Under the pieces are notes generated by a model, which did no database searches, was not told the origin of the DNA, and saw only the letters and a list, made by a program, of their open reading frames with translations. 64,000 nucleotides of DNA from an uncultured Eubacteriales bacterium (GTDB lineage Bacteria; Bacillota; Clostridia; Oscillospirales; CAG-272): NCBI GenBank assembly GCA_949747515.1, contig CATKFO010000067.1:1-64000 (forward strand), read 5' to 3'. Shown one piece after another: positions 1 to 64,000 of the stretch. Each line of letters starts with the position of its first letter. Within the stretch, counting starts at the first letter, position 1. The translations under genes and the position numbers were made by a program.

Positions 1-177
1 ATTTATACGAGGAAAGCCCGCCGGAGGAATCGCGGAAATAACGGGATAGTAAGTATTTATATCGTATGTAGTCGACGTCAAATCAATAGTTTTACGGCAG
101 CTGTTCGCTTTACCGTTAAGAGCGGCTTTTACCTTATTCCATAAGTAAGCCACGCCGTTTTTATCAAGATAAGGCAT
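1..177 (-). CDS. Phage tail-fibre/baseplate protein, partial (N-terminus only)
   Basis: This is the first 59 codons of a leftward gene that runs off the window. The start at 177 follows an AGGAG ribosome site seven bases upstream. The N-terminus (MPYLDKNGVAYLWNKVKAAL) matches in pattern the N-terminus of the neighbouring gene at 190-705, a short aromatic helix of the type LW-x-KVK-x-AL seen at the start of many Firmicutes phage tail proteins. Its place after the baseplate genes supports a distal tail or receptor-binding role. The function is inferred only from the N-terminus and order. Confidence 0.6.
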   Translation of the reverse strand, partial: MPYLDKNGVAYLWNKVKAALNGKANSCRKTIDLTSTTYDINTYYPVISAIPPAGFPRIN

Positions 178-189
178 ATGTATTTCTCC

Positions 190-705
190 TTATACGCAAA
201 TAGCGTCAAGCTCGGCGTTTGTTATCGAAGCGATGTCGAACGTCAGACTTTCGCTGTCCGCGTCGATAGTAACGCCCTCTCCGGGATATATTTTCAAAGA
301 ACCGTCGTTTATATCCGCCGTTATCTCCGTCCATTGTTCTGACGGCTGCGTCGCGTTCTCGTTGAATATTTTAACGGATTTAAACGAACTTCCTCCGGCT
401 ACGCCGATAGTAATTTTATCGCTGGTCGCGTCCGGGGTAAGTTTTATGTCGGTTCCTGCTACGAGCTCCAAAACGTCCGTCGCGCTGTCGGCCGCAATAG
501 TCGTAGACCCGACTTTTACGTTTGAAAACGCGTTCTGATTGGCTTGCGCCCCATCCTCTATACCATTAAGCTTGTTTTTCTCCGCCGTAGTATAATCGTT
601 TGTTGAAAGTCCCTTGCCGGTTACTTTATCGACTTTATCGCCGAGAGCAGATTTGACTTTGCTCCATAAATGCTGTACGCCGACTGAATCAAGATGTTTC
701 GCCAT
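190..705 (-). CDS. Phage tail-fibre-like protein
   Basis: A 171-residue protein with three parts: an N-terminal helix (HLWSKVKSAL), a segment containing DYTTAEKNKLNGIEDGAQ, which is common in Firmicutes phage fibres, and a beta-rich C-terminal domain (about 110-171). The C-terminal domain is a near copy of the C-terminus of the neighbouring baseplate gene (shared IFNENATQPSEQWTE). It probably forms part of the adsorption apparatus. AAGGAG precedes the ATG. Receptor binding is inferred from context; no catalytic motif is visible. Confidence 0.65.
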   Translation of the reverse strand: MAKHLDSVGVQHLWSKVKSALGDKVDKVTGKGLSTNDYTTAEKNKLNGIEDGAQANQNAFSNVKVGSTTIAADSATDVLELVAGTDIKLTPDATSDKITIGVAGGSSFKSVKIFNENATQPSEQWTEITADINDGSLKIYPGEGVTIDADSESLTFDIASITNAELDAICV

Positions 706-719
706 AATTTTAAATCTCC

Positions 720-1367
720 TTATACTAAAATTTCGTCAAGCTCGGCGGTTGTAATACTCTCGCCGCCCGTCGTACTGATCGTCAATCCTTCGGTATCGAT
801 ATCTACGCTGACGTTCTCCCCCGGAAATATGTTCAGCGTTCCTCCCATTTCTTCCGCCGTTACTTCCGTCCACTGCTCCGACGGCTGCGTCGCGTTCTCG
901 TTGAATATTCTGATTGAGGTATATGGTTTTGTATTCAAAATCTCGTCAATGTAACGCTGCACCTTTTTGTCAATCGCGGTTATTTCATTGCACGATAATA
1001 TTGCTGATTCGTCGCGCATAGATTCTTCAATTTCAATCGTGAAAGAAGCTGACGAAAGAATTTCAAAATCTTCCGCTCGGCGTATCTCAATATCGCAATA
1101 CGCTGTTCCCGCAGCCGCTAACGCTTGATTTGTTAGCTCTACCATAACGCGGTTATTTTCCACAACGCATTCGTTATAGCAAAATTTTTTATCGGGCTTG
1201 CGAATATTCGCATAAACTACGGCGTCGGTTGGAATTTCAAATTGAAGGCCGTACGCCATAAGTTCAACTTGAATAAAACGCGTCGCTCTGTCTCCCTGCT
1301 TTGCGGATACAAGATAATGTTTTGTATCGCCGTAAAGCTCAATTTGAATCGGCGTTATCATTTGCAT
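720..1367 (-). CDS. BppU-like phage baseplate upper protein
   Basis: The N-terminal 100 residues resemble the BppU/DUF2479 domain that anchors receptor-binding proteins to the baseplate in Gram-positive siphophages: a start such as TPIQIELYGDT, then QGDRATRFIQVEL, then a beta-sandwich. A helical linker (RYIDEILN) leads to the C-terminal module shared with the next gene. GGAGG lies before several candidate starts. The ATG at 1367 has the best spacing; a TTG at 1373 is possible. The gene sits directly downstream of the tail endopeptidase, as expected for a baseplate component. Confidence 0.7.
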   Translation of the reverse strand: MQMITPIQIELYGDTKHYLVSAKQGDRATRFIQVELMAYGLQFEIPTDAVVYANIRKPDKKFCYNECVVENNRVMVELTNQALAAAGTAYCDIEIRRAEDFEILSSASFTIEIEESMRDESAILSCNEITAIDKKVQRYIDEILNTKPYTSIRIFNENATQPSEQWTEVTAEEMGGTLNIFPGENVSVDIDTEGLTISTTGGESITTAELDEILV

Positions 1368-1386
1368 ATGCAATACTCCTCCTTTG

Positions 1387-2847
1387 CTATATTATTTCTT
1401 CTGCGTAAAGCGTTCCAGAACGAACGATTATTTTGTACTTCTTTTGAGTGTCCGGGTCGATATATTCATGCGAACTTGAAACAGCTTTTTTTATTTCTTC
1501 TCCGATTTGTTGAGAATTATTTCTTAACTCATCAGTCAACTTGTCTGTCGTAGCATATTTATTATCTGTTTCTAACAATATGGATTTTTTTAAAGATTGA
1601 AGAGCCAAATCCGTTTGCTCGGCTGTTTTGTAACTGTCAAGCTGTTTGTCCGTATAAAATTTTGATTCACGTAAATTTTCGCTTAATCCTACTTTCATTT
1701 TCGATTCGCTTACGTATAATCCGTCTATCTCTTCAATAATCTCATTTTTTACCTCAAACAGTTTTGCCGTTATTTCTTCCGACGTTGAGCCTTCGGACGC
1801 TTCTATTTGCTCAGTGGTATTGTTTCCCGCCGTTGCAACGGCTTCGTCTACTATTTCCGTTGTTTGTTCCGCTTGAATATCGGCAAAAGATTTTTTAGTG
1901 TTGGATAGTTCGCAAGTATTCTTTTGAGGATCAAGCGGATACTTGGCGATTTTAGCAATACGCATTTTCGCTTTGACACCGGATTTCTTTGAAATCAGCC
2001 ACACAACATCGCCGATGTCATAATGCAGAATTTCCGAATACACGGGATTCAGCGATGCAAGATCAATGACATCCGTTTCATACACTTCATACGGCTTTGA
2101 CACTTCTGCAAGTTTTCGCGCAGCATCTTCTGCAAGCGACGAGGGGATTGTGTACCGTTCATCTTTCCAAATGTAGGTTTTAATCTTGCTTGAATAATCA
2201 TGATTTTCGATGTAGTTTCGTCCGTCAACGTCTATTTGCAACCCGTTTTTTCCAACTGGAATAATTCGCGTATAAAAATCATATGACGTTTTGTCCGTCT
2301 GCAATTTTCGCAAATTCAGCGATTCAATAAAGTAACATCCCCTGTCTTCGCCGATTTGCTCATAAACGTTAATTTGCTTTTTTAAAGCGTCGTATGTAAT
2401 CTCGCACGCGTATGTTGAAATAATTTGCGATATGACGTCGAGCGCGTTGCACGGCGCGTCTTTTTTTATTGTTCTGCGTTTAGTGATTTGACAAGTTCCA
2501 ACCTTCCATTCCGTTCCTTCAAGAATCAAATCTAAACACTGACGCGCGGTTACTTCCGTAGCTTTAAAAGATAAGAAAGCCTTACCTTCTAAATCTTCCA
2601 AATTCAGCGTCGCGGTAATTTTCATCCATTGAGAATTTGTTCCCCCGGATATGCTTTTAATTACGTATTCATCAGTTTTGGTTCGGATATAACGTTCGTT
2701 TTTTATGTCGTCGTAAAATTTTCCGGAACATGGATACTTAAAAGATATTTCCTTGTCTCCGCTGTTTAGATTAGACGTTTCTTTCAAATCGGAAATATTA
2801 GAAAGAACGCCTATGCGTTTTCGATCGTCTGAAAATAATTGCAGCAT
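1387..2847 (-). CDS. Phage tail-associated (endopeptidase-type) protein
   Basis: A 486-residue protein of the Prophage_tail / minor structural protein family (Tal-like). It forms the tail tip below the distal tail protein. The N-terminal domain begins with a beta-hairpin pattern (LFSDDRKRIGVLSN) and the middle contains the typical segment on index and connection conditions (YDIGDVVWLISKKSGV, near residue 270). The last 130 residues are helical and coiled-coil-like. It follows Dit by 13 bases. No clear peptidase active site is visible, so the structural role is firmer than any enzymatic one. Confidence 0.75.
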   Translation of the reverse strand: MLQLFSDDRKRIGVLSNISDLKETSNLNSGDKEISFKYPCSGKFYDDIKNERYIRTKTDEYVIKSISGGTNSQWMKITATLNLEDLEGKAFLSFKATEVTARQCLDLILEGTEWKVGTCQITKRRTIKKDAPCNALDVISQIISTYACEITYDALKKQINVYEQIGEDRGCYFIESLNLRKLQTDKTSYDFYTRIIPVGKNGLQIDVDGRNYIENHDYSSKIKTYIWKDERYTIPSSLAEDAARKLAEVSKPYEVYETDVIDLASLNPVYSEILHYDIGDVVWLISKKSGVKAKMRIAKIAKYPLDPQKNTCELSNTKKSFADIQAEQTTEIVDEAVATAGNNTTEQIEASEGSTSEEITAKLFEVKNEIIEEIDGLYVSESKMKVGLSENLRESKFYTDKQLDSYKTAEQTDLALQSLKKSILLETDNKYATTDKLTDELRNNSQQIGEEIKKAVSSSHEYIDPDTQKKYKIIVRSGTLYAEEII

Positions 2848-2860
2848 ATTTTGTCTCCCG

Positions 2861-3562
2861 CTATAGCCACATCGGTTTATATCGGATCGCGTTAACGCAT
2901 TTGTCTGATGAAAACTTTATAGTATATTTTTGTCCATGCTTTAAAACTGGAAATTCCCACAAATCCACTTCTTTGAATTTGTTTTCACCGTCTTGCGTAA
3001 CTGTTCCCGATTCACCGTCGACAATAATAGTTTTTCCCGCGTCAAGATTTTGAATTATTATCGGATCGTCTCCAAAGCCGGATATTCTGTATTCCATCAT
3101 GCTGACAGTGGGGGTGATTTCTAATATGCAGGGTGCGTCCCGTGTTCCAATCGTTTCAAATTGGGCTATTTTTGTGTCGCGGTACATATTTTTTATTTCA
3201 TCATCCATCATGTATCCGCTGAAGGTCAAATTAACAATATATCGTGTTTTGACAATCGTTTTTGTCAGACTGTTATTAGTCAATTTGCCTCTATAATATC
3301 CTTTGTAACCGTCGACGGTAATTAAAACTCCGCGCGTTAGCAAAGACATAAACTCGGAAACGTTACGCACGATCTGATTCCTTCCGTTGCCCCTGAACAG
3401 AATCGACAGTTTCAACGTTCCTTCTTTGACGAACGTTTCAAATTCAATCGGTATAGGCGCGCCGTCGATCCACTCCCTCTCGACGGATATTTTTGGAGGT
3501 TCAAACGAAGCCGTTAATTGCTTTGCATTAAATTTTCTTACGTCGATTCCATCAATTTGCAT
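2861..3562 (-). CDS. Distal tail protein (Dit)
   Basis: A 233-residue siphovirus tail protein placed between tape measure and tail endopeptidase, the standard position of Dit. The N-terminus (MQIDGIDVRKFNAKQL, then WIDGAPIP) and the galectin-like C-terminal half fit the Sipho_tail family. Dit forms the hexameric hub joining the tail tube to the baseplate. GGAGG lies 12 bases before the ATG, inside the end of the tape-measure gene region. Assignment rests on order, length and pattern. Confidence 0.75.
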   Translation of the reverse strand: MQIDGIDVRKFNAKQLTASFEPPKISVEREWIDGAPIPIEFETFVKEGTLKLSILFRGNGRNQIVRNVSEFMSLLTRGVLITVDGYKGYYRGKLTNNSLTKTIVKTRYIVNLTFSGYMMDDEIKNMYRDTKIAQFETIGTRDAPCILEITPTVSMMEYRISGFGDDPIIIQNLDAGKTIIVDGESGTVTQDGENKFKEVDLWEFPVLKHGQKYTIKFSSDKCVNAIRYKPMWL

Positions 3563-3571
3563 ACTCGAATA

Positions 3572-6500
3572 TTACCTCCTCGATTGTATTTCCTTTACAA
3601 TGTTATCAACTACCATTTCCGTTGTATGCTCCGCGACTACCTCGCCGTCAAGCGTAGAAATCGCCGTTACGCTAATAATCTGTTTTTCCTTTAGTTTTTC
3701 ATATTTACTGTCAAGGATAGCGGCCAATCTCTCGTAAAAGGCTTCGTGAAGCGCGACGTAAGTTATTCCCTCTCCGGAAATTGCTTTTTGACTGAACGGA
3801 TGATACGTTTCATCGCTAATCACTGATCCTTCCTTGTACCATTCAAGAGATACGGACGGTAAAGAACGAGCGGCTTTTAAAAACATCGATTCGAGCTTTC
3901 TACATAATATGTCAATCCATCCGGTATTTTTTTCGAGCGGTACAATAGCCTCCGCGCCGTCCTCACCGGCCATAATTAAACGCGGTTTTGACAACACGCC
4001 GCCTTTTGCAAGCAAAGGAATTTCAGGCACTGTTATAGTGCTTATCCAGTCGAAAGGAGTTATCCCGGCGATACTAACGTCCTTAATAGCTTGCAGCGCG
4101 GAATTTATTCCATTGAATGGTACTGATACTACTTTGTTGATACCTTTGATTATTTTATTAACTATACTTGTAAATACGTTTGCTATTCCGTCTTTTATAC
4201 CGTCGAATATTTTTCCACCGGATGAAAAAACATTTTTAACCCCAGTCCACGCCTTCGAAAAAATATCTTTAAACCAAGATGCAACGGATTTGAAAGGAGC
4301 TTTAATGCCTTCCCATACATTACTGAAAAATGAACCTGCCGATGAAAATGCATTTTTAATGCCCGACCATGCGTCGTTGAAAATATCGGTAAACCATGAT
4401 CCGACCGATGAAAATATGTCTTTAATTTTATTCCATATTCCACTGAACAGAGATTGCATCTGTTTGCAGATATATTGTATAAATAGAATGACTGAATCCC
4501 AAATTCCGGAAAAGATTTTTTTGATTCCTTCCCATGCCTGCGACCAATCAAGGGTAAAAATACCGAAGATGAAATCAATTACGCCTTTAAAAACCTCTTT
4601 CAGAGTTTCAAACAGACCGCCGATAAATTCAAAGACGTTTTGGAAAATCGGTTTTAAGAAGTTCCAAAGCCATTCGACGACGGGCTGCAAAACGCCCGTC
4701 CATAAAAACTGAAAAATGGAAATAACCTTGTTGATAATCGGAACGACGGTTTCGTTATAAATTTTCGCCATGCCTTCCCACGCCGCTGCAAATACTCCGC
4801 CTAAAAACTGAGCTAAAGGCACTATGACGTTATTCCATAGCATCGTCATATACTCTGAAACAATACTAATTACCGGAGTAAATACGGAATCAAGGAAAGC
4901 CGCAAATGGAACTATAACGTTATTCCATAAGTTTTCAAACGTACTTGTTAGCGTCGGAACGACCGTGTATGTAATCCATTCAATAGCGGGAATAAGAAAG
5001 TCTGTCCAGCACGACGTAAACGCGCCTATGAGAAAATCGGCAAGCGGAGCGAGCATTTCCTGCAATCGTTTCCAAGCTTCTTGCAAATTAGGAATAACAG
5101 TATTTGATATAAATTCAAGAGCCGGTTGTATCGACGATTTTAAGTCTCCTATAACCGACAGCAGGGAATTGCGAACGTCTTCATTCGTCGCTATCACATA
5201 CCCTAATCCCGCGACAAGAGCGACAATAGCGGCTATTACCAATCCAACTGGAGAACACACGGCCGACAATACGCCGGACAATCCGCCCGTTCCGGCCATT
5301 GCGCCGGACAATTTTCCGATAACAGACGCGACCGTACCGACGCTTGACGCAAGTTTTGAGAAGGCGATAAGTCCGGGGCCGATAGCCGCTATTACAGCCG
5401 CAATTTTTATAATAGTCTGTTGTTCACCATCCGACAGGCCATTGAATTTATCAATAAGTTCGGATATTTTCGTAATTGTTGATTCAACATATGGGAGTAA
5501 TATTTCGCCAAACGATACCGCAAGCGCGCTGATGTTATTTTTCATCATGGCAATGCGGCTTTCAGTTGTCGCATAACGCTGTTCCGATTCATTTGACAGC
5601 GCGATATTTTCACCCCATGCTGCATTTGATACATCAAGCGCGTCTGTTAATATGCCATCGGAGGATGCAAGCGACAATACGGCGTTTGACAGGCGAATTT
5701 CTGTCAATCCCATATCGTTTAGTAATTCAACAGCCGATTTTCCCGTTCTTTCCGTGTCGTTTAGTCCGCCGATGAACATGGAAAGCGCGCCGACTGCATC
5801 TGTTCCCCAATTCTCAATAAACTGATCTGAAGAAAGGCCCGACACATCCGCAAACTGTTCAAGGCTCGATGCGCTTGACATATAGCCGTTCAACTCTGCG
5901 GTTGTCAATCCAAGCGATCCCGCAACCTCCTTGAAGCCTTTGCTATTCAGCGACGACATCAATTCGAGATCGCGAAGGGAGTATCCGGTCGCGTCAATTG
6001 TTTGTTTAGCAGTTCCGTATGTTTGTACGAATACCTCCATTATTTTCAACAACTTTGAAATTGCTGATCCGCCGGCTTCTGCTTCAATGCCGACTGATAA
6101 AAGAGCTGTTGCGATCGCCATAGTTTGAGATTCGGACAATCCAACGATTGCGCCCGTTGACGCCAAGCGCGTCGCCATACTTACAATGTCTGCTTCCGTT
6201 GTGGCGAAATTGTTGCCAAGCGCGACTATGACCGATCCCAAACGATCATAGTTTTCCGCATCCATGTTGACAACGTTCGCGAATTTTGCAAGCGCGGACG
6301 CGGCTTCATCCGCCGTCAAGTTTGTTGCTTCTCCTAAATCAATCATGACGCGCGTAAACGATAGAATGTCATCCGTTTTGATGCCAAGCTGTCCCGCGGC
6401 TTCCGCAACTGACGCGATTTCCGTTGTTGATGAAGGCAGTTCTTTAGACATGTCCATAATGCCTTGCTTCAACATTTCAAATTGTTCTTCCGTACCGTCA

Positions 6501-7297
6501 ACGGTCTTTTTTACGCCTGTAAATGCTGATTCAAATTCAATTGCCGATTTTACCGCGCCTGTGCCTGCCGCCGTAATCGCTCCAGATACAACCGTCATTT
6601 TTCTGCCGACTTTGTCTGTGACTTCCGCAACCTTGTCCGCGCCGGATGCAAATTTTTCTATACCCTTTGCAAATTTTTCAGCGCTCTCCGCTGCTTTATC
6701 GGCGTTCTCCGCGAATTCCTTCGCTCCGTCTGCCGCCTTTTCTTCATCCTTTGAAAATTCGTCAAGCTGTGTTTGCTTTAGCTCGGTATTCAAATCTTTT
6801 AACTGCAATTCCATATCGTAAAGCGCAGCTTTTGATTTGTTTGTTTTGGTTTCGTGCGTTAAAAGTTGGCTTTGTTGTTTTTCAACGCTCTGGGTACACG
6901 TCCCGAGTTTCTTTTCAAGCTCCTCTACTTGCTTAGCGAGTTCTTTCGATTCATCGGAATTCTGACCGGTTTGATCGGCTGTCTTCTTATATGCGTCTTT
7001 TGCTTCCGATAGTTCTTTCGTTAACGATTCGTGTTTTTTACGTTCTTTATCAAGATTAGCGGTTAAGCGTTCGTGCTGTTCTTCGTTTGCCTTTACAATA
7101 TTTTTTTGCAGTTCAATTTTGGCCGTTGCTTCTGCAATTTTTGACTTTAAAATATCGGAGGCGTTGCCAAGCAATTTTGCTTGCGCTTGCGCCACGCTGA
7201 ATTCGGATGAAAGATTTTGCATTTCTTTCACCATTATTTTCATCTTAGATTGAAAATCGGCCGAATTCATCGTAATTTTAACGCCGGTATTAGCCAT
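3572..7297 (-). CDS. Phage tail tape measure protein
   Basis: At 1241 residues this is by far the longest phage gene, as expected of the protein that sets tail length. Residues 1-200 are a charged coiled coil. Residues about 250-620 match the TP901-type tape-measure core (segments such as ESAFTGVKKTVDGTEEQ and AAGQLGIKTDDI). Glycine-rich hydrophobic helices near 680-750 could insert in the membrane. Tryptophan/phenylalanine repeats of the type SWFKDIFSKAWTGVKNVFSS occupy about 930-1080. It lies between the tail chaperones and Dit, the conserved order. Confidence 0.92.
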   Translation of the reverse strand: MANTGVKITMNSADFQSKMKIMVKEMQNLSSEFSVAQAQAKLLGNASDILKSKIAEATAKIELQKNIVKANEEQHERLTANLDKERKKHESLTKELSEAKDAYKKTADQTGQNSDESKELAKQVEELEKKLGTCTQSVEKQQSQLLTHETKTNKSKAALYDMELQLKDLNTELKQTQLDEFSKDEEKAADGAKEFAENADKAAESAEKFAKGIEKFASGADKVAEVTDKVGRKMTVVSGAITAAGTGAVKSAIEFESAFTGVKKTVDGTEEQFEMLKQGIMDMSKELPSSTTEIASVAEAAGQLGIKTDDILSFTRVMIDLGEATNLTADEAASALAKFANVVNMDAENYDRLGSVIVALGNNFATTEADIVSMATRLASTGAIVGLSESQTMAIATALLSVGIEAEAGGSAISKLLKIMEVFVQTYGTAKQTIDATGYSLRDLELMSSLNSKGFKEVAGSLGLTTAELNGYMSSASSLEQFADVSGLSSDQFIENWGTDAVGALSMFIGGLNDTERTGKSAVELLNDMGLTEIRLSNAVLSLASSDGILTDALDVSNAAWGENIALSNESEQRYATTESRIAMMKNNISALAVSFGEILLPYVESTITKISELIDKFNGLSDGEQQTIIKIAAVIAAIGPGLIAFSKLASSVGTVASVIGKLSGAMAGTGGLSGVLSAVCSPVGLVIAAIVALVAGLGYVIATNEDVRNSLLSVIGDLKSSIQPALEFISNTVIPNLQEAWKRLQEMLAPLADFLIGAFTSCWTDFLIPAIEWITYTVVPTLTSTFENLWNNVIVPFAAFLDSVFTPVISIVSEYMTMLWNNVIVPLAQFLGGVFAAAWEGMAKIYNETVVPIINKVISIFQFLWTGVLQPVVEWLWNFLKPIFQNVFEFIGGLFETLKEVFKGVIDFIFGIFTLDWSQAWEGIKKIFSGIWDSVILFIQYICKQMQSLFSGIWNKIKDIFSSVGSWFTDIFNDAWSGIKNAFSSAGSFFSNVWEGIKAPFKSVASWFKDIFSKAWTGVKNVFSSGGKIFDGIKDGIANVFTSIVNKIIKGINKVVSVPFNGINSALQAIKDVSIAGITPFDWISTITVPEIPLLAKGGVLSKPRLIMAGEDGAEAIVPLEKNTGWIDILCRKLESMFLKAARSLPSVSLEWYKEGSVISDETYHPFSQKAISGEGITYVALHEAFYERLAAILDSKYEKLKEKQIISVTAISTLDGEVVAEHTTEMVVDNIVKEIQSRR

Positions 7298-7316
7298 TTA
7301 AAACGCCCCCTTCGCT

Positions 7317-7853
7317 TTATTTTTCTTTTGCTGTTTCAAGTTCAAATTTTACATAATCCAAAAGGCTCATGACGTCGGAATCCATGCATTGCGAAAGCGA
7401 ATTGTTAAATGCGCGTATCGACAGCTTAACAATTCGGTCGATATTTTCCTTACATGTCCGCCATACGTTTTGTTTTTGCAAATCGGAGTTATATCCTTCT
7501 GCCTCGTCATAATCGTCAAATGCCGATTTCTCCACTGCCTCGACTTCCTGCTTGTCCTTATCGCTCATAAGTTCAAGAAATTTCGGAGCGACGATTTCCT
7601 GCATTACAAAATGAATTGTTTTTGCCGTTGCGAAAACCGTTTCGGCGTCCAGATCGTTAATTTCACGAATTGAAATCTGGTTTCTAAACACTTCCCGGAT
7701 TATCTGCGAACTTATGAATACAACGTCGGATTTTTCCGTAAAATCGTCAGCCTTTTCCATAAGTTCGCAATACTTACGGTATGTTCCAACCGTGATAGTC
7801 GACGCTGTCAATTCTTTTCCGTTTTCCAACGTCAGAGATATTTCCGGCGTCAC
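7317..7853 (-). CDS. Tail assembly chaperone-like protein, second gene
   Basis: A 178-residue acidic protein directly before the tape-measure gene, in the slot normally taken by the frameshift product of the tail chaperone. Its own N-terminus (LENGKELTASTITVGTYRKY) again resembles the chaperone fold, and the C-terminal half is helical. The start is GTG, overlapping the upstream stop as GTGA. Separate initiation therefore seems to replace the usual ribosomal frameshift. Such chaperones coat the tape measure before tube assembly. The role is inferred from position. Confidence 0.6.
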   Translation of the reverse strand: MTPEISLTLENGKELTASTITVGTYRKYCELMEKADDFTEKSDVVFISSQIIREVFRNQISIREINDLDAETVFATAKTIHFVMQEIVAPKFLELMSDKDKQEVEAVEKSAFDDYDEAEGYNSDLQKQNVWRTCKENIDRIVKLSIRAFNNSLSQCMDSDVMSLLDYVKFELETAKEK

Positions 7854-8224
7854 TCGCCTTCGTAAAAATTTGCTTTTAATTTTTCAATCTTTCTGTCGAC
7901 CTCTCCGCCGACGACGGCTTCAATCATGGCGAATTCCATGATTATTTCGGAAACGGAAAGTCCTGTTTCCACATCCGTTAACTGCTCTACTGTAAATTGA
8001 TTTCCGTAAAGCGCGCATATCGTTTCCATCATTTTTATGAATTGCGATTTGGTGTACATTTTGCGCTTTTCTTCGGATGTAAAAATTTCTTCGCGCGCTT
8101 CTAGGTATTCCATGTAGGCGTCCGGAGACACCTTCGGCATTTCATATTCCCGCCCTCCTACCGTGATTGTTCTTTTAGCGTCAATTTTAGCTTTCACTGC
8201 TTGTCCTCCTGCTTTTTGTCTCAT
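7850..8224 (-). CDS. Tail assembly chaperone (gp13/gpG-like)
   Basis: A 124-residue protein whose body (ITVGGREYEMPKVSPDAY, then ICALYGNQFTVEQLTDVETG) matches in pattern the tail-chaperone family of Firmicutes siphophages. I choose the ATG at 8224, two bases after the stop of the tail tube gene; a longer in-frame start at 8269 would lie inside that gene. No strong ribosome site is visible, so translation is probably coupled to the upstream gene. The gene sits between tail tube and second chaperone. Confidence 0.7.
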   Translation of the reverse strand: MRQKAGGQAVKAKIDAKRTITVGGREYEMPKVSPDAYMEYLEAREEIFTSEEKRKMYTKSQFIKMMETICALYGNQFTVEQLTDVETGLSVSEIIMEFAMIEAVVGGEVDRKIEKLKANFYEGE

Positions 8225-8226
8225 TT

Positions 8227-8841
8227 TTAGGCTACCGTATCGTCCTTTTCCTGCACTTGGCTGAACCAATCGTTTATTGCGTCTGCCGCCGACGTATGCG
8301 ACGCAAGCAAATTTGATTCGTCGACTTGAATCTGATAGTTTCCGTCCTTCTGACGTTCGTAAAAACTTCCTTTCAGCGTGTTCGTCTGGGTGCTGATTTT
8401 GTCCGCCTGCGTTTCATAGTTGTCCTCGTTGCCCTGACCGAATGTTCCGGCGTACAGCCACGTAAATTCATATTTGCCGTTTAGTTTCTTCGCGCGATAT
8501 CCGACCGCAACTTCCGGAGCGGTATCTTCTTTGTTTTTTACAAGATATCCGTTTTCATATAGCTGACCGAAAAGCAACGCTCGATCCTGCGGAGCGAGAC
8601 TATTTACTTCAAATTCGACCTCAGTACCCTCATAGCTGGATATTGATTCCTCAACGCCGTCGTCGCTGTATATTTTTTCGGTGCTGAATTTGTCGGATAT
8701 TTTACCTTTAATGGCGCGCGCCAATTTTACTGGTTTCCCCGCTTCATAAAGCTTCGGCGTATTCGTAGTTACGACCGCAACGTACAGATCGCGAAATGAT
8801 TTTGTTCGGCTTCTCACAATTACATTTGCGTTTTCACTCAT
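8227..8841 (-). CDS. Major tail (tube) protein
   Basis: A 204-residue protein in the major-tail-protein position. Features of the phi13-type family are an early beta segment (RDLYVAVVTTNTPKLYEAG) and a middle TEVEFEVNSLAPQDRALLFG stretch. It polymerises into the hollow tail tube. The start at 8841 is chosen because GGAGG lies eight bases upstream; an upstream in-frame codon at 8874 would overlap the previous gene more. It ends just before the chaperone genes. Confidence 0.8.
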   Translation of the reverse strand: MSENANVIVRSRTKSFRDLYVAVVTTNTPKLYEAGKPVKLARAIKGKISDKFSTEKIYSDDGVEESISSYEGTEVEFEVNSLAPQDRALLFGQLYENGYLVKNKEDTAPEVAVGYRAKKLNGKYEFTWLYAGTFGQGNEDNYETQADKISTQTNTLKGSFYERQKDGNYQIQVDESNLLASHTSAADAINDWFSQVQEKDDTVA

Positions 8842-9193
8842 TGAAATTTTCCTCCGTTTCTTCCGCGTACTCAAAGCGCATGGCGTTCATAAATACCTTT
8901 GCTTCTGCGTCAAGATCGTCGTTGCCGCCAAGATACGCGAATCCGTTTTGTTTTAATAGTTTTCTGATTTCTTTTTTCAAAGACACCTGATCTTTTTTCG
9001 ACCAAATGTTGATTTGAATTTGTGCTTTCATCACATCCGCGTCATCGTCCGAATGACTGTCTTCAGAGTCTGATAAAAGCCACAATGTTATATGTAACTT
9101 TTTATATTCCGAATCGTACCAGCCTTGTTCAACGCGGACGCCTCGTTCACTGATCGGCCGTAACGCTTCGGCAGCTTTGCTGATGATATCCAC
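8834..9193 (-). CDS. Tail completion / tail terminator-like protein
   Basis: A 119-residue protein located between the HK97 gp10-like gene and the tail tube gene, where tail-completion proteins (SPP1 gp17 type) lie. It is mixed alpha/beta with an acidic insert (DSEDSHSDDDAD). The start is GTG at 9193, supported by GGAG seven bases upstream. It overlaps the tail tube start by eight bases. The sequence is not diagnostic on its own; the call relies on gene order. Confidence 0.6.
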   Translation of the reverse strand: MDIISKAAEALRPISERGVRVEQGWYDSEYKKLHITLWLLSDSEDSHSDDDADVMKAQIQINIWSKKDQVSLKKEIRKLLKQNGFAYLGGNDDLDAEAKVFMNAMRFEYAEETEENFNE

Positions 9194-9197
9194 GCTA

Positions 9198-9653
9198 TCA
9201 CTCCAATACGCTAATAAAATTTTGATATTCTCGCTCCGCGATTTTTTCCCATTCTGGATCGCATTTGCTGATTGTGCGTTCGATAAACGGCGTCGGCGTA
9301 ATTTTTGCCGTGCCCCAATTAATGAATTTCATATAGAAATATTCTGAATTGTCCGATAATTTCCAACCGACGTCTACATACGGCGATTCATTTTTTGTTT
9401 TAACGTTTGAAACGGGCACGTTATCCGCTGCATGTCCATGTTTCGGACGGCTCGATCCGCCGCCTTTAAGTTTTCGCCCGGATTTGCTGTTGTCTTTTGA
9501 GCGTGGAATTTCTCTTTGCATGGCCGGCTTAGCCACCCGCCCGCATTGTTTCACGATCTTTTTGTCAACCTCTAACCGTTCCACGTCGTTTGCCAACTTG
9601 TCAAACGCCTGCGCAATTTTTTTTAACCCGCCAAATTCAAGCGATATTTCCAT
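9198..9653 (-). CDS. HK97 gp10-like tail/head-tail joining protein
   Basis: A 151-residue basic protein with the usual HK97-gp10 layout: N-terminal helix (FGGLKKIAQAFDKLA), a basic middle, and a C-terminal part with FYMKFINWGTAKITPTPFI. The motif of a tyrosine/phenylalanine followed by EFGT-like residues before a proline pair is typical of the family. It acts at the neck during joining of head and tail. It lies between the head-closure and tail-completion genes. Confidence 0.75.
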   Translation of the reverse strand: MEISLEFGGLKKIAQAFDKLANDVERLEVDKKIVKQCGRVAKPAMQREIPRSKDNSKSGRKLKGGGSSRPKHGHAADNVPVSNVKTKNESPYVDVGWKLSDNSEYFYMKFINWGTAKITPTPFIERTISKCDPEWEKIAEREYQNFISVLE

Positions 9654-9665
9654 CCGTTCTCCCTC

Positions 9666-9986
9666 TCATGAAATGCAGTTTGCTTTCAGGAACACATAAT
9701 TTTTATCGTTGTTCCCGAAATCCACGGCGTACAGTTCGTACCGCTCCCCGTCATAATCAATCGCAAATTCTTTCACGCGATGTTTCATCGCCTTGATCTG
9801 CTTGCAGAAACGCACTTTGAAAACAATCGTGTTTTCAAGTTTGATATGAATGGCATCGTACAGTGCCGCGCCGTATAAATCCATCGTATCGCACCAACAT
9901 GAAAAATACGGCGTTTCGATTTCCTCGCGCCTGCCGTTCACCGTTTCCGATGTGATCCGCACAATCTGAATTCTTGCGCTTGCCAT
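9666..9986 (-). CDS. Head closure / head-tail adaptor protein
   Basis: A 106-residue mostly beta protein in the slot of SPP1 gp16-like head-closure proteins, between the connector at 10001-10270 and the gp10-like gene. A run of G after AGGAG gives a strong ribosome site before the ATG. The C-terminal segment (FAIDYDGERYELYAVDFGN) fits the family's last beta strands. It would close the portal channel after DNA packaging. Assignment is by position and general pattern. Confidence 0.65.
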   Translation of the reverse strand: MASARIQIVRITSETVNGRREEIETPYFSCWCDTMDLYGAALYDAIHIKLENTIVFKVRFCKQIKAMKHRVKEFAIDYDGERYELYAVDFGNNDKNYVFLKANCIS

Positions 9987-10000
9987 GTGCCCCCCCTCCT

Positions 10001-10270
10001 TTATCCAAGCATTTCCTTAAGAAGAAGAGAACGCACCGCCTGACGCATGGTTTCCTTATCTGTCTTTTGGTATTTATCGCGATTGTCATACAAATCTTTG
10101 ATGAATATAAGCGTAAGCAACGTTTGACGATTCGTCATTTGCTCTTTGTTAAAGTTTGGAATCAAATCCGCGAGTTCTTCAAATACCGTGTTCCGAAGCA
10201 GTTCGACAATTTCATCATCGTCCTGATAATCGATTCGGCAATACTGTTTAATTTTTTCCAGTTCCATCAT
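10001..10270 (-). CDS. Head-tail connector protein (gp6-like)
   Basis: An 89-residue helical protein, the expected size of the gp6/gp15-type connector. It opens with a helix (MELEKIKQYCRIDYQDDDEI) and contains the conserved aromatic-rich end of helix two (LIFIKDLYDNRDKY). It lies next to the capsid gene and forms the ring beneath the portal. Length, helix pattern and neighbours all agree. Confidence 0.72.
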   Translation of the reverse strand: MMELEKIKQYCRIDYQDDDEIVELLRNTVFEELADLIPNFNKEQMTNRQTLLTLIFIKDLYDNRDKYQKTDKETMRQAVRSLLLKEMLG

Positions 10271-10300
10271 CCGCGTTTCCTTCTATTTCATGAGACGATT

Positions 10301-11533
10301 TTATTCTGCGACGACATTCTCCGTGATAACGCCGCCGACAACCGCCTCCGAATCCACGATTTGCACGTCAAATCTGTCGCGCACCTTAATTCCAGTCATG
10401 TCCTTCGCCCACAGATCGCCCGCCTCAGTGGAAAGTTCAACGGTCATTTTTTCACGGTCGAACAGGGTAATTGCTTCCTTCGGATCGCCGAAATAGACGG
10501 GATGTTTATATCCTGCGACTGTTTCTTTGCCTTCCTCTGTGGTTTTTACCGCTTCGGATTTCAGCGTTTTATTTGACAGCTTGACAACGGGATACTTGCC
10601 AAGGAAAAGCATTTGTGTCGGCTGTGTGGGATTCGGTTGCATGATATATTTGCCGTATTCGTCCTTAAGCTTGTCGAAATAATTGAATCCGTTCTGATTC
10701 ATCAAAACAACGCTTGATGCTTCGATAGCCGGATCAAGTTTCGTGTTGAAAATATCCTTCACGCTGTCAAATCCGGTGATTTCAACCTCTTTTCCGGTTA
10801 TGATGGTTTTCAGCGCGGTCAAAATGGCGGCGTTTCTTGTTGCGCGGGATTTCTTTGCGATCCACTTTTTGAGATACGCAAGGATGTTTTCGGCGGTATC
10901 CGCAAGCAGTTCGCGGGTGACTTTGAGAATTCCGCCCTTCTTCTTGATGGTATATTTGATCTGCTTGAATGTCGGCGTTGCCGCATCGGGAATGCTTTCG
11001 CCTTCGTCAACATCCGACCACGGCACAGATTCCGCATCCACTTCAAGAACGCGGCTTCCGCTCTTTGTGCTTACCGGCTCGACATTGACGTACTGCGAAA
11101 GATCATCGCTTGTGCGCCTTAGTTCGTTGATGTCGGTCTGAATATCCTGCGGAACGGTGAATCCGCCCGCCGAAAATCCGTTATCGTCCGGCGCGGCTTC
11201 CGTCATGGTATCCATAATTTCCGCATCGCGGTCATCCATGCGCTTTTTGGAAAGTCCGCACACAATACGATTGACGAACGCGCGCACAATGTCTTTCTTT
11301 TCCGGCTTTTTACTGCCGCCGACATTCTGTGCCGTGCCGTTTTCAATCTGATCTTCGATGCCGTCACGGTCATCATCTTCGATGTCTGCAAGCAGATCGA
11401 ATTTTTCCGAAAGCACCTTCAATTCCTCTTTTGCGTTCTTTGCTTCCGCAATTTTATTCTGCTCCACAAGATTCTTGATTTCCGCCTTTTTCTCGTTGAT
11501 CTGTGCAAGCAGTTCCTTCATTTTCTTGTTCAT
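10301..11533 (-). CDS. HK97-family major capsid protein
   Basis: About 410 residues. The first 60 form a charged coiled coil (the delta or scaffold domain cleaved by the prohead protease), followed by an acidic, Asp-rich linker. The HK97-fold body contains typical segments such as SGSRVLEVDAESVPW and SVVLMNQNGFNYFDKLKDE. The ATG at 11533 is chosen because GGAGG lies seven bases before it; the ATG at 11539 is too close. It follows the protease gene, the classic protease-capsid pair. Confidence 0.9.
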   Translation of the reverse strand: MNKKMKELLAQINEKKAEIKNLVEQNKIAEAKNAKEELKVLSEKFDLLADIEDDDRDGIEDQIENGTAQNVGGSKKPEKKDIVRAFVNRIVCGLSKKRMDDRDAEIMDTMTEAAPDDNGFSAGGFTVPQDIQTDINELRRTSDDLSQYVNVEPVSTKSGSRVLEVDAESVPWSDVDEGESIPDAATPTFKQIKYTIKKKGGILKVTRELLADTAENILAYLKKWIAKKSRATRNAAILTALKTIITGKEVEITGFDSVKDIFNTKLDPAIEASSVVLMNQNGFNYFDKLKDEYGKYIMQPNPTQPTQMLFLGKYPVVKLSNKTLKSEAVKTTEEGKETVAGYKHPVYFGDPKEAITLFDREKMTVELSTEAGDLWAKDMTGIKVRDRFDVQIVDSEAVVGGVITENVVAE

Positions 11534-11559
11534 GTTCATTCCTCCGTAAAATAATTTTT

Positions 11560-12321
11560 TTAGATTCCGTATAAGTCCAAATCTTCAAGAAGCGTTTCTG
11601 CTTCCGTTTTTGGTTTTGTTTCGTCCGGCAAAACCGGATTTTTCAGACGTTCGGGCAAGTGCGCATATTTGTCAAAATAACAGCTTGCGCACGCCGCAAT
11701 GCTTGCGTTGCTGTTTTCAACCGTGACATTGAAATACTTTTGTAAATCCGCGCCGGTCATCCATGTTTCCGCATTCACAAGACCTTCGATTTCTTCACGC
11801 GGAACATTTTCATTTGCTTTTGTCATGTAAATCCCGATGATGGAATCTTGACATTTATCAAGCTGTTTGATTGTTTCTGCCAAATCATCGGCGTTGCCAT
11901 ACGTCATGCACCACGGTTTATGCACCATGATTTGCGCGCCGTTCATGACGGTGATTTCATCGCAAGCCATAAGGATCACCGATGCAATGGATGCCGCAAG
12001 CGCATCCACAACGCCGCGTTTGTGTCCGTTGTGGCGTTTCAGTATGTTGTATATCGCAATGCCCGCAAACACATCGCCGCCGCCCGAATTGAAATAAATC
12101 GTGATGTCGGAATCGTTTCCGATTTGTCCCAAGAAATCGGAAATGTCCTGCGGGCATCTGTCCTCCTCATACCATTCGGATTGCCACGTTGCCGAAACAA
12201 TATCCCCGTAAAAGTACAGTTCCGCCTCGCCGTCCTGCGCATTTCGGATTTCCAAGTAACCCGCATTTTCAATGGCTCTTGTGTGCGGATTTCGCCTTGT
12301 GAAATTGAATTTATTCTTCAT
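11560..12321 (-). CDS. ClpP-like prohead maturation protease
   Basis: A 253-residue serine protease of the ClpP/S14 type that trims the capsid delta domain during head maturation. The substrate-binding glycine run (NSGGGDVFAGIAIYN) lies near residues 79-92. The likely catalytic serine is S111 in ALAASIASV and the catalytic histidine is H134 in IMVHKPW. The start at 12321 is set by GGAGG eight bases upstream and overlaps the portal gene by 11 bases. Portal, protease, capsid is the standard order. Confidence 0.9.
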   Translation of the reverse strand: MKNKFNFTRRNPHTRAIENAGYLEIRNAQDGEAELYFYGDIVSATWQSEWYEEDRCPQDISDFLGQIGNDSDITIYFNSGGGDVFAGIAIYNILKRHNGHKRGVVDALAASIASVILMACDEITVMNGAQIMVHKPWCMTYGNADDLAETIKQLDKCQDSIIGIYMTKANENVPREEIEGLVNAETWMTGADLQKYFNVTVENSNASIAACASCYFDKYAHLPERLKNPVLPDETKPKTEAETLLEDLDLYGI

Positions 12322-13699
12322 TTTCGTCACCTCCTTCCGCTCCGCCGTCTATGTCCTCCGCTTCGGTGTCGCTTTCCGGCGGTTGTTCTTCCGCCTGCTG
12401 TCCGGTGTCGGTTGACTTTTCCGCCGCGCCCGCATACTGCTTTCCGACCTCTGTAATCGGGATATAATTGCCGTTGACAATCAATGTGTCCCCGCCTTCG
12501 GCATCGGTCATATCAAGTTTGCGCCGCGCTTCGTTCGGTTTATATATTCCGTTGTTTATGGCAACGCCGAATATATCCATTTGTGTTTTGCTGTCTGTTC
12601 GCAAAAGCACTTTTTCATTGAATTTAAAATATTTACCCTCTGCGATTTCTTGTTCCGTCAATAGCTTGTATTGCAATTCTTCTTCGTACTGTTTCAGTAC
12701 AAAAAGCATGGTATCGACATAGAATGCCAATTGTTGCATTTCGCTGTTTGCGTAGGATGATTTTTCGTAATCGTTGATCTGATTCGGCTTGATACCGAAC
12801 GCACCCGCGATCTGCAACGCCGTATATTTGCGGAGTTCAAAAAACTGCGCATCGGACAGTTTGACATCAAGCGGTGTCAGCTTCATGCCAAGCGGAACGG
12901 GAAGGATTTTTCCGGTGTTCCGGCTTCCGCTCCCGAATTCCTCAAAAGCCTGCACCAGTTTTCGCCGCGCTTCTTCATTCAGATCGCCCGTGTATTCAAG
13001 CGTTGCTTTCGCCGTCAATCCTGATTCGTACAGCTTCGACATATATGCTTGACTTTCTATCGCCCCGGACACGGTTTCTTTTAGTATCGCTTGCACCGGC
13101 AACCCCGTGATTCCGTCAAGCGAATGCGATGTCTTGAAATGCAACACTTCGTCCGTGCTGAAAACGTACTGTTTGCCGGAATACCGGTCATTGTAGACAT
13201 ACCAAATGCGCCCCGCTCCTGCAAAATACCCGGCATCGTCAACAATGATTTGCACGCAATCGGACGGCATCACCCACATATCAAGTGCTTTCAGTTCGCC
13301 GCCGTATTTCTTGCGCTTCAGCTTATATCGCACATATACATATGCGTTTCCGAAATGACAGCGATTCATTTCAACCGTGTTCCAAAACACTGTTGGTGTC
13401 ATGAACGGATTCGGGCGACTGCGCAAAAGCCTTGAAATGTCGGTTTCCGGAGGCTCGATGATCCCGTGTTCCGTCTTTTGAAAATATTTGATCGGCATTT
13501 TCGCAATCGTTTCGGACATCATTTTCAGGCACGTGAAATATGTGACCTCCGATGTCGGCGTTTTTCGTTTACGCTTGATTCCAAGCCATTCAAGGAATGA
13601 TTCGTCATCCATGCGGCGCACATCCTGCACGATTGTCTGCAAGTCCTTCGGTTGCCCTTTCCGGGCAGTCCTGTTCCACAATCTGCGGAATATATTCAA
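12311..13699 (-). CDS. HK97-family portal protein
   Basis: A 462-residue portal forming the dodecameric DNA gate. Typical segments are an early VTYFTCLKMMSETIAKMPI helix and a middle QIAGAFGIKPNQINDY motif, strongly characteristic of the family. The C-terminal 40 residues are acidic and probably disordered. The start is TTG at 13699 with GGAGG nine bases upstream. It lies between the large terminase and the protease. Confidence 0.9.
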   Translation of the reverse strand: MNIFRRLWNRTARKGQPKDLQTIVQDVRRMDDESFLEWLGIKRKRKTPTSEVTYFTCLKMMSETIAKMPIKYFQKTEHGIIEPPETDISRLLRSRPNPFMTPTVFWNTVEMNRCHFGNAYVYVRYKLKRKKYGGELKALDMWVMPSDCVQIIVDDAGYFAGAGRIWYVYNDRYSGKQYVFSTDEVLHFKTSHSLDGITGLPVQAILKETVSGAIESQAYMSKLYESGLTAKATLEYTGDLNEEARRKLVQAFEEFGSGSRNTGKILPVPLGMKLTPLDVKLSDAQFFELRKYTALQIAGAFGIKPNQINDYEKSSYANSEMQQLAFYVDTMLFVLKQYEEELQYKLLTEQEIAEGKYFKFNEKVLLRTDSKTQMDIFGVAINNGIYKPNEARRKLDMTDAEGGDTLIVNGNYIPITEVGKQYAGAAEKSTDTGQQAEEQPPESDTEAEDIDGGAEGGDENEE

Positions 13700-13705
13700 G
13701 TCAAA

Positions 13706-15475
13706 TCACCTCCGTTCTGTTTTGTATTTTTCAGCCATTGCCAACCAATCGTTAGCGAATTCATTCGCGCCCACTCTGTATTCGTCCTTCATTGCCATCA
13801 CCCAAGCATCCACAACCGCATCGCAAGCATCAATTCGGTCAACCGAAATATCTTTGTCAATCTTGATTTCTCCAAAGCTGTTTGAAATTGTTTTTGCGTT
13901 TGCCATCGACCATGTCAGCAGTCCGTTTCCGCCGTCAAATTCCACGTTTCCGGCATCTATTTCAAGCCGGAAATCCACGGTTGCATCGTTCAAGTTCTTC
14001 GCGCTCTGCGTAACGGACAACGAATCATAACCCATGCTTTCCAAATCGCCCAAGAACGCCGACGCGTTGTGCGGATCGTAACAAATCATCTGCACCGAAA
14101 GTTCGTATTTCTGAATCAGCTTTTTCAGATGCGAAAGAATGTATTTGTAATCGGTTTTGATGCCGCCCAATGTTTCCGTGACCGTGCAGTATCCGTCATT
14201 GATCCATATGTCATACGGCGCGTTGTCTGTTTTGATATGCTCCTGCACCCGGCTTGACGGAATGAACGAATGCGAATACACGTAATATTTTTTCGTGTCT
14301 CCGTCCATATAAGGGAATACAAGGGCAATGGACGTTAAATCGCCGCCGCTCGACAAGTCCACGCCGACATAACATTTCCGACCTTTGAACGCCTCTAAGC
14401 CGCGTTTGCGCACGCCCAAGCGATGCCACAGCGCAATATCCTTGATATACTGCCGATTTGAAAACTGCACCCACTGATTCAACTGCTTGACAAGAAAATC
14501 GCGTAAATCCTCGCCGCCCATTTCGCGGGCGGTGTTTGCAATCGGGATCATGTTTTGGGTCGCATCGGAATCATACTGCAAGATCGGATTCGCTTTGATC
14601 CAGTTCTGCGGATTCCATAAATCGTCTTTTTCGTCCATCTGCGCAATGTAGATGAATTGCGTGTCGTTCTCCGATACGCCTTTCAGAATATTCATGCAGT
14701 TTTCGTACAGCTTACAGCACGGCGATTTCAAATCGAATCCGGCGGTTGTAATCACCGAAATCAAGGCGGATTTCATTTTCTTGATGCCGCCTTCAAGCAA
14801 TTTATACATCTGATTATTCCGGTGCGCGTGGTATTCATCCACGATACCAAGAAGCGGACGGAATCCGTCAATACTCTTTGTATCGCCGGACAATGCCCGG
14901 ATCACAGAATGCGTATTCAGGCAATCAATCGTACTATTGTGTTCATGGATCGCAAAACATTCGTCAAGTTCTGAATCTGCGCGGATGAATTTGACAATTT
15001 CATTGAAAACGATGACCGCTTGGTCCTTTTTCGTTGCCGTGCAATAGATTTGACCGTATTTGTACGAATCGAAATTGCCGTAATACGCCGCCAAAATGCC
15101 GTTAAGAAACGACTTGCCGTTTTGTCTGCCAAGCTGAACATACGATGTTCGGAAACGGCGGTATCCTTTATCTTTTATCCGCCATCCGTTCAGACTTCCC
15201 AAAATAAAGCGCTGAAACGGATAGCACGTGATTTGCTGTTGTTCTTCGCCCTCTGCGATAGTCAGCGTTTCGGCAAAATCAATGATCCGCTCGGCTTCCT
15301 CCACATCGAAATAATACCGAAAAGATGCTTGCTTTGATTTTTCAAGATCGTTCATGTGGCGTTTGCACGCCATGCGTACGGCTTCGCCCGCAATCAGCTT
15401 GCCGGAAAGAACATCGTGGGCATATTCCGTCGCACGATCTTGCGATCCGTCAATTCTGCCGTCTGCTGTGTTCAT
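13706..15475 (-). CDS. terL: Terminase large subunit
   Basis: A 589-residue packaging motor. An ATPase P-loop-like motif (GRQNGKS) lies at residues 116-122 and a Walker B region (LLGIVDEYH) near 209-215. The C-terminal nuclease domain has the acidic segment YVGVDLSSGGDLTSI and a later acidic motif near the end (IDACDAVVDAW). The ATG at 15475, 14 bases after the small subunit, fits the operon; an in-frame ATG at 15547 would lie inside that gene. It cuts and pumps DNA through the portal. Confidence 0.92.
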   Translation of the reverse strand: MNTADGRIDGSQDRATEYAHDVLSGKLIAGEAVRMACKRHMNDLEKSKQASFRYYFDVEEAERIIDFAETLTIAEGEEQQQITCYPFQRFILGSLNGWRIKDKGYRRFRTSYVQLGRQNGKSFLNGILAAYYGNFDSYKYGQIYCTATKKDQAVIVFNEIVKFIRADSELDECFAIHEHNSTIDCLNTHSVIRALSGDTKSIDGFRPLLGIVDEYHAHRNNQMYKLLEGGIKKMKSALISVITTAGFDLKSPCCKLYENCMNILKGVSENDTQFIYIAQMDEKDDLWNPQNWIKANPILQYDSDATQNMIPIANTAREMGGEDLRDFLVKQLNQWVQFSNRQYIKDIALWHRLGVRKRGLEAFKGRKCYVGVDLSSGGDLTSIALVFPYMDGDTKKYYVYSHSFIPSSRVQEHIKTDNAPYDIWINDGYCTVTETLGGIKTDYKYILSHLKKLIQKYELSVQMICYDPHNASAFLGDLESMGYDSLSVTQSAKNLNDATVDFRLEIDAGNVEFDGGNGLLTWSMANAKTISNSFGEIKIDKDISVDRIDACDAVVDAWVMAMKDEYRVGANEFANDWLAMAEKYKTERR

Positions 15476-15488
15476 AACAACGCCCGGT

Positions 15489-16016
15489 TTATCTTGCGAA
15501 TTTCGCAAATTTGTTTTCTTTCTTTTCTTCCGGCGGCTTCGGCACAACCAATCGGCAACGGGAGGAAACGGTCAACCCGAAATCTGCGGCGGATTGTCTG
15601 CACTGCTTGAAACAACGGTCTTGAATAATCATCAATCGTTCCCGCTCGCTGTTGACAACGGTGCGGGATTCCAGTATTTCATTGCCGAACCCGTCTTTTT
15701 TTCCCGTTGGTAGCTGCAATTCGATCAGTACCGGCATTTTCTTGATTTCCTGCGTAATTTCGATATATTGATCCTGCGATATAATCAGCCGGGCAAGAGC
15801 GTCGACATCAAGATTTGTTACAAGGTCAATGGCAAGCAATTCCGCGACAATCTTTTTAAATTTTGCCTTTTGCTTTGTCGTCAGCCATTTCGGAGGCTTG
15901 ATGTTATCGCTTGCGGCGTGGATTTCGGTTTTCTTCCGCGCTTCGATCTCCGCCTTTGTCAAATGCTTTTTGCCTTTTGCTTGTAAAAGTTCAATCGGCT
16001 GTCGCTGTCCTGCCAT
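15489..16016 (-). CDS. terS: Terminase small subunit, P27 family
   Basis: A 175-residue protein with the P27-type layout: a basic N-terminus (AKGKKHLTKAEIEARKK), a helical core (DALARLIISQDQYIEI), and a C-terminal RCRLVVPKPPEEKKENKFA tail. It recognises the packaging site and recruits the large subunit. Together with the HNH gene just upstream this arrangement is typical of cos-type phages. Confidence 0.85.
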   Translation of the reverse strand: MAGQRQPIELLQAKGKKHLTKAEIEARKKTEIHAASDNIKPPKWLTTKQKAKFKKIVAELLAIDLVTNLDVDALARLIISQDQYIEITQEIKKMPVLIELQLPTGKKDGFGNEILESRTVVNSERERLMIIQDRCFKQCRQSAADFGLTVSSRCRLVVPKPPEEKKENKFAKFAR

Positions 16017-16080
16017 CTCTCCGCCTCCTTTCGCCGATCATCCGCCCGCGGGTGCGGACGGCGTTTATTTTCTCATGTGA

Positions 16081-16200
16081 TTTGCCTCCGTTTTCTGAAT
16101 TTTCCGTGGGGAGTTTTCTCCACAGACGAGGGGGGCGCGACTAATAGCGGAATTCCAAAAACTTTTTGGATACCCCCATACCCGCCAACAAAGCGGCAAC
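16081..16200 (-). other. Non-coding gap between terS and HNH, candidate cos region
   Basis: About 200 bases without a gene separate terS from the HNH gene. They hold a perfect palindrome with eight-base arms (16154-16170, arms TCCAAAAA / TTTTTGGA), an imperfect GTGGGGAG/CTCCAC inverted repeat (16106-16123) and a G-run followed by GCGCG (16130-16139). In related cos phages with HNH-terS-terL order the cohesive end lies here. This is inference; the actual nick sites cannot be read. Confidence 0.4.
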
Positions 16201-16218
16201 GCGCCCCGTCCGGCGTGA

Positions 16219-16692
16219 TTAAAGCAGAGAAATTCCGTTCATCACCGCCGCGATTCCGCCCGCCTTTTCAAAGTGCCGTGCGATCAAAGACAACAGCATC
16301 TTTTGTGTGCGCCGCTTTGATTCTTCGCTTTCTTTATACAGCGCGGATATAATGCCGTGGCTTGTGCTTGACAGCGGCAACAGATTTGTCGGATCGCATC
16401 TGCGCGACCAGTCGTCCTCCAGTTCCACGATGTGATGCACCATATCAGCCGCGATGATTTCCTTGCGCATATAATAGGAATAAATGTCGATGTAGTCATA
16501 CACCTTCAGCATCAAATTCCGTGTGCTTCGCCACTCATATGAAACATAGAATGCCGCCGCTGTTTTGTTGCGCCTGCTTCGGTTATAGTCCGCATGGCGT
16601 GAAATATATGTTTTCTCACATTCGGCGCACAGCTTCATATTTTGCAGTATCAGCTTCCCGCACACACACTTTTTTAAAAGCACGTTTGTCAC
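16219..16692 (-). CDS. HNH endonuclease of the packaging module
   Basis: A 157-residue protein. Residues 9-24 carry a zinc-ribbon pair (CVCGK, then CAEC). The HNH core reads MVHHIVELEDDWSRRCDPTN, then LLPLSSTSHG, giving the His-His, Asn and final His of the betabeta-alpha-metal fold. In cos phages this nuclease works with the terminase in genome cleavage. It is the first gene after the likely late promoter. Confidence 0.88.
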   Translation of the reverse strand: MTNVLLKKCVCGKLILQNMKLCAECEKTYISRHADYNRSRRNKTAAAFYVSYEWRSTRNLMLKVYDYIDIYSYYMRKEIIAADMVHHIVELEDDWSRRCDPTNLLPLSSTSHGIISALYKESEESKRRTQKMLLSLIARHFEKAGGIAAVMNGISLL

Positions 16693-16781
16693 CCTCTCTG
16701 TGATTCCTGTTTGACAAAAGCGTCACACGCCGTTCGGAATGTGCCGCCCATTGCAGGAGGCATGAATAACGGCATACATAA

Positions 16782-16806
16782 AGCGCACGACAATTTGCCG
16801 TGCGCT
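16782..16806 (-). promoter_or_regulatory. Hairpin in the leader of the late operon
   Basis: A perfect eight-base-pair inverted repeat (AGCGCACG/CGTGCGCT) with a nine-base loop lies between the activator gene and the HNH gene, about 25 bases downstream of the -10 element. No strong T-run follows on the minus strand, so it may be an RNA leader structure or a weak terminator rather than a firm stop. Confidence 0.5.
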
Positions 16807-16829
16807 CATATACAATTATTCATGATACA

Positions 16830-16858
16830 ATTATACCACGCCGAAAACCCTATGAAAA
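16830..16858 (-). promoter_or_regulatory. Candidate late promoter
   Basis: Reading leftward, TTTTCA (16858-16853), a 17-base spacer and a perfect TATAAT (16835-16830) lie between the ArpU/RinA-like gene and the HNH-terminase operon. The weak -35 with a perfect -10 fits a promoter helped by an activator. That the upstream gene product is this activator is inferred from position. Confidence 0.6.
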
Positions 16859-16912
16859 CACCACAATTTCCCCATGTTTTCCCCAAGTACAATCTATAAA
16901 ATGCCGTGTTTT

Positions 16913-17365
16913 TCACCACTTGTCGATGCCGTCCACGCCGAACAACTTCACGGACAGAATCGCGGTCATTTCCTTGCACCAACGGGCGGGGGAGTTCTTG
17001 CCGCAATCCAAAGCATCGCATATCTGCTCATATGTTTTACCATGTAAAAAGTGCATTTCAAAAGCATCGAATTTGTACGATTCTCCGCTTTTTATTTTTT
17101 CGATCCGCAATTCGTCTATTGCTCGATCAATATTTTCGATCATCAACGCCGTTTTCGTTTTACTTTTCCGCACGCTAAAAAGGCAAACGCCGTCATCGTC
17201 CGAAACAGCGCGTTCAACGTGCTTTTTCATTTCCATGTATTTGTCCATAAGAATCCATGTGTTATGAAGTACTTTTTTCGATTCTTCTTTTTTTATTTCC
17301 CAGAAGAATGTTTTTACAGCCTTTTCAGCCGCCGCGTCCGCCAATTCTTCAATTTTGTGATTCAT
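16913..17365 (-). CDS. ArpU/RinA-like late transcription activator
   Basis: A 150-residue protein with a helical N-terminal half and a C-terminal helix-turn-helix resembling sigma-70 region 4 (KTYEQICDALDCGKNSPARW, about 118-137). Small proteins of this type sit at the end of the early region in Gram-positive phages and switch on the packaging and structural genes. The gene lies directly upstream of the candidate late promoter and terminase operon. DNA target and mechanism are not visible in the sequence. Confidence 0.75.
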   Translation of the reverse strand: MNHKIEELADAAAEKAVKTFFWEIKKEESKKVLHNTWILMDKYMEMKKHVERAVSDDDGVCLFSVRKSKTKTALMIENIDRAIDELRIEKIKSGESYKFDAFEMHFLHGKTYEQICDALDCGKNSPARWCKEMTAILSVKLFGVDGIDKW

Positions 17366-17414
17366 ACGTTTGCCCTCTCATTATTTTTGTTGATTTTCTC
17401 TATTTTGGGGATTA

Positions 17415-17885
17415 TCAGCGACGCCCGTATACGCTGTGCCGCCATTTTCGCAATTTTCGCTTTTCCGGCGGCGTGAAATTTTTGATTTTGTTGTTTATTC
17501 GCTTTTTTGACTTAAAAAAATCGCTTGTTTTTTTTCGATCATCCGCCGCATAGATTTTCTTCTGCATTTCCTCGATCATTTTTGCGAAATCCTGCATTGA
17601 TTCCGAAAACCGCTCCGCAAACACTGAAAAATCCTCTTTCAGCCGCTCCCACAATTCGTAAAATGACGGAATGACTGTTTTTTCAAGTATGTCGCAAATT
17701 TCAATACATGAATTCAATATACAATTCTGCTGTTCTTCGGATATGAAACGCCACCATTCGCAATTCCGTTCTGCCGCTCGTCTTAACGTTTCCCGGCGTT
17801 CGTGTTCTCTTATTTTCTGTTCAATAACCTGTTTTATCTCCGGTCTCATAAATGCAAGCAGTTTATTAAATTCTAGCTCGTTCAT
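17415..17885 (-). CDS. Phage protein of unknown function, helical
   Basis: A 156-residue protein with high charge and long helices; the C-terminus is strongly basic and suggests nucleic-acid contact. I do not recognise the family. The ATG at 17885 starts five bases after the VRR-NUC stop; an earlier in-frame codon would overlap it. The gene lies between the VRR-NUC nuclease and the late activator and is part of the leftward early operon. Confidence 0.55.
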   Translation of the reverse strand: MNELEFNKLLAFMRPEIKQVIEQKIREHERRETLRRAAERNCEWWRFISEEQQNCILNSCIEICDILEKTVIPSFYELWERLKEDFSVFAERFSESMQDFAKMIEEMQKKIYAADDRKKTSDFFKSKKRINNKIKNFTPPEKRKLRKWRHSVYGRR

Positions 17886-17889
17886 TTGA

Positions 17890-18264
17890 TTACGTTCCCT
17901 TAATATGCATATACTCGCAAATGGTTTTGATAGCCGCGTCTGCTCCAACGCAAACAACGCAAAAATATCCCTGCGCGGTTAAATTATCTATCCATTTGTT
18001 TTGCTTATCGCTTGTTTTTCCCTTGCCGAATTTCATTTCGATATACATCCCATGAAATCCGTTGCGTGAAACGGGAAGACATAAATCTGGCACTCCCGCT
18101 TTTACGCCTTGACGTTTCATCCGAGCCGCTTCCGCTTTTCCGCGTTTTCCGCCGTTAGGAATATGATAAATCAAAGATAATTCCGGATATCGAAACGCCA
18201 TAAATTCGCACCAGTTTATAACGTATTCCTGTTCAGAGCCTTCGTTTCTTCTATACTGCGTCAT
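17890..18264 (-). CDS. VRR-NUC domain nuclease
   Basis: A 124-residue stand-alone VRR-NUC protein of the PD-(D/E)XK superfamily. The motifs are the early glutamate region (EGSEQEYVINW), YHIPNGGKRGKAEAARMK, GVPDLCLPV with the catalytic Asp, and MYIEMKFGKG with the E-x-K pair. Phage members act as structure-specific DNA nucleases in replication or recombination. It overlaps the upstream gene by four bases (ATGA type). Confidence 0.88.
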   Translation of the reverse strand: MTQYRRNEGSEQEYVINWCEFMAFRYPELSLIYHIPNGGKRGKAEAARMKRQGVKAGVPDLCLPVSRNGFHGMYIEMKFGKGKTSDKQNKWIDNLTAQGYFCVVCVGADAAIKTICEYMHIKGT

Positions 18265-18911
18265 TCGTCACCGTCCGTTTCGTCCTCGGCATCCGCTCCC
18301 GTTCCGTACATTGCTTTCAACTGTTCGATTGTCTGCTGTTCGTCTTTTTGGGAATCCTTTTCAATTGTCTGATTATACAGTGTCAAATCGCATTGCTCAT
18401 GTAGATCGTGAATCTGTCTTACAAATACGTCGTCTATCACATTTTCGGGAAGAACAATACCGGAAATCATGAATCCGCTTTTGATTGCAAAATATGTACT
18501 ACCGTCCGCCGCCGTCCGTTCAAATAACATTTTGTTGTCATCGTCCGCAAGCGGCGCAAGGCTGTCACCGCTTATGAACATAATCCCTTGCTGCGTTTTG
18601 TACGGAATCAAATATCTGCCGCCGTAATAGATAGCGATGCCTCCCGCTCGTTTCGCAAGAAATTCGCCGTCTGCCGTGTCCGATATGTCGATGTGCGCCG
18701 GTGTTGCCGGGAAGTGCTTGAACGTGATTTTGTCCTGTTGCTTTTCATCAATTCCGAACGCCGCGAAAATGCTTTTTTCTTCGTATATCGGATGGTTGAA
18801 CAAGGGAAACAATGCTTTTCCGTTTCCCAACCATTGCACCCCGTCTTGTGTGTCGCAAAGATACAATGTGTGTTCCGCTTTGCAGATTTTAATTAGCTTT
18901 TGAATTTTCAT
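18261..18911 (-). CDS. Phage protein of unknown function (DNA-metabolism operon)
   Basis: A 216-residue soluble protein, mainly beta in the first 150 residues, with an acidic C-terminus rich in Asp and Glu. Tyrosine- and tryptophan-rich strands (HTLYLCDTQDGVQWLGNG) open the protein. The start at 18911 follows an AGAGGG ribosome site. An acidic tail next to SSB and nucleases recalls a replication accessory factor such as a clamp-like protein, but I cannot confirm this. Confidence 0.55.
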   Translation of the reverse strand: MKIQKLIKICKAEHTLYLCDTQDGVQWLGNGKALFPLFNHPIYEEKSIFAAFGIDEKQQDKITFKHFPATPAHIDISDTADGEFLAKRAGGIAIYYGGRYLIPYKTQQGIMFISGDSLAPLADDDNKMLFERTAADGSTYFAIKSGFMISGIVLPENVIDDVFVRQIHDLHEQCDLTLYNQTIEKDSQKDEQQTIEQLKAMYGTGADAEDETDGDE

Positions 18912-18915
18912 GATC

Positions 18916-19122
18916 TTATCCCTCTTTAAGCGCTTTGCGGATTTCTGCAAAGCATTTTTCTGTTTTAATCGCTCCGCCTTTTCCTTCGTAAAGCCGCTCG
19001 TTTGTAATGTTACAATAACAATACGGGCGTTCGTTTGCGTGATTACCGAATCTTAGCTGTGAACAAGTCTTGCAGAAATATCCATATGGGATATTTACCG
19101 TTTTTTCTACTTTTACGTACAT
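18916..19122 (-). CDS. Small cysteine-rich phage protein
   Basis: A 68-residue protein with four to five cysteines (FCKTCSQLRFG, then YCYCN, then a lone Cys), which suggests a zinc knuckle. The start follows GGAAGGAG with good spacing. It lies between ssb and the unknown 216-residue gene in the leftward operon. Such proteins are common in clostridial prophages and have no known role. Confidence 0.6.
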   Translation of the reverse strand: MYVKVEKTVNIPYGYFCKTCSQLRFGNHANERPYCYCNITNERLYEGKGGAIKTEKCFAEIRKALKEG

Positions 19123-19140
19123 TTTCCTTACTCCTTCCTG

Positions 19141-19515
19141 TTAAAAAGGTAAATTTTCTTCATTACAATCGAAATCCGGTATAACGTCTTTCGATAATAA
19201 ATCGTCTTTCTTTTTGCCCTCTCCGAACGCCGCGTCATTTACCATGATTTCATATGCGGTGCGTTTGTTTCCGTTTTTGTCCTCCCATTTGCGCGTTGTC
19301 AAAATTCCTATGATTTCGATTTTCTGGCCCTTAGCAAAATACCTTGTGATGAATTCTGCCTTTTGCCGCCACGCGACACAATTCAGAAAATCGGTTTTGT
19401 CCTTTGCTCCCGGTCTTTTTACTGCTACCGTGAATGTACAAACCAAAATCCCGTCCGGCGTTGTTTTCAGTTCTAAATCATGCGTAATGTTTCCCGTGAT
19501 TGAAATGTTGTTCAT
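19141..19515 (-). CDS. ssb: Single-stranded DNA-binding protein
   Basis: A 124-residue SSB with an OB fold: ISITGNITHDLELKTTPDG at the start, FTVAVKRPG and DFLNCVAWRQKAEF in the core, and KGQKIEIIGILTTRKWEDK after it. The C-terminus ends in the acidic DFDCNEENLPF tip that recruits partner proteins. It protects single-stranded DNA during phage replication. It is the gene after the HUH endonuclease, which would generate single strands. Confidence 0.93.
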   Translation of the reverse strand: MNNISITGNITHDLELKTTPDGILVCTFTVAVKRPGAKDKTDFLNCVAWRQKAEFITRYFAKGQKIEIIGILTTRKWEDKNGNKRTAYEIMVNDAAFGEGKKKDDLLSKDVIPDFDCNEENLPF

Positions 19516-19574
19516 TATACGTTACCCTCCCTTTTGTTTTTTATGTTTATTCATTTTTCCTACGTTGGCGTCGC

Positions 19575-20546
19575 TCAATTTCGCATCTTTTCCGCTTTTC
19601 GCATTCTTGCGGATATGTAAAACTGCGCGTTTACCTCGTTGTAATAAATCTTTGCATCCGTGAATATGTATCCCTTCGGGGAATACCATTTTTCCATATA
19701 TGTTTGAATCATTGAATGATCCCGCACCATGTTTTCAACCTTTTTGCGGTTGAATTTGTAATGGTTTTTGTTTTCCTGCGGCTGTTCCAGTCCCTTTGAT
19801 GCGCACCATTTCTTGATGTGCTTGCGGCGCGGCTGTTTTGTGATGTAATTTGCCATGCCGGAAAGTCCGTATTCGTCTTTGGAAAGACGGCGTGTTTCGT
19901 TTCTGCTTCCGTGCTTCCACAATTCCTCCAAGCGATCCATAGACATTGCGCCGTCAATGACAACATGATGATGACAACGAATTTTGTTTGACGCCTTTTT
20001 TCGCTTGCTATATTTACGACCGGTATTTTCGGACGCTTTGTCGTCTCCTTCGGCTTCAAGCCATTCCGTAATGTATACATACTTTGCGTTTGGCAATCCA
20101 TCTTTTTTTCGCCAATAATTTATCTTACGCATATAGTTTTGAATATTGCGTTGCGCTTTCTCAAAGTCATGCGGCAAATCTGAATTGCGATATGTAAGCG
20201 TCATCCAAATGTCATTTGTTTCAAAATTAGCGTTTATTATCCGTTCGCACGCTTTTCTAGAATTTTTATCATTCAGATTGTTCATTGCTTTGCGGTTATC
20301 CTTTTTCAGTCGGTAACCGGAGAGAATCTGCGCCGCATCCCGTCTTGTAAACTCCGGATATATCTCAATTTCTAACTGTTCGCCGCTCCGGATTTCCTTT
20401 GTTGCATATGTGATTTTGGGTTTTCCGTGTTGAATTATCCGTTTAACTTCAAGTTCCGCTAAATTATCAAGACTCTTTGAATAAGCCTGTTCATAATCGT
20501 AATAAATAAATGCGTTCTTTGTCCTTTTCTTTTTCACGGTATTCAT
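19575..20546 (-). CDS. HUH replication endonuclease (rolling-circle Rep-like)
   Basis: A 323-residue protein with the three HUH motifs in order. Motif I is WMTLTYR (114-120), motif II is CHHHVVIDG (191-199) with the metal-binding histidines, and motif III is MANYITKQ with the likely catalytic Tyr234. This fold nicks one strand and stays bound to the 5' end, starting rolling-circle synthesis. No helicase, DnaD, DnaC or polymerase gene is present in the visible early region, so this is the best replication initiator candidate. Confidence 0.8.
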   Translation of the reverse strand: MNTVKKKRTKNAFIYYDYEQAYSKSLDNLAELEVKRIIQHGKPKITYATKEIRSGEQLEIEIYPEFTRRDAAQILSGYRLKKDNRKAMNNLNDKNSRKACERIINANFETNDIWMTLTYRNSDLPHDFEKAQRNIQNYMRKINYWRKKDGLPNAKYVYITEWLEAEGDDKASENTGRKYSKRKKASNKIRCHHHVVIDGAMSMDRLEELWKHGSRNETRRLSKDEYGLSGMANYITKQPRRKHIKKWCASKGLEQPQENKNHYKFNRKKVENMVRDHSMIQTYMEKWYSPKGYIFTDAKIYYNEVNAQFYISARMRKAEKMRN

Positions 20547-20569
20547 GTCGCGCCCCTGTTCTGCAAGTT

Positions 20570-21013
20570 TTATGATAAAGCACGTCTTTTTTCTTGAAAG
20601 AAATTAGGGAAGTTTGTATTAAAACAGTTTATAAATCGACTTTCATGCTCAAACACTTCGTTATACAACGCTGTTCTGATGTATGTCTTCTTATAATTGA
20701 CGATATAATCTAACTTTTTATAATTGTCGATTACCTGAGCGACGTGCTCATTTTGCAGTAATGAATAAATTTCACGCACCATTGCGACGGAGAGCTTGTT
20801 TCCGCTTATTTGAATTTCTGCATTCGATGGAAGCTTGAAAATCTCGGCGATTATCATAGCTATTTCTTCCGCTTGCCTTCTGTCATCCGCATTGAAACAT
20901 TCTATTTCGATTTGTTCCCGTATGCCTTGCAGAATGTCAAAGAAAGTACCCGACGAGACTTGACTATTACTTTGAGTTCCTACGAAAGAACAAACGTTAT
21001 TGTTTTCTTTCAT
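20570..21013 (-). CDS. DUF6017-like replication-associated protein
   Basis: A 147-residue helical protein. Residues 72-115 (VREIYSLLQNEHVAQVIDN, then KKTYIRTALYNEVFEHE) resemble in pattern the C-terminal DUF6017 helices of plasmid and ICE replication initiators, but the winged-helix N-terminus of those proteins is missing. It precedes the HUH gene by 23 bases and probably works with it. AAGGAG lies before the ATG. The family link is moderate. Confidence 0.5.
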   Translation of the reverse strand: MKENNNVCSFVGTQSNSQVSSGTFFDILQGIREQIEIECFNADDRRQAEEIAMIIAEIFKLPSNAEIQISGNKLSVAMVREIYSLLQNEHVAQVIDNYKKLDYIVNYKKTYIRTALYNEVFEHESRFINCFNTNFPNFFQEKRRALS

Positions 21014-21107
21014 GGCTTTAATCTCCTTTTTTCATCAGCCAGTTTTTCTACGACTTGTTATTATCTATTACAAGGTCGTGAAAACGCCTTTTTGACGTTA
21101 TTTGGGA

Positions 21108-21211
21108 TTGACAATTCGGCATAAATGTTCTATAATATTTATATCGAATTGCTTTTTATTTGCAATTTAGGCAGCGTGTGTTTTGTGGTTTGCACGCTGC
21201 CTTCTTTTTTT
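21108..21211 (+). ncRNA. Candidate small RNA gene 1 (promoter 21108-21136, RNA about 21143-21211)
   Basis: A perfect promoter, TTGACA (21108-21113), 17 bases, TATAAT (21131-21136), points rightward against all surrounding genes. About 30 bases after the predicted start lies a perfect nine-base-pair hairpin (GGCAGCGTG/CACGCTGCC, 21170-21201) followed by TTCTTTTTTT, a textbook terminator. An upstream hairpin (AATTGC/GCAATT) fills the rest. The RNA would be about 69 nucleotides and stops five bases short of the converging MazG-like gene. No open reading frame fits inside. Confidence 0.65.
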
Positions 21212-21215
21212 GCTT

Positions 21216-21815
21216 TTATAGAGCTTTTTCGCCGTGGCGGTATCCCCGCGTTCGGTTGTATTCATGTTTAATCAGCATGATTTTTTCCATGTTCTCGCCG
21301 TGCAGTTCAAGCCATTTTCTAATGCTCTCAACAGCATCGCACAAATAATAGTTTCGTAAATTTTTATCGGATTCGCCGAATTCGTAAGATTTAGAAATTA
21401 TATGATGTAAAGCCGAAACCGCCTCCGGCAATGTAACTTCTTTTAATTCATCGCCGCGCGGCATACCGTATTCAATTAGATCATCAATGTCCGTGTTCTC
21501 ATATCCCAAGAAATCAAGAATTCGGATCGCGCAATCCACAAGTTCAACGGCGATTCCTTCCGGCTTATTGCTCCTGCAATTTTCGTGACGGCTTCCGCAA
21601 GTCACATTTTCGTCCTTTCGATCATCAACACAAAGTCCTCCGGTGCTTTTGCAAGGAAAATACAACATCGGGCGATTTGCTCTGAATTCCTCCAGTGCTT
21701 CCGACAGCTCCGAATGAAAGAGGGAAATAATCTCGGCAAATGTACGTTCGTTTTCCCACCAACCGTGCGCCACGGCGTTTTCGTGAATTCTTTTCGACCA
21801 TGCGTTCAATGTCAT
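21216..21815 (-). CDS. MazG-like nucleotide pyrophosphohydrolase
   Basis: A 199-residue all-helical protein. The MazG signature is split by an insert: ERTFAEIISLFHSELSEALE gives the E-x-x-E metal ligands on helix one, and EGIAVELVDCAIRILDFLG gives the E-x-x-D ligands. A cysteine-containing insert of about 30 residues lies between them. Such enzymes cleave (d)NTPs or alarmone-like nucleotides. GGAGG with eight bases spacing fixes the ATG at 21815. Confidence 0.78.
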   Translation of the reverse strand: MTLNAWSKRIHENAVAHGWWENERTFAEIISLFHSELSEALEEFRANRPMLYFPCKSTGGLCVDDRKDENVTCGSRHENCRSNKPEGIAVELVDCAIRILDFLGYENTDIDDLIEYGMPRGDELKEVTLPEAVSALHHIISKSYEFGESDKNLRNYYLCDAVESIRKWLELHGENMEKIMLIKHEYNRTRGYRHGEKAL

Positions 21816-21954
21816 GTTCTGTTCCTCCTGTGTTTTGGGGATTAAAATTACATGTGTTTTCATTAGTTGTATCCAATAATCCCTGAAGTAGCTTTTTTAT
21901 TTCCTCATATTGCGATTTTCTCTTTTCAACGAATATTTTCGATTCGTCCTGCAT
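21625..21954 (-). CDS. Doubtful small overlapping ORF
   Basis: Only the first 30-35 codons (a charged helix) look protein-like. The remainder is the MazG-like gene read in another frame. A GGGAG lies 12 bases before the ATG. It may be a short gene with a long read-through tail, a leader peptide, or the remnant of a lost gene between 21816 and 21926. I list it because it is the only thing in that stretch. Confidence 0.25.
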   Translation of the reverse strand: MQDESKIFVEKRKSQYEEIKKLLQGLLDTTNENTCNFNPQNTGGTEHDIERMVEKNSRKRRGARLVGKRTYICRDYFPLSFGAVGSTGGIQSKSPDVVFSLQKHRRTLC

Positions 21955-22363
21955 ATGCGATTTTTATCTCCCGCAATTTGAGATTTGTTTTTGAAAGTGC
22001 TTTGTAAATCCGTAAAAACTCACTTGTGTAAATACGGTTGTACCATGAACGATTGTACCATGAAATATTCGGGTCTTCTAAAAACTGCGGCGGCATTCGC
22101 CCGAAACGAATAACAATTGCATCGCCTTCAGAAAGACATATTTTGATGCAGTGTGCAGTCGTTTTCCCGGTATGCCGTTCGGTCAACGTCCATTCGCCGT
22201 GTCCGAAAATATATTGCTTTTGCATATCGGTCAATTTAATATGTAAAGCTGATTCAATTTTCTTCGTTATCCTGCGTTTTTTGTGCTTTTTTACTTTGTC
22301 CGCAATCATAAACTTGATAATATAAAAGCATTGTTCTATGTATCCGACTTTTCTATATGGCAC
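21926..22363 (-). CDS. Phage protein of unknown function
   Basis: About 145 residues and basic, with an LTDMQKQYIFGHGEWTLTER segment and an ARxGKT-like RHTGKTTAH run that recalls a P-loop but lacks the rest of an ATPase. I prefer the GTG at 22363 because GGAGG lies nine bases before it; the ATG at 22372 directly abuts the ribosome site. An in-frame tandem (WYNRSWYNR) reflects a 12-base DNA duplication. No family recognised. Confidence 0.5.
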   Translation of the reverse strand: MPYRKVGYIEQCFYIIKFMIADKVKKHKKRRITKKIESALHIKLTDMQKQYIFGHGEWTLTERHTGKTTAHCIKICLSEGDAIVIRFGRMPPQFLEDPNISWYNRSWYNRIYTSEFLRIYKALSKTNLKLREIKIAYAGRIENIR

Positions 22364-22400
22364 TGCTTTCATCCTCCTGCATCAAAATTCTTTCGCCTGT

Positions 22401-22769
22401 TTATTTCAAGCCTTTCGCCATGCGTTCGGATGCTTTTTTCACTTCGGATAGTTCGAATTCCATTTTTTGAATTGCTTCTTTTCGGAAATGCTTACCGCGC
22501 ATAAGCTGAAATTTCCGATCAATCCGTTTGCGCTGTCGAATCAAATCACGCAATTTTGAATCTGTTGTGATGATCTGATATTTCCGCTCGCATTTCGGAC
22601 ATACGAAATATTGCACCTCATAATCACCGTGCTTTTTTGTCAGTATCTTTTTAACATCAAATATATTTCCGCAAGCATTACACATGATATTGCTTGTCAT
22701 GTTTCTACCTCCTGCCGTCATAATCTTCGCAGCGATCTTCAACGCTCGTCTTTCAACGTTGTCTTTCAT
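22401..22769 (-). CDS. Zinc-ribbon phage protein
   Basis: A 122-residue protein. Residues 28-60 form a zinc ribbon: CNACGN, then about 20 residues later CPKCERKY. The C-terminal half is a long basic helix (RQRKRIDRKFQLMRGKHF). It probably binds nucleic acid. The start overlaps the previous stop as ATGA, so translation is coupled. Similar small ribbons are frequent in Gram-positive phages; the function is unknown. Confidence 0.65.
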   Translation of the reverse strand: MKDNVERRALKIAAKIMTAGGRNMTSNIMCNACGNIFDVKKILTKKHGDYEVQYFVCPKCERKYQIITTDSKLRDLIRQRKRIDRKFQLMRGKHFRKEAIQKMEFELSEVKKASERMAKGLK

Positions 22770-22999
22770 CCCTTATTCCCCTTTTGGCTATAATTCAACA
22801 CATACCCCGCAAGTGCCCCGTCCGGAAATTTGACCTTGATCTCTTCGGGAAAAACTTTTCCCTTCGGGTAGATAGTTTCAATTTCGCAATCGTCAGATAT
22901 GATCAAATGACTTTCCTGACACTCTCGAATTTTATCCTCATTCTGCGACGCTTTGCCACAGATTTCGCACACGAAATATCGTTTCTCTATGGTTTTCAT
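22766..22999 (-). CDS. Small zinc-finger phage protein
   Basis: A 77-residue protein beginning MKTIEKRYFVCEICGKASQN, a single C-x-x-C with a possible later His ligand (ESH). The rest is beta-rich. It begins two bases after the stop of the 59-codon gene at 23002 and overlaps the next gene by four bases, forming a tight cassette of three small metal-binding-like proteins. Function unknown. Confidence 0.65.
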   Translation of the reverse strand: MKTIEKRYFVCEICGKASQNEDKIRECQESHLIISDDCEIETIYPKGKVFPEEIKVKFPDGALAGYVLNYSQKGNKG

Positions 23000-23001
23000 T
23001 T

Positions 23002-23181
23002 TTATCCTTTCTTTTCATCATAATCTTCAAAGCGGTCTACAGTGCTGTATTCGCATTGTTTACAAGTGAATGTTTCTGCTTTTTCGTTTATATTGCTTTT
23101 GGAAATCCCGAAACAGTTTGTCAGCGTGTTTTGTGTGAATCTTCCGTTGCTCCGGCGCGCTTGTTTTCTGTAACCGCTCAT
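23002..23181 (-). CDS. 59-residue phage protein with a C-x-x-C motif
   Basis: Start ATG at 23181 with an excellent AAGGAGG site eight bases upstream, stop TAA at 23002-23004. The N-terminus is basic (MSGYRKQARRSNGRF) and the second half contains TCKQCEYS. It overlaps the upstream gene by ATGA and ends two bases before the next start, so it fits exactly in the operon. Its shortness means routine gene callers may miss it. Function unknown. Confidence 0.7.
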   Translation of the reverse strand: MSGYRKQARRSNGRFTQNTLTNCFGISKSNINEKAETFTCKQCEYSTVDRFEDYDEKKG

Positions 23182-23477
23182 GATTCCGAATCCTCCTTGT
23201 ATCTTTCAAAAAGGTTGTCCGAAAACTTGATTCGATTCGGTGCAATGCGCCCGATGCTTCCGTCCTCATATTCAACAATGGCAAATGTATCCCGTACCAC
23301 TCCGCCGCCGTGACCGCCCATCATGGGAGATGGCGGAACAATTTCCGAAACATCGCACCAACGATGAAATATTGCTTTTCTGCCGTCTGCGGTGCATCTG
23401 CGCAATGATTCTGTGATTTCAAGTCTTTTATACTTCGTTTCCCCAACAGTCCCACCCGGCGCGATAATTGCGGGCAT
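23178..23477 (-). CDS. Conserved phage protein, unknown function
   Basis: About 99 residues. The core (DGRKAIFHRWCDVSEI, then DTFAIVEYEDGSIGRIAP) looks like a small beta-barrel protein common in clostridial prophages, often found beside DNA methyltransferase genes. The start is uncertain: the ATG at 23477 lies inside the tail of the MT-A70 remnant and has no clear ribosome site, so the natural start may have been lost in the rearrangement there. Confidence 0.5.
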   Translation of the reverse strand: MPAIIAPGGTVGETKYKRLEITESLRRCTADGRKAIFHRWCDVSEIVPPSPMMGGHGGGVVRDTFAIVEYEDGSIGRIAPNRIKFSDNLFERYKEDSES

Positions 23478-23661
23478 ACATTTCAATTTTGTTTGTGTCG
23501 GGATATAACCGCTCAATAATGTTGTATGAGATTTCCGGTGTCGAGATTTGATTTTGTCTTTCGAACCTCAATCGTCTAATTACTGCTTTGCTCAAGCATT
23601 CCACCGCCTTCCAACTGTAAAATCCAATACTCTGTAACTCGGCTTTTGCCGGTTTATCCAC
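23428..23661 (-). pseudogene. C-terminal remnant of an MT-A70-type adenine methyltransferase
   Basis: The last 35 residues (IIERLYPDTNKIEMYARN, then GWDCWGNEV) match the C-terminal end of MT-A70 family N6-adenine methyltransferases. The catalytic DPPW region and the rest of the roughly 170-residue enzyme are absent. The upstream half of the frame is not protein but stitched pieces: a 34-base patch from the ASCH gene and the 105-base repeat. Any product would be inactive. Confidence 0.75.
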
Positions 23662-23718
23662 TTTATACAGTCTTCGTCGCTTTTCAGCCTGAACGTTCTC
23701 CTTCGCCTCCTATACCTG
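23614..23718 (+). repeat. 105-base direct repeat, left copy
   Basis: Identical at 101 of 105 positions to 25658-25762, in the same orientation. In the right copy it is coding sequence for the end of a membrane protein. Here it is out of context, truncating the gene at 23684-23911 and leading into the methyltransferase remnant. It is therefore the derived copy, and the 2 kb between the copies behaves as a recombining module. Confidence 0.9.
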
Positions 23719-23911
23719 AGCATACCAATCCGTCTCCGTCCTTGGCTTGTTTCCATTCGCCATGTTTTACTTCCGCAAGATAATCAATAGTTTTTACAAT
23801 TTCAATTATGTCGTCGATTGGGTCAAGCGATCGTATATTATTATCTATGGCTCTCTTGCCATAACTTTTTATTGCATCGACAACCTTATCCGCATCAATA
23901 TATCTTGTCAT
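23684..23911 (-). CDS. Truncated phage protein (lost zinc-finger end)
   Basis: The N-terminus (MTRYIDADKVVDAIKSYGKR) and the segment AEVKHGEWKQAKDGDGLVCS match a common clostridial phage protein that normally continues into a Cys-rich zinc finger (CSxCG). Here the frame enters the 105-base repeat right after CS and ends 11 residues later, so the metal-binding end is gone. A strong AAGGAG site suggests it is still translated. The role is unknown even for intact members. Confidence 0.6.
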   Translation of the reverse strand: MTRYIDADKVVDAIKSYGKRAIDNNIRSLDPIDDIIEIVKTIDYLAEVKHGEWKQAKDGDGLVCSGIGGEGERSG

Positions 23912-23924
23912 TTAATCTCCTTGT

Positions 23925-24581
23925 TTACACTCCAAAAAATTTTTTGAAAGTTTCCGCGCCATATTGCCCTTCGATCATACCGACAACTTCTCTGATAGTA
24001 TAGGTTTCCTTTACTTCCGGTAATGATTTAATAAAATTGTTTGTTCCCGCCTCGCAAGCTCCTGTTATAATACGATACATCGTTTTCATTTCTTCAAGCG
24101 GTATTGGATTGTCTATACTTAGCCCCTTGTACTGTTTTTCTCCCCTGTCTTTCGCTTTTTTAAAGGCGATATCTTTAATCCCTTCGCTTAATTTTCCACA
24201 ATGAGCAAAGTACGTACCGTCGCTTACAACATTATGTTTCGTTATTTTTCCTATGTAGAAGTCGTAATCGCCTTTTTTAAAATGCTTACGTACATGAGTA
24301 AGAATACCGTCGGCATATATGTATTTCTCTGGGACATAGTCTCCATCGGCAAGTCTTCTATATTTAGTAGGATTGGAAATAGTTGTGCCGTTTAGATAAA
24401 GCGAGTCGCCTACCGTCAGTCCTTTTGGCAATTCAGTCAGCGAAGTGCAGCCCCTTAGATAAAGCGTACCGCCTACCGTCAGTCCTTCCGGCAATTCAGT
24501 CAGCGAAGTGCAGCCGCCTAGATAAAGCGATCCGCCATTGCGTTCCATCATTTCGTTAAGTTGTTCTAATGTGTATTTCAT
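23925..24581 (-). CDS. Leucine-rich-repeat-like phage protein
   Basis: A 218-residue protein. Residues 15-80 hold near-perfect 21-residue repeats of the form LYLxGCTSLTELPxGLTVG. The C-terminal 140 residues are a separate domain (DFYIGKITKHNVVSDG onwards) without known motifs. The leucine/glycine spacing suggests a short LRR or beta-solenoid used for protein binding. AGGAAAG precedes the ATG. Partner and role are unknown; related repeats occur in other phages as early genes. Confidence 0.6.
   Translation of the reverse strand: MKYTLEQLNEMMERNGGSLYLGGCTSLTELPEGLTVGGTLYLRGCTSLTELPKGLTVGDSLYLNGTTISNPTKYRRLADGDYVPEKYIYADGILTHVRKHFKKGDYDFYIGKITKHNVVSDGTYFAHCGKLSEGIKDIAFKKAKDRGEKQYKGLSIDNPIPLEEMKTMYRIITGACEAGTNNFIKSLPEVKETYTIREVVGMIEGQYGAETFKKFFGV
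24404..24529 (-). repeat. Tandem 63-base coding repeat
   Basis: Two tandem copies of a 63-base unit (21 codons) followed by part of a third lie within the LRR-like gene. They are nearly identical in DNA, differing at a few bases, so the duplication is recent or kept uniform by recombination. The repeat number could vary between relatives. Confidence 0.8.
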
Positions 24582-24610
24582 TTTCTTTCCTCACTTATAT
24601 TGCTCAATTC

Positions 24611-25120
24611 CTAAACATAACGCCAATCCTGCGGACTATACTTTATATATCGATCGCATTCTAAAGAGTCATATCTCCAATATTTGCACCTTGCGCAATA
24701 ATTATCGTTGATGCACGGTCGTTTAAATTCTCTTAACTCCTTCGGTTGATCGTATATCACAAGGTCGGATATGTGCCAAAGATACGGTATTTCCCCTTTT
24801 AAGTATTTGTATAATTCCTTCTCATTAATACAAGACTTTGCAATAACTCCGTTGATGGCTGCGTCATCTAACCCATATCCATTTTTGTTGTACCCAACAG
24901 AGATTATGCTATCGCACACAAACTCGCCGATTACTTTGCCGTTTTTAATACCATCGCATCCGCAATAAAACGAGCTGTCAATATTGCCCTTTGTGCAATA
25001 GATATAGACTTTAAACGGCGTGTCAAGATTTGGTTTTGTCTTTCGAACCTCAATTATCTTTTTGCCGCTCGCTATCAGCTCGCACCATTTCGGTTGTATG
25101 CTTATCATTATGGCTTTCAT
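24611..25120 (-). CDS. ASCH domain protein
   Basis: A 169-residue protein with the ASCH beta-barrel start ISIQPKWCELIASGKK, then IIEVRKTKP, which forms the putative RNA-binding groove. The C-terminal part has four cysteines (CINDNYCARCKYW and a later C) that may bind metal. ASCH proteins are proposed to bind RNA or modified nucleotides. The start overlaps the methyltransferase stop; ATGs at 25129 and 25120 are both possible. Confidence 0.78.
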   Translation of the reverse strand: MKAIMISIQPKWCELIASGKKIIEVRKTKPNLDTPFKVYIYCTKGNIDSSFYCGCDGIKNGKVIGEFVCDSIISVGYNKNGYGLDDAAINGVIAKSCINEKELYKYLKGEIPYLWHISDLVIYDQPKELREFKRPCINDNYCARCKYWRYDSLECDRYIKYSPQDWRYV

Positions 25121-25121
25121 T

Positions 25122-25625
25122 TCAAACATTTTTCATAAAGCACAGCCAGTGTGTTTTCATTTTCTTCCCGCTCCTGTGACCGAAAAGCGGCTCCTTGCCG
25201 ATCGTATTTATAATCTCTCTTGTAGAAATATCAATCTCATTCCACTTAAAGATTAATGTGCCGTAAGGCTTCAATACACGCATGCATTCCCAAAATCCAT
25301 CGTGAATGAGCTGTGTCCAGTTTTCAGGGAGCTTCCCGTACTTTTTCCGCAACCACGCATTTTCGCCGATATGTAAAAGATGCGGCGGGTCAAAGACAAC
25401 AAGTTCAAATGACTCATCCTCAAATGGCATGTTCGTGAAATCGCCGAGCACATCCGGCGTGACGTCCAGTGTCCGAACAGAGTCGCTTTTTGCGCTTTTC
25501 CAGGTAGCTGTTTGGTGTTCCTCGCGGCAGTCAAAATATACAGCCGCCGCGCAATCTTTATCAAACCAAATCGTCCGGGATCCGCAGGTCGCGTCCAAAA
25601 TGTGCTTTTCAACGGTATCTTTCAT
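25122..25625 (-). CDS. Phage SAM-dependent DNA methyltransferase-like protein
   Basis: A 167-residue class I methyltransferase. The SAM-binding start is ILDATCGSRTIWFDKD (motif I), and the catalytic motif is VVFDPPHLLHIG (motif IV, D-P-P-H near residue 78). Late motifs follow (MRVLKPYGTLIFKWNE). This short family, common in Firmicutes phages, is thought to modify adenine or cytosine in phage DNA, perhaps against restriction. It overlaps the membrane gene by 17 bases and has GGAGG before the ATG. Confidence 0.8.
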   Translation of the reverse strand: MKDTVEKHILDATCGSRTIWFDKDCAAAVYFDCREEHQTATWKSAKSDSVRTLDVTPDVLGDFTNMPFEDESFELVVFDPPHLLHIGENAWLRKKYGKLPENWTQLIHDGFWECMRVLKPYGTLIFKWNEIDISTREIINTIGKEPLFGHRSGKKMKTHWLCFMKNV

Positions 25626-25902
25626 AGCAATCCTCCTGTCTCGGCTTCAAATACGCTACTGTAAAATCCAACACTCTGTAACTCGGCTTTTGCCGGTTTA
25701 TCCACTTTATACAGTCTTCGTCGCTTTTCAGTCTGAACGTTCTCCTTCGCCGTCTATACCTGCGTACGGCATACTTGATTCGCGGCAGTATTGGTATTAC
25801 CTTACTAAGCGCGATTCCTATAACGCATATTGCGAGCAACGCTATGATCCAGTACAGCGCGATCTCGCACAGCGTTTTATACAGTTCTAAGTTGTACATC
25901 AT
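25609..25902 (-). CDS. Small membrane protein, unknown function
   Basis: A 97-residue protein with one transmembrane helix (about 14-36, LYWIIALLAICVIGIALSKV), a very basic stretch (RRYRRRRRTFRLK) and a cytosolic tail. The tail sequence around CIKWINRQKPSYRVL is encoded by the right copy of the 105-base repeat. It overlaps both neighbours, suggesting tight coupling. No family recognised. Confidence 0.55.
   Translation of the reverse strand: MMYNLELYKTLCEIALYWIIALLAICVIGIALSKVIPILPRIKYAVRRYRRRRRTFRLKSDEDCIKWINRQKPSYRVLDFTVAYLKPRQEDCYERYR
25658..25762 (+). repeat. 105-base direct repeat, right copy
   Basis: Partner of the repeat at 23614-23718 with four mismatches. Here it lies wholly inside the membrane-protein gene in frame, so this is most likely the original copy. 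Recombination between the copies would delete the truncated 75-codon gene, LRR, ASCH and methyltransferase genes (about 2.0 kb). Confidence 0.9.
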
Positions 25903-26164
25903 TCCACCTATCTTTATCTTTTATCAGCTCTTCCGGATACGCCGTCAGTAAATCGCACAGCTTGTCCAACGTCCCTCCGGTAACTCGAATATTGCGTCCC
26001 TCTTTTACGGCGGTGAATATATTGATCGAGCAATGATAGCTTATTTTGGATGACTTGCACAGCTTCTTTGAGGACGTAATCTCGCATACGTCAAATAGCT
26101 CTGCGAGTTGCTCTACATCGAGTTCAAACGAAATATTTTTGTATTTATCGCATATATTTTTCAT
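25877..26164 (-). CDS. Small Cro-like helix-turn-helix protein (tentative)
   Basis: A 95-residue protein whose second half (IRVTGGTLDKLCDLLTAYPE) resembles the last helices of Cro/C1-type regulators, where TLxKLCxAL-x-PxxLI is typical. The recognition helix region is less clear (SINIFTAVKEGRN). It may be a Cro-like early regulator, or only a helical protein. GAGGAAG precedes the ATG. Confidence 0.45.
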   Translation of the reverse strand: MKNICDKYKNISFELDVEQLAELFDVCEITSSKKLCKSSKISYHCSINIFTAVKEGRNIRVTGGTLDKLCDLLTAYPEELIKDKDRWNDVQLRTV

Positions 26165-26193
26165 TCGACTTCTTCCTCTTTGATATAAAACTC

Positions 26194-26293
26194 TTTACAT
26201 TATCGTTATCATGTGATATAATGCGTATGTGTGATTTTTTATATCATTAACAGCCCTTGTAAGAGCCCCATCTTGCAAGGGCTTTTCCCTTTT
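26194..26293 (+). ncRNA. Candidate small RNA gene 2 (promoter 26194-26222, RNA about 26229-26293)
   Basis: TTTACA (26194-26199), a 17-base spacer and TATAAT (26217-26222) point rightward, opposite to the operon. The predicted RNA of about 65 nucleotides ends in a perfect eight-base-pair hairpin (AGCCCTTG/CAAGGGCT, 26252-26283) followed by TTTTCCCTTTT. The terminator's T-run reaches the stop codon of the converging gene at 26292, as in small RNA 1. No coding frame fits. Confidence 0.62.
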
Positions 26294-26489
26294 AATTGAT
26301 AAAAGTTCTTTTTGCATCGTCCCAAACGCCCACGTACTCGCCGTCTGCAAATACTTCGGTTCTGCCGTATGTCTTTCCGCCATATGTAATCCGACAGTCT
26401 TTCGGATAACCGAAGGCATATACGCCGTTCCTTATAAGCTCGTCCCTGTCTACAACAGAGATTTCTATTTTTATCATCTCTTCCTGCAT
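26292..26489 (-). CDS. Small phage early protein, unknown
   Basis: A 65-residue beta-rich protein (MIKIEISVVDRDELIRNGVY, then KDCRITYGGKTYGRTEV). GGGGAG lies before the ATG at 26489; a second ATG four codons later is also possible. It ends exactly at the T-run of small RNA 2. No family recognised. Confidence 0.55.
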   Translation of the reverse strand: MQEEMIKIEISVVDRDELIRNGVYAFGYPKDCRITYGGKTYGRTEVFADGEYVGVWDDAKRTFIN

Positions 26490-26510
26490 CGTATCTCCCC
26501 AAATTTCGTG

Positions 26511-26684
26511 TTACTGAACGGCTGTAGGTTGTTCTGCATTTTTTTCTTGCCTCTTTTTAAGCCATTCTTCAAAGCGTCGACAATTTTCCGGGTCTTCGTA
26601 AAAGGCTATTATACGTTCGTAAAATCGAGCGCATAAGATTTGTTTTTCTATTCCTGTTGGATTTGATTCCGGTTTGGTATTCAT
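26511..26684 (-). CDS. Small phage early protein, unknown
   Basis: A 57-residue helical protein with the conserved-looking block ILCARFYERIIAFYEDPENC, a pattern frequent among small early genes of clostridial prophages. The start at 26684 is chosen because AAGGAGG lies nine bases before it; the ATG at 26693 lies immediately after the ribosome site. No function known. Confidence 0.6.
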   Translation of the reverse strand: MNTKPESNPTGIEKQILCARFYERIIAFYEDPENCRRFEEWLKKRQEKNAEQPTAVQ

Positions 26685-26698
26685 CGTCTGCATCCTCC

Positions 26699-26911
26699 TT
26701 AACTATTTCTCTTTTTGGCTTTCTCCCATTCGCTAATGATATCGTTCGCCATCTCGCACATTAGATCCGCAGTTTCAGTCTTTTTTCTTCCGTTTATCGC
26801 GTCTGAAAACTGAGGAGCGCAGCAGTTTACTCCGCGTCGGTTGATTTCTTCTATAACATCAACGTTTTTCTTTCCTAGTTCTGCGAGACGAGCCTTAATA
26901 CTGTAACGCAC
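26699..26911 (-). CDS. Cro-like phage regulator
   Basis: A 70-residue protein. The pattern IKARLAELGKKNVDVIEEI, then CAPQFSDAINGRK, then a C-terminal helix (MANDIISEWEKAKK) fits a small family of Cro-like DNA-binding proteins at the start of early operons in Firmicutes prophages. The start is GTG at 26911 with AGGAGG eight bases upstream. It would repress or time the early operon. Confidence 0.65.
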   Translation of the reverse strand: MRYSIKARLAELGKKNVDVIEEINRRGVNCCAPQFSDAINGRKKTETADLMCEMANDIISEWEKAKKRNS

Positions 26912-26960
26912 GTTTTTTACCTCCTATGTTTCTTTGAATTCATTATATTGATAACAATTT

Positions 26961-27224
26961 TTACTTGCAAACTCGCACGTAGCTCAAATTTGCATTTTTA
27001 TTCACTATATCGCGGCATCGGCCGACTAGACCGGGTATGCTATGCGGGTTAAAATTAAATCCGTACATATCATAAAATTCGTCGTTGCTCATACGGAGCC
27101 AATCGCATCCAAGCCGTACCGCGTTATACGCTGTTTCTCCAATATCGTTCCACGTTACAAATACCGTGTCGCCGCTGTATCTTTGAGACATAACGTATCT
27201 ATATTGTTCTAATGCGAGTTTCAT
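26961..27224 (-). CDS. Phage early protein, unknown
   Basis: An 87-residue protein rich in aromatic residues (VRLGCDWLRMSNDEFYDMYG). GGAGG lies 12 bases before the ATG. It sits between the first early RHH gene and the Cro-like gene. I do not recognise it; helices with exposed aromatics suggest protein binding. Confidence 0.55.
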   Translation of the reverse strand: MKLALEQYRYVMSQRYSGDTVFVTWNDIGETAYNAVRLGCDWLRMSNDEFYDMYGFNFNPHSIPGLVGRCRDIVNKNANLSYVRVCK

Positions 27225-27275
27225 TTTATTTCCTCGCCTCCTTCCCGCCCTCTCAATAAGGGAATTTTATTTTTT

Positions 27276-27452
27276 TTAATCATTGCTTGTCGACGAACAA
27301 TTCAAATCGTTTATTCCTCTCTCCTTGAAGTAATTCCATAGTAATTGAATTACAAGTCCATTTTTAGTTAACCCTCTTTTTTCCGCTTCTAAAATAAGCC
27401 AAGTATTTAATTCATATGGAATTCTTAGTCCAACTCTTACTACGTCTTTCAT
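27276..27452 (-). CDS. Ribbon-helix-helix (Arc-like) protein, first early gene
   Basis: A 58-residue protein, start ATG at 27452 with AAGGAGG, stop TAA at 27276-27278. The RHH pattern is clear: the DNA-contacting strand KDVVRVGLRIPYELNTW and helices LILEAEKRGLTKNGLVIQLL. It is the first gene from the perfect leftward promoter and probably feeds back on it. Too short for many gene finders. Which of the direct-repeat operators it binds is unknown. Confidence 0.7.
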   Translation of the reverse strand: MKDVVRVGLRIPYELNTWLILEAEKRGLTKNGLVIQLLWNYFKERGINDLNCSSTSND

Positions 27453-27472
27453 ACTGCCTCCTTATCTGTCCA

Positions 27473-27513
27473 AGGTGGTTGTCCACCTGCTGTCTATATT
27501 ATAGGTGGTTGTC
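27473..27513 (+). promoter_or_regulatory. Twin operator sites of the early promoter
   Basis: The 11-base sequence AGGTGGTTGTC occurs at 27473-27483 and again at 27503-27513, exactly 30 bases apart (about three helical turns). The right copy lies in the spacer of the leftward promoter and the left copy just downstream of its -10. Direct repeats of this kind suit ribbon-helix-helix repressors, three of which are encoded nearby. Confidence 0.7.
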
Positions 27514-27526
27514 ATTGTGATGTCAA
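27498..27526 (-). promoter_or_regulatory. Leftward early promoter (PL), full consensus
   Basis: Reading leftward: TTGACA (27526-27521), a 17-base spacer, TATAAT (27503-27498). Both hexamers are perfect. It drives the RHH gene at 27452 and, beyond it, the replication operon. An operator copy fills the spacer, so it should be off in the lysogen and very strong when freed. Confidence 0.85.
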
Positions 27527-27534
27527 TAGATTTA

Positions 27535-27563
27535 TTGCACAAACTTTTGTGCTATTATATAGT
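27535..27563 (+). promoter_or_regulatory. Rightward promoter (PR) with palindrome in the spacer
   Basis: TTGCAC (27535-27540), 17 bases, TATAGT (27558-27563), followed by an AAAGGAG site and the RHH gene at 27590. A perfect palindrome GCACAAA-CT-TTTGTGC covers 27537-27552, between the hexamers, and is a likely second operator distinct from the AGGTGGTTGTC sites. Confidence 0.65.
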
Positions 27564-27589
27564 CAAAAAGACAAAGGAGTGACAACACA

Positions 27590-27796
27590 ATGCCAAACGC
27601 GCCGCATAAACATCCTCATTATGCTCTCAGAATACCGGCAGAAACAATGGATAAACTGAAATACATAGCCGAGTACAATGGACGGTCGGCTAACAAGGAG
27701 ATCGAGCAACTCATACTCGCTCATATTGCACAGTTTGAAGGTTGTCATGGAGACATTTCTCTTGATGGCTTCGAACCTCGTTCAAGGCGGAAATAA
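27590..27796 (+). CDS. Ribbon-helix-helix regulator, rightward
   Basis: A 68-residue Arc-type protein: strand HYALRIPAETMDKLKYIAEY and helix NGRSANKEIEQLILAHI. It is the only gene directly behind PR and divergent from the early operon, the usual place for the lysogeny repressor. This suggests an RHH protein has taken over the switch after loss of the XRE repressor downstream. Arc of phage P22 is the known precedent for such repressors. The role is inferred. Confidence 0.68.
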   Translation: MPNAPHKHPHYALRIPAETMDKLKYIAEYNGRSANKEIEQLILAHIAQFEGCHGDISLDGFEPRSRRK

Positions 27797-27896
27797 TTTC
27801 GCAATTATAACTAACGCATTTTACTATAGATTCTTTCTTTATAAGTTCGTGTAGCTCTTTGGGCAGACGCAGTGTTGTTTGCTCTTTATTAGGCAT
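27711..27896 (-). CDS. Ribbon-helix-helix protein overlapping the rightward RHH gene
   Basis: A 61-residue protein: EQTTLRLPKELHELIKKES is the RHH strand and first helix, and the second helix follows. AAAGGAGG with good spacing precedes the ATG at 27896. Its last 28 codons lie antisense to the end of the rightward RHH gene (86-base tail-to-tail overlap), so one of the two ends is probably not under normal selection. It may be a remnant of an older early operon. Confidence 0.5.
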   Translation of the reverse strand: MPNKEQTTLRLPKELHELIKKESIVKCVSYNCEIISALNEVRSHQEKCLHDNLQTVQYERV

Positions 27897-27898
27897 GC

Positions 27899-28079
27899 TT
27901 CCTCGCCTCCTTTCATGAAGTAATTTCATAATAATTCAATTACAGAAAATCAATGCCAACGATATGAATACGGCTCTACTCTACCTACCGTCGCCGGACT
28001 AATCGCTATCGCCGATTATTTTGACGTATCTCTCGACTACCTAGTCGGTCGCACCGATAACCCGGATGTGAATAAGTGA
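27899..28079 (+). pseudogene. Severed XRE repressor C-terminus, with remnant of an RHH gene end
   Basis: Positions 27945-28079 encode in frame the second half of an XRE/C1-type regulator (RYEYGSTLPTVAGLIAIADY, then FDVSLDYLVGRTDNP) up to a TGA, but no start or first helices precede it. Directly left, at 27905-27942 on the minus strand, is a decayed copy of the end of the 58-residue RHH gene (VIELL, stop, NYFMK). The two fragments meet at a recombination junction near 27943. Confidence 0.72.
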
Positions 28080-28096
28080 AAATTTCTTCAAGAATA

Positions 28097-28125
28097 TTGA
28101 CGTACGCAAAAGCGTATGCTATAAT
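28097..28125 (+). promoter_or_regulatory. Toxin-antitoxin promoter with operator in the spacer
   Basis: TTGACG (28097-28102), 17-base spacer, TATAAT (28120-28125). The spacer holds the inverted repeat TACGC-AAAA-GCGTA, a likely binding site for the antitoxin, which in Phd/YefM systems represses its own operon. The antitoxin ATG follows at 28144. Confidence 0.78.
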
Positions 28126-28143
28126 ATGCATGAGGTGATAAAT

Positions 28144-28392
28144 ATGTACAATACAAACGTAACTAACGCTCGAGCGAATCTGTACGACCTTATCAATATG
28201 GCTATAGACGATTCCGAAGTTATAAACATTTCTACTAAGAAAGGTAATGCGGTCATAATAAGCGAAGCGGATTACAACGCTTTAATAGAAACGCTTTATC
28301 TCAGCTCTGATCCGGAATACAAGCAATCGCTTATCGACGGAATGAACACGCCAGTTTCCGAATGTATTCCCGAAGAGGACGTAGAATGGTAA
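28144..28392 (+). CDS. Phd/YefM-family antitoxin
   Basis: An 82-residue antitoxin. The N-terminal DNA-binding fold reads NVTNARANLYDLINMAID, then ISTKKGNAVIISEADYNAL, typical of the PhdYeFM family. The acidic C-terminus (SECIPEEDVEW) neutralises the toxin. The start at 28144 has GAGGTG six bases upstream. The stop overlaps the toxin start. It stabilises the prophage or acts in defence by abortive infection; which of these is unknown. Confidence 0.88.
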   Translation: MYNTNVTNARANLYDLINMAIDDSEVINISTKKGNAVIISEADYNALIETLYLSSDPEYKQSLIDGMNTPVSECIPEEDVEW

Positions 28393-28664
28393 ACTATAAG
28401 ATTGTATATACCAAACAAGCGGTTAAGGATATTGAGTTTTTAAAAAGCTCCGGTTATGATACTAAGGCTAAACGTTTGATTGATATCATTCGTCAAAATC
28501 CTTTTCAGAATCCGCCTCCGTATGAAAAATTGGTCGGCGATTTAAACGGTATGTATTCCAGACGCATAAACATTCAGCATAGGCTTGTATACGAAGTTAT
28601 CAAAGATACTCATACAGTTAAAATTATCAGTCTTTGGAAACACTATGAGTTTAAAAGGACGTAA
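28386..28664 (+). CDS. YoeB/Txe-family mRNA interferase toxin
   Basis: A 92-residue RelE-superfamily toxin of the YoeB/Txe branch that cuts mRNA on the ribosome. Signature segments are IVYTKQAVKDIEFLKSSGY, PPPYEKLVGDLNGMYSRRIN, HRLVYEV and the C-terminal WKHYEF with the catalytic His-Tyr pair. The ATG at 28386 overlaps the antitoxin stop (ATGGTAA). All key residues are present, so it should be active. Confidence 0.9.
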   Translation: MVNYKIVYTKQAVKDIEFLKSSGYDTKAKRLIDIIRQNPFQNPPPYEKLVGDLNGMYSRRINIQHRLVYEVIKDTHTVKIISLWKHYEFKRT

Positions 28665-28672
28665 AGGTATAG

Positions 28673-28880
28673 CGAGGTCGGAAATGGTTCCCGACGCACT
28701 TCATTTATAATGAAGTACCTGAGATTCCGGATACACCGCCCGGACGTTATGCCTTAATATTTGGGGCATAGAAATAGAGGACGGAACGGGCAGCCGTCGC
28801 CTTTATTGGAGATGTGGGAGCGTCGCCCCACCTATTTCTATACTAGTCTTTCGGACAGGCGGAAAACCGTCTGTCTTTTT
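28673..28880 (+). ncRNA. Structured RNA candidate downstream of the toxin, ending in a terminator
   Basis: No gene fits here. Consecutive helices can be drawn: GTCGG/CCGAC, ACTTCATT/AATGAAGT (eight perfect pairs), TCCGG/CCGGA, TATGCC/GGCATA, then a three-way junction closed by ATAGAAATAG (28768-28777) with CTATTTCTAT (28832-28841) and containing GACGG/CCGTC and GTGGG/CCCAC hairpins. A strong terminator follows (GACAGGCGG/CCGTCTGTC, 28854-28875, plus TTTTT). No separate promoter is clear, so it may be the toxin operon's 3' end. I recognise no known RNA family. Confidence 0.5.
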
Positions 28881-28938
28881 CTTTTTCCATTTGCGTTTAC
28901 CCCTCTCGCCTTCTTTCTACATTTTTCATTGCTCTGCC

Positions 28939-29020
28939 TTGACAAAAACGTCCCATTATGCTATATTGATTTTGGAATAATTACATATCGCAAGTTCGGA
29001 TCTGCCGGGCGGATTTTCTT
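28939..29020 (+). ncRNA. Candidate small RNA gene 3 (promoter 28939-28967)
   Basis: TTGACA (28939-28944), 17 bases, TATATT (28962-28967) form a strong rightward promoter. About 25 bases past the predicted start lies a short GC-rich hairpin (29000-29014) followed by TTTTCTT. The RNA would be roughly 47 nucleotides. The hairpin is weaker than in small RNAs 1 and 2, so the transcript may read on to the nine-base-pair hairpin AGCACAGCA/TGCTGTGCT (29069-29106) or into the XRE gene. Confidence 0.42.
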
Positions 29021-29123
29021 ATGCCTTTGGTGAAGAATAAATTATTATTCTCCGTTGGTATATTGTTAGCACAGCATTATTTTTGAAAAAGTGGTCTGCT
29101 GTGCTTGTCTGTATATATTATAC

Positions 29124-29181
29124 TACGTAAATTTACGTAAGTCAATGGAAAATCACAATAATTTACGTGAATTTGCGTAAA
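29124..29181 (+). promoter_or_regulatory. Two operator palindromes upstream of the XRE gene
   Basis: TACGTAAATTTACGTA (29124-29139) is a perfect 16-base palindrome. TTTACGTGAATTTGCGTAAA (29162-29181) is an imperfect version centred 40 bases away. They lie just before the XRE gene and just after AT-rich -10-like sequence, as expected of sites for its product (autoregulation). Confidence 0.65.
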
Positions 29182-29215
29182 ATATCATTTTGCACAAAGA
29201 AGGGAGTATGCATAT

Positions 29216-29578
29216 ATGGATACTGCACAAACAGCTACTAATATCAAAGATTTATGCAAACAGAAAGGAGTTTCTATATCTGCTCTTCTTTCTGAGTGTA
29301 ATATTAGAAAAAGCTTGATTTATGATATGGAAAAGCGTAATTGCGTCCCATCGGCAGAGATATTAAAAAAGATCGCTAACTATTTTGACGTTTCAGTAGA
29401 TTATCTTCTTGGGAAAACAGAAAAAAAAGAAAAGCCCACCGCTGTTATCAACGATGAGCTTTGGGAGAAAATATGTAATGATCCTAAAAAGCGGGAAATA
29501 GTCGAGCTTATTTTAACTGCTGAACCGGACGATCTTGATAAGATTGAAAAAATAATTCTTGCCGTAACAGAAGAATAA
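29216..29578 (+). CDS. XRE-family transcriptional regulator
   Basis: A 120-residue protein. Residues 8-66 form a Cro/C1 helix-turn-helix (IKDLCKQKGVSISALLSECN, then LIYDMEKRNCVPSAEILKKI, then YFDVSVDYLLGKT). The C-terminal half is helical and could dimerise. AGAAGGGAG precedes the ATG. Two palindromic operators lie just upstream. It is a candidate prophage or accessory-module repressor. Confidence 0.85.
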   Translation: MDTAQTATNIKDLCKQKGVSISALLSECNIRKSLIYDMEKRNCVPSAEILKKIANYFDVSVDYLLGKTEKKEKPTAVINDELWEKICNDPKKREIVELILTAEPDDLDKIEKIILAVTEE

Positions 29579-29657
29579 TTTTGTCAAGCTGTTCGGGGGT
29601 AAGATTTGCTATTCTATTTATTAGTCTACATCGATTATCATTTATATTACCTTCCAT
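29508..29657 (-). CDS. 49-residue SOS-controlled protein
   Basis: ATG at 29657 with a strong GGGAGG site, stop at 29508-29510. The helical core RLINRIANLTPEQLDKIILL looks like a genuine small regulator or adaptor. It is convergent with the XRE gene and overlaps its last 71 bases. Its promoter (29685-29713) contains a perfect LexA-type box, so the gene should be turned on by DNA damage. A role as anti-repressor or induction trigger is inference. Confidence 0.6.
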   Translation of the reverse strand: MEGNINDNRCRLINRIANLTPEQLDKIILLLRQELFFQSYQDRPVQQLK

Positions 29658-29684
29658 TCTTAGCTCCTCCCTTTTAGTATTCCT

Positions 29685-29713
29685 ATTGTATCACAGAACA
29701 ATCGTTCTGTAAA
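29685..29713 (-). promoter_or_regulatory. Promoter with LexA (SOS) box in the spacer
   Basis: Reading leftward: TTTACA (29713-29708), 17 bases, TACAAT (29690-29685). The spacer contains GAACGATTGTTC, matching the Gram-positive LexA consensus GAAC-N4-GTTC, within a longer perfect inverted repeat ACAGAAC/GTTCTGT (29693-29710). LexA bound here would cover both hexamers. Confidence 0.75.
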
Positions 29714-29756
29714 TATGTTTTTGTATTTTTCTTACACCACCTTTTTTTAACAACTT

Positions 29757-29951
29757 TTATATTTCGAGGATAAATAGTTCTTCAACTGTCGAATTTAACG
29801 CTTTCGCAACCCTTAAAGCAATATCTACGCGAGGGATATATCGTTTTCTTTCGATATCGCTTATGGTTGCCTGTGATATACCGGACTTTATGGCAAGTTC
29901 CGCCTGAGACCAATATTTCTTTTTTCGGCATTGTTTAACTAAATTGTCCAT
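29757..29951 (-). CDS. Small XRE-family regulator
   Basis: A 64-residue minimal Cro/C1 protein: LVKQCRKKKYWSQAELAIKS, then GISQATISDIERKRYIP, then ALRVAKALNSTVEELF. It has essentially only the DNA-binding domain. The ATG at 29951 has GAGGG five bases before it. It is divergent from the exonuclease genes and faces the inverted repeat at 30001-30018, so it may control both directions. Confidence 0.8.
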   Translation of the reverse strand: MDNLVKQCRKKKYWSQAELAIKSGISQATISDIERKRYIPRVDIALRVAKALNSTVEELFILEI

Positions 29952-30000
29952 TTTTCCCTCTATATACACACTACGATTTAAAACGATCATTTACGACACA

Positions 30001-30033
30001 TTATCGGTAAGCCGATAAAAATGGGTCTATAAT
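30001..30033 (+). promoter_or_regulatory. Inverted repeat and -10 upstream of the exonuclease genes
   Basis: TTATCGG-TAAG-CCGATAA (30001-30018) is a perfect inverted repeat. Ten bases on lies TATAAT (30028-30033), without a good -35. This looks like a regulator-dependent promoter for the exonuclease pair; the divergent small XRE protein is the obvious candidate regulator. A 165-base leader with nothing recognisable separates it from the ATG. Confidence 0.5.
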
Positions 30034-30198
30034 GCGTTCAAACTGTATTCAAAGTAAGACTAATTATATTATTTATCAAAAATTTTTTTATTAAACGTTT
30101 GGAGGGCAGAATACATTTTTCTTTTAAATCTGTGTAATTTTTGAAAAGTGAACAATACCTGACGTAGACATATTTAATAATAGAAAGAGGATTATATT

Positions 30199-31176
30199 AT
30201 GTCAGTTATAATTAAAGTTGATTTTGATGGGATTCATGTAAGCGAAGAAACGACAAATAGACCTAGGCGAGAGAATAAAGGAAAAAGTCTCATTGCTTTT
30301 CCATCTAATTACACTATTCTTGACTTAGAAACAACAGGACTTGACCCAAAATTTGATAGCATAATTGAAATTGCTGCTTTGCGTGTCCGCAATGGAGAAA
30401 TAGTCGATTCTTTTTCGACGTTGGTAAAACCGGAGGAAGAAGTCAGCGAATTTATAACGGATTTGACCGGGATATCTAACGACATGCTTTCTACAGCCCC
30501 TACTCCAGAAGAAATTTTTCCGTCTGTGCGCGAGTTTCTCAGTAATGACATTATAGTTGGACATAACGTTAATTTTGATATAAACTTCATATATGATTGG
30601 TTTGAAATCATAATTGAAAATATGTTTTCTAATGACTTTGTAGATACCATGCGACTATCAAGAAAGGTTCTTCCAGAACTGCGTCACCACCGATTAAAAG
30701 ATATCGCATCAGCGCTCAATGTATCGCCTAATAATTTTCATAGAGCTTTGAATGATTGTCACACAACCTATAATTGCTTTTGTGCACTCCGCGATCGTGT
30801 TTGCGCTTCCGGAAGTATAAACGAATTTATAAATAGTTTCAAATATAATCATTATACCGACTTAAGAAAAATTACTACCGAAAAAACTGAATTCGATGAG
30901 TCACATCCTCTTTTCAGTAAAAGATGTGTGTTTACCGGAACCCTTGAAAAAATGTCGCGCGCCAATGCCGCGCAATTAGTGGTTAACCACGGCGGTATCT
31001 GTGAAAATGGAGTTACAAAGAAGACGAATTTTCTTATTTTGGGTAATAACGATTATTGTAAGACAATTAAGGATGGTAAAAGCTCAAAACAAAAAAAAGC
31101 AGAAGAGTACAAACTAAACGGAATTGATATAGAAATAATTCCAGAAAATGTATTTTATGATATGTTGGAGTATTAA
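30199..31176 (+). CDS. DnaQ-like 3'-5' exonuclease fused to BRCT
   Basis: A 325-residue protein. A DEDDh exonuclease occupies about 36-205: motif I TILDLETTGLDP (D42, E44), motif II IVGHNVNFDINF (D127), motif III FHRALNDCHTT (H181, D186); all five catalytic residues are present. A BRCT domain occupies about 238-325 (RCVFTGTLEKMSRANAAQLV), which binds DNA ends or phosphoproteins. AGAGG precedes the ATG. It forms a unit with the next gene. Proofreading, repair or anti-phage nuclease roles are all possible. Confidence 0.88.
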   Translation: MSVIIKVDFDGIHVSEETTNRPRRENKGKSLIAFPSNYTILDLETTGLDPKFDSIIEIAALRVRNGEIVDSFSTLVKPEEEVSEFITDLTGISNDMLSTAPTPEEIFPSVREFLSNDIIVGHNVNFDINFIYDWFEIIIENMFSNDFVDTMRLSRKVLPELRHHRLKDIASALNVSPNNFHRALNDCHTTYNCFCALRDRVCASGSINEFINSFKYNHYTDLRKITTEKTEFDESHPLFSKRCVFTGTLEKMSRANAAQLVVNHGGICENGVTKKTNFLILGNNDYCKTIKDGKSSKQKKAEEYKLNGIDIEIIPENVFYDMLEY

Positions 31177-31220
31177 AAGTAACTGGACGAATCAAACAGC
31201 GATAAAAAAGGAGATTCACT

Positions 31221-32198
31221 ATGAGTGTTAATCAGAATCAGGCAAAAGGTAAAAAAATTGAAATATCTTTTCTACTATGCTTATTTTTAGGATACTTTGG
31301 CGCACATAAGTTTTACGAAGGTAAAAACGGTCTTGGCGTTCTGTATTTGTGTACTTTTGGATTGTTCGGAATTGGATGGATTGTTAATACAATAAGTATT
31401 TTATTGAAGATTATCAACAAAGATAATTATGCTAATTCTACAGCTTTAACAGAGAAAGAAATTCCAAGTCATAAAACTAATAATATACATAATGTAACTT
31501 TAGAAGAACATAAACAACAGCTTACGAAATATTTAGATATAAATCGCGAAGAATTCAACAAAGAACTTTCTGAAATTCCAAAGGTTGAATTTTTGATTTC
31601 AAATGAGAATATAAACAGATGCGCTGCGTCTGACATACCTGAAATATATTTTTCTAATATTACCAGAGCAACTAATATTGACAAACTATTTCCTTTTGTT
31701 GTTGTCGACGTTGAAACTACTGGTCTTGAGGTTAATACAAATGATATTATTGAAGTCTCAGCTATAAAATATGACGTTGGATTTCGAGCTGTGTCTTGCT
31801 TTACAAGTCTTTTGAAACCGCAAGCTCCTATACCGCCCAAAGCTACGGCTATAAATCATATCACAGACGATATGGTTGCCGACTGTCCTATGTTTTCTCA
31901 AATTGCTTCTTCTTTTTCAAAATACATAGAAGGCTGCAATGTTATCGGGCATAATCTGAATTTTGATCTTAAATTTTTACAAACTTACGGAGCCGACTTT
32001 TCAAACAGCGTAAAATATTTTGATACGTTGCAGCTCGCGCGAAGAACTCTAACTAAAAACGAAGATGTATGCAACTATAAGCTCGAAACATTATGCGATT
32101 ATTACAATATATACTATACCGCCCATCGTTCTTTGTCCGATTGCTATGCGACAGGGCGTCTATTTAAAGAAGTCATTTATGACAAAATTTCACGGTAA
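31221..32198 (+). CDS. Membrane TM2-domain protein fused to DnaQ-like exonuclease
   Basis: A 325-residue protein. Residues 13-65 form a TM2 domain, two helices joined by the typical GYFGAHKFYEGK turn. A helical linker spans 66-155. A DEDDh exonuclease fills 156-325: VVVDVETTGLE (D163, E165), VIGHNLNFDLKFL (D249), HRSLSDCYATGR (H302, D307). All catalytic residues are kept, so an active nuclease should sit on the cytoplasmic face of the membrane. AAGGAG precedes the ATG. I know of no described function for this fusion. Confidence 0.85.
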   Translation: MSVNQNQAKGKKIEISFLLCLFLGYFGAHKFYEGKNGLGVLYLCTFGLFGIGWIVNTISILLKIINKDNYANSTALTEKEIPSHKTNNIHNVTLEEHKQQLTKYLDINREEFNKELSEIPKVEFLISNENINRCAASDIPEIYFSNITRATNIDKLFPFVVVDVETTGLEVNTNDIIEVSAIKYDVGFRAVSCFTSLLKPQAPIPPKATAINHITDDMVADCPMFSQIASSFSKYIEGCNVIGHNLNFDLKFLQTYGADFSNSVKYFDTLQLARRTLTKNEDVCNYKLETLCDYYNIYYTAHRSLSDCYATGRLFKEVIYDKISR

Positions 32199-32213
32199 AA
32201 GCGGGAGGTTGAA

Positions 32214-33797
32214 TTGAACAATAGTAAAAATGCGGTTGTATACGCAAGATACTCAAGCCATCGTCAAGGTGAGCAAAGCATAGAGGGACAGCTTTCGGAA
32301 GCTTATAGATACGCCGCCGATCACGACTTGAAAATCGTACGCGAATATATTGACCGGGCAATGACGGGAAGAAACGATAACCGGGAACAATTTCAAGAAA
32401 TGCTTAAGGATACCGCTCAAAAGCAATTCAGCACTATTATACTGTGGAAAATAGACCGCTTCGGACGTAACCGGGAAGAAATAGCTTTTAATAAATATCG
32501 CTGTAAGAAAAACGGCGTAAAAGTCGTGTACGTTGCTGAAAGCATACCGGACAGCCCCGAGGGAGTAATTTTGGAAAGCGTTCTCGAGGGTATGGCCGAA
32601 TACTATAGTCTCCAGCTTTCTCAAAATGTATTACGAGGTCGAAAAGCAAGCGCGGAAAAGTGTCAATTTGTTGGAGGCTCTTGTCCTCTTGGGTATGTCG
32701 TAGATCCTAAAACTAAAAAATTAACGATAGACCCCAATACCGCGCCTACCGTTAAACTTATATTCGATTTGTATTCCGGCGGTAAAACCGTCGCAGAAAT
32801 CGTAAGCGACCTAAATAGCCGTGGTCTGCGTACCGCTAAGGGAGGGAAGTTTACAAAAAATAGTCTTCATTCAGTACTTAAAAATGAAAAATATATAGGC
32901 GTATACACGTATAAAGATTTGGTGCGAGTTGAAAACGGCGTGCCGGCGATAATTGATTTTGAAAGGTTTGGAAAGGTGCAAGAAATGTTAAAAATAAATA
33001 AAAAAGCTCCATGGCGTACATGGAGCAGGGCCGATTATATCCTTACTGATAAACTATTTTGCGGTTGCTGCGGATCAAAAATGTTTGGAGAGAGCGGTAC
33101 TAGCAAGACAGGCAAAAAACACAATTATTATATCTGTGCAAAACGCAAGCGCGATCATACCTGTAAAAAAAGAGCCGTACGCCAAGAGTTGATCGAGAAC
33201 ATTGTTCTTGAAAACGTGGTCGCAATACTCCAAAACGAAGAAAAGCTGAATTTTATAGTCGACGGCGTGTATGAATACTATAAAAAACAACAGAAGGATA
33301 ACGATCTTTCTTCGGCGTTACAAACCAAACTCAAAGAAGTTGACAAAGCTCAGGCGAATATAATGAAAGCTATTGAAGCGGGATTGTTTAGCCCTGTAAC
33401 AAAAACACGCATGGAGGAGTTGGACGCTCAGCGTGCAGAAATTGAAGATGAAATCGCCGGTATAGAGATCACCAAATCTATGCAGCTCACGCGTGAGAGC
33501 ATCATGTATTTTCTATGTCAAATGCGTGATAAAAGTCTTAAGGATTCAGAATGTCAAAAGCAGCTTATAAATACGTTTGTAAACGCGATATTTGTATACG
33601 ACGATAAAATAAAAATAGGTTTTAACTATTCAGAGGACGATCGAACCGTCGTTTTAACCGATATGGACAGTGCAGAATCGGAAGGGAAAGAGTTCGGATG
33701 CTGTGCGCCACGGTCCACCAAGATGATCGCTGGACGAACCCCTGATGCGAGGATTTTTGTTTTCGCTCAGGGGTTCGTCGAAAGTGTAAAACTGTGA
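32214..33797 (+). CDS. Large serine recombinase (prophage integrase)
   Basis: A 527-residue integrase. The resolvase domain (1-150) starts VVYARYSSHRQGEQSIEGQL with catalytic Ser14, then IILWKIDRFGRNREE. A recombinase domain (160-260) and zinc ribbon (FCGCCGS, later C-x-x-x-x-C pairs) follow, then a coiled coil (about 365-420). The start is TTG at 32214, five bases after GGGAGG. The last 40 residues are encoded within a long inverted repeat. It inserts and, with a helper, excises the prophage. It lies 15 bases after the exonuclease gene. Confidence 0.93.
   Translation: MNNSKNAVVYARYSSHRQGEQSIEGQLSEAYRYAADHDLKIVREYIDRAMTGRNDNREQFQEMLKDTAQKQFSTIILWKIDRFGRNREEIAFNKYRCKKNGVKVVYVAESIPDSPEGVILESVLEGMAEYYSLQLSQNVLRGRKASAEKCQFVGGSCPLGYVVDPKTKKLTIDPNTAPTVKLIFDLYSGGKTVAEIVSDLNSRGLRTAKGGKFTKNSLHSVLKNEKYIGVYTYKDLVRVENGVPAIIDFERFGKVQEMLKINKKAPWRTWSRADYILTDKLFCGCCGSKMFGESGTSKTGKKHNYYICAKRKRDHTCKKRAVRQELIENIVLENVVAILQNEEKLNFIVDGVYEYYKKQQKDNDLSSALQTKLKEVDKAQANIMKAIEAGLFSPVTKTRMEELDAQRAEIEDEIAGIEITKSMQLTRESIMYFLCQMRDKSLKDSECQKQLINTFVNAIFVYDDKIKIGFNYSEDDRTVVLTDMDSAESEGKEFGCCAPRSTKMIAGRTPDARIFVFAQGFVESVKL
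33733..33779 (+). repeat. Inverted repeat in the 3' end of the integrase gene
   Basis: GACGAACCCCTGA (33733-33745) pairs perfectly with TCAGGGGTTCGTC (33767-33779) over a 21-base loop that itself can pair four bases. It ends 18 bases before the integrase stop. It could be a transcription terminator without T-run, or part of an attachment site. The left arm contains CGAACC shared with the second recombinase's end. Confidence 0.75.
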
Positions 33798-33822
33798 TAT
33801 TGCAATAATAAGGAGTGTTGCT

Positions 33823-34830
33823 ATGCAACAAGAAATAAAGTTTCCTAACAATTATAATCAGTGCGCTTCATTCTGCAAAAAAACAGATTGTGCTGCATTG
33901 GATAATTGCGTGTTTGGCTTCAATAGAATATTTGGCGGTGCAAGAGAATTAAGACTGGATTTTAACCGATGCAATTTACAGTGCGAACTATGCTGGTCGA
34001 ATAATAGTGACGTAGGTAGATTTTTTTCCATTGATGACGTTTTTAATAATTTTATTACATGTGTCTCTTCTAATCACAAATATATATGCGACATAGTAAA
34101 ACCCCAAAGGCCAGAAACTTTCAAAATACAAAGTCTACAAATAATAGGAGGGGAACCTCTTATAAGTTTTGATAGATTTCAATTCATTTTGGAATTTATC
34201 AAAAGAATTGATGCTTTATTCATAGAAGATTTTGAATATTACAGTTCTTTTTTTAAGTTGGACTCCAAAAAAAGATTTAAAATTAAGTTATTTACCAATG
34301 GTATTACGATTGGTAATAGTGAAATCAGTCTATCAGAAATAGAAAAACTAAATCAATTTATTCATATACGAGTTGATTTACTGGTATCTATAAAGGGTTT
34401 TCATGAAGAAGGCTTTTCCGCATTGCAAGGTGATGACTCTTACGGCAAAAATAACTTTGAGTATCAAATCTCTTGTCTGGAAAAACTAGTCAACGTCTCC
34501 CGGCACAATCTTTATATACAACCAGTTCTTGGATTCTATCACAGTAATCATTTTAATATAAAGGCTCCACAGATCAACGCAAAAGATATGTTTATATTTA
34601 ACGAAACCTCGTTATCAAAAAGATTATATAACGTATTGAAAGACTACATATCAAAAGGCCATGGATTCTTTGTTGAACCCGTTCATGCCTTGGGAAAAAC
34701 CGAAAGAGATGTAAATCTATTTTATTTTGAAAAATGCTCATACTTGGAAATATCAGATTTAATCGAATCTCATCTTAAAAGCAATTCAAAAACAGACTAT
34801 CGAAAAACAAAACTGAAGCGCTTATTTTAG
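33823..34830 (+). CDS. Orphan radical SAM protein
   Basis: A 335-residue radical SAM enzyme. The cluster motif is FNRCNLQCELCW (C-x3-C-x2-C near residues 50-57), followed by LQIIGGEPL (SAM-binding GGEP) and KLFTNGI. A DLLVSIKGFHEEGF stretch resembles the substrate barrel of activase-like members. Four extra cysteines at the N-terminus (CASFCKKTDCAALDNC) suggest a second metal site. No precursor peptide or partner enzyme is next to it. It starts 26 bases after the integrase with AAGGAG, so it is likely cargo. The substrate is unknown. Confidence 0.82.
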   Translation: MQQEIKFPNNYNQCASFCKKTDCAALDNCVFGFNRIFGGARELRLDFNRCNLQCELCWSNNSDVGRFFSIDDVFNNFITCVSSNHKYICDIVKPQRPETFKIQSLQIIGGEPLISFDRFQFILEFIKRIDALFIEDFEYYSSFFKLDSKKRFKIKLFTNGITIGNSEISLSEIEKLNQFIHIRVDLLVSIKGFHEEGFSALQGDDSYGKNNFEYQISCLEKLVNVSRHNLYIQPVLGFYHSNHFNIKAPQINAKDMFIFNETSLSKRLYNVLKDYISKGHGFFVEPVHALGKTERDVNLFYFEKCSYLEISDLIESHLKSNSKTDYRKTKLKRLF

Positions 34831-34867
34831 TCCGAGTCTTTAAACTTTAAAAATATTCTGTTAGATT

Positions 34868-36300
34868 CTAATGGTTCGACCAGCGCGAGCTCGCCTCCAC
34901 CATTCCAGAGCATAAACAAAATTCACTTTGTTTATGCTCTGTTTCTATTTCCGATAATAACAGGTCTGTCAGGGTTACCGGCTCATCCCCAGAATTGAAA
35001 ATTAAAGTGATCTTATCATCATACAGATAAACGCGGCTAACAAAAATGTTGATTAACGTCTTGCGGTATTTCATATCGTGATGTTGCCTTTTTTAAGAGC
35101 ATTTAAAAAGAATGTTATTCCCTCAACAGTCAAAACAGGTGTTTTTGCTCCCTCAATAGCTATCTGCTTTTTCAGTTCTTCCTGTTCACTCTCTAATTTC
35201 GGAATGACAGCATATAGATTTTTACGTATGCTTTCATCGTCGCAATCTAAAATTGCATCCATTGCATTTCTGTGCCTTCTTTCATTATCTGCAAGCATCT
35301 TTTTCAGATATTTCAGGTTAGCTGTGTCCTTTTCCGTTTCACAGATTGCGACAATTTCAGACGCTATTTTCTGAATATTCTTATCTGTCAACAGCTTTCT
35401 GCATTCATGGATAACTAAATCCTCAATATAATCCTTTCTCACCATCTTTTTATTGCATAATTTCTTCTTTGCCACATTGCATGTGTAATACCGATATACC
35501 TTCTTGCTTTTTGCAGTACCCGAAAATACTGTCATCATTTCTTTGCAGTACCCGCAGAATAGTTTGGTAGTCAGCAAATATTCAACTTTTGCTTTGTGTC
35601 TTGCCGGAGCTTTTCTGTTCTGATTCATTATGTCGGTGACTTTGTAAAACAGTTCATCTGATATGATTCTCGGCATTTGCTCGGGAGTTTCCTGATCACA
35701 ATAAGTGTATATGCCTATATATCTTCTGTTCTGCAATATTGTTCTCAGAGAATTTTTATTGAATTTAGCGCCCCTTGATGTTTTAAGTCCCTCTGCATTA
35801 AGCTGTCTTGTTATTCCCGTAACATTCTTACCGTCTGCATACATTTCAAATATCCGTTTAACAATCGGGGCAGTTTCGGTGTCAATATGAAAACATTGGT
35901 TCTCATCTACCTTGTAACCAAGTGCAACATTCCCACGGCGTTTAAATAATGATCTGCATTGTAATTAATGCCTCGTTTTATTTTTGCTGATAGCTCGTCA
36001 CTGTAGAATTGTGCATATGCCATCATCATATTTCGGAAAAAACGTCCTGACGGGTCTTGACTGAAGTTTTCAGTATAGGATAATAGTAATATTCCGTTTT
36101 CTTCAAATTTTGACGCATTATCTATAGACTGCTTCATGTTTCTCCCAAAACGGTCAATAGAATAAACAAGGACAGCTTCAAAACATTTATTTGAACAATC
36201 TGCAATTAATCTCTTTAATGCCGGACGTTTATCATTTCTGCCAGTCAATGCATAATCTTTATATTCGTTGACCACAGTATAGTTATTTCTTTCAGCATAT
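34868..36300 (-). pseudogene. Broken second serine recombinase
   Basis: Pieces in order (leftward): resolvase part from NEYKDYALTGRNDKRPALKR to about 35930, then recombinase and zinc-ribbon domains (RGAKFNKNSLRTILQNRRYI; FCGYCKEMM) to 35071, then the tail to 34868. There are two frameshifts (near 35930 and near 35075), and the first 50 or so residues, including the catalytic serine, are missing at about 36300. It faces the intact integrase and cannot be active. Confidence 0.85.
34906..34941 (+). repeat. Inverted repeat in the 3' end of the second recombinase
   Basis: CAGAGCATAAACAAA pairs perfectly over 15 bases with TTTGTTTATGCTCTG across a six-base loop. On the plus strand TTTCTATTT follows, so it could terminate the radical SAM transcript. 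It lies in the coding tail of the recombinase remnant, in the same relative place as the inverted repeat of the intact integrase. Confidence 0.8.
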
Positions 36301-36301
36301 A

Positions 36302-37486
36302 TTGGGGACTGCTTGCATTGTAATAAACTGTTGTAAAAAGCCTGCGGCGGGTAAAGATCTGCTTAGACGGTTTGCTGTGAAGCTGAACAGCATAACCGAC
36401 AGGTTTCTCACACGCTTGCGCTTGTTTGGTTTTGAAGAGTATAAGAGTGTGTGGATTCAAAAAGGGATTATTGTGATTGCCTTGCTTGTATATATTTCGC
36501 TCGGACTTTCCTATACTGCGCCCGTTCCTGTCAGCAATGCCACCGAGGGAGCGGCACGACAATATACCGCTGAGCTTGCAGGCGAAATTTGCAGAGAACA
36601 CATTAAACCGCATAGAACATATACAATCGGAGCTTAATCAAGCAATGGCAGACTATAGTGCGGCGGAAACCGCCTATGAAAACGGCGAAATGGAATATCC
36701 GTAGTTTGATGTTTACGCCCGTGAAGCGTCTGCCGCTCAAACCAAAAGCGAAGGTCTGAGTATGGTTCGTGACCGTGTGGAACAGCTTCGGCAGCAGGCT
36801 CAGGAGAAAGGCTTCTGATCGCAGAAACTCCATTTAAGAGCGTATATGGGAAAACAGCGGAAAGTAATCGTCAATCGGCGGCAATGCTTTCGCTTTTGAT
36901 TATCGGACTTCTGCTTGCCGGATGTATGACCTACGAAAAACAGTCCGGTATAACGGGACTTACCGCTTCGAGGGTAAAAGGCAGAGTGGTACTGCTTGCC
37001 CGTAAGATTTTATTGGCGGCGCTTTGCGCCACTCTTGTATGGGCGGTCGTGTACGGCTTGGAGTTTCGTGCGTTTCTTATGATTTGCGATACAAAGACGC
37101 TGTCCGCTTCTGCGGGAAATCTTGTTTTGCTCCAAAGGATGCCGCCTTTCTGCAAGATCGGCACGGCATTGATTCTTTTGTACGGTTTTCGTTTGCTGAC
37201 GCTTTTCTCCGCTGCAATGCTGTCACTGCTTGTTTCTTCTTGTGGGAAGCGTATGGAGGCGGCGTATGTATCGGTTTGTGGCGTTATGCTTCTTCCATCG
37301 TTGCTGTATTCGTATATGGGACTTGCACCTATGAAGTATCTGTCGCTGTCTGTTCCGATTTCAGCTATGCCGCTGCTTCAAAGTGAAAATGCGATAGCCA
37401 ATGTTTGTATCGTGACAGTTTGCTTATTTATTCTGATCGGTATATCCGCATTTGCGCTTTGCAAGAAGCTACGAATAAAGAGATAA
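36302..37486 (+). pseudogene. Broken ABC-2 type transporter permease
   Basis: Fragments in several frames: RLRLFGFEEYKSVWIQKGI and the first membrane helix (36302-36600), an extracellular helical part (NRIEHIQSELNQAMADY, to a stop near 36703), then the multi-helix C-terminal half (36884-37486) starting MLSLLIIGLLLAGCMTYEKQ. The order and helices fit one ABC-2 permease of about 380 residues with at least two frame changes and a stop. The partner ATPase is absent. The 5' end was lost at the junction with the recombinase remnant. Confidence 0.72.
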
Positions 37487-37707
37487 AGAAGAATCAGCCC
37501 TTCTGCCGTCAGGGTGCGCAGACAAATGCTCTCAGCGAGTATCCCGCTTCCTACGACGCTTTTGAACGCGCGTTAATTAAGGCGTATAAGTTTACGCAGG
37601 AAAATGAAGACGGGACCATTAAGAATGTCAAGAAATATATCGATATCGACGAAGCCTACATCAAAGAGCGCAAGCTTGATTACATTATTAACCGGAGGGA
37701 TGCTTGA
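37487..37707 (+). pseudogene. C-terminal fragment of an unknown protein
   Basis: A frame that starts inside the permease remnant ends with about 55 residues that look natural (YPASYDAFERALIKAYKFTQ, then IDIDEAYIKERKLDYIINRR) up to a stop at 37707. No start codon with a ribosome site belongs to it. I do not recognise the family. It is best read as the surviving end of another gene in the decayed stretch. Confidence 0.45.
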
Positions 37708-37817
37708 AATATTAAGTCTTTTAAAATCGGACATATACTGATTTTATGCCCGATTTGTGTGTCTCGGCTTTACAAATCCGAAACACATAAATCCCATTTC
37801 AAGGAGGAGGGCTGAAT

Positions 37818-38971
37818 ATGCCGCAGTTATCTAAACGCACCGAAACCTTTACGGATTCGGTCATACGAAGAATGACAAAAGTTTCTCTGCAATACGGCGC
37901 GGTCAATCTCTCCCAGGGCTTCCCGGACTTTGACTCGCCCGTGAAATTCTCGACCGTTTTGCCGAAGTGACAAGAGAGGATTTTCACCAGTATTCCATTA
38001 CATGGGGAGCTCAGAATTTCATAGAAGCGTTGGCTGAAAAGCAGTCCAGTCTGATGAGACGCAAAATTGACCTGAATGGAGAAATTGTCGTCACCTGCGG
38101 CGGTACGGAAGCGATGATGACCGTTGCCAATCCCGGCGACAAGGTGATTGTGTTCTCGCCCTTCTACGAAAACTACGGTGCAGACGCCATCCTGTCGGGT
38201 GCGGAGCCGATCTATGTGCCGCTGTATCCACCGGAGTTTAACTTCAATGCGGACGAACTCGAAGCGGCGTTCAAACAGCGTCTGAAAGCGCTGATCCTCT
38301 GCAATCCGTCCAATCCCTGCGGTAAGGTGTTCACATACGATGAACTGAAACTGATTGCCAATTTTGCTGAGAAATATGATACCTTTGTCATCACCGACGA
38401 GGTGTATGAACATATCGTCTATGAGCCTCACCGGCATATCTATTTTGCGTCGCTTCCCGGTATGTGGGAACGGACAATTTCCTGCTCCTCGCTGTCGAAA
38501 ACCTATTCCATTACCGGATGGCGACTTGGATACATCATCGCGCCGCCGCACATCATTGATGTAGCGAAAAAGGTGCACGATTTTCTGACTGTTGGTGCGG
38601 CGGCTCCCTTGCAGGAGGCGGCAGTGACGGGGCTTCGCTTCGGAGATGACTATTATAAGTGGTTGCAGGACAAATACACTCGCAAGCGCAATCTGTTCCT
38701 GAAAGGGTTGGATGATCTTGGCATTGTTCACACGACGCCGCAGGGCGCATATTATGTACTGCTCGACATTTCTGAGTTTGGCTTTGACTCCGATCTCAAA
38801 TTCTGCGAGGCGCTGGCAAGAGATGTGGGCGTAGGAGCAGTACCCGGCTCCAGCTTCTTCCGCGAGCCGGTCAATCACCTAATTCGTCTGCATTTTGCCA
38901 AGAAGGATGAAACGCTGAACGAAGCTCTGAACCGGCTGGAGGGACTTAGGAGAAAAATTACCCCAAAATAA
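37818..38971 (+). pseudogene. PLP-dependent aminotransferase with one frameshift
   Basis: The ATG at 37818 follows AAGGAGGAGG. Residues 1-41 (MPQLSKRTETFTDSVIRRMT, then VNLSQGFPDF) continue in the +1 frame from about 37940 as LDRF, then EVTREDFHQYSI, and on to SLSKTYSITGWRLGY (PLP-binding Lys) and the end at 38971. One C missing from a C-run at 37938-37941 explains the shift. The whole is a normal-length class I/II aminotransferase (about 385 residues) of the kynurenine/methionine/aspartate type. It is either a recent pseudogene or a sequencing error. Confidence 0.85.
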
Positions 38972-39039
38972 GCATTGGTAATAATTCAAAAGCCGGGTTC
39001 TTTTATTCAGAGTGAAGTAGTCAATAGATAGTAGACAGA

Positions 39040-39095
39040 AAAAGCCGATGAGTTAAGCTGTCTGTTCCAATCGAAAGGGAACAGGCGGCTTTTTG
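39040..39095 (+). terminator. Terminator after the aminotransferase
   Basis: Nested repeats AAAAGCCG/CGGCTTTT (39040-39047 with 39086-39093) and CTGTTCC/GGAACAG (39062-39068 with 39078-39084) form a long hairpin ending in TTTTT. It separates the aminotransferase from the response regulator and could work in both directions. Confidence 0.7.
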
Positions 39096-39188
39096 CGAAT
39101 ATATTATAGTAAGATTATAAAAACAGCAAATACCCATCGGTCCAACAGAGATGTTTGATTTCAGACATCTCGAAAGGAAGTAATTCAA

Positions 39189-39899
39189 GTGATAAGACAA
39201 ATCCTGATTATTGAAAACGACGAGACAACATATTCCAAAGTAAAATGCGCTTTAGATGATCCGAATATAAAGATTATGTATACGGATTCAATTGATGAAG
39301 AAATTCGTATTTTTATGCGTAGCCACCTTTGTCTGATTATATTAAATGCAGCTATTTCAGATAACGATGAATATCGTCTGATAAAAATGATGAGAGCTGC
39401 GAAGCCAATCCCTATTCTGATACTGTCACCAAAAGAAAAATGTCCTGATCGAATAGATGCTTTTCAATCCGAAACTGTTGCATATTTAGAAAAACCGTAT
39501 GAGCTAGAAGAACTTATTGCCTAGGTTCGTTCTATAGTGGATTTATATACGGAGTTAGCGCCTCCAAAAGCACAGATACATACTTTCACTTTTGGTATGG
39601 ATATCATCATTGGTCCGAGAAAAAGACAAGTGTTTATAAACAGCAAATCAATAAAGCTGACTCGCAAAGAATTTGATCTGCTTTTGTGTCTGGCAATTCA
39701 CGCCGGACAAGTTTTAAGCCGCGAACAACATTGGACTATAATTTGGCATATAGTCTATAATTTAGTATATGATATAGACGATACTGTGAAAGTTCATATT
39801 AAAACGCTTCGTAAGAACCTTACCCAAGAGGGCGTTGATTGTATCGGAACCGTTTGGGAAATTGGATATAGATTTAACTTAAAGACAGCCGTCAGATAA
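39189..39899 (+). pseudogene. OmpR-type response regulator split by an in-frame stop
   Basis: The start is GTG at 39189 with AAAGGAAG. The receiver domain (about 1-112) ends at TAG (39522-39524), and the same frame continues with the winged-helix DNA-binding domain (VKVHIKTLRKNLTQEGVDCI, GYRFNL). The normal phosphorylated Asp is Asn53 (CLIILNAAISD). A single base change (CAG to TAG) would explain the stop. No histidine kinase is adjacent. Loss of both the Asp and the full frame argues for a decaying gene. Confidence 0.82.
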
Positions 39900-40031
39900 A
39901 TGCCGGCTGTTATTTTCCCCTGATATATTCCCGGTTTCTCCTCGTTTATTTTTTTACATATAAAAAGTCGTCTGCTTTAAAGATATACTTAAAACAGGCG
40001 ACTTAATCGTGTTTATTATTGTTCGCTAAAC

Positions 40032-40580
40032 TCAGCCTTCGGGATTGAGCTTTTCGTTTGCTTCTTCGGTTTTATGAAGGGTAAATATCATCATTTTGGA
40101 TTCGCTTTTTTCTCCAGTTTTCTTGTTCTGAATATATCCTTCAATTTCAGCGATCATTTTTTGACCGAAACCGAGACCTCCGTAGTTTTCATTGTCTTTT
40201 AGAGCTTCAATAGCGTTCTGGTCGAGAACAAGCTCATAGGTGTCCGTATCTACGCCCATGCGTTCTTCAAGAATTAACTTATTGAAGTTTTCCTGAGTAA
40301 GCGTTACTCTTGCGCCAAAGTCAAGGAAAATACGATCGTCTTCAAGCGGCACATTGTCTTTGATCGCATCAAAAATTTCCTGTGGAGTTCTCGTATCTTC
40401 GGGTTCTTTGTCGTCGTCTCCGGTAGTTGACTGAGTATCCTTTACGACTCCTTGGGTAGTCGGAGTAGTGGATCCCGTTGTATTCGTATCGTTCGTTTTG
40501 TCGTCTCCTCCGCAGGATGCGAGCGCCAGCGCCGACGAGCATATGACTCCCGCAAGCAAGATTGTCATAAATTTTTTCAT
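40032..40580 (-). CDS. Lipoprotein of unknown function
   Basis: A 182-residue protein with a signal peptide and lipobox (LALASC, lipidated near Cys23), a Thr/Asp-rich linker (about 25-65) and a folded domain with YELVLDQNAIEALKDN. It should be anchored on the outer face of the membrane. AAAGAGGCC lies before the ATG. No family recognised. A hairpin with arms around 39965-40005 lies downstream. Confidence 0.7.
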   Translation of the reverse strand: MKKFMTILLAGVICSSALALASCGGDDKTNDTNTTGSTTPTTQGVVKDTQSTTGDDDKEPEDTRTPQEIFDAIKDNVPLEDDRIFLDFGARVTLTQENFNKLILEERMGVDTDTYELVLDQNAIEALKDNENYGGLGFGQKMIAEIEGYIQNKKTGEKSESKMMIFTLHKTEEANEKLNPEG

Positions 40581-41044
40581 AGTGAGGCCTCTTTCATATA
40601 TTTTTTTGGCGAATCATTTTTTCTCGCCACACATAGATTTTATCATGGAACAGAGCAAAATATGTGAATTATTTTCAAATTGAATTATACAAAAATGCAA
40701 AATAATAACAGAAACAAAAATATTTCTTATTTTATGTAGAAATATAAATTATAAATAACATATTTATCCGTCTATATAAATTATTTCTTATTTTTAAGGG
40801 CTTGACTCTTTCAATACAATACGCTGAAATTTTCGTATTTTTATTCTGACGCTTTTGAGTCATACGTTTAACACATACGGAATATATTCTATCAGAAACA
40901 TTTGGGGACAGGCATGACGGAGGAACCTATTATGATAGAAACGGTAAAAGTTATATGAATCCGCATTAAATATTAACGGCGTTTATAACGCTGAAATTTA
41001 TTATAAAAACGTAGTAAGTTAAAAGAAAGGCGTGAATGTGAAAT
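40581..41044. other. AT-rich intergenic region before spoIIIAA
   Basis: This 464-base gap between the divergent lipoprotein and spoIIIAA genes is very AT-rich. I see no convincing gene, no clear sigma-A promoter for spoIIIAA and no certain sigma-E site, although sigma-E control is expected from Bacillus. One eight-codon frame (ATG at 40931) has GGAGG in front and could be a chance match. Confidence 0.5.
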
Positions 41045-41950
41045 ATGAACGATATTGATATGCAAAAGGAAGCGCTGTCTCTCCTTCCGCGAAGACTGGC
41101 GTCCGCGGTTATGCGGGGAGCATCCCTCAGACAAGGCGTCTTTAATGAAATTAGAATGAGAATAGGAATGCCGCTATGCATAACTGGGCGTGGCGTCAAT
41201 ATTCCATGCGGGGTCGTATGCTCAAAAGAGGACGTCGATTACACGCTTAGGGCTTTGTGCGGAAATTCATTGTATTCTCACAGCGAAACTATACGAGAGG
41301 GATATATAGCGGCTCCTGGCGGAATAAGAGCGGGCGTTTGCGGACGCGCGGTGGTAGAACGCGGAGAAATTGTATCGGTAACGGATATTACGTCTATTTG
41401 TATACGTATACCGAGGAGAATTCCGGGAGCCGCAGACGAGCTTTACAAAATGCTTAAAGCTTCGTCCTTCCGTTCTGGAATTCTTATATATTCGCGTCCG
41501 GGAATAGGCAAAACCACGGCCCTCAGAGAACTGACCGCGCTTCTTGCGGGAGGAGAAGCCCCGCTTCGGGTAGCTCTTGTAGATACGAGATGCGAGCTTG
41601 CAGGCGGACTCGGAGGATGCTTAACTGTAGACGTTTTGTCCGGTTATCCGAGAAGTCAAGGAATTGAGATAGCTCTGCGAACTCTTTCTCCGGAGTACAT
41701 AATTTGCGACGAGATAGCGTCCCGCGAGGACGCGTTCGCAATAGCGTCAGCCAGGGCGTCCGGCGTGCCGATAGCGGCGTCCGCTCACGCCGATTCGCTC
41801 GACGAGCTTTTGTCGTCGGAATTTATGAATGTAAGAGGGGTTGCGAACGCGTTCGACGTGTTCGTATGTTTAAAATCGAGAGACGACTGCGGACGATACG
41901 AAACAGACGTTGCGTACGGCGTAGACTTGTCGTCGGTATGCGCCCAATGA
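41045..41950 (+). CDS. spoIIIAA: Stage III sporulation protein AA, ATPase
   Basis: A 301-residue secretion-type ATPase of the SpoIIIA-SpoIIQ feeding-tube channel between mother cell and forespore. Walker A is SRPGIGKTTAL (about 150-160); Walker B follows near 215 (EYIICDEI). The N-terminal domain has the usual RMRIGMPLCITGRG pattern. It is the first gene of an eight-gene operon and overlaps spoIIIAB by ATGA. Expression in the mother cell by sigma-E is known in Bacillus. Confidence 0.95.
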   Translation: MNDIDMQKEALSLLPRRLASAVMRGASLRQGVFNEIRMRIGMPLCITGRGVNIPCGVVCSKEDVDYTLRALCGNSLYSHSETIREGYIAAPGGIRAGVCGRAVVERGEIVSVTDITSICIRIPRRIPGAADELYKMLKASSFRSGILIYSRPGIGKTTALRELTALLAGGEAPLRVALVDTRCELAGGLGGCLTVDVLSGYPRSQGIEIALRTLSPEYIICDEIASREDAFAIASARASGVPIAASAHADSLDELLSSEFMNVRGVANAFDVFVCLKSRDDCGRYETDVAYGVDLSSVCAQ

Positions 41951-42429
41951 CGGCGGCAAGATTAGCCGGAGCGGCGATTCTTATGTGCGCGTCGTTGTTT
42001 CTCAGCCTCAGACTTACCGCCGCGAAGCGTAAGAGGGAGAGGGAGCTTTATGAAATATGCGATTTAATCAGATATGTTAGAAATAATATAGACAGCTTTC
42101 TTACTCCGCTCGGGTCCATTTTTTCGAAATTTTCATCACCGGCTCTTGATAGCTGCGGATTTGTAGAAGCTCTTGAAAACGGAGGTCTTTCTTCCGCGGC
42201 CGTCTCTGAGGGAATATCTCTTTTATCGAATGAAAGGCGTCTTTTACTCGCTTTTTCGGAAAAGTTAGGACTTGGATACCGGGACGAGGAAATTCGTCTT
42301 TGCGATTATTACTATAAGGAATTTTCAGAAATCGCGCGAAGAGAGCGTGAAGAAAACGATAAAAAAAGCAAGATGTACAAGTATTTGCCGCCGCTTGCCG
42401 CGCTTTCCTTGATAATTATTTTTATATAA
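41947..42429 (+). CDS. spoIIIAB: Stage III sporulation protein AB
   Basis: A 160-residue membrane protein: an N-terminal helix (LAGAAILMCASLFLSLRL), a GspF-like helical cytoplasmic part (ELYEICDLIRYVRNNID) and a C-terminal helix (LPPLAALSLIIIFI). The ATG at 41947 overlaps the spoIIIAA stop; another in-frame ATG lies at 41938. It acts in the SpoIIIA channel. Confidence 0.92.
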   Translation: MTAARLAGAAILMCASLFLSLRLTAAKRKRERELYEICDLIRYVRNNIDSFLTPLGSIFSKFSSPALDSCGFVEALENGGLSSAAVSEGISLLSNERRLLLAFSEKLGLGYRDEEIRLCDYYYKEFSEIARREREENDKKSKMYKYLPPLAALSLIIIFI

Positions 42430-42485
42430 ATTTATATAAAGATCGAGAGCGCTTAAATCGGCGCGGTATAACGGAAAGGAAATAT

Positions 42486-42680
42486 ATGGATGTTTCTCTT
42501 ATTATGAAAGTTGCGGGGGTGGGAATACTCGTCGCAATAGCGCATCAGATACTTACTCGCGCCGGCAGGGAAGAACAGGCTATGCTTATATCCGTTACCG
42601 GAGTAGTAGTCGTGCTTTTTCTTATAGTTGAAAAGGTAGGGGAGCTTTTCGGCTCTTTAAGAAATATATTCGGCATATGA
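42486..42680 (+). CDS. spoIIIAC: Stage III sporulation protein AC
   Basis: A 64-residue protein with two membrane helices, the standard size. The start MDVSLIMKVAGVGILVAIAH and the middle TRAGREEQAMLISVTGVVVV are typical of the family. It begins 56 bases after spoIIIAB with GGAAAGGA upstream and overlaps spoIIIAD by four bases. It is a component of the channel base. Confidence 0.95.
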   Translation: MDVSLIMKVAGVGILVAIAHQILTRAGREEQAMLISVTGVVVVLFLIVEKVGELFGSLRNIFGI

Positions 42681-43063
42681 ACGAAGCGATTCGAATATGC
42701 GGATGCGCGCTGATTTTCATCGCGGCGGCGGCGGTTATAAAAGAAACTAAGGGAGAACATGCCCGGCTCCTTTCCGCGGCAGCCTTAGTCGTCGTCTTTC
42801 TTTATGCTTCGGGAAGCGTAGGAGAGTTAATCTCTTATCTGCGCGGTATTTCCGAGGGCTCTTCGGCTGGGAAGTATATGGGACGGCTTCTAAAGGCTGG
42901 AGCTATCGCTTTCATAACCGATACGACGGCGGATATATGCAGGTGCTCTGATGAGAGCGCGGTCGCGGGATATGTGGAGTTTGCCGGACGGGCCGAGATA
43001 CTTTTGCTGTCTCTGCCGCTTATAGACGAAATGATCTCGCTGTCGTTGGGACTTCTCTCGTAG
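42677..43063 (+). CDS. spoIIIAD: Stage III sporulation protein AD
   Basis: A 128-residue integral membrane protein with about four helices. The ATG overlaps the spoIIIAC stop (ATGA). A cytoplasmic loop (GKYMGRLLKAGAIAFITDTT, then ADICRCSDES) is the best conserved part of the family. It forms part of the forespore feeding channel in the outer membrane around the forespore. Confidence 0.93.
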   Translation: MNEAIRICGCALIFIAAAAVIKETKGEHARLLSAAALVVVFLYASGSVGELISYLRGISEGSSAGKYMGRLLKAGAIAFITDTTADICRCSDESAVAGYVEFAGRAEILLLSLPLIDEMISLSLGLLS

Positions 43064-43095
43064 GGATAATTGTACGGAAAGGCTCGGTCTGACAA

Positions 43096-44280
43096 ATGAA
43101 GGAAGTAAAAAAAATATTGCTTTTTTTCGCGCTTTTACTCATTACAATCTGTTTTTCGGTATGCGTGTCGGCGGAAGAGTACGAGTTTTATTTCGACGCG
43201 TCCGATAAAAAAGAAGTCGGTCTGTTTCCTGAAGAAGAAATGTCGGCTTTCGTAGACGGCGTTCCGGAAAGTGTTCGAGAAGAAGCCGCGTATATGGCGA
43301 ATGCCGCGTCCGGAGCAAATCCTTCAGAAAGCGCCGACGCCGTAAGAGAACGGTTGTCCGTTAGATACCTGACGGGAGTTCTTATATCTAAAATCGAAGA
43401 AATACTTTTGCCAACCGCCGCGGATTGTTCCGGGTTGTTAGCTCTTATAATCGTTTCCTCTTTGCTGACTTCATTTTTTAAGCTTAAAGAAGGAAGCGGT
43501 ATGCAAAGCGTTTGCGAAACCGTTATCGATCTTACCGTATCGGCCGCCGTTGTAAAAGTTTCTATGGGAGTTGTGGAAGTCGTCGGAGCGTATGTCGGCG
43601 GTTTGTGCTCGATGATGAACGCAATGACTCCTGTTATGGGAGCCGTATACCTTTCGTCCGGTTCTTTAAGTCAGGCTGCGGTAAATTCTTCCGCCATGAT
43701 GCTGTATGTGACGGCGACGGAAAACCTGTGCCGTGAATTCTTTATTCCCGCAGCGAAGGCCGCTCTTGCTCTGACCGTTGTTTCCGGAGCTTTCAGACAT
43801 ATAAATTTCGGGGGATTTGTATCTACGGTAAAGCGTTGGGTTATTACTGTTCTTGCGTTTGGAGTTACCGTTTTTTCTTTCATTCTGGGCATTCAAAGCT
43901 CTCTTGCCAAAAGCGCGGACACTCTGGCTGCGAAAACGGTTAAGTTTGCGGTAGGCTCCTCAGTTCCGCTGGTCGGCGGAGCTATATCCGACGCGCTTTC
44001 AACCGTCAGCGCGAGCCTTTCCATGATAAAAAAGGTTACCGGCGGAGCGGGCGTCGCGTTAATACTTACGATTCTGATTCCGGCGCTTGCGACGCTTGCG
44101 TTGAATAAGCTTGCGCTCACAGTATGCAAATGCGCCGCCGATATATTGGGATGTGAAAGAGCTTCGGCGGTTATAGGAGACGCCGACAGCGTTTTGTCAG
44201 TATTTACAGCCGTAGCGGTTTTGTCGGCGGTAATGTTTATTTTCGCCGTCACTTTGTTTATGAATTCCGGATTATCGTAA
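43096..44280 (+). CDS. spoIIIAE: Stage III sporulation protein AE
   Basis: A 394-residue protein with a signal peptide (CFSVCVSAEEYEF) and seven or eight membrane helices in the C-terminal 300 residues. Family-typical segments include MNAMTPVMGAVYLSSGSLSQ and a SVPLVGGAISDALSTVSASL region. It is the largest membrane subunit of the channel. GGAAGG precedes the ATG. Confidence 0.95.
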   Translation: MKEVKKILLFFALLLITICFSVCVSAEEYEFYFDASDKKEVGLFPEEEMSAFVDGVPESVREEAAYMANAASGANPSESADAVRERLSVRYLTGVLISKIEEILLPTAADCSGLLALIIVSSLLTSFFKLKEGSGMQSVCETVIDLTVSAAVVKVSMGVVEVVGAYVGGLCSMMNAMTPVMGAVYLSSGSLSQAAVNSSAMMLYVTATENLCREFFIPAAKAALALTVVSGAFRHINFGGFVSTVKRWVITVLAFGVTVFSFILGIQSSLAKSADTLAAKTVKFAVGSSVPLVGGAISDALSTVSASLSMIKKVTGGAGVALILTILIPALATLALNKLALTVCKCAADILGCERASAVIGDADSVLSVFTAVAVLSAVMFIFAVTLFMNSGLS

Positions 44281-44304
44281 TATCTTGTTTTGAAAGGACG
44301 GACA

Positions 44305-44784
44305 ATGGGAGAATATATCAGAAATATTATACTTGCCGGCGTCGTATGCTCGGTATTTTCCGCGCTTACTCCGTCGGGAGAGAATAAAAGCGGAAGATAT
44401 GTCAGATATATGGCGTGTATAATTACTTTAATTGTTATAGCGTCGCCGCTGTCAAAGTTTTCCTCCGCCATAGGCCGGATTAAATCATACGCCGATACTG
44501 AGGAGCCGACCCAGGTCGTTGCGGAGGCGAGACCGGACAGCGTGATAATAGAAAAATCCGCTGAAAATATATCGAGATCTATAGTCGACATTTGCGAGGA
44601 TCGTTTCGGTATAGACAAAAACAACGTAAAGATAAAGCTCATACTTAACGAAGAGGATAAGGAAAACGTTATTATTGAGGAAATTCAGTTATTCGCCGGA
44701 GAAACGAATAAAAATCTAAGAATGAAGATAGAAACTTACTTTGCCGATCTGTTCGGATGCCGCGTATTCGTTCTCGGAGAATAA
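44305..44784 (+). CDS. spoIIIAF: Stage III sporulation protein AF
   Basis: A 159-residue protein with two N-terminal membrane helices (IRNIILAGVVCSVFSALTPS and a second near 40-57) and a C-terminal ring-building-motif-like domain on the intermembrane side (KLILNEEDKENVIIEEIQLF). I choose the ATG at 44305, which has AAAGGACGG upstream, over a start at 44290. Confidence 0.92.
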   Translation: MGEYIRNIILAGVVCSVFSALTPSGENKSGRYVRYMACIITLIVIASPLSKFSSAIGRIKSYADTEEPTQVVAEARPDSVIIEKSAENISRSIVDICEDRFGIDKNNVKIKLILNEEDKENVIIEEIQLFAGETNKNLRMKIETYFADLFGCRVFVLGE

Positions 44785-44816
44785 ATTGGCGGAGAATATA
44801 AGAAAGGAATATGGTA

Positions 44817-45314
44817 ATGAACAGGATAATCGAAAAGGCTCCTCGAGGAGCGAGATTCGCGATTATTGGAGGAGGAATACTGCTGGGAGTTTTGCTTATA
44901 GCCTATCCTTTCGGCGATAAAAAGAGCGAAAAAAATATAACTAATTCAGACGAGTATTTTAAGGTAAGCAGTTATACGGAGACTTTAGAAGAACGGGTAA
45001 AAAAATTGTGTCTGTCCGTTGATGGAATAAACGAGGTTAACGTACTTTTGACTCTTGAGTCCGGCAGCGAGTACGTATACGCGGACAACGTAAAAAAAGA
45101 TTCCGTAGGAGACGGCGGATATTCTTCGGATTATCTTGTTATAAATACGGAAGGCGGAACGTCTCCGGTTCCCGTGATGGAAATTTACCCTAAAATACGC
45201 GGCATAGCGGTCGTCTGCAACGGAGGAAACGATCCAAGCGTGCAAATTAAAGTGACAGAACTGCTGTCTGCCGCGTTGGGATTGCCTTCAAGCAAGATAA
45301 GAATTTGCGGGTAA
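44817..45314 (+). CDS. spoIIIAG: Stage III sporulation protein AG
   Basis: A 165-residue single-pass membrane protein (helix about 14-33). The outer domain (VKKLCLSVDGINEVNVLLTL) is a ring-building motif like those of type III secretion rings, with a beta insertion; in Bacillus it forms the large channel ring. The ATG at 44817 has AAAGGA eight bases before it; the ATG at 44811 is too close. Confidence 0.94.
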   Translation: MNRIIEKAPRGARFAIIGGGILLGVLLIAYPFGDKKSEKNITNSDEYFKVSSYTETLEERVKKLCLSVDGINEVNVLLTLESGSEYVYADNVKKDSVGDGGYSSDYLVINTEGGTSPVPVMEIYPKIRGIAVVCNGGNDPSVQIKVTELLSAALGLPSSKIRICG

Positions 45315-45413
45315 ATCTTAACAGGCAGGAATATTTTTCGCACACGAATCATATTATTTAACATCAACTATTTTATCACCGCCGGAGCTACGGCGGCAGA
45401 ACGGAGGCATGAA

Positions 45414-46034
45414 ATGGATTTAAAAGAGAAAATCAAAGGCTTGTGGAAAAAAGCGGTAGACATGACGAAAAAGTTAGGTCGGAGAGGAGCTACGGCTATT
45501 TGCGCCGTCGTACTTATCGCTTGCGCGGTTGTGCTCAACGTAATACTGTTCCGCGGAGACGACGCGAAAGAAGAGCTGAAGCCAAGCGGCCTTGCCATTG
45601 ATCTTAATGGAATCGGAGACGAAGTAAACAACGACGACGGCGCCGACGCAGCCGGAGCTAACGCGGATACTAATAACGTCGGCGAATATTTCGCTTCCGT
45701 CTCTTTAGGACGTCAACAGGCGAGAGACGAGGCTATGGAGGTTCTCCTTGAGGTTACTGAAAACGAGAACGCTATGGCCGACGCTAAAGAAGCGGCGCTG
45801 AAAGACATAAACCAAATAGCCCTTGACATTGAGAGAGAGGGAAACATAGAAGCGATGGTAAAAGCTAAAGGATTTGAAGAGTGCGTCGCCGTACTCAGCG
45901 GAGACCGCGCCAACGTAATAGTAAAGAGCGATACTCTTACTCCAGGCGAAACCGCGCAGATCAGTGAAATCGTGTACGAGGCGGCCGGAATACTTCCAGA
46001 GAATTTAAAAATAATAGATAAAGCAGCGGAATAA
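45414..46034 (+). CDS. spoIIIAH: Stage III sporulation protein AH
   Basis: A 206-residue protein. A membrane helix (ICAVVLIACAVVLNVILF, about 30-47) is followed by an acidic linker and a YscJ/FliF-like ring domain (EECVAVLSGDRANVIVKSDT). It docks with SpoIIQ across the intermembrane space during engulfment. ACGGAGGC precedes the ATG. It is the last gene of the operon, before a strong terminator. Confidence 0.94.
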   Translation: MDLKEKIKGLWKKAVDMTKKLGRRGATAICAVVLIACAVVLNVILFRGDDAKEELKPSGLAIDLNGIGDEVNNDDGADAAGANADTNNVGEYFASVSLGRQQARDEAMEVLLEVTENENAMADAKEAALKDINQIALDIEREGNIEAMVKAKGFEECVAVLSGDRANVIVKSDTLTPGETAQISEIVYEAAGILPENLKIIDKAAE

Positions 46035-46043
46035 AATTAAATA

Positions 46044-46084
46044 AATCGCGGTCGGAGCTAATATCCGGCCGCGATTATTTTTGT
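46044..46084 (+). terminator. Bidirectional terminator between spoIIIAH and spo0A
   Basis: AATCGCGG/CCGCGATT (46044-46051 and 46069-46076), extended by CGG/CCG inside, followed by ATTTTT. It ends the spoIIIA operon; on the other strand, AT-rich sequence also permits termination of convergent spo0A. Confidence 0.85.
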
Positions 46085-46109
46085 ATATTAATTTACCACA
46101 AATATAAAT

Positions 46110-46892
46110 TTATCTTATCTTATATTTCAATCTGAGATTGTCGGCGATCATGGCGATGAATTCTGAATTTGTTGGCTTTCCTCTGTTATTCTGTATAGTA
46201 TATCCGAAATATGAGTTAAGAGTGTCGATATCTCCCCTGTCCCACGCTACTTCAATAGCGTGTCGTATGGCTCGCTCTACTCTCGACGTGGTTGTTTGGT
46301 ACTGCTTTGCTACCGACGGATAAAGAACCTTTGTTACTGAATTTATTATATTGCTGTCAGAAATAGTCATAAGAATCGCTGTGCGCAGATATTGATACCC
46401 TTTTATATGAGCGGGAACTCCGATTTGATGAATTATTTTTGTAACCTGAGTTTCAATGTCGGAAGGTATGGAGCCGTCGTTCGCGTCGACGCTTTCCTTA
46501 AGGCCTCTCATAAAACCTCTGTTGCGGCAAATAGTCTCGATTTGATCTCCAAGAGAAGAGTAGTCTACCGGTTTGGTAAGGCACAGATCGGCTCCGGCCC
46601 TGTTCGCGTCGGCAAAAAGATTTTGACTTGCCATTTGAGATATGAGAATGAACGCGGGTTTTGAAGCGGAAACTTCTCCGGATCGTTTTATTAACGTAAC
46701 TCCGTCCATGCTGCCGAGCCAAGCGTCGCATATTACCACGTCGTAGCCTCCGCTTTTAATCATTTGAAGGGCTGAGTCGCCGTTCTCCGCTTCCTCCGCC
46801 GCGCGGAATCCTCGGATTTTTAGAGCTTCTTTAATATGTTTTCTCGTTTCACTGTTTTCATCAACTATAAGTACTCGAATATCCTTGCTCAT
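46110..46892 (-). CDS. spo0A: Sporulation master regulator Spo0A
   Basis: A 260-residue response regulator. The receiver domain has acidic pocket Asp11 and phosphorylated Asp56 (VVICDAWLG), with the conserved Lys in LTKPVD. The C-terminal DNA-binding domain contains [16 protein letters not shown] and [17 protein letters not shown], the Spo0A signature. I prefer the ATG at 46892 over 46913. It decides entry into sporulation. Here it is convergent with spoIIIA and not next to spoIVB. Confidence 0.97.
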
Positions 46893-46947
46893 TTTCCGTG
46901 CCTGTCCTTTCATTTATCTGTTTCTTTTGATTTTTTATGACACATAT

Positions 46948-46976
46948 ATTTTACCATATTTTACTAATTATTTCAA
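46948..46976 (-). promoter_or_regulatory. spo0A vegetative promoter
   Basis: Leftward TTGAAA (46976-46971), 17 bases, TAAAAT (46953-46948), about 56 bases before the spo0A start. A 0A-box-like TTTGTCGAC (47050-47058) lies 75 bases further upstream, allowing autoregulation; it differs from TGTCGAA at one position. Confidence 0.65.
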
Positions 46977-47101
46977 TATCTCAAAGAAAGAAAATATTAC
47001 CAAAAATTTCCGAGCAAATTTGGAAAATATCTCCAGCTAAACCGCGTAATTTGTCGACTTATGAAGACGTACAGTAACTGCGAATAGCAGAGCTCGTAAT
47101 T

Positions 47102-47581
47102 TTATAGGTTATTGTGGCGCAGAACGATATGTCCGTTTGATATATTGATAATGCCGTAGCTTGGAGAAGATCCAAATCCAATTGATCCGGGATTAAACAG
47201 GCGAACTTTTTTTCCATCGGCCGTGATGAAGGAAGAGTTATCCTGAATGTGAGTGTGTCCGTAAAGGACTATCGAGGCTTCCTTTTCAAGGGCCGCGTAA
47301 ACGGCGCGAATCCTTGAAGATTTAACTCCGTGACAGTGTCCATGCATACAGAGAGCCTTAATTCCTTCGAGGTCAACGATTCTCGAATCGTCTTTATAAC
47401 TTTCTCTGTTACCGTTTAACGATATGCATGGAATTTGTGGAAAAAACGACGAAACATAATCCATATCGTCTTTTCCGTCTCCGAGATGTATTATAAGATT
47501 AGTATTTGCTTCATGTTCCTCGACTGCTTTATTTATATTTTCATACGCGCCGTGGGAATCGGAAAAAACGAGTATTTTCAT
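47102..47581 (-). CDS. YfcE/MJ0936-type metallophosphodiesterase
   Basis: A 159-residue calcineurin-like phosphoesterase. Metal motifs: MKILVFSDSHG (Asp-x-His), IHLGDGKDD (GD), ISLNGNRE (GNx(D/E)), MHGHCHG and YGHTHIQ (GHTH). The usual short MJ0936 family length fits. It hydrolyses phosphodiesters such as cyclic nucleotides in vitro; the natural substrate is unknown. It stands alone upstream of spo0A. Confidence 0.9.
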   Translation of the reverse strand: MKILVFSDSHGAYENINKAVEEHEANTNLIIHLGDGKDDMDYVSSFFPQIPCISLNGNRESYKDDSRIVDLEGIKALCMHGHCHGVKSSRIRAVYAALEKEASIVLYGHTHIQDNSSFITADGKKVRLFNPGSIGFGSSPSYGIINISNGHIVLRHNNL

Positions 47582-47752
47582 AATATTGCTCTCTTTTTAA
47601 TTTAAAATAAAAAAACTGTGTCGTTAGTCGCGCCTTCCGCATATCATGACATTAGTATGACTTTTCATAAAGACTCGGCGAGTCTCGTGTGAAAAGAAAA
47701 CGTTTATTTTACGTCCGTATATTTTCGTATATGCGGAAGAATGGAGACGACT

Positions 47753-47980
47753 ATGATGAAGATAGACAAGAAGACGATCGACGCTTTGATGAATCTTTCA
47801 GACGATAAATTGGCGCAGATGGTGAGAGTGATAGCCGCTACGTCTGGAAATCCCCTTGGAGAAGGAAAGCCGGACGCGGCGGCAATAAAAGGACTGCGTT
47901 CTCTTTTCAAGGAAGTTACCGACGGAGACATTGAACGCGCGACAAAGTTAATCGACGTATACAAAGCGGGAAAGAAATAA
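47753..47980 (+). CDS. Conserved clostridial protein, unknown function
   Basis: A 75-residue helical protein (MMKIDKKTIDALMNLSDDKL, ending IERATKLIDVYKAGKK). The ATG at 47753 has GGAG six bases before it; an earlier ATG at 47741 has no clear site. It is the first gene of a three-gene set with 47994-48374 and 48386-48898. Such small helical proteins are often neighbours of sporulation genes in Clostridia, but the role is unknown. Confidence 0.65.
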   Translation: MMKIDKKTIDALMNLSDDKLAQMVRVIAATSGNPLGEGKPDAAAIKGLRSLFKEVTDGDIERATKLIDVYKAGKK

Positions 47981-47993
47981 GGAGGTATATAAA

Positions 47994-48374
47994 ATGGACG
48001 GCATGCCGGATCTCGAAAAAATAATGAAGAGTCTTTCTGAGAACGACGAAGTTAAGAATCTTATTAAAAATCTTAAAGGAAACAGCTCCGCGCCAGAGGA
48101 CGGAAACGTTAAAAGAGACGGGGAGGAGCATGAAAAAACGGAAACTTCCAATGAATCGGCGTCAGATAAGCTTCCGGAGATAATTTCCGCTTTAAGCCCG
48201 CTGATGAAGGGTAAAATGTCGGGAGGCAGCAACGCGGATACGGAAAAGAGAAACAGGCTTTTGGCCGCTCTTAAGCCGTATCTCAGCGCGCCAAGGCAGG
48301 AGATGATCGATACGGTAACGTCGCTGTCAAAAATGACCGGAATATTTGACCTTTTTGCAGGCGGAAAGCAGTGA
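47994..48374 (+). CDS. Conserved clostridial protein, unknown function
   Basis: A 126-residue protein: an N-terminal helix (MPDLEKIMKSLSENDEVKNL), a disordered acidic middle and a C-terminal helical block (RLLAALKPYLSAPRQEMIDT) that is the recognisable part of a clostridial family. AAGGAGG precedes the ATG. It lies 13 bases after the previous gene. Function unknown. Confidence 0.68.
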   Translation: MDGMPDLEKIMKSLSENDEVKNLIKNLKGNSSAPEDGNVKRDGEEHEKTETSNESASDKLPEIISALSPLMKGKMSGGSNADTEKRNRLLAALKPYLSAPRQEMIDTVTSLSKMTGIFDLFAGGKQ

Positions 48375-48385
48375 GGTAACAGAAT

Positions 48386-48898
48386 ATGTACAGCAGAAAC
48401 GGCAGAGATAACCGAGAATATTATAGAGAGGAAGGAATGACTGAAGAAGAATACGAAATATATAGATATAACATTCCTCCTCGATACGACGGCAGTCGGT
48501 TTAGAAGCCGTAGAGGAGAGAAAGCCAGCGACGCGGCGCGCGACGAAAAATTTGCAGAAAAAAACAGATACTCCGATAGACGTTCATATCGCGATACTAA
48601 TGCGATCCAAGACTCGAATAATTCGGACGATCTTTTTATAAACGAAGATTTAGATATGGGCGCTCGCCATCAGATCGAATACGAAAGCAAAGATTTATCG
48701 AAGGACGACTATGACTGCGGGATTGATCGGCAAGATAACGAGAAAAATACGTGTGATAACGCAAAACCAAAATTCCCCGAATGGTTTAAAATCGGAAGCG
48801 AAGAAGCGCTTATACTTACGATTATTTTTATTTTAAGCGCGGACGGTGTAAAAGACGATATTATTGTTCTGCTTGCGCTTCTTCTGCTGGCGGGGTGA
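48386..48898 (+). CDS. Charged protein with C-terminal membrane anchor
   Basis: A 170-residue protein with a highly charged, tyrosine- and arginine-rich disordered body and one or two C-terminal hydrophobic segments (ALILTIIFILSADG, then DIIVLLALLLLAG). This looks like a tail-anchored protein, possibly a spore-associated one. Its last 38 bases overlap the convergent gene's end. Function unknown. Confidence 0.6.
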   Translation: MYSRNGRDNREYYREEGMTEEEYEIYRYNIPPRYDGSRFRSRRGEKASDAARDEKFAEKNRYSDRRSYRDTNAIQDSNNSDDLFINEDLDMGARHQIEYESKDLSKDDYDCGIDRQDNEKNTCDNAKPKFPEWFKIGSEEALILTIIFILSADGVKDDIIVLLALLLLAG

Positions 48899-49862
48899 CG
48901 ATTAAATTTAAAAGGAGCAGGGAAGCGTCGGAAACCGCGTCCACTACGCGCAGGCCGTCGTTGCACTTGAATTCCGTGGGAGGAAGAAAATCGCGTATTT
49001 TCCCAAATGAAACGGATAGAAGATCATCGGCAAGCTCCCTCTTTACAGTTATTCGCATTCCAAATATAGCCGATACATACGCTGCAAGCGACAATTTGGA
49101 GTAACTGCCCGGAATATCGCTTGCAAGAGACAAAACATCTGTTGATAAAGTTCCGGCCGATTGAATCGACGATTTTGTTTTCATAGTAATTTCATAGCTG
49201 TTTGCATATCTGTTAGACTGAAGACTGATAATTCCGTTTGACGACGCGGAGTCAAGAACTGAAAGCAGCAGCGTAAGCAGAACGGCAAACGGAAGGGCTT
49301 CAGTCTGAGCCGAACGATAATCTTCCTTTTGGGGATCAATTTCAACGCGCGAAGAAAATGTCTCGGGATGTTTCGACAGCTTGGTTATGACGGCTTCGAT
49401 AATAACGTCGACGCTTGACAGGGAAGAGGAGGGAGTATCCGGAGAAAGAAGCTCCTCTGCGCTTACGGGCGTAAGATATTCTGAAAGATTCGTGTTGAAC
49501 GCCGAAAGAATTTCTAAAGCGTTTTTTGAGAGAAAATTTTTAAAGAAAGGGCTACGGATAAAGTCGGCGTTTTCACCGTTAGAGAGAAAATACAGCTCGC
49601 AGAAAGAGTCGCCTTCGCTCTTAATCCCTACTGCAAGGCATTTTCCATATCCGCGCATCCTAACGTCGAATAGCGCCGTTCCCGCTCCCGACGAACAAAT
49701 ATTTAGTAATTTTTCTCGATCTCCGTCAGTCAGTTTGTCGGTAAGAAGAGCCTTGACTGAACTTACGCTCAGACAAGGCTCGGCCGACGGCAGTATATCG
49801 ATAATTTTTCCGTCGCGGTCAAGCGTCGCATGAGGCGCGGACAGTTTATCTGACGTCGTCAT
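48861..49862 (-). CDS. Uncharacterised protein with kinase-like layout
   Basis: A 333-residue soluble protein. Residues 8-110 look PAS-like (TLDRDGKIIDILPSAEPC). A helical middle and a C-terminal domain with NSYEITMKTK and SLAAYVSAIFGMRITVKREL recall the layout of histidine kinases, but I see no phosphorylated His motif or clear ATP-lid glycines. It may be a degenerate sensor. The ATG overlaps the upstream stop (ATGA), so it is coupled to the next gene. Confidence 0.5.
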   Translation of the reverse strand: MTTSDKLSAPHATLDRDGKIIDILPSAEPCLSVSSVKALLTDKLTDGDREKLLNICSSGAGTALFDVRMRGYGKCLAVGIKSEGDSFCELYFLSNGENADFIRSPFFKNFLSKNALEILSAFNTNLSEYLTPVSAEELLSPDTPSSSLSSVDVIIEAVITKLSKHPETFSSRVEIDPQKEDYRSAQTEALPFAVLLTLLLSVLDSASSNGIISLQSNRYANSYEITMKTKSSIQSAGTLSTDVLSLASDIPGSYSKLSLAAYVSAIFGMRITVKRELADDLLSVSFGKIRDFLPPTEFKCNDGLRVVDAVSDASLLLLNLIVTPPAEEAQAEQ

Positions 49863-51121
49863 GTTTCGTTGCCTCCGCCGACGTCGCCCGAGTAGTCGTT
49901 TCCAGTGAGAGCGTTTGGATTTGAGGTCCCGCCGTCGGCGTCGGGCTGATTTCCGTTTGAACCGTTCTGTGAATACGACGGATTTTTTACATATACGGAA
50001 AACTGCGCGCTTACATCGGCGAGATTTTTAAGAGCCGCGTACGACGCTTCAGCGTTTTCAGGAGTCGAATCTAATATAATTCCTCGTATATTGTACGCGC
50101 TGAAATTGCCTTTTAGAGGATAACATAAGTCGTATATCGCTTGATACGCGTCGTCGGCTCCATTTGCGTTGGAGCCGATTTTTATAGCGAGAACGTCAGC
50201 GTATTCCGACAGCTTATTTATATCTCCCGCCGACGGAGCGTCTACGTATATTGAATACGGCAATACGACGCCTATGTCTATTTCTCCAGCGCTTTTTCTT
50301 AGATTTGCAAAATATGAAATAATAGCCGACGTTTTTTCATTGGAGATACCTTCGTCTTCCTCCGCAAGGCCGTCGATTATTACCTCGTCAAATCCAAGCG
50401 AAGCAAGCTCTTTAATAATTATGCCGTCAAGCGTTTTGGCGTCGGACGACGCGTTTATATCTTCGGTTTCATAGGACGAAAGCACGGATGTAGAATATAA
50501 AGCGCATACCCTCAAATTTTTATTCTTCGCCGCTGATACGGCGGCCTTAAGATTTTCGTATGGGTCGGTAAATGGTTTTTCATCGTTTCCGTCGCCATCG
50601 TCGGAGGTTTGAGGATATTGAGGCGTCTGCGATTGACTTTGCGTAACCGGACTTACCGCGTCTGCGGGAAGCCGCGCGTAGTCGAGAACCGCCGGCGAAA
50701 CGTAAACAAGTCGTCCGGATTCGGTTAATCTTATGGATACGGCGTTATATTTGTCTGAAAGATCGTGGATTTGATTTTCGATATCTTCGACGCGGTTGTC
50801 TGTAATAGAGATATCTGCGGCGATTACTTTCAGCGTTTTTGCGTTCGATGAGCTTTTTACTCCCTCCTGATACGGATCGGCAGGCTTTTGCTCCTGCGTT
50901 TCGCTTTCCGTATCTATGCTTCCGATACCATGTACGGTACGAGAAATCGCGCTTTCGGCTCTTTTATTCAGATGCGTGCCGAGAAGAATTGCAAGGCCTG
51001 TTATTACGGCAGCCGCTATGATAACAAAAGCGGTTCTGATAAGAAGTTTTTTATACTTTTTTTTCTTTACGTTCGGGTATCCCGAGCGATAGCCGGCGGA
51101 TAGCCTTCTGCGTTTTCTCAT
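49859..51121 (-). CDS. Membrane-anchored glycoside-hydrolase-like protein
   Basis: A 420-residue protein with a basic N-terminus, a membrane helix (AFVIIAAAVITGLAILLG, about 32-49), an extracellular linker, and a TIM-barrel-like domain (about 95-390). Barrel-strand segments such as FDEVIIDGLAEEDEG and ADVLAIKIGSNAN resemble putative GH-like families used on peptidoglycan or spore polysaccharide. The C-terminus is Gly/Asn-rich. Catalytic residues cannot be assigned with confidence. Confidence 0.6.
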   Translation of the reverse strand: MRKRRRLSAGYRSGYPNVKKKKYKKLLIRTAFVIIAAAVITGLAILLGTHLNKRAESAISRTVHGIGSIDTESETQEQKPADPYQEGVKSSSNAKTLKVIAADISITDNRVEDIENQIHDLSDKYNAVSIRLTESGRLVYVSPAVLDYARLPADAVSPVTQSQSQTPQYPQTSDDGDGNDEKPFTDPYENLKAAVSAAKNKNLRVCALYSTSVLSSYETEDINASSDAKTLDGIIIKELASLGFDEVIIDGLAEEDEGISNEKTSAIISYFANLRKSAGEIDIGVVLPYSIYVDAPSAGDINKLSEYADVLAIKIGSNANGADDAYQAIYDLCYPLKGNFSAYNIRGIILDSTPENAEASYAALKNLADVSAQFSVYVKNPSYSQNGSNGNQPDADGGTSNPNALTGNDYSGDVGGGNET

Positions 51122-51146
51122 CCTCTGTCCTTTCCAAGACTAAAAA

Positions 51147-52118
51147 TCAGTCGATTTTATAGAGTTCAAGCTTTGAAAAATCGCCGTTCTTTTTTATCTC
51201 TAGAGATTCCTTTTCTTTTTCCAGTTCCGTATACATTAAAGACTGCATGTAGTTTTCTTTCATTTCGTCAAAGTGAGACGAAACAAATTCTTCGTCCAAC
51301 GGATATTTTTTTATTACGACGTATCCGGAATCTGTTTTAATAACTCCGCTTGTCTGCTCGGTTTCAAGTTCGAACGCGGTTTCCTCAAGTTCTTTGTGTA
51401 CAAGTCCCCGGAAAATTACTGCGTTTTCGTTTACATATTCGGACGCGTTCTGCATACGGAGTTCTCGATACTCTTCGATAAGATTTTCAAAATTTTCGCC
51501 TTCAGCGGCTCTTGAGGCCGCGTCGTTAGCCGTTTTCTCTGCGTTATCGGCGTTTATCGGTATTACAAGCTGTTTAATTCTCGCCGCCGCGCCGTTTAGA
51601 AATACTTTTGTTAAAGATTCGCGGCTGTCGTCGGCGATTTTTTCACTTGTCAGCGCATAATAAGTTTCTTCCTGAAGAATCGTATTAACGGTAATAAACT
51701 CGTATGCGTCTTCGCTAAGGCTCTGCTTTTCCAGAGCCTCTTCAAACTCTTTTTCTCCGCCTAGGTTATCCATATACAGCTTCTTTTCCGCTTCAAAGCG
51801 TTCCTTAACAACGCTTGAGTCGGACTCAAGTTCATATTTTTCGGCAAGCGAAATTATAGCGTAAAGTTCTGAGAGATATCCGAAAACTTCTTTTTCTAGC
51901 TCTTCCTTCGCCGCCTCTGAGTTTGTAGAGGTCCATACTCCATCGCCGTAGTTCTTTTCGACGTCGCCGCGAGCGTTTACTGAAAGGTATCTTAACACGT
52001 CGTACGGTACTTCATATTTTCCGACCGACAGACCGCTCTTTTTTTCGCAGGATGTAAGCAGAAGAGAGGAGAACAGAACGGCGGAAATAATAAACGCTGT
52101 AAATTTTTTAAAATTCAT
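51147..52118 (-). CDS. PrsA/SurA-like foldase lipoprotein
   Basis: A 323-residue lipoprotein: signal peptide with LLLTSC lipobox near residue 24. A long helical SurA_N-like domain follows (YLSELYAIISLAEKYELESD), and a C-terminal stretch (about 185-285) resembles a parvulin peptidyl-prolyl isomerase in outline (IKQLVIPINADNAEKTANDA; TSGVIKTDSGYVVIKKYPLD). It should help secreted proteins fold outside the membrane. It is followed by the glycoside-hydrolase-like gene on the same strand. Confidence 0.75.
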   Translation of the reverse strand: MNFKKFTAFIISAVLFSSLLLTSCEKKSGLSVGKYEVPYDVLRYLSVNARGDVEKNYGDGVWTSTNSEAAKEELEKEVFGYLSELYAIISLAEKYELESDSSVVKERFEAEKKLYMDNLGGEKEFEEALEKQSLSEDAYEFITVNTILQEETYYALTSEKIADDSRESLTKVFLNGAAARIKQLVIPINADNAEKTANDAASRAAEGENFENLIEEYRELRMQNASEYVNENAVIFRGLVHKELEETAFELETEQTSGVIKTDSGYVVIKKYPLDEEFVSSHFDEMKENYMQSLMYTELEKEKESLEIKKNGDFSKLELYKID

Positions 52119-52378
52119 TATTATTCTTCCTTATTATATTAGGTTACGCTGGAGATAAAGGCGTGGTAAATAGCTTTTTATTCCGTTGAGAGCCGCGCGT
52201 GTCGGGGATCGATAATAAAATTGAAAATCGATACTTTATACCATATATTATGTCGTACATTAAAATAAGTATAAGCGCCGCGGATAAAATTGTCAACACA
52301 TATAATGTAAAAATATGCGGGATCGGTACATAATCGCATTTGCGTCAAAAACAATTACGGCCAAATAAAAATAATTTA

Positions 52379-52407
52379 TTGCCAACGAAGCTTGAGTATG
52401 ATATAAT
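52379..52407 (+). promoter_or_regulatory. Promoter of the glycoside-hydrolase-like gene
   Basis: TTGCCA (52379-52384), 17 bases, TATAAT (52402-52407), about 60 bases before the chosen ATG. The rest of the 350-base gap (52119-52468) is AT-rich with no further gene. Confidence 0.65.
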
Positions 52408-52468
52408 TGGAAAGAAAAACAAAACCGCCGCGGAGTATTTGATCGCGGAGGATCAAGGAGTAATGCAA

Positions 52469-53686
52469 ATGACGGAAAAAATCAAACTAACTTTTTGGAA
52501 TTATGTCGATTTTTGCGACTACAAGCCGGAAATGCTCAAGGATTGGGCGGACTGCGGTATGACGCATCCCGTTACGCCTCGCTTCGATACCAAAATCGAC
52601 GACTGCGACGCGTTTATCAGAATGTTGGACGAGGCTGAAAAGCTCGGCGTTAAGATGATACTTCAGATATACGACGTGTTTCTCGACAGATACGATCTGG
52701 GAGAGGAAGAGTATAGACGCGAGTGCGTCAGAATTCATGAAAAATTCGGCAAACATCCCGCGTCTTTCGGATATTACGTAGGCGAGGAGCCGAGCAGCGA
52801 AATGAACAAGGCTTATTTCGGCGGCGTTAAGATACTTAAGGAAATTGCTGGAGACATGCCGGTATACTGCAATATGGGCTCTATAGAGCGCACGGAGCGT
52901 ATGCTTCTAAAGGGAGAAAAATCACTTCAGCAGTGGATGAAAGAATTTACGGAATATACAAAGACGGACGTTTTGGGCTACGGAACATATTCTCAGCTTC
53001 TCCCGAACGGAATCGGTATTGACGAACATTTTTATAACATTCGCGAATTTATGAAAGGAGCTAAGGAGACGGGCGTTGAAATATGGTCCAGTCTTCTTTC
53101 CAGCGCTCATTACGGATATAGAATACCGACGGAGTACGATTTCCAGTGGCAGATAAACACTGCCGTCGCTTGCGGATGTAAGGCGATCGTTTGGTTCCGT
53201 TTTTACGATAAGCTGGTCGCTCCAGATCTTTGGGGCTCGCCTATAGATGAATTCGGCGAAAAAACGCAGCGTTACTACGATCTTGCGAGAGTTCAGAAAC
53301 GCTTCAACATTCACCACGGAGAAATAATGGGGCGTCTTAATCATGTTGAAAGCTACGGAGTCGGTATTGCTTACGGCGGCTATCATTACTTCCTTGAAGG
53401 CGCGTCGGAACTTATCGACAGAGCGGTGTGTCCGAACGGTATACTAAGCTTCTTTAAAGATGAAGACGGCTCTGATTACGCGGCGATAGTTAATACTAAT
53501 CAGACGACCTCGTGTACGTTTGCTCTTGGCTTCTCCGATAAGGTTGCCGAAGCGGGAATAGTTCGATTTAACGGAAATTCATATAATGAACTTTGCAAAC
53601 GCGAAGGAACGAACGGCCCTATTTCCTCAGGCGAAATATGGTTGGCTCCCGGTCAGATGGAACTTATAAAAATAACTCGCGCATAA
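52469..53686 (+). CDS. Cytoplasmic TIM-barrel glycoside-hydrolase-like protein
   Basis: A 405-residue protein without signal peptide. The first 300 residues look like a (beta/alpha)8 barrel of the beta-galactosidase/GH42 type: FWNYVDFCDYKPEML, FGYYVGEEPSSEMN with candidate acid Glu in GEEP, EIWSSLLSS, and KAIVWFRFYDKL. The C-terminal 100 residues form a beta domain. The ATG at 52469 has AAGGAG eight bases upstream. Substrate unknown; likely a host- or diet-derived glycan. Confidence 0.7.
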   Translation: MTEKIKLTFWNYVDFCDYKPEMLKDWADCGMTHPVTPRFDTKIDDCDAFIRMLDEAEKLGVKMILQIYDVFLDRYDLGEEEYRRECVRIHEKFGKHPASFGYYVGEEPSSEMNKAYFGGVKILKEIAGDMPVYCNMGSIERTERMLLKGEKSLQQWMKEFTEYTKTDVLGYGTYSQLLPNGIGIDEHFYNIREFMKGAKETGVEIWSSLLSSAHYGYRIPTEYDFQWQINTAVACGCKAIVWFRFYDKLVAPDLWGSPIDEFGEKTQRYYDLARVQKRFNIHHGEIMGRLNHVESYGVGIAYGGYHYFLEGASELIDRAVCPNGILSFFKDEDGSDYAAIVNTNQTTSCTFALGFSDKVAEAGIVRFNGNSYNELCKREGTNGPISSGEIWLAPGQMELIKITRA

Positions 53687-53698
53687 TAAAGTTTTACG

Positions 53699-53737
53699 GA
53701 CGCAGTTTGCTCGGACGAGCTCTGCGTTCGTTTTTTA
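53699..53737 (+). terminator. Terminator after the glycoside-hydrolase-like gene
   Basis: ACGCAG/CTGCGT enclosing GCTC/GAGC, then TTCGTTTTTT. Confidence 0.8.
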
Positions 53738-53844
53738 TATTTTCAAATATGTTTGCTTATTAGAATGAGATCGTAATTTTATATGAAAAATAGATTAGTT
53801 TATAAATAAGTAAGTTAATATTATTTGCAATTTGATTATTATGC

Positions 53845-53874
53845 TTGACAGAAAAGACTATCATATAGTATAAT
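53845..53874 (+). promoter_or_regulatory. Strong promoter of the SLH gene
   Basis: TTGACA (53845-53850), 18-base spacer, TATAAT (53869-53874), both perfect hexamers. A 98-base leader precedes the ATG at 53973, which has AAAGGAG. This fits an abundant surface protein. Confidence 0.8.
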
Positions 53875-53972
53875 CAACTTGTACATATATACTATGCAGG
53901 TTTTGAGATGTTTTTTATATCAATTTTTGATTTTTCTCGCTATTAAAAAACAATGCAAAAAGGAGACATAGC

Positions 53973-56576
53973 ATGAAAAAAAGAGTTATCAGCCTAATAA
54001 TGTCTGCCGTAATGGTAACGTCCGCTGCGCTTACGGGAGCGAACGTATACGCCGAGGGCGACCTTCCGTTTTCGGACGTGCCGGAAAAGAATTGGTATTA
54101 TCCGTATGTGAAGACCGCGTATGAATACGGGATAATCGATGGAAAGGAACCTACGATCTTTGATCCTGACGCAAAGCTTACGAGAGCGCAGACGGTAACG
54201 GTGCTGTCGCGCCTTGCTGGGGCAGACCCGGCTGGAGATGAAGACAAGGCTTCCGAATTCTCCGATATCAATGGAAACGAATGGTACTCGAAGTACGTAG
54301 GCTGGGGAGTTAAGTCCGGGCTTGTAAAAGGTTACGACGACAATACGTTTAGAGCTGAAGATCCGGTTCTCCGGCAAGAGCTGGCGGCGTTCTTTACTCG
54401 TTTTCTCGAATATATGAAGCTGGAACTGAAAGATGAAAACGCTGTTAAAAAATTTGCGGACGAGGGCTTGATACCCGAGTGGGCAAAAGAGTATGTCGAA
54501 GCTGTAAGAGTTACTGGACTTATGAACGGAGACGGAGGAAACTTCCGGCCCGAATCGACGACTACGAGAGCCGAAGTAGCGACCGTGGCGGCGAGACTTA
54601 TAAAGTATATAAACGAATCTGGCGATAAAAAAACTATAGACGTAAAAGCAGACGGAACGGAGTTCTGCTTTGCGTACAATGGTGAGTTCGCGTCTGAGCA
54701 GGTATTTGCGGAATGGCTTAGAGAGCAGGCGGACGAGAAGCATGAATCGGAAAATATGAACATCGAAAACTTTGCGGATGTTAAGAAAGCGGCGGATGAA
54801 CTTAGAGATGGAGACGAAGCGAAGATATCGGTAAAAGTCGTATTTGCAAAGAGCGGAGCTGAAAACGTAAGGAGAAACTATACCGTAATTCTTGAGAAAA
54901 ACGTAGACTATAGAAAATATATTCCTGAAAACGGGAGTGAATATAGCTATACTGGAAGAATGAGGAAGGACTTGTTCGAGGCGTTTATATCTAGGGAAAC
55001 AGGAGGTAAGTTCGCAGTTTCAGTCGAGAATTTCGAGGATTTAGCGGAGCTTAGAAACAATCTTGAGCCCGGATCGTCGGCAGGGTTGGAAATAAAAACG
55101 ACGTTTAAAAGAGACGGAGAAGATCCGATAAACGAGGTTAGAATGCTGAAAATAACGGTGTCGAGACCTGACGACAGAACTGATCCTACTCCCGATAATA
55201 TAGGCGTTGTGTACGAGCAGGACGGGATAAAGATATCAAACGTAATCGACGTGGGAGGGTATCTGGCGAACGAGTCTCTCGGCTATCACGGAGGTCACGA
55301 AACGAGAATAGCGCGAAACGAGTACGGAACGTATATGGTGTTCCTCGACGATATGCGTTATGACGAGAAACACCCGGAGGGGAGCAATTACAGCGATTTT
55401 TTCTATTGGATGAAGGGTTCTATCTATAAAATAGAGTCGACGGGAGTAAAAAAGATATACTCGTTCGAATATCCGAGAACAATGTGCGCGGCGCCGAATA
55501 TAATCGCTGGAGATGGCGGAATGTTTTATGTGGCGATTACTGCGGACGATAAGGAAAAGTATCTAGACGCGGGGCTCAACGACGAAGGAGCATGGCTCGC
55601 CATATATGAGCTCGACTCTAAGACCGATACCGTCAGAGAGTCAAAGCTTTTGGCAGATTACGAATACGGATGGCCTGAATATTACACCGGCGGATACGGA
55701 TATTCTCAGCCTCTATTCGACAGGGACAGAGGACTCATGTATTTCCTGTCTAACGGCGGTATGCCCGAAAGCTATATGGCGATATTTACTTATGATGTAA
55801 ACAAACACGAGTGGATTAACGGATGCAATACGTTTAAGTCTTCATGGAGACTTGGATATATGAACTGCTATGTCGATGAAGACGGAGGACTTGTCCTAGT
55901 AGCGCAGAGAGCTATAGAGGCGAAATATTTGGCTGATTACTACGATATACCGATGGCTGTCAACGACTCGAGCTATATATGGGACGCTTTGTACATAGTT
56001 CATATTCCTGATCCGACGGATGTGAGTACGGCGACTATCACTCCTATAGTCGAGCCTGATTACGCTAATAATATGAATGCGAATGGAACTAAAGCTAAAC
56101 TTCAGAACACTAAGCATTATGCTGGAGGCTGCACGTATCTGGACGACGCTGGAAATCTTCATGTTTTGTATCTTCATTCAATCGGCACGAAAAAAACAAA
56201 TTATCATGTAATTTACGATAAAGATCTTAAAGAAATTTACCGCGATACGTTTGCTCCCGCCGAAGGCAGTAAGTCGTATACATTGAATCTGACGCAGGGA
56301 GCGGGAGGAAAATTCTATCTTCTTGTTACGTCTCTTAACATAAGTACGCTTAAACTTGAGGTATGGGAATCCGAGGACGGTATAAACTTTACGCGTACGA
56401 TTGATCCGTACGATATAAAAAATCCGGAAACCGGAGAAGTTTTCAAACGGAGCGATAAGGTTATAATCGCTACGGGAAGAAATTATTCCGACCTTGACGG
56501 AACAATTTCAGTAGTATTCGCGGATTATGATAAAACAGAGCGCTATTATTACTTCTCTATTGAGGTTCCTAACTGA
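53973..56576 (+). CDS. S-layer homology domain surface protein
   Basis: An 867-residue secreted protein. A signal peptide (cleavage after about residue 27, NVYAEG) is followed by three SLH repeats (about 32-80, 93-140, 160-210), recognisable by FSDVPEKNWYYPYVKTAYEY and the TRAQTVTVLSRLA, RQELAAFFTRFLE and TRAEVATVAARLI motifs. SLH domains bind pyruvylated wall polysaccharide. Two related domains (about 215-310 and 315-395) lead to a large beta-propeller-like region (400-867) that may bind or cleave glycans. Ligand unknown. Confidence 0.88.
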   Translation: MKKRVISLIMSAVMVTSAALTGANVYAEGDLPFSDVPEKNWYYPYVKTAYEYGIIDGKEPTIFDPDAKLTRAQTVTVLSRLAGADPAGDEDKASEFSDINGNEWYSKYVGWGVKSGLVKGYDDNTFRAEDPVLRQELAAFFTRFLEYMKLELKDENAVKKFADEGLIPEWAKEYVEAVRVTGLMNGDGGNFRPESTTTRAEVATVAARLIKYINESGDKKTIDVKADGTEFCFAYNGEFASEQVFAEWLREQADEKHESENMNIENFADVKKAADELRDGDEAKISVKVVFAKSGAENVRRNYTVILEKNVDYRKYIPENGSEYSYTGRMRKDLFEAFISRETGGKFAVSVENFEDLAELRNNLEPGSSAGLEIKTTFKRDGEDPINEVRMLKITVSRPDDRTDPTPDNIGVVYEQDGIKISNVIDVGGYLANESLGYHGGHETRIARNEYGTYMVFLDDMRYDEKHPEGSNYSDFFYWMKGSIYKIESTGVKKIYSFEYPRTMCAAPNIIAGDGGMFYVAITADDKEKYLDAGLNDEGAWLAIYELDSKTDTVRESKLLADYEYGWPEYYTGGYGYSQPLFDRDRGLMYFLSNGGMPESYMAIFTYDVNKHEWINGCNTFKSSWRLGYMNCYVDEDGGLVLVAQRAIEAKYLADYYDIPMAVNDSSYIWDALYIVHIPDPTDVSTATITPIVEPDYANNMNANGTKAKLQNTKHYAGGCTYLDDAGNLHVLYLHSIGTKKTNYHVIYDKDLKEIYRDTFAPAEGSKSYTLNLTQGAGGKFYLLVTSLNISTLKLEVWESEDGINFTRTIDPYDIKNPETGEVFKRSDKVIIATGRNYSDLDGTISVVFADYDKTERYYYFSIEVPN

Positions 56577-56590
56577 AATTAAGACGCATA

Positions 56591-56616
56591 ATAGGAGCGG
56601 CTTACGCCGCTCCTAT
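56591..56616 (+). terminator. Hairpin after the SLH gene
   Basis: A perfect 11-base-pair stem (ATAGGAGCGGC/GCCGCTCCTAT) with a TTAC loop, 15 bases after the stop. The following sequence is AAATTT rather than a T-run, so it may stabilise the mRNA end as well as terminate. Confidence 0.65.
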
Positions 56617-56646
56617 AAATTTAGAAATTATGAAAAGGAGAAACTA

Positions 56647-56844
56647 ATGAGGGGAATTTTTACAGAAGCGTTTCTTTGCTCTGAATGCGAATTTTACGAC
56701 GAAGCCGAAGACGGTTCGGGAGAAATGCTATGTTGGGCTGACGTTGATGAGGACGAAGCGTTTCGGTCGCCGTCGTTGTCTCGCGGAGGATGCCCTTACT
56801 TTAAGTTTCACGATGAATATAAGACGGTACAAAAACAGAATTAA
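56647..56844 (+). CDS. Small cysteine-containing protein
   Basis: A 65-residue acidic protein with CSECEFYDE, a later LCWADVDEDE and GGCPYF, giving four cysteines that may bind metal. AAAAGGAG six bases before the ATG fixes this start; an upstream in-frame codon would overlap the SLH gene. It lies between two hairpin-bounded genes. Function unknown. Confidence 0.62.
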   Translation: MRGIFTEAFLCSECEFYDEAEDGSGEMLCWADVDEDEAFRSPSLSRGGCPYFKFHDEYKTVQKQN

Positions 56845-56897
56845 GCGCATTTTTACTTTTATTCCCCGGGAATATTGCTTGGAATGTGAAATATGTC

Positions 56898-56926
56898 TTG
56901 ACATTTTGGACTATTTGTTATAAAAT
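56898..56926 (+). promoter_or_regulatory. Promoter of the DUF1292 gene
   Basis: TTGACA (56898-56903), 17 bases, TAAAAT (56921-56926), about 50 bases before the ATG. Confidence 0.7.
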
Positions 56927-56978
56927 ATATATACATTGAAAACAGGCAAATCGGATGCATATTTGAACGGAGAAAATC

Positions 56979-57287
56979 ATGGATAACAACGAAACATTCG
57001 ATCCCGAGATCTTTACGCTGACCGACGAGGATGGAAACGAACTTAACTTTATGCTTCTGGCTTCCCTTGAAGTCGAGGGCGTGGAGTATAAGGCGATGAT
57101 TCCCGTTAACGAGGACGGAGAAGAAGAGAGCGACGAATACGTAATTCTCAGAAGCGGAGTCGACGAAGACGGGGAGCCGATCCTTGAAACAATTGAAGAA
57201 GACGAGGAGTTCGATCGTATTGCGGATATTTTCGACGACGAATTCGCCACGATTCTGTACGACGACGAGGAAGATAATAAGGAATAA
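56979..57287 (+). CDS. DUF1292 family protein
   Basis: A 102-residue very acidic protein of the DUF1292 family found across Firmicutes, often near ruvX/mutS2-type genes. Pattern: IFTLTDEDGNELNFMLLASL, then EVEGVEYKAMIPVNED and EYVILRSGVDEDGEPILETI. AACGGAG precedes the ATG. The molecular role is unknown. Here it directly precedes the 6S RNA gene. Confidence 0.88.
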   Translation: MDNNETFDPEIFTLTDEDGNELNFMLLASLEVEGVEYKAMIPVNEDGEEESDEYVILRSGVDEDGEPILETIEEDEEFDRIADIFDDEFATILYDDEEDNKE

Positions 57288-57300
57288 ACGATAAGATTTT

Positions 57301-57510
57301 CCCTGCGATGTTCGATAATCAGGCGATAAAAACCCACAAAGAGTAAAAAGGAGCCCGGGCTTCGTCCGTGAGGATGCAGACCTCCCGCCGCCGCCATTGC
57401 CGTAAGGCTTCCGCGGCGAACGGACGCTGGGAGCACGAACCGGACGAGAGGGCCCCGTCCTTGCATGAGCAGGGTTTCTTCTTCGCTTGACGGCATTGCG
57501 GGGCTTTTTT
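57301..57510 (+). ncRNA. ssrS: 6S RNA
   Basis: A non-coding, GC-rich stretch of about 205 bases with 6S architecture. A closing stem forms between CCCTGCGATG (57301-57310) and CATTGCGGGG (57494-57503) with two G-U pairs. The 5' part reads GATGTTCG as in Escherichia coli 6S RNA and the 3' part GACGGCATTGCGGGG resembles its 3' end. Strong internal stems (CGTCCGT/ACGGACG; CGCCGC/GCGGCG; GGACG/CGTCC) follow, and a terminal T-run closes it. 6S RNA binds the sigma-A holoenzyme and tunes transcription in stationary phase. Confidence 0.78.
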
Positions 57511-57529
57511 ATTTGTTAGGTGGCGAAAT

Positions 57530-57979
57530 ATGGAAAATTTTGCTCAGTATTTTAAACCGGATAGAAGAATATTTCTTGAAAATATAAATTATGAGACTGT
57601 TTCTTCGCCGCAACAGTCTCAATCTCGCAGACTTGGTTGCCGCGATACTGTAGTAGCCCAGCTTTTGGCTCCTGCCGGTGTAAAAATTATTTTTAATAGA
57701 CGGCTGAATTTTGAGCCTGAGTCAATGTTTACCCTTTCCGTGTCTTTTGGAGTCTTTCTTGCTTTCGACTTATCAAAGTTTGATCCTGAGAAAGACGACG
57801 GCGTGGATTGGAAAAGCGTAAATATTGTGAATGAGTTTACGCGTAGTTTTCCAAACATACTTGCGGAACTCAACGCTCGAACTACGCTTCTTATAGCCGA
57901 AATTACCTCGGCGGCTGGAGGAGCTCCGCTTATATCTGTAGTCCCGCCGAAACATGTTGACAATGAGGAGACAAACTGA
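57530..57979 (+). CDS. Conserved hypothetical protein
   Basis: A 149-residue soluble protein. It has a beta-rich core (MFTLSVSFGVFLAFDLSKFD) and a C-terminal helical block (RTTLLIAEITSAAGGAPL). No membrane segment or known motif. It begins 20 bases after the 6S RNA terminator with a TAGGTGG site. Function unknown. Confidence 0.55.
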   Translation: MENFAQYFKPDRRIFLENINYETVSSPQQSQSRRLGCRDTVVAQLLAPAGVKIIFNRRLNFEPESMFTLSVSFGVFLAFDLSKFDPEKDDGVDWKSVNIVNEFTRSFPNILAELNARTTLLIAEITSAAGGAPLISVVPPKHVDNEETN

Positions 57980-58127
57980 CGTATTACAGAGTATATGAAT
58001 TATATATAATTTAAACGATATCGAAAAATATAATTTTTTGAAAAACTTAAATTATGTATTGACAAATCTAAGATTTTGTGGTATTATATATAAGCACTCG
58101 ATTGAGAGCAATTGATTAATTTGATAC

Positions 58128-58200
58128 GCGCTTGTAGCTCAGTGGATAGAGTGCCCGGCTACGAACCGGTAGGTCGTGGGTTCGAATCCCCCCAGGCGCG
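58128..58200 (+). tRNA. tRNA-Arg(ACG)
   Basis: A 73-base cloverleaf: acceptor GCGCTTG/CAGGCGC, D-arm with AGTGGATAGAGT, anticodon loop CTACGAA giving ACG, T-loop GGTTCGAATCC, discriminator G, CCA not encoded. A promoter TTGACA-N17-TATTAT (58059-58087) precedes it and a 12-base-pair hairpin terminator (58205-58250) follows. No integration remnant is visible at its 3' end. Confidence 0.96.
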
Positions 58201-58204
58201 AATA

Positions 58205-58250
58205 AAAAAAGAAACGGTGATTTTTTAAAGAAAGTTGTCGTTTCTTTTTT
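58205..58250 (+). terminator. Terminator after tRNA-Arg
   Basis: AAAAAAGAAACG (58205-58216) pairs perfectly with CGTTTCTTTTTT (58239-58250), ending in a T-run. Confidence 0.85.
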
Positions 58251-58367
58251 ATTTTCTCAAATTTGTTGTTTCCATAATTAAAATGAATATGAAAGTAAAT
58301 ATATTGTTTTAGAAATTGACTTATGTTATAATAATCTTGTAAACTGTTATACGTATGGAGGTATATC

Positions 58368-58958
58368 GTGAATATCGAAATTTGCCGACTAAAACCGGAG
58401 CTTGCTGAAGATTATGCGGAATTTTTTGATATTACTCCGCATGACGATAATGTAAACGAACATAAATGTTACTGTGTTTGCTGGGGCGGCGATGAAGCGG
58501 AAGGAAAGGATTTTTCAACGGCAGAGAAGAGAAGGCTTTATGCTTTGCAGTATGTCAGAGAAAATGTTATTCAAGGTTATCTTGCGTATAACGACGGAAA
58601 AATTGTAGGATGGTGCAATTCCAATACTAAAGCGAATTGTCTTAACTGTATAAGCTGGCGGCGATACATGGATTATGTTCCATTAGACGATATACATTCA
58701 GGAATAAAAGTAAAATCGGTCTTCTGTTTTATGATAGCTCCGGAAATGAGAAAAAAGGGAATAGCAGGATTATTATTAGACCAGGTATGCGAAGACGCGC
58801 TTCACGACGGATTTGATTTTGTAGAAGCGTATCCATATAAAAAATCAGATTATAAGTCTTCTCACTTCTGCGGGTATATTGATATGTATAAAAGAAGAGG
58901 ATTTAATATTTATTATGAGACTGATAAGGGAATCGTCATGAGAAAGCGCCTTAAATAA
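58368..58958 (+). CDS. GNAT-family N-acetyltransferase
   Basis: A 196-residue GNAT protein. The acetyl-CoA loop region is VFCFMIAPEMRKKGIAGLLL (motif A, about 124-143), followed by a helix and the C-terminal MYKRRGFNIYYETDKGIVM strand. Several cysteines precede the core (CYCVCWGG), typical of one clostridial subfamily. GGAGG lies before the GTG/ATG start region. The amine substrate is unknown; small-molecule detoxification is plausible. Confidence 0.82.
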   Translation: MNIEICRLKPELAEDYAEFFDITPHDDNVNEHKCYCVCWGGDEAEGKDFSTAEKRRLYALQYVRENVIQGYLAYNDGKIVGWCNSNTKANCLNCISWRRYMDYVPLDDIHSGIKVKSVFCFMIAPEMRKKGIAGLLLDQVCEDALHDGFDFVEAYPYKKSDYKSSHFCGYIDMYKRRGFNIYYETDKGIVMRKRLK

Positions 58959-59004
58959 TGCTGTGAATAAAAACAATAAAATTAGTTTAGGAGCGTGTGC
59001 ATAT

Positions 59005-59620
59005 ATGCATAGAAATTTTTCTAAAGAAAATATAAAAAGATATTATAATGAAGAGGCGGAGATTAGAGACGGCAAACATGAGAGAGCCGAGTGGAAAACC
59101 AAAGTCAGAGAAAAATTTTATAGCCTTATAGAGCTGGAAAATAAAAAAACTTTGCTTGAGATTGGAGCAGGCCCCGGATATGACAGCTTGTTTTTTATGA
59201 ATAAGGGTATTGGTCACCGCCGTAGACATATCGCGTGAGATGGCGGATAGGTGCAGGGAAAAAGGAATTGAGGCGTATGAACTTGATTTTTATAATTTAT
59301 CGTCTTTAAATAAAAAGTTTGATTGCATATACGCTTTAAATACTCTTCTTCACGTGCCAAGAACCGACTTACCAAAAGTTCTTAAAGAGATAGATTTATC
59401 TTTAAATAATAACGGCGCGCTTTATATAGGTCTGTATGGAGGAGAGAATATCGAAACAGAGTTTGTGAAAAGAGATATTTCCGACGCGCCAAGGTTTTTT
59501 TCATTTTATTCTGATAAATACTTAAAGGAGGTATTAAAAGATTATTTTACTATCGTTAGTTTTGAAACGCTTGACCTTGGAACGGATATTTTTCATTCGA
59601 TTACCCTTAAGAAAAAATGA
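59005..59620 (+). pseudogene. Class I SAM methyltransferase with one frameshift
   Basis: Residues up to KKTLLEIGAGPGYDSLFFMN carry SAM motif I (E-x-G-x-G-x-G). The frame then shifts by one base at about 59209 and continues as VTAVDISREMADRC (motif II) to the end at 59620. Removing A59209 restores one protein of about 205 residues. AGGAG precedes the ATG at 59005. It is either a recent pseudogene or a sequencing error. The substrate is unknown. Confidence 0.82.
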
Positions 59621-59706
59621 GATACTATTATCTCGTTAAATTTGGGGCGGGCATAAATTTAACGCTTAGTGTCATGATTATTCCATAAACGCCAATGGAG
59701 GACAAA

Positions 59707-60123
59707 ATGGATTTAACATATGAAAAATCGTGCGGAGCAATTGTCTATACGCGTGGAAACGGTTGTATTTTATATCTCGTAATTCAAAATATCGGAGGAA
59801 TTTTTGGCTTTCCTAAGGGACATACGGAGGATGGAGAAATGGAAGAGCAAACCGCTGTTCGAGAAATATATGAGGAAGTGGGAATTACTCCTAGACTGCT
59901 CGACGGATTCAGAGAAATTGACGAGCATCCTATACCCGGAAAGGAAGGCGCGATTAAACAAATCGTATATTTTTTAGCCGAATATACCGACCAGACTATT
60001 ATCTATCAGAAAGAAGAATTGCTGTGCGCAAAATTGATTAGTTTTGAAGAAGCAACGAATTTATTACAATTTGATGGAATAAAAAATATTTTGAAAAAAG
60101 CGAATAACTTTATTAACAGTTAG
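59707..60123 (+). CDS. NUDIX hydrolase
   Basis: A 138-residue NUDIX protein. The box spans GHTEDGEMEEQTAVREIYEE, then VG, matching G-x5-E-x7-R-E-x2-E-E-x-G. GGAGG five bases before the ATG at 59707 sets the start. The family hydrolyses dinucleoside polyphosphates such as Ap4A and other nucleoside diphosphate conjugates. It lies among acetyl- and phosphotransferase genes. Confidence 0.9.
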   Translation: MDLTYEKSCGAIVYTRGNGCILYLVIQNIGGIFGFPKGHTEDGEMEEQTAVREIYEEVGITPRLLDGFREIDEHPIPGKEGAIKQIVYFLAEYTDQTIIYQKEELLCAKLISFEEATNLLQFDGIKNILKKANNFINS

Positions 60124-60240
60124 AGGTACGCGCGTACTATATCGGAGCCGGTTTGAATATTCTTCTCCTAAAACTGAAATAGTAGGGATGCTTTTGAATA
60201 TGTAGGAGTAGCTTTTAACGACTTGTAAATATATTTACAT

Positions 60241-60282
60241 AAAAAATTCTGACGCTTCTTTTTCTGAGCGTCAGAATTTTTT
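60241..60282. terminator. Bidirectional terminator
   Basis: A perfect 16-base-pair inverted repeat (arms from AAAAAATTCTGACGCT) with A-run and T-run at its ends lies between the convergent NUDIX and phosphotransferase genes and can stop both transcripts. Confidence 0.92.
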
Positions 60283-60358
60283 ATGATTCATTGCTTAAAA
60301 CGGTTGTAATTTAACTTAAATAATAAACTATTTTTTATACAATAAGGCGTTTTTTGCT

Positions 60359-61336
60359 TCAATCTTGTTCAAATTTGCCTGCAAGCTCATTTGACAGTTC
60401 ATCTACATGAATATAAAGCCAGTTAAGCAGATTATTTATTAGTTTTGCAATCGGTTTATAGCTTTCGGCGATAGTTTCAAGCTCGTCGGGTCGATAATTA
60501 CATACGCAGTGCCAAAAATACAATACGTACGGCATTGTTTTAACATCGTACTTGGAGATAGGAAAATATTTTGAATAGCGCTGAATATAGTTTTTTAATC
60601 CTTCAGCGTCAATAACGCCTTCCGCGCAGGACGGGCATGCAAACACGTATGAGGTAACGACGTCGAGACATATTGGAAAGCGGCAAGCGGAAGACCAATC
60701 CACTACGGTAATATCGCAATTTTTTACGATAAACTGACCGATATGATAGTCGCCGTGAGAGTTTGCATATGTCAATCTATCGGTATCAATGCAAAACTCC
60801 GAGATTTTATTTAGATGTCTTATTTGTTCTTCCCAAATATGCGCTGTTTTTACTTTTTCTACACTGTTGATATAAACAAGCTCATTCATATATAGCTGTT
60901 TTTTATTTATAGCTGTTTTGGCCGAAAAAAATTCTTTGCCAAACCGCGTCGGTAATTCTTTATAGCCGCTTAGCAATAACGTCGCCTTACCGAGAAACTC
61001 CGCCGACTTTTTCATGAGCCATTCGGGGGCTCCGTTCACCGGTAAGGTTTCCCCTTCAATATATTCCTGAACTGTAAACTGAACTTCTGGAGTTCTGACA
61101 ACATATGAGCCTTCTTTAGTTTTTAGAAATCGCGCGACCTTAAGTCCATGAGTAAAAAGATACTCGGCAATATATCCCTCGTTGTTTAGATTTTCGATAT
61201 ACAAAGGCGCTTCTTTAACTATATATCTGCCGACGTCTGCGACGACAAGATAAATTTTTGTGCCAAAGTGGCTGTCAAGCAGCCTTATATCTTTTACGAT
61301 TAAATTATAATTTTGTTCTATAAGACTACGATTCAA
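60359..61336 (-). CDS. Aminoglycoside phosphotransferase (APH)-like kinase
   Basis: A 325-residue APH/choline-kinase-fold protein. Kinase motifs are SHGDYHIGQF (catalytic Asp in H-G-D) and TVVDWSSACRF (Mg-binding D of the DxD-like region). The N-terminal lobe has a YLVVADVGRYIVKEAP strand with the ATP-binding Lys. A related group includes the spore-coat CotS kinases, an alternative given this spore former. It overlaps the GNAT gene by four bases. Substrate unknown. Confidence 0.78.
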   Translation of the reverse strand: MNRSLIEQNYNLIVKDIRLLDSHFGTKIYLVVADVGRYIVKEAPLYIENLNNEGYIAEYLFTHGLKVARFLKTKEGSYVVRTPEVQFTVQEYIEGETLPVNGAPEWLMKKSAEFLGKATLLLSGYKELPTRFGKEFFSAKTAINKKQLYMNELVYINSVEKVKTAHIWEEQIRHLNKISEFCIDTDRLTYANSHGDYHIGQFIVKNCDITVVDWSSACRFPICLDVVTSYVFACPSCAEGVIDAEGLKNYIQRYSKYFPISKYDVKTMPYVLYFWHCVCNYRPDELETIAESYKPIAKLINNLLNWLYIHVDELSNELAGKFEQD

Positions 61337-61815
61337 TATTTCGCCTCCAAATCTTTTTTAAACTGAAAACCGTTTCTGACGACTCCGTCGCCGACCGCAT
61401 AACGAATATTCTTTTCAAGTTTATACCCTTGTTTCAAATAAAATTTTGTCGCCGTTAAGTTATCCTCAGTGGTTTGTATTCGTATAGCTTTTTTACCTTT
61501 TCTGCGAGCAAAATTTTCTGCGAATCGTATGCAAAAATCGCCTGTTCCCATCCGACGGTACTCTTTTGCAACGATTAACATTGATATCCATATATCATCT
61601 GAGTTCAGCCCGTTTAGCTTTATCCAAGCCGCGTTTTCGTCGCCTGCTGTAATAATAAAATTTATTTCATATGGATCAGGATTTCCAACTAGGCAGTCGT
61701 ACCATTCCTCGTAAGATATCCTTCCTCCATGAATAACATCGTCGCTTTGTTTAAGCAGAGAATCAATAAAAGAAATATGATCGCTGCTTATAGGAATAAC
61801 TTTGTACTTCATCAA
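61333..61815 (-). CDS. GNAT-family N-acetyltransferase
   Basis: A 160-residue GNAT enzyme. Motif A: ISMLIVAKEYRRMGTGDFCI with the R-x-x-G-x-G acetyl-CoA loop (about 82-101). The end (TKFYLKQGYKLEKNIRYAV) holds the usual Tyr/Gly strand. It overlaps the phosphotransferase gene by ATGA, so the two are translated together and may act on the same compound. Confidence 0.88.
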   Translation of the reverse strand: MMKYKVIPISSDHISFIDSLLKQSDDVIHGGRISYEEWYDCLVGNPDPYEINFIITAGDENAAWIKLNGLNSDDIWISMLIVAKEYRRMGTGDFCIRFAENFARRKGKKAIRIQTTEDNLTATKFYLKQGYKLEKNIRYAVGDGVVRNGFQFKKDLEAKY

Positions 61816-61834
61816 TACGCCTCCATTTTACGAG

Positions 61835-62650
61835 TTATTTTACGACTTGCTTTCTGTAATCATATATAATTCCGCCTTCAATGCTTTCATGGCTGAACCA
61901 TTCAAATCCGCGCGATACCATCTCGCTGTCGGGACCGCTTCGCTTGAACTCATCGTCGCCGCCGCAGTCTATTATCCATCCGCCGTTTTTTACGACGCGA
62001 GTCATTTCGGCAAGTTCTTCTTCATAATTATCTCCTATTACATGTCCGCTGAGGACGACGTCAAACGTATCGTTTTCATATGGAAGGCAGACTGCCTCTC
62101 CATCCAAAACTTTCATATTTTTTAAGCCTTCGCTTTTTATTCTATCTCTCATATATTCACGGAGCTGATCGCAGGGCTCGCTGGCATAAACGCGCTTTGC
62201 CTTTTTCGCAGCCGCGAATGAGAGTCTTCCGGTTCCTGCTCCGACGTCCAGAACAACCTTATTTTCTAAGTCGACGAGATCGTATAGATGTTTTAAATCC
62301 CAGTTTCGTATGTAATTTACCTGGTTCATAACCTTAGGATACGCGTAAACTACGAAGGTTTCATGAGTTTGCAGTATAGCCGTCTCCGCCGCCCGCATTT
62401 CCGCATCAGTCCAGTCGCCGCATGAAATGCCGCGAACCTTGTCAAGGAAATCGCTGCATTCGGGAGCCTTGCATCGGCAAAATGAATCTATGTGCGGATA
62501 TCTGTATAAGGCTTTCGCCATGTCGGTTATGTAATCGCCGTCATAATAACCGCAGTCGTTGAAAATATAGCGAAGAACCCAGCGATCGAAAAGCAGAAAG
62601 CAATCCATCGTATATTCGCTTGCATCTATCCAATTATAATGAAATCCCAT
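61835..62650 (-). CDS. Class I SAM-dependent methyltransferase
   Basis: A 271-residue methyltransferase. An alpha-helical N-terminal part (1-130) precedes the SAM core: KVVLDVGAGTGRLSFAAAK (motif I), VYASEPCDQL (motif II), FDVVLSGHVIG (motif IV) and VVKNGGWIIDCGG (motif V). It probably methylates a small molecule. It lies between APH-like and GNAT genes on the same strand. Confidence 0.88.
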   Translation of the reverse strand: MGFHYNWIDASEYTMDCFLLFDRWVLRYIFNDCGYYDGDYITDMAKALYRYPHIDSFCRCKAPECSDFLDKVRGISCGDWTDAEMRAAETAILQTHETFVVYAYPKVMNQVNYIRNWDLKHLYDLVDLENKVVLDVGAGTGRLSFAAAKKAKRVYASEPCDQLREYMRDRIKSEGLKNMKVLDGEAVCLPYENDTFDVVLSGHVIGDNYEEELAEMTRVVKNGGWIIDCGGDDEFKRSGPDSEMVSRGFEWFSHESIEGGIIYDYRKQVVK

Positions 62651-62653
62651 AAT

Positions 62654-63520
62654 TTATACCTCCGTGTTTAACCATTTATTAAGACTTTTCATTATATCTC
62701 CGTTCTTTAATTTTTCAAGAGCCACCGCGGCCCAAGACGGAAAATTATTGCGTTTACAGGCGTTATACAACGCGACGAGAGGAGCTGTAAAATCGTCTGC
62801 GCTCGACTGATTATCAAGTCCTCCAATATCGTATTCGCGCTTAAAAGCTATAGCGGCCTTGTGCGAAAGAGAACTCGTTACATTTCTTACGTCTCCGTAC
62901 GCCGTTCCTTTTCCAAGCAAATTGTAATCGAACATAAACGCGCTGGAGCAATCTCTTGCAACAATAAGATTAGTATAGTTGAAATCGTTGTATGTCAACG
63001 TGCGTGGCAGAGCGTCTATTTTACTGCGGATAATATCGTATCCGTCGGATATTTCTTTCCAAAGAAGGTTGTCGATCGTATCCGTTTTTTCAGCTATCAT
63101 CTTCAAATTATCTAATGTGATCGCGTCGGTTTCGTCATACAAAGACGTTTTCCTTTCGGCTAGGTATTTCCGTCCTTTATTATGGAGTTCTTTGTACCAT
63201 TTTGCAACGGATTTTGCCGTCGCTTCGTCGTCCATATCGCTTTCAACGCCAAGTCTGTATTTTTTGCTCTCCTCAACGTCGGGAATAAGCAGCGCGTTTT
63301 CCGTATAGTTAATAAGCGGCAGAGTATTAACGCCTAAACTCGAGAGTATGCGATAATTTTTTATTTCCCTCGCGTCTTCGTTTTTACGGAATACTTTGAG
63401 TATAAAGCTTTTGTTTTCCGACTTTACGCGATATACGGATATTCCGTCCTTAGAACGAATGAGCGAACACGTAGAATATCGCTCGCCCATTTTGTCGAGA
63501 ATTTTATACGATTGTTCCAT
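62654..63520 (-). CDS. APH-fold phosphotransferase-like protein
   Basis: A 288-residue kinase-fold protein. N-lobe strand FILKVFRKNED has the ATP-binding Lys. The catalytic loop reads TYNDFNYTNLIV, where the normal His-x-Asp is Asn-Asp, and FMFDYNLLGKG gives the metal Asp. The His change is tolerated in some members. It starts the four-gene leftward set after rsgA. Substrate unknown. Confidence 0.75.
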   Translation of the reverse strand: MEQSYKILDKMGERYSTCSLIRSKDGISVYRVKSENKSFILKVFRKNEDAREIKNYRILSSLGVNTLPLINYTENALLIPDVEESKKYRLGVESDMDDEATAKSVAKWYKELHNKGRKYLAERKTSLYDETDAITLDNLKMIAEKTDTIDNLLWKEISDGYDIIRSKIDALPRTLTYNDFNYTNLIVARDCSSAFMFDYNLLGKGTAYGDVRNVTSSLSHKAAIAFKREYDIGGLDNQSSADDFTAPLVALYNACKRNNFPSWAAVALEKLKNGDIMKSLNKWLNTEV

Positions 63521-63523
63521 CGG

Positions 63524-64000
63524 TTATTCCTCCCGCGCTTTTCTGTTCATACGTTTTCTTTGCTTCCATGCCTTGGAAATATCCTTATTTTGCTTTTGTT
63601 TGCGTCGAATATATGAATTTCTGTCGTCCGAATATTTTGCTTCGGTTTTTAGTCTAATATAACTTTCCCATCTTTCCGTAGATAAATATCCGCTTGATAT
63701 AGCTTCTTTTATCGCGCATCCTGGCTCGGTTTGATGTTTGCAGTCGCTGAATTTACATTTTCCTAGTAAAGATTCCACGTCTGCGAACGCTTCGCCAAGT
63801 CCTTCGCTTACATCCCACATCCCCAACTCACGCATACCCGGCGTATCGATGATCATCGCTCCGCTTTTCAACATGATAAGTTGTCTGTGAGTCGTTGTAT
63901 GTCGTCCTTTTCCGTCGTCCTTACGGATTCCGTTAACAGCCATGACGTCTTTTTCTGCAAGCGCGTTCACAAGGCTCGATTTTCCAACTCCCGACGAACC
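63524..64000 (-). CDS. rsgA: Ribosome small-subunit GTPase A, partial (C-terminal part)
   Basis: The gene runs off the right edge; its start is not visible. The visible part begins with the P-loop GSSGVGKSSLVNAL, then KGRHTTTHRQL (switch I) and IDTPGMRELG (switch II). A C-terminal zinc site follows (CKFSDCKHQTEPGC). This circularly permuted GTPase matures the 30S subunit. The C-terminal tail is very basic. Confidence 0.93.
   Translation of the reverse strand, partial: GSSGVGKSSLVNALAEKDVMAVNGIRKDDGKGRHTTTHRQLIMLKSGAMIIDTPGMRELGMWDVSEGLGEAFADVESLLGKCKFSDCKHQTEPGCAIKEAISSGYLSTERWESYIRLKTEAKYSDDRNSYIRRKQKQNKDISKAWKQRKRMNRKAREE

Follow-up and report, generated by a model that had tools for sequence, protein, structure and literature searches.

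A putative LexA-controlled antirepressor gene facing a protease-less XRE repressor in a Clostridia prophage

In a prophage regulatory region we found a 49-aa ORF that converges on the 3′ end of a short XRE-type repressor gene (XRE1) and is preceded by a promoter carrying a palindrome of the LexA type. The small ORF probably encodes a LexA-repressed antirepressor of XRE1, which would act in the manner of SinI and free the lytic promoter after DNA damage. This reading was built from sequence, namely from the box, the promoter, the ORF, a predicted terminator, the exchange of the ORF together with XRE1, the resemblance of its product to the repressor tail, and the recurrence of the arrangement in other phages. 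Many prophage repressors have no self-cleavage domain; if the reading is true, a prophage of this kind could respond to DNA damage although its repressor does not cleave itself.

Genomic setting

The window, by which we mean the whole 64-kb stretch of DNA analysed, is part of contig C67 of a 2.34-Mb draft genome. It holds a prophage in which the genes for tape measure, capsid, portal, and terminase are on the minus strand and read leftward, with a serine integrase gene (32214–33797) on its right side. Three regulatory genes, XRE1 (+), the 49-aa ORF (−), and XRE2 (−), are clustered at 29216–29990 (Table 1).

Several neighboring features were also noted. Two adjacent DEDDh exonuclease genes lie beside the integrase gene (30199–32198, +), one with a BRCT domain and the other fused to an N-terminal TM2 domain, and a second serine recombinase gene, broken into two pieces, lies beyond the integrase (35071–36275, −). 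A toxin-antitoxin pair of the Phd/YefM-YoeB type (28126–28664, +) separates the leftward lytic promoter from the phage genes that run leftward, and would therefore be read in antisense upon induction. Between this pair and the XRE1 operator region are two tandem skipping-rope RNAs (RF02924; 28667–28752 and 28770–28839, +), which scored 64.3 and 63.4 bits, respectively, at a gathering score of 36.7.

Table 1. Features of the prophage regulatory region (positions within the window)
Feature	Coordinates	Strand	Description
Leftward lytic-type promoter	29117..29145	-	TTGACT-17-TATAAT; palindrome TACGTAAATTTACGTA (29124-29139) in spacer, putative XRE1 operator
Second putative XRE1 operator	29162..29181	.	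TTTACGTGAATTTGCGTAAA, upstream of XRE1
XRE1	29216..29578	+	120-aa repressor without protease domain; Pfam HTH_3
Predicted intrinsic terminator of small-ORF transcript	29431..29462	-	14-bp stem and U-tract, inside XRE1 coding region
Small ORF	29508..29657	-	49 aa, ATG 29657, stop 29508; MEGNINDNRCRLINRIANLTPEQLDKIILLLRQELFFQSYQDRPVQQLK; proposed antirepressor of XRE1
Small-ORF RBS	29665..29672	-	GGGAGGAG, strong
Small-ORF promoter	29685..29713	-	TTTACA-17-TACAAT, box core within spacer; -35 TTTACA 29713-29708, -10 TACAAT 29690-29685, 17-nt spacer GAACGATTGTTCTGTGA
Putative LexA box, 18-bp palindrome	29693..29710	.	ACAGAAC-N4-GTTCTGT; core 29696-29707
XRE2	29757..29990	-	77-aa HTH protein upstream of small-ORF promoter, conserved with that promoter

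A LexA-type box within the small-ORF promoter

The box is a perfect 18-bp palindrome, ACAGAAC-GATT-GTTCTGT, and its core, GAAC-N4-GTTC, occupies bases 1–12 of the 17-nt spacer. The core was the sole exact match to this 12-mer within the window; since 0.95 matches are expected by chance in 64 kb, the bare count was dropped as evidence. When the core was required to lie inside the spacer of a promoter with 10/12 matching positions, none was found in 60 simulated 64-kb sequences; the box-in-promoter arrangement thus exceeds chance. A half-site LexA matrix placed the site third within the window, so that the matrix alone would not pick this box out. The exact TTTACA...TACAAT pattern had no match in the genome contigs, and the promoter pattern alone was rejected as a diagnostic after a looser version of it matched mostly unrelated phage genes in viral contigs. 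The 18-bp palindrome type was present in 12 of the 395 family genomes, and both of its sites in the host genome belong to copies of the small-ORF cassette. The initial annotation had described GAAC-N4-GTTC between the −35 and −10 elements of a good promoter, followed by a 49-codon gene with a strong ribosome-binding site running into the 3′ end of the XRE gene; all of this was borne out, the ORF overlapping the final 71 bp of XRE1.

The host encodes both a LexA with an S24 protease domain (contig C38) and a RecA (contig C88), and the small ORF has a GAAC-N4-GTTC/T operator overlapping its promoter, as is required of a LexA/SOS-regulated gene of Clostridia. Most lexA genes in the host genus and family had GAAC-N4-GTTTA/G upstream. 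A scan of approximately 85,000 genomes with the promoter-embedded pattern TTKACAGAAC-N4-GTTYTGTNNTAHAAT gave 36 matches, the downstream genes of which were named from translations read by eye without a family search. Most of the matches in Clostridia were upstream of DinB/UmuC polymerases (L230, L233, L234, L238, L251, and L256), UvrB (L235), or a radical-SAM protein (L224 and L255). A match in Spirochaetia (L254) was upstream of a RecA-like gene, many in Chloroflexi were upstream of a small protein of unknown function, and some matches preceded genes that could not be named. The 18-bp palindrome was also located upstream of the phage lexA gene in a viral contig (L098). On the minus strand of that contig, at about 3375–4190 of the reversed locus, the palindrome and phage lexA have downstream of them a 33-aa ORF that faces an XRE repressor gene in convergent orientation.

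No box was found upstream of the host recA, and the host SOS regulon is therefore poorly defined here. Among the plus-strand CGAAC-N4-GTTY sites of the host, about half of all such matches, only that of lexA was promoter-like, and most were inside long ORFs. The occurrence of GAAC-N4-GTTT at lexA promoters within the host genus, and of the palindrome before DinB/UmuC, UvrB, and phage lexA genes, supports by comparison the earlier proposal of a LexA-box promoter: the site upstream of the small ORF is of the LexA/SOS type, with putative LexA binding and damage induction.

XRE1 and the absence of a self-cleavage domain

XRE1 was related to short CI repressors from phages of streptococci and Listeria. 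Its best sequence relative in the PDB was SinR (2e-6). Foldseek likewise gave SinR of the SinR/SinI complex as the best match, followed by an entry for the repressor of an arbitrium phage, in the title of which a small antirepressor is named; the E-values of these top matches were approximately 0.002, i.e. above 0.001. The C-terminus of XRE1 was predicted to form a helical hairpin (H90–101/H104–118) with low confidence (pLDDT of approximately 60). An S24 peptidase domain had no match anywhere in the contig of the window, and Peptidase_M78 (ImmA) had none in the whole genome, in agreement with the initial annotation, which had seen no self-cleavage domain in any of the repressors. XRE1 was accordingly classified neither as a self-cleaving (S24) nor as an ImmA-controlled prophage repressor, and a damage route other than self-cleavage is needed.

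Exchange of XRE1 and the small ORF under a constant promoter

The cassette occurs twice in the host genome, the second copy being on contig C34. Between the window and C34, identity was 94% over the promoter, box, and RBS, 95% over the gap to XRE2, 93% over XRE2, and 91% over the region upstream of XRE2, whereas it was 45% over XRE1, 42% over the overlap, and 44% over the remainder of the small ORF. The two levels of identity met at the opening codons of the small ORF. The XRE2 proteins showed 91% amino-acid identity, with nucleotide differences of 6/1/9 by codon position. The leftward promoter is strong in both copies; that of C34, TTGACA-17-TATAAT, carries CTTACAAAATGTAAG in its 17-bp spacer where the window has TACGTAAATTTACGTA, and two CTTACA..TGTAAG sites were present in the C34 copy. 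Judged from the two copies, XRE1, its putative operators, and the small ORF change together as a single exchangeable unit, whereas the promoter that drives the small ORF stays constant. We propose that the promoter, box, and XRE2 form one module and XRE1 and the small ORF another, so that the effector is swapped with its repressor and the SOS input is retained. Such co-exchange would be expected of a repressor and its cognate antirepressor.

Contig C34 also contained a second short XRE repressor gene (locus L313, 2157–2567, +) facing a convergent 52-aa ORF (2561–2719, −) with its own RBS, the 3′ ends of the two overlapping. There was no GAAC-N4-GTT box upstream of this ORF and its product did not resemble the repressor tail; the pair perhaps represents the same design with another input.

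The conservation of XRE2 with the promoter raised the question of whether XRE2, and not LexA, binds the palindrome, in which case XRE2 and the small ORF would be a module of transcription factor and small protein with an input other than DNA damage. XRE2 is directly upstream on the same strand, is kept with the promoter in both copies, and equals the box in its degree of conservation; no terminator was detected in the stretch that separates it from the small ORF, so read-through from XRE2 would be possible. Modules of a transcription factor and a small ORF (TF-smORF modules) are, moreover, a known design, SOS-independent in phages of Vibrio and Aeromonas (PMC10432266). However, the palindrome nearest the start of XRE2 itself, TTATCGG-N4-CCGATAA (30001–30018), has a different sequence, and the palindrome of the small-ORF promoter precedes lexA and DNA-repair genes elsewhere. 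The palindrome or its core also stands before convergent small ORFs in five viral loci (L133, L020, L071, L124, and L330), upstream of which a non-systematic look noticed no XRE2-like gene. We consider XRE2 an unlikely binder of the palindrome. As a widespread marker XRE2 was dropped, as the 395 family genomes contained only two copies of it, both in the host genome.

Predicted transcript of the small ORF

The predicted terminator within XRE1 had an RNA fold of −19.1 kcal/mol (z −5.6), and a counterpart was present in the C34 copy (L003, 1271–1241) despite the divergence of XRE1. The transcript was predicted to end 46–77 nt past the small ORF; at approximately 250 nt, it would not reach the lytic operon. 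The initial annotation had also suggested antisense transcription against the XRE mRNA. This suggestion was weakened by the position of the predicted terminator inside XRE1 and by its counterpart in C34: the antisense overlap would be only approximately 150 nt, which would make antisense silencing secondary at most.

A further alternative is that the unit works at the RNA level and the ORF has no role of its own, the effect coming from SOS-induced antisense RNA that covers the 3′ end of the XRE1 mRNA, from transcriptional interference, or from read-through into the lytic operon. The transcript is indeed on the same strand as that operon and overlaps XRE1 by 71 bp in the ORF, or approximately 150 bp up to the terminator. 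Against this, a strong RBS and an ORF are found in both copies, the predicted terminator with its C34 counterpart would limit the transcript, and no Rfam family was found over the small-ORF unit. In addition, 12 of 23 changes between the related small ORFs of L020 and L071 were at third codon positions, and the box-controlled small ORF of L071 ends beyond the 3′ end of its XRE gene, showing that the overlap is not the conserved feature. We regard action as RNA as unlikely.

Recurrence in other phages

In seven of 120 viral contigs containing the palindrome, an XRE gene ends 40–340 bp short of it; among the seven are one co-directional case (L026) and two contigs that are nearly identical (L055/L104). 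The random expectation was 0.97, and none of 5000 trials reached seven. Box-controlled small ORFs converging on an XRE repressor were found in L133 (47 aa), in L020 and L071 (36 aa each, related), and in L124 (51 aa). Two further cases were found by repressor homology, without use of the box: L318 has a 36-aa ORF with the box 45 nt upstream, and L330 a 51-aa ORF with the box at a distance of 49 nt upstream. In the small set collected by repressor homology, the long-repressor relatives (L327, L331, and others) lacked an ORF of this kind, a difference that is suggestive only. Box-controlled small ORFs facing short XRE repressors, the control being read from the position of the putative box, thus recur in unrelated phages.

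The small protein and its likeness to the repressor tail

The small protein was predicted by AlphaFold2 to be a helical hairpin (H5–17/H21–41), with a mean pLDDT of 84 and values of approximately 95 over residues 11–40. Its local alignment with the C-terminus of XRE1 scored 40 against a shuffle mean of 21 (P about 0.003). When cognate scores were ranked among approximately 74 XRE C-termini, the cognate tail was third for the window, fourth for C34 and for L133, first for L098, and fifth for L124. The strongest resemblance was that between the 33-aa ORF of L098 and the XRE tail that it faces (score 55, shuffle mean 26.5, 0 of 2000 shuffles as good). By alignment, no resemblance was found in L020, L071, and the second C34 pair. 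The predicted product of the small ORF in the window is thus small and helical, and it is similar to the hairpin at the C-terminus of XRE1, as far as the low-confidence model of the XRE1 tail allows. Since a hairpin of 33–53 aa is simple and amphipathic, some of these likenesses could be convergent.

The small protein belonged to no family in Pfam, PHROGs, or NCBIfam. No relatives were found in IMG/VR by tblastn, a search of the PDB returned nothing, and its own model matched no PDB fold. With no match to the SinI family in Pfam, NCBIfam, or the PDB, it was not filed as a SinI member. This lack of a family match, together with the several small ORFs that did not align with their own repressor tail, would also fit a small protein with a different role in the SOS response, for example that of a toxin, a co-repressor, or an effector of host functions, placed beside XRE1 by the accidents of phage mosaicism. 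The co-exchange with XRE1, and the finding that such ORFs face short XRE repressors again and again in unrelated phages, argue against such a role, which we regard as rather improbable. The same recurrence, and the resemblance of the product to the C-terminal hairpin of the repressor, favored the small anti-repressor of the initial annotation; its further suggestion of RHH regulators as targets was unsupported, XRE1 being the regulator with which the ORF was exchanged.

Proposed mechanism

For the reading in which the small protein is an antirepressor of XRE1, the following steps are suggested. In the lysogen, the small-ORF promoter would be kept off by host LexA bound to the palindrome in its spacer. 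XRE1, a short CI-type protein without a protease domain, would serve as the master repressor and keep the leftward lytic promoter off. Upon DNA damage, RecA would trigger the self-cleavage of LexA, and the small ORF would be transcribed as a discrete unit of approximately 250 nt. Its presumed translation product, the 49-aa hairpin, would pair with the tail of XRE1. This pairing would take the dimer or oligomer of XRE1 apart, in the way that SinI acts on SinR, and the lytic promoter would be released.

More tentatively, the cassette may exemplify an undescribed and widespread immunity module of Clostridia phages and their relatives. Such a module would consist of a short protease-less XRE repressor and a convergent, LexA-controlled tail decoy of 33–53 aa, exchanged as a unit under a constant SOS promoter, and prophages in one cell would share the damage signal with private pairs of repressor and decoy. 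If true, this would explain how several prophages per cell can share the SOS signal and yet keep private repressor/antirepressor pairs. The signature of a LexA box, a tiny ORF, and a converging XRE gene would then predict damage-inducible prophages in gut Clostridia, and would also name the effector, which is usually missed by gene callers. No description of this arrangement in Clostridia was found in the open-access literature, subscription papers being mostly outside the search.

Comparison with known systems

SinI is a host developmental regulator for which LexA control is not known. In the SinI/SinR system of Bacillus subtilis (1b0n), as proposed here, a small helical protein opposes an XRE repressor whose C-terminal hairpin it resembles; unlike SinI, the small protein of the window matches no SinI family and no PDB fold. 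In the LexA step, the proposed arrangement is like that of the Gifsy antirepressors (PMC3121763) and Tum of coliphage 186, where prophage induction is brought about by a LexA-repressed antirepressor and the repressor itself stays uncleaved. Family searches revealed no sequence relation to the Gifsy and Tum antirepressors, and the agreement is one of architecture. The Gifsy antirepressor unit lies far from the immunity region and is not part of it (PMC3121763), whereas the small ORF is inside that region, convergent on the repressor gene, and in Clostridia. The TF-smORF lysis modules known from phages of Vibrio and Aeromonas, and likewise Qtip, rely on a small protein that disables the phage repressor with no proteolysis involved, and the modules are cognate-specific (PMC10432266). 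These modules are SOS-independent and switched on by a neighboring transcription factor, whereas the input here looks like LexA. Finally, AimX and the phi106 repressor of the arbitrium system (PDB 9iaq and 9sf2, compared by their titles) likewise pair a small antirepressor with an XRE-type phage repressor, and an arbitrium-phage repressor was among the closest folds to XRE1; the input of AimX is AimR/AimP peptide signaling, unlike the LexA-type input indicated here.
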